A stretch of DNA of 12,089 bases, from assembly GCA_025353235.1 (NCBI GenBank), contig JANXQZ010000989.1, forward strand, positions 1-12,089, given 5' to 3'. The notes under the pieces were generated by a model, which was not told the DNA's origin, searched no databases, and saw only the letters and a program-made list of their open reading frames with translations. The translations under genes and the position numbers were made by a program. Source of the DNA: Bryobacterales bacterium. Lineage in GTDB: Bacteria > Acidobacteriota > Terriglobia > Bryobacterales > Bryobacteraceae. Of the stretch, positions 1 through 12,089 are shown in pieces (position 1 is the stretch's first letter; the number at the start of each line of letters is the position of its first letter).

Positions 1-275
1 TTGAAGACATTTCGCTATCGGGCGCGTGTCTTCAAGTGGACCTGCCAGTTCCCTTGCATACAATGGTCAAGATCAGCTATCCCAAGGGTAAGTTCGAGGG
101 AAAAGTCACCTACTGCTTCTATCGCGAGATTGGTTACTTTCTAGGAATCGAATTCGAGTCCGATTTTCGATGGTCGCTTCGAAAATTTAAGCCTCAACAT
201 TTCCTAGACCCGCGCCGCCTCGTGATTCGGGCCATCAACAAAACCAGAGAGATGACCTCCGTGCTGGTTCACTGA
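1..275 (+). CDS. PilZ-domain protein, 3' part (5' end outside window)
   Basis: The frame is open from the first complete codon at position 3, so the gene starts before the window; the GTG at 36 is internal. The first visible residues, EDISLSGACLQV, match the second conserved PilZ signature (D/N-x-S-x-x-G). They are followed by beta-strand-like sequence ending in GYFLGIEF, the usual end of a PilZ barrel. The first PilZ motif, RxxxR, must lie upstream and cannot be seen. PilZ domains bind cyclic di-GMP and control motility, exopolysaccharide or secretion. The 30 or so residues after the barrel are basic and match nothing I recognise. The gene converges on the ferredoxin gene with only 17 bases between the stop codons. 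The PilZ call is firm; c-di-GMP binding depends on the unseen RxxxR. Confidence 0.75.
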   Translation, partial: EDISLSGACLQVDLPVPLHTMVKISYPKGKFEGKVTYCFYREIGYFLGIEFESDFRWSLRKFKPQHFLDPRRLVIRAINKTREMTSVLVH

Positions 276-292
276 GAAGTTCGATTCGGTAG

Positions 293-553
293 CTACCGGG
301 CGAAGTACGCTGTGTTTTTCGGGGCGAAATCTGCCCACTTCTCTGGCAGATCGTCAAGGGCGAAGATCGCCGAGACAGGACAAACAGGAACGCAAGCGCC
401 GCAGTCGATGCATTCGATCGGGTCTATGTAGATCATGTTGTGATCTTCGAACCCAGCCTCGTCTTTCTTGGGGTGAATGCAATCCACCGGACAGGCGTCG
501 ATGCAAGCGGTGTCTTTGGTGCCGATACAAGGTTCTGCGATAACGTATGCCAT
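293..553 (-). CDS. fdxA: 7Fe-8S ferredoxin ([3Fe-4S]/[4Fe-4S])
   Basis: This 86-residue electron carrier is cytoplasmic by sequence, with no signal peptide. The cysteine pattern is that of the Azotobacter FdI/Mycobacterium FdxA type. C9-x7-C17-x3-C21-x3-C25 comes first, then C48-x2-C51-x2-C54-x3-C58-P. By family rule, C9, C17 and C58 hold the 3Fe cluster, while C21, C48, C51 and C54 hold the 4Fe cluster; C25 is the usual free cysteine. The start is set at the ATG giving MAYVIAEPC, the classic N-terminus. The ATG 15 bases upstream overlaps a perfect TATAAT, so it is more likely part of the promoter. There is no Shine-Dalgarno sequence before the chosen start. The gene is divergent from the cytochrome gene at 660. 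The redox partner is not evident. Confidence 0.93.
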   Translation of the reverse strand: MAYVIAEPCIGTKDTACIDACPVDCIHPKKDEAGFEDHNMIYIDPIECIDCGACVPVCPVSAIFALDDLPEKWADFAPKNTAYFAR

Positions 554-566
554 AACGTGAAACAAC

Positions 567-572
567 ATTATA
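567..572 (-). promoter_or_regulatory. TATAAT -10 element of the ferredoxin gene
   Basis: On the reverse strand a perfect TATAAT hexamer sits 13 bases before the ferredoxin ATG at 553. No convincing -35 hexamer lies at 16-18 bases upstream. Transcription starting about 7 bases after the hexamer would leave a leader of only about 6 bases, which fits the absence of a Shine-Dalgarno sequence. The placement is inferred from consensus alone. Confidence 0.4.
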
Positions 573-659
573 GCGTGATGGCCTGGATAGACTTAGTTCC
601 CCACTGGGTCATTCGAATTGGTTACACTAGCGGGTGGCTAATTTGAAAGGAAGAACTCG

Positions 660-1058
660 ATGAAAATAGTTGCTCTCACAATGGGCTTGGCGAGCTTGGC
701 ACTGGTGCTCTCGGCGCAGGATGATGCGGCGTTCCAGACCTGGATGAAGTCGACCAACATCGAAATGGGCGTGTTGCGAAAAATTGACAGCAAAACAGGC
801 CCGGAAGCGGCGGCGAGCGCAGAGAAGCTGTCGGCGATATACCAGAAAGTTAGCGCCTACTGGTCCGCGAAACACGCGGACGATGCAGTGAAGATTTCGG
901 ACGAAGGCAAAGCTGCGGCCGATGCTTTGGCTGTGGCTGCGAAAGCTGGAGAGTCGGACAAGGCTGCGGCAGCTTTTAAATCTTTGGGCGGCACCTGCCG
1001 AGGCTGTCATGAAGCCCACCGCGAGAAAGCGGCCGACGGGACTTACAAGATACAATAA
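660..1058 (+). CDS. Class II (cytochrome c'-type) c-type cytochrome, exported
   Basis: The protein has 132 residues. An N-terminal signal peptide (MKIVALTMGLASLALVLSA) is probably cut after A19. The mature part is an alanine- and lysine-rich four-helix-bundle-like sequence. A single heme site, C113-R-G-C116-H117, lies near the C-terminus, followed by EAHREK. Heme attachment near the C-terminus of an all-helical protein marks class II cytochromes (c', c-556). M29 or M36 in the first helix could be the sixth ligand if it is of c-556 type; c'-type proteins lack one. AAGGA upstream of the ATG is a good ribosome site. The next gene starts 19 bases downstream, so co-transcription is likely. The function is periplasmic electron transfer or gas/redox sensing; which one cannot be told from sequence. 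Confidence 0.85.
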   Translation: MKIVALTMGLASLALVLSAQDDAAFQTWMKSTNIEMGVLRKIDSKTGPEAAASAEKLSAIYQKVSAYWSAKHADDAVKISDEGKAAADALAVAAKAGESDKAAAAFKSLGGTCRGCHEAHREKAADGTYKIQ

Positions 1059-1077
1059 TCGGGCCCCCTCGCGCGCT

Positions 1078-2178
1078 ATGAACCGTCGACAACTTCTTTC
1101 CGCCACGGCAGCGGTCGCGGCTGCGCAGATCGGCTCCTCGAGTATACCTGCTGCTCCGGGCAAACCGGCATTGATGAAGCTCGGCTGCCAGAGCGCGCCG
1201 ACCAGCGAACAGCGCCTGCAGTTTTTTGCCCGACATGGTGTTCAAGGCATCTGCGGCTACCCCGAAGATTCGCAAAAGCAAGGATCCTTCTCTGTGGAGG
1301 ATTTGTCGCGAATCAAGGAGCGCTGCGAGAGAAATAAGATCAGTCTCGACTGTATTGAACCGGGTTTTCTCGCATCCAGCCACATCGACAAAACCGCGCG
1401 GCCCGCGATTATGCTGGGTCAAAGCCCGGAGCGGGATCGCGATATCGAAGGCCTCCAAAACACGATTCGAAATTGTGCGAGGGTTGGCGTCCCTTCCATC
1501 AAATACAACATGAGCCTGCTGGGCGTGCTTCGGACCGGGCGGACTCCGGGCCGGGGCGGGTCCACCTACAGCACGTGGAATCTCGCCGATGCCAGAGCTT
1601 CCGGGAAATTCACACCTGAGACGCGTGCCGGTCGAGTAACGGCGGACCTCTATTGGGAACGGATCACCTACTTCCTAGATAGGGTAATTCCCGTGGCCAA
1701 TGAAAATAAGGTCAGAATGGCGTGCCATCCGCATGATCCTGGCGTGCCGCCCATGGAAGGATTTCAAGGCGTAGATGCGGTGCTCGGGACGCCTGACGGG
1801 CTCAAGAAATTCGTCGCGATTCGGGAAAGTCCGTATCACGGACTCAATTTTTGTCAGGGGACCGTCTCGGAGATGCTACAGGATCCGGGCAAGGAACTGT
1901 ATGATGTGATCCGGTATTTCGGGGCCCGCAAGAAGATCTTCAATGTCCACTTTCGCAACATCCGGGGACACCGCAACGCCTTCCAGGAGACCTATCCGGA
2001 TGAGGGTGACGTGGATTTCGTCAAGGCCATGCTAGTGTACAAGGAAGTAGGGTATTCCTATTTGATCATGCCTGACCATGTGCCTTACCACCCCGATGAT
2101 AAAGGCGGCGATCAGGCTTTCGCGTTCGCATACGGCTACATTCGAGCGTTGATGCAAGCCGTCGACCACATGGCCTGA
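1078..2178 (+). CDS. Mannonate dehydratase (UxuA)-family TIM barrel with Tat-like signal
   Basis: The protein has 366 residues. UxuA converts D-mannonate to 2-keto-3-deoxy-D-gluconate with a divalent metal. Family motifs appear in order: CHPHDP (H217, H219), FCQG (C259), HFRN (H291) and MPDHVP (D333, H334). These are the expected metal/catalytic His-Cys-His-Asp set. A longer frame opens at 922 but overlaps the cytochrome gene. The ATG at 1078 is preferred because it gives MNRRQLLSATAAVAAAQ, a twin-arginine-like N-terminus followed by a hydrophobic, alanine-rich stretch. No Shine-Dalgarno sequence precedes it, so translation may depend on the gene 19 bases upstream. Classical UxuA is cytoplasmic, so an exported version probably has a different role or substrate. 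The stop codon directly abuts the next gene's GTG. The family is certain; the exact substrate is not. Confidence 0.85.
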   Translation: MNRRQLLSATAAVAAAQIGSSSIPAAPGKPALMKLGCQSAPTSEQRLQFFARHGVQGICGYPEDSQKQGSFSVEDLSRIKERCERNKISLDCIEPGFLASSHIDKTARPAIMLGQSPERDRDIEGLQNTIRNCARVGVPSIKYNMSLLGVLRTGRTPGRGGSTYSTWNLADARASGKFTPETRAGRVTADLYWERITYFLDRVIPVANENKVRMACHPHDPGVPPMEGFQGVDAVLGTPDGLKKFVAIRESPYHGLNFCQGTVSEMLQDPGKELYDVIRYFGARKKIFNVHFRNIRGHRNAFQETYPDEGDVDFVKAMLVYKEVGYSYLIMPDHVPYHPDDKGGDQAFAFAYGYIRALMQAVDHMA

Positions 2179-3120
2179 GTGAATCGCAGAACTTTACTCG
2201 GAGGCGGGGCAATGGCACTCGTTGAGGCCGGCATAAACGCGGCACCCATGCCAATCATCGACACCCACATCCATCTGTTCGATACAGGTCGCGCGGCAGG
2301 CGTGCCTTGGCCGCCCAAGGATGACCCGATTCTATACAAGCCCGCACTGCCGGATCGATACCGGAAGATTGCAACACCGCTGGGGATCGTGGGAGCTATT
2401 GAGGTGGAGGCTAGTCCGTGGATCGAAGACAATCAGTGGGTACTCGACCTAGCCGCCCGCGATAAGATCATCGTGGGAACGGTCGGCAATCTGGAACCCG
2501 GAGATGCCAACTTCGCCGCGCAGCTTGAGCGCTTCCACCGCAATCCTCTTTTCCTGGGAATCCGCTACGGCAATCTGTGGAACCGGGACATCGGCGCGGA
2601 ACTATCGAAGCCTGCATTTAGAGAGGGGCTAAAGCTCCTCGCTCAAGCAGGTTTGGTCTTGGACACCGCCAATCCTGATCCGGCCTTGATCGCCAACATG
2701 CTACGGGTGACGGACCTGGTTCCAAACCTGCGAGTCGTAATGGATCACTTGCCGCAGTTGGAGCCGCCCTCCGATGCCCCTGCTCATGAGACGTATATCG
2801 CAAGCTTGCGCGAGCTTGCCAAACGGCCCCAGGTTTTTGTGAAAATTTCAGAAGTGCTCAGACGTGCAAACGGCCGTGTTCCAGACGACCTCAGCTTCTA
2901 CAAACCCAGGCTGGACGAGCTATTTGGAATCTTCGGCGAAGATCGCCTATTCTACGGGAGCGATTGGCCGAACAGCGATCAATGGGGACCGTACCCGCTG
3001 GTTCTAAGCCTGGTTAAGGAGTACTTCGCCCAGAAAGGCTCCATTGTCGCACAAAAGTATTTCTGGAAGAACTCCAAGACTGCTTATCGCTGGGTGAAGC
3101 GAGAGCCGGCCCAGCCCTGA
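2179..3120 (+). CDS. Amidohydrolase 2-family (COG3618-like lactonase) enzyme, Tat-like N-terminus
   Basis: The protein has 313 residues. It starts with GTG immediately after the TGA of the dehydratase gene, so translational coupling is likely. The N-terminus MNRRTLLGGGAMALVEA resembles a weak twin-arginine signal; it contains a glutamate and is short. The amidohydrolase fold is shown by IDTHIHLF (H30, H32), VVMDHLPQ (H190) and FYGSDWPN (D262), the HxH...H...D set of this superfamily. The overall layout matches COG3618, which includes L-fuconolactonase, L-rhamnono-lactonase and related sugar or sulfomuconolactone hydrolases. A lactonase next to an aldonate dehydratase would be two consecutive steps of sugar-acid breakdown. 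The substrate cannot be read from sequence. The gene ends one base from the converging zinc-ribbon gene, leaving no room for a separate terminator. Confidence 0.85.
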   Translation: MNRRTLLGGGAMALVEAGINAAPMPIIDTHIHLFDTGRAAGVPWPPKDDPILYKPALPDRYRKIATPLGIVGAIEVEASPWIEDNQWVLDLAARDKIIVGTVGNLEPGDANFAAQLERFHRNPLFLGIRYGNLWNRDIGAELSKPAFREGLKLLAQAGLVLDTANPDPALIANMLRVTDLVPNLRVVMDHLPQLEPPSDAPAHETYIASLRELAKRPQVFVKISEVLRRANGRVPDDLSFYKPRLDELFGIFGEDRLFYGSDWPNSDQWGPYPLVLSLVKEYFAQKGSIVAQKYFWKNSKTAYRWVKREPAQP

Positions 3121-3121
3121 T

Positions 3122-3505
3122 TTAGCTGCCCTCAGCGGCGTCCGGCTTCTTGCGCCAGGAAAATCGCTCTTTGCACGCCAGAAAGCTGGCGAAGTTACAG
3201 CGGCAAACATCGCAGCGGTAAGGAGTGGCGCCGATGCGCAACAGAGTCGTGATCTTCCAAGGCGGATGGTAGTACTGTTCCGACCAAGTGCTCAGCTCGG
3301 TCCGGTAACAGCGCGGGCAGCGAGCGTAACGCCAATCCGAGATTGTCAGCACCCCGGCTTCGAAGCGAGTGTTGCAGTGTCTGCAACGGAACTGGCATTG
3401 CCCAAAAAAAGACTTGAAATGCTCCACCATTCCCCGGGATTGAGAAATCCGCAGGTTCCGGCTGGCGCACTTGGGACACTCCGCGAATGCCGATCGTTGG
3501 GCCAT
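3122..3505 (-). CDS. Double zinc-ribbon protein of unknown function
   Basis: This 127-residue protein has four CxxC knuckles: C10/C13, C41/C44, C63/C66 and C98/C101. They pair naturally into two tandem zinc ribbons. Extra cysteines are C37, C103 and C111. There is no signal peptide and no clear membrane helix, so it is probably cytoplasmic. The region between the first two knuckles has a basic, aromatic patch (around residues 25-40), and the C-terminus is basic then acidic. I do not recognise a named family. It starts only 3 bases after the stop of the aminotransferase gene and is probably the last gene of a three-gene operon (kinase, aminotransferase, zinc ribbon). Nucleic-acid or protein binding is possible, but nothing in the sequence decides this. 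Confidence 0.75.
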   Translation of the reverse strand: MAQRSAFAECPKCASRNLRISQSRGMVEHFKSFFGQCQFRCRHCNTRFEAGVLTISDWRYARCPRCYRTELSTWSEQYYHPPWKITTLLRIGATPYRCDVCRCNFASFLACKERFSWRKKPDAAEGS

Positions 3506-3508
3506 CGC

Positions 3509-4396
3509 TTAGGCGTTCGTCAAGAGAGGCATCGCCGAGCGTCGCGCGGAGCCGACACAATACTGTTGGCGAAAAGCAGCAAAAGCGGCGCGAAGCGCCT
3601 CCATGGCAGCCTGCCCTTCCGTTCGAACATGGAGTGACTCGATCGCGGAGACTGGAAGCGCGTCCCGAGTGCTAGAAGTGATAAATACTTGGTCGGCACG
3701 CTCGAGATCGGCTGGCAACAGCGTCTTCTCGCCCACAATTATGCCTGGTAAACGAAGCTCTTCGAGCAAGAGCGCCCGAGTCACTCCTGGCAGACAACCT
3801 GCGGAGAGCGGAGGAGTCCAAACGCGATCTCCCTCGATCACGAAGATATTGGCCGAGGTACATTCGCTCACTTCACCCCGTTCGTTAAGCAAGACAACCT
3901 CGTCGAAACCGCGCTCGTGCGCTTGTTCGTTCCACGTCAGGTTGTGAGACCAAGACAGAATCTTGGTTCCCGCGAATTCGCACTTCGCGTGCCGGGCGTC
4001 CGGCTTGAGGGCTAGAGAAACCGAGTGAGGCCACTCAGTTAACTCGGTGGTGAACGCGATGAGATCGAAATCGCGCAGAAGTCCCGGTCCCTCGAACGGG
4101 CCGCCGTGATTGCGAACCACGACCACTCGGATGGTCGCCTCTCGGGCAGTGTTGGCCTCTACGAGTTTCAGAAGCCGACTGCGCATCCAAGCCGGTTCCG
4201 CTGGAAACGGCACGTGCATCACCGCGGCATCGCGCTTCATGCGGGCCCAATGCCGTTCAAAAGCAAAGAGCTCGCCCTTCGAGACGCGCAAAGTGCTGAA
4301 CACCCCCCACCCATTCAGCATCCCTACCTGACCGGGCGCGGTGACTTTCTCGCCAGCATCGCAAATATCGTCGTTGTGAAGGATCAGCCGATGCAT
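3509..4396 (-). CDS. Class IV PLP-dependent aminotransferase (PabC/IlvE/D-amino acid aminotransferase family)
   Basis: This 295-residue protein is a fold-type IV PLP enzyme. The pyridoxal-phosphate lysine is K145 in GTKILSW. E178 in GEVSECTSANIF is the residue contacting the pyridine nitrogen, and GCLPGVTR (200-207) and TSSTRDALPV (240-249) form the rest of the cofactor and substrate pocket. The family covers aminodeoxychorismate lyase (folate synthesis), branched-chain aminotransferase and D-alanine aminotransferase; the motifs visible do not separate them. At 295 residues the length fits any of them. The ATG at 4396 has only a weak GTAGG ahead of it. The HipA-like kinase gene ends 22 bases upstream and the zinc-ribbon gene starts 3 bases downstream, all on the same strand. 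Confidence 0.87.
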   Translation of the reverse strand: MHRLILHNDDICDAGEKVTAPGQVGMLNGWGVFSTLRVSKGELFAFERHWARMKRDAAVMHVPFPAEPAWMRSRLLKLVEANTAREATIRVVVVRNHGGPFEGPGLLRDFDLIAFTTELTEWPHSVSLALKPDARHAKCEFAGTKILSWSHNLTWNEQAHERGFDEVVLLNERGEVSECTSANIFVIEGDRVWTPPLSAGCLPGVTRALLLEELRLPGIIVGEKTLLPADLERADQVFITSSTRDALPVSAIESLHVRTEGQAAMEALRAAFAAFRQQYCVGSARRSAMPLLTNA

Positions 4397-4418
4397 GCCT
4401 ACTTTGATTGTAACTACA

Positions 4419-5252
4419 TCACTTCCAATTAGGGAATGGGTTACTTCGACTCTCGCAGCAATCGTGAAGCAGATCGGGAACGCGCTTGCGGCGTGACATT
4501 AGCTTGGTGAGCAGGGCTTCGAGAGGCGCTTCGTCGCCGTCCAGCCATTGAGGAGGGATCTGCTTCAGTGCGTCATCCACGATCTCTTCCGGGAAATTCA
4601 CAACCTGGTCCAGCCAAGGCTGAAAATCCTGAAAACCCTTCACAGCGCCGTAGACCATGGGGCGAAAGTAGAGACCCTGCAGAGGCGAGTCAGCGAAATT
4701 CCAGTGGGGCCCATCGAAGATGTACCCGTGGTCCATCATTTGCGCAACGAAGCCTTGTTTGTTGGGATGCAAGCCGGGAGCGGGCGTCCAGTCACGGATG
4801 CGGGCGCGGAAGAAAATGGATTGGCGGGCATCGGCATTTCCCATCCATTTGTCGAAGACGAAAACGCCCAGGAACTCGTTCAGATTTACCACTTTTTCGA
4901 GAAGAACATCGGGAATGAAGTCGTACACCGACATTCGGAAAGGGTCTCCCGGGTGGCATGAGCCGAAATGCCATCCAGGATCTGGCTGGAGCCGACGGCT
5001 ACCGAGCTGCATGTGTACGTCTGGATTGGCGTCCAGGAACTCCGGGCTAAGATTCACGATGGCCGTGGCTGGCGAGGATATCTGAAGGTGCCGAAGAAAA
5101 ACGGAGGCGATCCACTCATTTACCAAGATCCGACGATGTTGGGGATTATTACGGAATTTGACGACGTAGAAACGATTGTCGTCGCACTCCAAGAGATGGG
5201 CTTGAGCGCCTCCGCGCAATTTGCGAATGAGGCGGCGCGCATTGACTAGCAT
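4419..5252 (-). CDS. Stand-alone HipA-like kinase-domain protein
   Basis: The 277-residue protein resembles the HipA-like kinase family found without a HipB partner. Visible landmarks are RGGAQAHLL (13-21, nucleotide loop), FYVVKF with K32, E46 in ILVNEW, the catalytic-loop-like segment FDKWMGNADARQ (133-144; N139 and D141), and MMDHGYIF with D174 as the likely metal-binding aspartate. True HipA kinases phosphorylate GltX and cause persistence. This protein is shorter than HipA (about 440 residues), lacks the HipA N-terminal subdomain, and has no HTH antitoxin gene beside it. It is therefore probably not a classical toxin. The substrate is unknown. It is the first gene of a reverse-strand cluster with the aminotransferase and zinc-ribbon genes. 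No Shine-Dalgarno sequence is evident before the ATG at 5252. Confidence 0.72.
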   Translation of the reverse strand: MLVNARRLIRKLRGGAQAHLLECDDNRFYVVKFRNNPQHRRILVNEWIASVFLRHLQISSPATAIVNLSPEFLDANPDVHMQLGSRRLQPDPGWHFGSCHPGDPFRMSVYDFIPDVLLEKVVNLNEFLGVFVFDKWMGNADARQSIFFRARIRDWTPAPGLHPNKQGFVAQMMDHGYIFDGPHWNFADSPLQGLYFRPMVYGAVKGFQDFQPWLDQVVNFPEEIVDDALKQIPPQWLDGDEAPLEALLTKLMSRRKRVPDLLHDCCESRSNPFPNWK

Positions 5253-5352
5253 TGAGGCAAATGGAAACTAGGCCTGAGGAATGCAGTAACCTTAAGGCTT
5301 ACGAGATCAGAACTACAACACTAGACTTACCACAGCAAGGGGAGAGGGATAC

Positions 5353-5568
5353 ATGGCAGCGGAAGAAACAAAGTCGGGTGATCACCCGAAGATGAACCGG
5401 AATGAAATTGCCCTGGATATGATGAAATTTATCGCGTTGACGACTGGCTATGGGAAAGGTGGCGGCGGCACCGGCTTTGCTGGAAAGGCGGGTCGGACAC
5501 CCGAGGAATATGCCGACTCACTCGTTCAGCTGTTTGAACGCTGTCGAGGGGTGGTCGGCACCGACTAA
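5353..5568 (+). CDS. Small conserved-looking protein of unknown function
   Basis: This 71-residue protein has a purine-rich ribosome site (GGGGAGAGGG) at a good distance from its ATG, which supports real translation. The sequence has a charged N-terminus, a helix-forming stretch NEIALDMMKFIALTTG, a glycine-rich linker (residues 33-48) and a second helix-like stretch PEEYADSLVQLFERC with one cysteine. It has no signal peptide or membrane segment. I do not recognise a family. It stands alone on the forward strand, with its own 100-base upstream gap, between a divergent kinase gene and a convergent H1-like gene. A second in-frame ATG lies at residue 14. Confidence 0.65.
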   Translation: MAAEETKSGDHPKMNRNEIALDMMKFIALTTGYGKGGGGTGFAGKAGRTPEEYADSLVQLFERCRGVVGTD

Positions 5569-5578
5569 TTTGAGGGAG

Positions 5579-5605
5579 ATGGTGCAGGCTGGGTGCTTGC
5601 ACCAT
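5579..5605. terminator. Hairpin between convergent genes, possible bidirectional terminator
   Basis: A perfect 8-base inverted repeat (ATGGTGCA / TGCACCAT) with an 11-base loop lies between the stop of the small forward gene (5568) and the stop of the H1-like gene (5611). Forward transcripts run into ACTGTTT after the stem and reverse transcripts into a mixed pyrimidine tract. The T-run is short, so intrinsic termination would be weak. Confidence 0.45.
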
Positions 5606-5610
5606 ACTGT

Positions 5611-6156
5611 TTAGCGCTTTTTGGTGGTTTTCTTCACGGCCTTTTTCGCGGAAGTTTTCTTGCCTGCAGCCTTCTTAACGGCCTTCTTCGCGACTGCTTT
5701 CTTAGCTGGACCTTTTTTGACAGGGGCTTTTTTCGCCAGAGCCTTTTTGGCTGGCACTTTCTTTCCAGGAGCTTTCTTTCCAGAAGCTTTTTTGGCGGGT
5801 GCCTTCTTCGCTGGAGCTTTCTTAGCTGGAGCTTTCTTAGCTGGAGCCTTTTTGGCAGCGGCCTTTTTGGCAGGGGCTTTCTTAGCCGGGGTCTTCTTGC
5901 CTACCGCAACAGCCTTCTTTACAGGCTTTTTCGGCGGCTCAGAAGCCTTCTCAGGTTCAGCCTCGCCCTTCGGCGTGTCCCCACCGTGGTGTTCCGGCTG
6001 ACGCTCGGGCTCGCGCGAGGGAGCAGGTTTGGGATCTTCTAGCTCGTCGTCCGCCTCGTCATCTCCGTATTCACTGACTTCGGATTGCACGTCGACGTTC
6101 TCTTCGTCGAAGAAGTCATCCGCTTCTTCATCGGCGAAGCGATAGGTTTCAAACAT
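5611..6156 (-). CDS. Histone H1-like, lysine/alanine/proline-rich repeat protein with acidic N-terminus
   Basis: This 181-residue protein has two opposite halves. Residues 1-45 are strongly acidic (runs such as [12 protein letters not shown]). Residues 46-75 are a charged Pro/Glu linker. From about residue 76 to the end it is nearly all Lys, Ala and Pro, in about 16 degenerate pentads of KKAPA type, like eukaryotic H1 tails and bacterial H1-like proteins (Chlamydia Hc, Bordetella BpH1, AlgP-like). Such tails bind DNA without sequence specificity and compact it. The acidic head is unusual for this group and could self-shield the tail or bind a partner. AGGAGG 8 bases before the ATG is a strong ribosome site. 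Open frames on the opposite strand here are shadows of the repeat. It lies 83 bases downstream of mltD, with its own promoter candidate. Confidence 0.8.
5614..5899 (-). repeat. Degenerate 15-bp coding repeat (KKAPA pentads)
   Basis: About 16 consecutive 15-base units encode KKAPA and variants ([30 protein letters not shown]). Some neighbouring units are identical in DNA, for instance around 5815-5850, while others differ by synonymous or single-residue changes. A few units lack a codon near the 3' end of the gene. The array is internal to the H1-like gene. Confidence 0.85.
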
Positions 6157-6190
6157 TTCTCATGCCTCCTGTCGGGCTTGACCACACTCT

Positions 6191-6218
6191 AGAATAACCC
6201 GTTTTTTTGCGAGTGCAA
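6191..6218 (-). promoter_or_regulatory. Candidate promoter of the H1-like gene
   Basis: On the reverse strand TTGCAC and TATTCT are separated by 16 bases that include a run of seven A. Initiation about 7 bases later would leave a short leader carrying the AGGAGG ribosome site. The match to consensus is moderate (3/6 and 4/6). Confidence 0.35.
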
Positions 6219-6239
6219 GGCTTTTTACTTGATAAAATT

Positions 6240-7919
6240 CTAGCGCGCTACGTCGCGGTTCAAGAGAGAGGCGGTCTTCACCGTTTTTGCTCCAGCTTTG
6301 TGGTTCAGCACACGAGTAGAGACCCTCGACGCGACCAGTCTTCCTGACCCGCGGCGAGCTGTTCGCCTGGCAGTATACTTCGTGGCGGACCTGTTGAACC
6401 TTCCTCGATCCGCTTCAAAGGATGCTGGAATTACCAGCAGATCGCCAGCCTCGGGGGCTTCTACGGTTCGGTTGTTGGCTGCGGCAATTGAATCGGCGGG
6501 AGCGCCGAAACGTTTGCCTATCGAAGCCAGCGTTTCGCCGGTTTGAACACGGTGCATGCGCCATGAAGCTCGATGAATTTCTGGAATAGTCTCCATGGCG
6601 GCCACCACCGAGTTAGACGTCCCTTTGGGAACGTGCATTTGATAACCCGCAGGCGCAATCGATTTCAGCAAGGCCGGATTCAGTTCGCGCAGTTCAGAGA
6701 CAGGGCGATCGGCCGCATCCGCAATCAGGTCCAGGCTGGTGGCGCTAGCCATTTCAAGCGTGTCATATTCGAGGGGGCGATCCAGTTCCAGCTGATCAAG
6801 ACCGTAGTCCTTCGGGTTCTTGGTCATGATCGTCATCGCAAGAATCAGCGGAACATAGTTCATGGTCTGCTTCGGAAGGGCGTTTCTGGCTGAAAGTTCC
6901 CAAAAGTCGGCATAGCCGGTTCGCTGAACAGCCTTGTCCACGCAGGTCGGCCCACAGTTGTAGGCGGCCATTGCCAGGTACCAATCCCCGAAAGTGGCAT
7001 ACAAATCGCGGAGCATGCGAGCCGCCGCGCGAGTGGACTTCTCCGGATCGAGCCTCTCGTCGCAATTCACATTTTCTTGCAAGCCATACTGGTGACCCGT
7101 GCCCGGCATAAACTGCCACAGTCCAGTGGCGCTCTTATAAGAGATAGCGCGAGGCAGGAAGGCCGACTCCGCCTGAGCCAGACAGATCAACTCCTGGGGA
7201 ATGCCCTCCTCGTCGAGGATGCGCTGAATCAGCGGACGGTACCGGCCTGCTCGCCGGAGCCCGTATAGAAGCACTTTCCTGCCGCGTTCCGTCGAGAAGT
7301 AGTTAATGTAGCTAAGTACGGTGTCGTTTCCATCCAACGGCAGTTGAGAAACGGTTGCGCCGATCTCTTCTTTTACTTTGGGCTTCAGCTTGGGGTCGAT
7401 CGGGAAAGTCATCTCCAACATGCTTTCGAGCGGCGACTTCTCATAGATCACTGCTTGCTTGGTCTCGCCAGCAACCATCCGATCCAGATCGTAACGATAA
7501 ATGGAGTCAACCAGTTCATCCAACCGGAGTTCCAGACGATGGCGCTCTGGCAGCTCCTCTGGCGCGGAAAGCAGCACGTCTAAAGAATGATCGAACTCGG
7601 TCCGCGCCAACTTGAAATCGCCTGCCTGATACGCCCGCTTGCCAGCCTCGAAGCGCTCTTCAGCCGTGTTCAAGCGCCGTTCGATTTCTGGAAGAGTCTT
7701 CGGCACAAGATTCGGCGTCTCACTCAAGTAGAGAGTCTGGGCCACACGGGGGGGCTGCTCAATTGCAAGGGGTGCCAGGGCGGGAAGAGGAGGGGAGGGC
7801 AAGAACGAGTTTGCGAAAGACTGCGGCTTGGTGGAAGCGCACCCACTCAATAAAACTGCAATATTACCCAGCGCATAAAATGCTATCCGTCCATTCGGAC
7901 GGCTACTTTCAAAGGTCAT
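6240..7919 (-). CDS. mltD: Membrane-bound lytic murein transglycosylase D-type lipoprotein (SLT + LysM)
   Basis: The protein has 559 residues from the ATG at 7919, chosen because AAAGGA stands 6 bases upstream. The frame is open further upstream to 8027, but that part looks non-coding. It is a lipoprotein: a hydrophobic segment ends in the lipobox LLSGC with lipidated C27. A TPR-like stretch (residues 86-117, AGKRAYQAGDF) follows. The SLT catalytic domain spans about 225-365, with catalytic E251 in AQAESAF, GLWQFMPGT (266-274) and MAAYNCGP (317-324). LysM-like peptidoglycan-binding modules lie at about 384-433 (degenerate) and 456-500 (clear, HRVQTGETL). The tail from about 505 is basic and low-complexity. 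It cleaves glycan strands to 1,6-anhydro products at the envelope. The family call is firm; the symbol is by domain order. Confidence 0.92.
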   Translation of the reverse strand: MTFESSRPNGRIAFYALGNIAVLLSGCASTKPQSFANSFLPSPPLPALAPLAIEQPPRVAQTLYLSETPNLVPKTLPEIERRLNTAEERFEAGKRAYQAGDFKLARTEFDHSLDVLLSAPEELPERHRLELRLDELVDSIYRYDLDRMVAGETKQAVIYEKSPLESMLEMTFPIDPKLKPKVKEEIGATVSQLPLDGNDTVLSYINYFSTERGRKVLLYGLRRAGRYRPLIQRILDEEGIPQELICLAQAESAFLPRAISYKSATGLWQFMPGTGHQYGLQENVNCDERLDPEKSTRAAARMLRDLYATFGDWYLAMAAYNCGPTCVDKAVQRTGYADFWELSARNALPKQTMNYVPLILAMTIMTKNPKDYGLDQLELDRPLEYDTLEMASATSLDLIADAADRPVSELRELNPALLKSIAPAGYQMHVPKGTSNSVVAAMETIPEIHRASWRMHRVQTGETLASIGKRFGAPADSIAAANNRTVEAPEAGDLLVIPASFEADRGRFNRSATKYTARRTARRGSGRLVASRVSTRVLNHKAGAKTVKTASLLNRDVAR

Positions 7920-7960
7920 CGTCTTCCTTTGTGAATATTTGGTCAAAACGTGAATCTCCG

Positions 7961-7990
7961 ACTTTACACCAGTGTAGAAACACCGGTCAA
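7961..7990 (-). promoter_or_regulatory. Candidate mltD promoter with an inverted repeat in its spacer
   Basis: On the reverse strand TTGACC and TAAAGT are separated by 18 bases, about 42 bases before the mltD ATG. The imperfect palindrome TACACCAGTGTA (7965-7976 on the forward strand) overlaps the -10 hexamer and the spacer. A regulator bound there would cover the promoter. This rests on consensus matching only. Confidence 0.35.
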
Positions 7991-8132
7991 GCAGATACTT
8001 ACCTCGTGCCCGGCGACACGTTAACAATCAGTAATCTAAGTTGCAGATTCTAGTGTACCAGGACCATTTCTCATGATCTGAGTACCCTATCGGATCAAAA
8101 CCCGTAGAACCTTAGCCACCTTCCGATCTCGG

Positions 8133-8558
8133 TCAGCGCACGATACCAAAATAGGAGTGATACTTTTCGGGTAACTTCACCGGCCTCATGCCAGGGCCCA
8201 AGAAGACGTGTTTGGTTTCGCCGGTCGCCAATAGCTGACTGGCTTCGTTTTGCATTCTGTATCCGAACGTTACCATTCTGCGATTGGCTTTCTCAATCCA
8301 TGTAGTTACGGCTACTTCATCGTCGTACCGCGCCGACGATAGGTATCGGCAATGCGCGTCCACCACCGCCAGCAGCACTCCATCATTCAGTTCCAAATCG
8401 CGATAACGCATCCCCACGGCCCGGCAATATTCGGCCCTGCCCAACTCCATCCAGACAAGGTAATTCGCATAGTAAACCACTCCCATCTGATCGGTTTCCG
8501 CATACCTGACCCGGAAGCGAGTTTCGTGCGTTGTCATGCAGCATTCATTGTCGCCCAT
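8133..8558 (-). CDS. ybgC: YbgC/4HBT-family acyl-CoA thioesterase (hotdog fold)
   Basis: The protein has 141 residues (134 if the second ATG at 8537 is used; neither has a good Shine-Dalgarno). The signature RVRYAETDQMGVVYYANYL (17-34) is the YbgC-type 4HBT active site, with D23 as the catalytic aspartate and a following glutamate in MELGRAEY. The hotdog sheet continues through DEVAVTTWIEKANRRMVTFGYRM-like strands to ETKHVFLG near 114-121. These enzymes hydrolyse acyl-CoA thioesters in the cytoplasm. In proteobacteria ybgC sits with tol-pal genes, but here no tol gene is visible. It is divergent from the cytochrome/monooxygenase gene, with 54 bases between starts. The substrate chain length cannot be inferred. 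Confidence 0.9.
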   Translation of the reverse strand: MGDNECCMTTHETRFRVRYAETDQMGVVYYANYLVWMELGRAEYCRAVGMRYRDLELNDGVLLAVVDAHCRYLSSARYDDEVAVTTWIEKANRRMVTFGYRMQNEASQLLATGETKHVFLGPGMRPVKLPEKYHSYFGIVR

Positions 8559-8612
8559 TCATTGTTCCCGATTGGGCCAAGTCCGCGTCATATCATGTTT
8601 AGAAGGATGCGC

Positions 8613-9758
8613 ATGCGAACGGTTCTCCTCGCCCTCCTGCCCCTAGCCGCACTTGCCGGCGAGCCCACCTTCCACAAGGATGTGCTGCCAATTCTGCAGC
8701 GCCACTGCCAGGAGTGCCACCGAGCCGGAGAGGTAGCACCCATGCCTTTGATGACCTACCCGCAAGTGAGACCGTGGGCTAAGGCGATCAAGAGCGCCGT
8801 GCTCTCGCGCAAAATGCCGCCTTGGTTCGCCGACGCCCACTATGGCAAGTTCTCGAACGATCAATCGTTGGGATCGGCCGAAATGGGGATACTCACGTCG
8901 TGGGTCGATTCCGGGGCACGGGAAGGGAGCCCATCCGATGCTCCACAGCCGCGCAATTTCGCCGATGGATGGAGCATCGCGCCTCCCGACGTGACGTTCG
9001 AACTTCCACATCCCGTCCAAGTGCCCGCTGCTGGAACCATCGACTACCTGTTCTATCGGGTTCCCACCGGATTCACGCAGGATCGCTGGGTGGAGATGAT
9101 CGAGGTCCGGCCCACCAATCGCTCGGTGGTTCACCACGCGCTCGTTTACGTCCAGAGCCCCGACGGAGGTCAATACCTTGGCGGCTACGCTCCGGGAGCG
9201 GTGCCCCAGCAATGGAAGCCGGGGCAGGCGCGCCTGATCCGGGCTGGCTCCGATCTGATCTTTCAGATGCACTACACGGCCAACGGGAAACCTGCCGTGG
9301 ACCGGACCCGCGTTGGGCTGGTCTTCGCTAAGCGGCCTCCAAATGAGCAGGTGATTGCGATGCAGGCTCTCAACCCTTGGTTTCAGATCCCGCCCGGCGC
9401 AGCGGATTTCCGAGTGGATGCGGTCCGCGTAGTTCCCGAGGACGCTCAGTTGGTGGGCTTGCGAGCACATATGCACGTGAGGGGAAAGTCGTTCGAGTTC
9501 CGGGCCGTGTATCCCGACGGCCGCACTCAAACCTTGCTTCGCATCCCAAAGTACGACTTCAATTGGCAGCCTTATTATTACCTGGAGACGCCCGTGAAGC
9601 TGCCCAAGGGATCGCGGATTGAATGCACGGCTCGGTTCGACAATTCGCCCAACAATGCGTTCAACCCTGACCCGACCGCCCTCGTTCGGTGGGGCGAGCA
9701 GAGCTGGGAAGAGATGATGATCGGCTGGTTCGACATAGCGGTGCCGGTTAAGAACTGA
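8613..9758 (+). CDS. Secreted cytochrome c / copper type II ascorbate-dependent monooxygenase-like fusion
   Basis: The protein has 381 residues from the ATG at 8613, chosen because AGAAGG stands 6 bases upstream; earlier in-frame ATGs at 8595 and 8607 are less well placed. The signal peptide is [16 protein letters not shown] short c-type heme module follows, with C32-Q-E-C35-H36 and the KMPPW motif (67-71; M68 could be the axial ligand). The rest resembles peptidylglycine alpha-hydroxylating/dopamine beta-monooxygenase folds. H174-H175 and H220 fit the CuH site. H286-M-H288 and a Met in EEMMIGWF (368 or 369) fit the CuM site. The likely role is periplasmic copper-dependent oxidation, with the heme possibly supplying electrons in place of ascorbate. 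The substrate is unknown. Its TGA overlaps the ATG of the glycosylase gene by one base. Confidence 0.82.
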
Positions 9759-10672
9759 TGCCGGAGCTGCCAGACATCACGGTCTATCTGGAAGCTCTAG
9801 AGGCTCGAATCCTGGGTCAGCGGTTGGAACAAATCCGCGTCTCCACGCCATTCCTGTTGCGAACCACGCAGCCCGGGCCCGATCAGTTTGGCGGAAGATC
9901 GGTCGTCGGGCTCCGCCGCATCGGAAAGCGGATCGCGATTGGCGTGGACGGCGATTTCTGGGCGGTGCTGCATTTGATGATCGCGGGACGGCTCCACTGG
10001 CATCCGAGCGGCGGAAAGCAGCCGGGCAGGAATATCTTGGCGGTATTTGACTTTGCTTCGGGAGCGCTTTCGTTGACCGAAGCCGGATCGAGGAAGCGCG
10101 CATCGCTGCACCTGGTTCAAGGAGAGGATGGACTGCGCGCGATGGATCCCGGAGGCGTGGATGTTCTGAGCGCCGATCTGTCTGCCTTTGCTTCCGCTCT
10201 TACGGCCACGAATCACACGCTGAAGAGGGCGCTAACGGATCCTCGGCTGTTCAGCGGAATCGGCAATGCGTATTCGGACGAGATTCTGCATACCGCTCAA
10301 CTCTCGCCAATCGCCATGACGCAGAAGCTGAAGGTGGAGGAGATTGACCGGCTTTATGTAGCGACGCGCGCATCGCTAGCCGATTGGACGAATCGCCTGC
10401 GCACGGATGCGGGGGCGGGGTTTCCAGAGAAGGTGACGGCATTTCGGAAAGGCATGGCGGTCCATGGCCGGTATGGCGAACCTTGTCCCCGGTGCGAGAC
10501 TAAGGTCCAGCGCATCCGCTATGCCGACAACGAGACAAATTATTGCCCTAAATGCCAGACGGGCGGCAGGCTACTGGCGGACCGCGGTCTTTCGAGGCTG
10601 TTGAAGCAGGATTGGCCTCGAACGATGGAGCAGTTGGAATCTTTGGTGGCGGCCCATTCAGGAGGAAAATGA
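9758..10672 (+). CDS. mutM: Fpg/Nei-family DNA glycosylase (formamidopyrimidine-DNA glycosylase-like)
   Basis: The 304-residue protein removes oxidised bases and nicks the DNA. P2 and E3 in MPELPD are the catalytic N-terminus (the next residue is D, not the usual E). K57 in RRIGKRIAI is the conserved hairpin lysine. [12 protein letters not shown] (166-177) is the helix-two-turn-helix with N170. The zinc finger uses C243, C246, C263 and C266. After the finger there is a tail of about 38 residues ([15 protein letters not shown]...), longer than in E. coli Fpg. The ATG shares a base with the TGA of the monooxygenase gene, so translation is probably coupled. The last residues SGGK arise from an apparent one-base insertion compared with the duplicate tail at 11190. 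Enzyme activity should not depend on those last residues. Confidence 0.93.
10483..10660 (+). repeat. Direct repeat copy 1: zinc-finger and tail part of fpg
   Basis: This copy is paired with 11190-11367, exactly 707 bases downstream and with no gap. It covers codons 243-301 of the glycosylase, from the first zinc cysteine. It differs from copy 2 at 10 positions, all silent third-base changes. Nine of them fall in 10526-10573 and one is at 10657. Identity stops abruptly at the 5' edge (TTGTCCCC). Confidence 0.95.
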
Positions 10673-10773
10673 ACCTTGCCGGGAAGCGTGAGACGGGGCT
10701 TATCGTTGCGCTCTACACTGCGCGGTCGATCGTGAGTTACCCTGGAGCGCTTCAGAGGTAAAATTAATGCGTC

Positions 10774-11181
10774 ATGCTGTCAAATCGCTCGATGCCGCGA
10801 AGCACGGTGCTTCCAGAACTCGCCTACCCGGACATTGGAGATGCGATTGAGAGGTTGTGCGAAGCCTTCGGCTTCACCCTGCGCATTCGCATTGCGAATC
10901 ATCGAGCTCAGCTAAACGTTGGCGATGGTGCAGTGATTCTCATCGAGGCTAACCCTAACGTCTCCCTAAAGGCGGCGGTGATGGTGAGAGTGGACGACGT
11001 CAATTCCCACTGTGAGCACGCTCGCCAGCGCGGCGTCAATATCGTTCGCGAGCCAACCGACTATCCCTACGGCGAACGGCAATATAATGCTCAGGACTTC
11101 GCGGGACACCATTGGTGCTTCTCGCAATCCATCGCTGACGTCGATCCTAGAAATTGGGGCGGCACGCCGGGCGACTTGTAA
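10774..11181 (+). CDS. VOC/glyoxalase-bleomycin resistance-like (PhnB-type) protein
   Basis: This 135-residue protein is a single-domain vicinal oxygen chelate fold. Typical features are VLPELAYPDIGDAIERLCEAFGF near the N-terminus (from about residue 12) and the late motif PYGERQYNAQDFAGHHW, followed by CFSQSIADVDP and WGG. The late segment is characteristic of small VOC proteins annotated as glyoxalase/extradiol dioxygenase-like. Metal ligands in this family are H/E residues; candidates are H42 or H43-region, E100-region and H114-H115, but the activity is unknown. The start could be 10774 or the ATG at 10792, just before the conserved part. A TAAAAT hexamer at 10759-10764 would give a nearly leaderless transcript. 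The gene lies between the two copies of the fpg tail. Confidence 0.8.
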   Translation: MLSNRSMPRSTVLPELAYPDIGDAIERLCEAFGFTLRIRIANHRAQLNVGDGAVILIEANPNVSLKAAVMVRVDDVNSHCEHARQRGVNIVREPTDYPYGERQYNAQDFAGHHWCFSQSIADVDPRNWGGTPGDL

Positions 11182-11189
11182 AGGGTCCG

Positions 11190-11367
11190 TTGTCCCCGGT
11201 GCGAGACTAAGGTCCAGCGCATCCGCTATGCCGATAATGAGACGAATTATTGCCCGAAGTGCCAGACAGGCGGGAGACTGCTGGCGGACCGCGGTCTTTC
11301 GAGGCTGTTGAAGCAGGATTGGCCTCGAACGATGGAGCAGTTGGAATCTTTGGTGGCGGCCCACTCA
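11190..11367 (+). repeat. Direct repeat copy 2 of the fpg tail
   Basis: Partner of 10483-10660: 178 bases, 168 identical, no gaps. Beyond 11367 the copies continue to resemble each other weakly. Removing one G from copy 1 after TCAG would let it read GENEPCREA and stop, against [12 protein letters not shown] and stop here. Confidence 0.95.
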
Positions 11368-11406
11368 GCAGAAAATGACTCGACAAGCTTGGTGGCCGAG
11401 GCTTAA
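11190..11406 (+). pseudogene. Headless second copy of the Fpg zinc-finger tail
   Basis: From TGT at 11191 the frame reads C-P-R-C ... C-P-K-C and the whole [15 protein letters not shown] tail. All 59 residues are identical to the intact glycosylase from C243 on, then [13 protein letters not shown] and a TAA. No start codon lies near its beginning; the first in-frame ATG (11332) is deep in the tail. It is not an independent gene. It has the same phase as the VOC gene, and the VOC stop (11179-11181) is only three codons upstream, so stop readthrough would give a VOC/zinc-finger fusion. The DNA differences from copy 1 are all synonymous. It lacks the catalytic N-terminus and helix-two-turn-helix and cannot be a glycosylase by itself. 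Confidence 0.9.
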
Positions 11407-11410
11407 TTCG

Positions 11411-11698
11411 TTACGAGACCAACTGATGATTGCGCAATTGCCGAAGATCGCCAAGGGCCTTTTCCGCGCTCTTGCGCAGCTCGGCTTCTGAAATCGCGAA
11501 TGCGGTGTTCTTTCCCTCCAGGCAATCCGGGGAATATGAATCTACATCAGAGAATAGCTTATCGAGTACTTCAAAGATCTTAGTATCCATTCCTCCCGGC
11601 TCTCTCTTGAACGTCCGCAGGAAGCGATCTTCGAATTCACTGGCAGAAATAGTCCTGGCAAGAAACGGTTCGATGAGCGCCTCATAGTCGGTTGTCAT
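11411..11698 (-). CDS. Colicin D-type immunity protein (self-protection family)
   Basis: The protein has 95 residues from the ATG at 11698. The frame can be extended to a TTG at 11719, but that overlaps the previous gene. GGAGG lies 11 bases before the ATG, inside the end of the toxin gene. The sequence TTDYEALIEPFLARTISASEFEDRF...FSDVDSYSP with a following SEAELRKSAEKALGDLRQL matches the pattern of the colicin-like immunity family: acidic, helical, and with the conserved FsDVDsYsPd segment. Family members bind and block the tRNase domain of colicin D-like toxins. The gene directly follows the colicin D-like gene by 7 bases. It is acidic, as expected for a protein that plugs a basic nuclease. 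Assignment is by motif memory, not by a search. Confidence 0.72.
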   Translation of the reverse strand: MTTDYEALIEPFLARTISASEFEDRFLRTFKREPGGMDTKIFEVLDKLFSDVDSYSPDCLEGKNTAFAISEAELRKSAEKALGDLRQLRNHQLVS

Positions 11699-11705
11699 AC
11701 TGACT

Positions 11706-12041
11706 CTATCCTCCACCAAGCTTTCCAGTAGTGGTCAATGCTCTCACTTGGTCAGCCGTCAACTCCCAGCCGGTGACAAAGTCTCCGTTCGTATCCATGA
11801 TGACATTTATATTCGTCAATGGATCAAATTTATGGATGACCTTGACGTTTCTGTACGTTCCATGAATTGTCTGCGTCGCAGGAGCCTCAACATGCCGCCT
11901 GAGAGCGGCCTCGAACTCGGTAGCATTTACGGGAGTATATGCGCCCTGCATGTCCGTCTCGGCGGGAGCAACCCGGTGCACTTTTGTGTTGTAGAAAATG
12001 AAAGCTAAGTACTGTCCCTGCTTCGCGGTATAAGCTTTCAT
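11706..12041 (-). CDS. Chimera: winged-helix N-terminus joined to a colicin D-like tRNase C-terminus
   Basis: The protein has 111 residues. Residues 33-111 follow the colicin D C-terminal nuclease pattern: FEAALRRHV (43-51), GTYR (61-64), VIHKFDPLTNINVIMDTNGDF (69-88) and T-G-W92, ending KLGGG. Colicin D cuts the anticodon loop of tRNA-Arg. Residues 1-32 (MKAYTAKQGQYLAFIFYNTK then PAETDMQ) instead resemble the start of a LexA/MarR-like winged-helix family, broken off where the rest of the helix-turn-helix should follow. The normal start of a colicin D domain, with the KxKHxxDFG segment and its catalytic histidine, is missing; H22 is the only histidine near that place. So the toxin is probably inactive or altered. 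The gene starts 23 bases after the ssb stop and ends 7 bases before the immunity gene. No Shine-Dalgarno is seen. Confidence 0.6.
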   Translation of the reverse strand: MKAYTAKQGQYLAFIFYNTKVHRVAPAETDMQGAYTPVNATEFEAALRRHVEAPATQTIHGTYRNVKVIHKFDPLTNINVIMDTNGDFVTGWELTADQVRALTTTGKLGGG

Positions 12042-12064
12042 TTTGACGGCGCGGTACCAAATTT

Positions 12065-12089
12065 TTAGAAAGGCACGTCGTCGTCGGTA
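12065..12089 (-). CDS. ssb: Single-stranded DNA-binding protein, last 7 codons plus stop (rest outside window)
   Basis: Reading in from the right edge on the reverse strand, the codons give T-D-D-D-V-P-F and a TAA. An acidic DDD(V/I)PF terminus is the conserved tip of bacterial SSB, which binds replication and repair partners (compare DFDDDIPF in E. coli). Only this tip is in the window, so the assignment rests on it alone. Confidence 0.7.

Follow-up and report, generated by a model that had tools for sequence, protein, structure and literature searches.

An open reading frame in an acidobacterial contig that joins a LexA-type winged-helix stump to a colicin D domain lacking its catalytic start

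By its sequence, the 111-residue open reading frame (ORF) at 12041..11706 on the minus strand, which starts with ATG, is a two-part chimera: the beginning of a LexA-type winged-helix protein is followed by a colicin D tRNase domain without its N-terminal catalytic segment, and one homology gives way to the other between residues 32 and 35, at about position 11945. The window, i.e., the whole stretch of DNA analysed here, comprises 12,089 bp and is the entire contig C177 of a 5.3-Mb assembly of 1247 contigs with a completeness of 89.5%; 144 bp separate the join from the contig end. We consider it likely that a colicin-D-type toxin tip was acquired together with its immunity gene, lost its 5′ end and was joined in frame to what remains of a repressor gene linked to ssb. 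A first-pass annotation had proposed both the two-part make-up and the position of the join, and both held up: residues 1–32 were recognized by a profile made from their winged-helix relatives, and residues 35–100 by Colicin_D. Homologues of the whole protein, which would have spoken against a chimera, were found in none of the genome, plasmid and phage searches run.

The winged-helix stump corresponds to codons 1–32 (MKAYTAKQGQYLAFIFYNTKVHRVAPAETDMQ; 11946..12041, minus strand) and was identified by similarity to relatives. The first-pass annotation had suggested separate profile searches for the two parts. For residues 1–32 alone, these returned no Pfam or NCBIfam family at E-values up to 1, an outcome that the annotation had counted as a refutation, but the relatives' own profile gave 49.9 bits, compared to 10.9 bits for the best of 2000 shuffles of the same residues (1965 of which gave any score) and −0.4 bits for residues 33–111. 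This profile contained 29 rows of at least 60 residues from 31 loci, two shorter rows having been dropped; 30 of the loci came from a search of 237 genomes of the family, and one more (L006) was added because ssb had already been seen there. Three relatives scored 24.6, 33.6 and 32.0 bits against LexA_DNA_bind (PF01726; cut-off 23.7). In a set of 61 genomes including this one, seven relatives had winged-helix genes that the N-terminus matched at E-values below 1e-3. Searched against plasmids, the whole protein matched 24 records; among the 20 matches listed, the alignments covered residues 2–69 at most, and what they matched was for the most part annotated as a MarR-type or SOS regulator, or else not annotated. 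The winged-helix relatives continue into the remainder of the helix-turn-helix, such as RYFKVSPPSVHQMVLTLE, which is missing from the window, and the ORF lacks a complete helix-turn-helix and wing. No 3′ part of the winged-helix gene was found elsewhere in the assembly or the window.

Upstream of the ORF are the last seven codons of ssb (TDDDVPF; 12068..12088, minus strand) and its stop codon; the gene runs off the contig. The same tail closes ssb in L007, with variants (DDDVPF/EDDVPF) in L006 and L011. That a winged-helix gene follows ssb in relatives, as the first-pass annotation had anticipated, is the case in some of them. An upstream ssb on the same strand was present in seven of the 30 winged-helix loci, plus L006, and within 200 bp of the winged-helix gene in three of 31; these counts are lower bounds, since no locus has more than about 1.5 kb of flank. 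The winged-helix query matched 34 of the 237 family genomes (this one and 33 others). The gene is partial, split or interrupted by a stop in L088, L091, G062, G240, G243, G254 and G260. With such a patchy distribution, and broken in several relatives, the LexA-type winged-helix gene seems to be lost often.

The junction itself falls on codons 33–34 (11940..11945, minus strand), where winged-helix similarity stops (residues 32–33) and before Colicin_D starts (residue 35); similarity to the profile of the winged-helix family ends at residue 33–35. Some alignments with single relatives cross the join at 34–40% identity, namely those with G037, G038 and G056 (residues 3–70 or 3–71), with a Vibrio plasmid (residues 2–69) and with L006. 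Since the profile does not extend past the join, and residues 35–100 have a Colicin_D match of their own, we read these as chance extensions. The frame is open across the join, which would occur by chance at one join in three and would also be expected of a selected fusion. The G+C content is about 0.50 on both sides, compared to 0.56–0.60 deeper in the contig. Scans for promoters and terminators gave results at chance level.

Colicin D cleaves the anticodon loops of tRNA-Arg. Codons 33–111 (11709..11945, minus strand) encode its tRNase domain minus the first 17 profile positions, as judged from Pfam, an alignment with PDB 1v74 and the predicted structure. In a Pfam search with the whole protein, residues 35–100 matched positions 18–82 of the 84 in Colicin_D (PF11429; E = 3.4e-12; 47 bits, cut-off 25). 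This was the sole Pfam family found, and the ORF held no other toxin domain. The NCBIfam model XcbA scored about 11 bits on the toxin part, far below its cut-off of 150, and was rejected.

Colicin D residues were placed via the 1v74 alignment, in which chain position 13 is presumably residue 603 and residue 40 of the ORF was taken as residue 627; with this numbering, K607, K608, H611, D614, S677 and W679 fall on the right letters. Winged-helix sequence takes the place of colicin D as far as about residue 619. Two papers bear on the residues concerned: one gives K607, K608, H611, D614 and S677 as essential (PMC3482391), the other includes K608, H611, S677 and W679 among six critical residues (PMC4964976). 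Four of the five essential residues, K607, K608, H611 and D614, fall in the segment that is absent here, in agreement with the earlier view that the catalytic part of colicin D is missing. By ungapped position only, one of these four is matched (K20 at 607), the others being V21 (608), V24 (611) and A27 (614). At the S677 position, where S or T is accepted, the ORF has T90, and W92 coincides with W679. The position of K680 is occupied by E93, and the [TS]xxK motif of colicin D tRNases, as given in PMC3482391, is not present, residues 90–93 reading TGWE. The ORF does not contain a complete colicin D domain with its N-terminal catalytic segment; a relative in a phage record matches Colicin_D from profile position 1 and reads KFKHASDFG there. 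Lacking the segment with the active-site lysine, histidine and aspartate, the fragment should not cut tRNA, and probably has no tRNase activity.

An AlphaFold2 model was made from an alignment of two sequences; alignments with mixed winged-helix and colicin rows were misaligned and were left out of folding. The model had a mean pLDDT of 63.4 and a pTM of 0.59. Residues 41–110, with block means of pLDDT 68–87, were predicted to form a helix, four strands and a helix. In Foldseek, colicin D chains ranked 1 to 5, with a best E-value of 1.8e-4 and TM scores of 0.52/0.56; the match to colicin D 1tfo (E = 1.8e-4) spanned 71 columns with an rmsd of 2.1. Rank six was a CDI toxin (E = 0.07). Residues 1–37 were under pLDDT 50 and predicted to be disordered, although the shallow alignment limits what such low confidence proves.

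The toxin part is followed by an intact-looking immunity gene of the colicin D type (11411..11698, minus strand), encoding 95 residues from an ATG at 11698. The product matches positions 1–87 of the 88 in Colicin_immun (PF09204; E = 8.4e-23), and a GGAGG lies 11 nt upstream of the ATG. Searched by sequence against the PDB, the immunity protein yielded no ImmD, only phosphoribosyltransferases at E-values of about 0.06. The bacilliredoxin model of NCBIfam matched at E = 6.9e-6, with 25.9 bits, far below the cut-off of 340, and was discarded. In colicin D, the immunity protein binds the active site. The gene may perhaps still provide immunity against colicin-D-type toxins.

Colicin_D was found in one of 237 genomes of the family (this one) and in two of 396 of the phylum (this one and G533), and Colicin_immun in one of 399 of the class (this one). 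Since this genome is the only one with Colicin_D among the family genomes searched and with Colicin_immun in the class sample, the module looks foreign. No second winged-helix/Colicin_D fusion turned up among the 237 family and 396 phylum genomes searched for Colicin_D, and the copy in the window is the only Colicin_D match in this assembly. A scan of genome contigs with the whole protein gave 60 stretches that fit the pattern, with no relative among them; a two-row Colicin_D alignment gave 275 stretches and one relative, the locus of which contains the G533 locus. In viral contigs, the two-row alignment found no relative (16 stretches), and the domain from the phage record found one (18 stretches). 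Against plasmids, the Colicin_D part alone gave weak matches to 48 records (E = 7e-3 for the best one listed), and most of the 20 listed carry a colicin D annotation; among phages, three records had E-values of 1 or lower, namely 4e-4 for one and 0.9 for the other two. The second acidobacterial copy, in the metagenome-assembled genome G533 (L027, 2782–3440), matches Colicin_D from profile position 22 only, adjoins the end of an Rhs core and precedes a small ORF that no Pfam family matched. We take this locus for a probable orphan tip whose immunity protein belongs to a different family. A literature search listed no paper that, by its title, dealt with a fusion of colicin D with a LexA-type protein, which is no proof of absence.

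Two further features were observed beyond the immunity gene. The 3′ end of mutM, with the zinc-finger codons, occurs twice, at 10483–10672 and 11190–11379, as 190-bp copies that are 94% identical. Of 61 codons, 12 differ, 10 of them synonymously; the differences being mostly synonymous, a diverged mutM under selection seems to be the origin of the second copy, and not decay in place. Between the two mutM ends lies a glyoxalase/VOC-like ORF (10774–11181; PF00903, E = 1e-9). In 23 mutM loci from relatives, flanks of about 1.5 kb were inspected for ssb and ybgC and for winged-helix, VOC and immunity genes, and none turned up. As even ybgC, which lies next to mutM on the upstream side here, is absent from these flanks, gene order is of no help in placing the insertion.

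The recombination history that we infer from the sequence would begin with the acquisition of a colicin-D-type tip and its immunity gene by an acidobacterial lineage. The tip would then have lost its 5′ end, and illegitimate (chance) recombination would have joined it in frame to codons 1–32 of the LexA-type winged-helix gene after ssb, from which it borrowed a start codon. If translated, the product would be a colicin D core with a floppy leader derived from the repressor. The immunity gene could be transcribed from the ssb side; immunity against the colicin-D-type toxins of neighbours would be the sole function left for selection, if any, to maintain. The main competitor, which we regard as unlikely yet deserving of serious attention, is an assembly artefact: the contig end would misjoin an ssb/winged-helix locus to a toxin-tip locus, or strains would be mixed, and no cell would carry the fusion. 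The closeness of the join to a contig end in so fragmented an assembly is in keeping with this, and a relative's ssb query, run without a positive control, did not find ssb in the assembly, even though its tail is present here. The near-duplicate of the mutM 3′ end, with its mostly synonymous differences, is likewise of a kind that strain mixing could give. Against an artefact, the terminal 144 bases have no copy in a second contig (best other match 28 bases, E = 1.24), and a search of the assembly brought up no further winged-helix copy (next match E = 2.34), leaving no visible repeat to drive a wrong join; the join is also in frame and the G+C content is alike on its two sides. The mutM duplicate, the single-copy contig end, the lack of a second winged-helix copy and the ssb result would fit either a real recombination or strain mixing in the assembly.

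Other explanations grant the fragment a function. The first-pass annotation had left the choice between a recombination scar that disarmed the toxin and an unusual DNA-binding/tRNase fusion; the former is supported, and the latter is not, given the missing remainder of the helix-turn-helix and wing, the predicted disorder of the leader and the absent essential residues. That the repressor part aims or regulates a working nuclease, with H22 replacing H611, strikes us as extremely improbable. The frame is open, K20 falls on the K607 position, and T90 and W92 are in place, but H22 itself is two residues off the position of H611. Its spacing to GTYR is 39, as previously counted, although colicin D has 36. 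The position of H22 is a histidine in 26 of the 28 winged-helix relatives in which it could be read; three more were unreadable by pattern, two with MQRFG (L089) and MLRFG (L090) and no histidine, and one with a match that lacks that part (L091). The most plausible origin of H22 is thus the repressor, and it is probably no substitute for H611, contrary to what had been entertained at first. The substitutions at K608, H611, D614 and K680 weigh against activity, a new active site would have to be present for the fusion to be active, and, with the rest of the DNA-binding domain missing, the fragment should not act as a repressor either. Very unlikely, too, is that the empty core was kept as a binding partner, i.e., a buffer or stabiliser, for the immunity protein and is co-expressed with it from the ssb operon. 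The core does fold in the model, and the immunity gene follows directly, with a good ribosome-binding site; the fusion, on the other hand, occurs in no relative in the family and phylum samples, and the missing segment belongs to the active site, to which the immunity protein of colicin D binds. Slimmer still is the chance that a dead core, co-expressed with the immunity protein and holding it, gives standing protection under the control of a DNA-replication gene. On the preferred reading of a disarmed, joined tip, the gene is an ordinary kind of leftover, i.e., a scar. Automatic annotation would call this fragment a colicin D tRNase. It is also an acidobacterial example of how a toxin tip can end up as a scar beside an immunity gene; were the fusion functional, its toxin architecture would be new, but the evidence speaks against this.

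The closest known system is the colicin D tRNase domain (PF11429; PDB 1v74, 1tfo), with which the ORF shares the alignment and fold of its second part and the adjacent Colicin_immun gene; it differs in the loss of the N-terminal segment and in having TGWE in place of SGWK. The small LexA-type winged-helix proteins resemble the ORF in residues 1–32 and, in some relatives, in their place just after ssb, but the remaining ≈45 residues of their domain are gone here. Orphan CDI/Rhs modules, as described in PMC3150448 and PMC3967940, similarly pair a detached toxin C-terminus with an intact-looking immunity gene of the matching family downstream, and detached tips whose immunity genes work are known from these papers. 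Toxicity was shown for the orphans tested there, which generally have no translation starts, whereas the fragment described here has lost its catalytic start and borrowed a start codon. An Rhs core was found in this assembly only on another contig (C646; L095), where one match is in an open frame and one has an internal stop.
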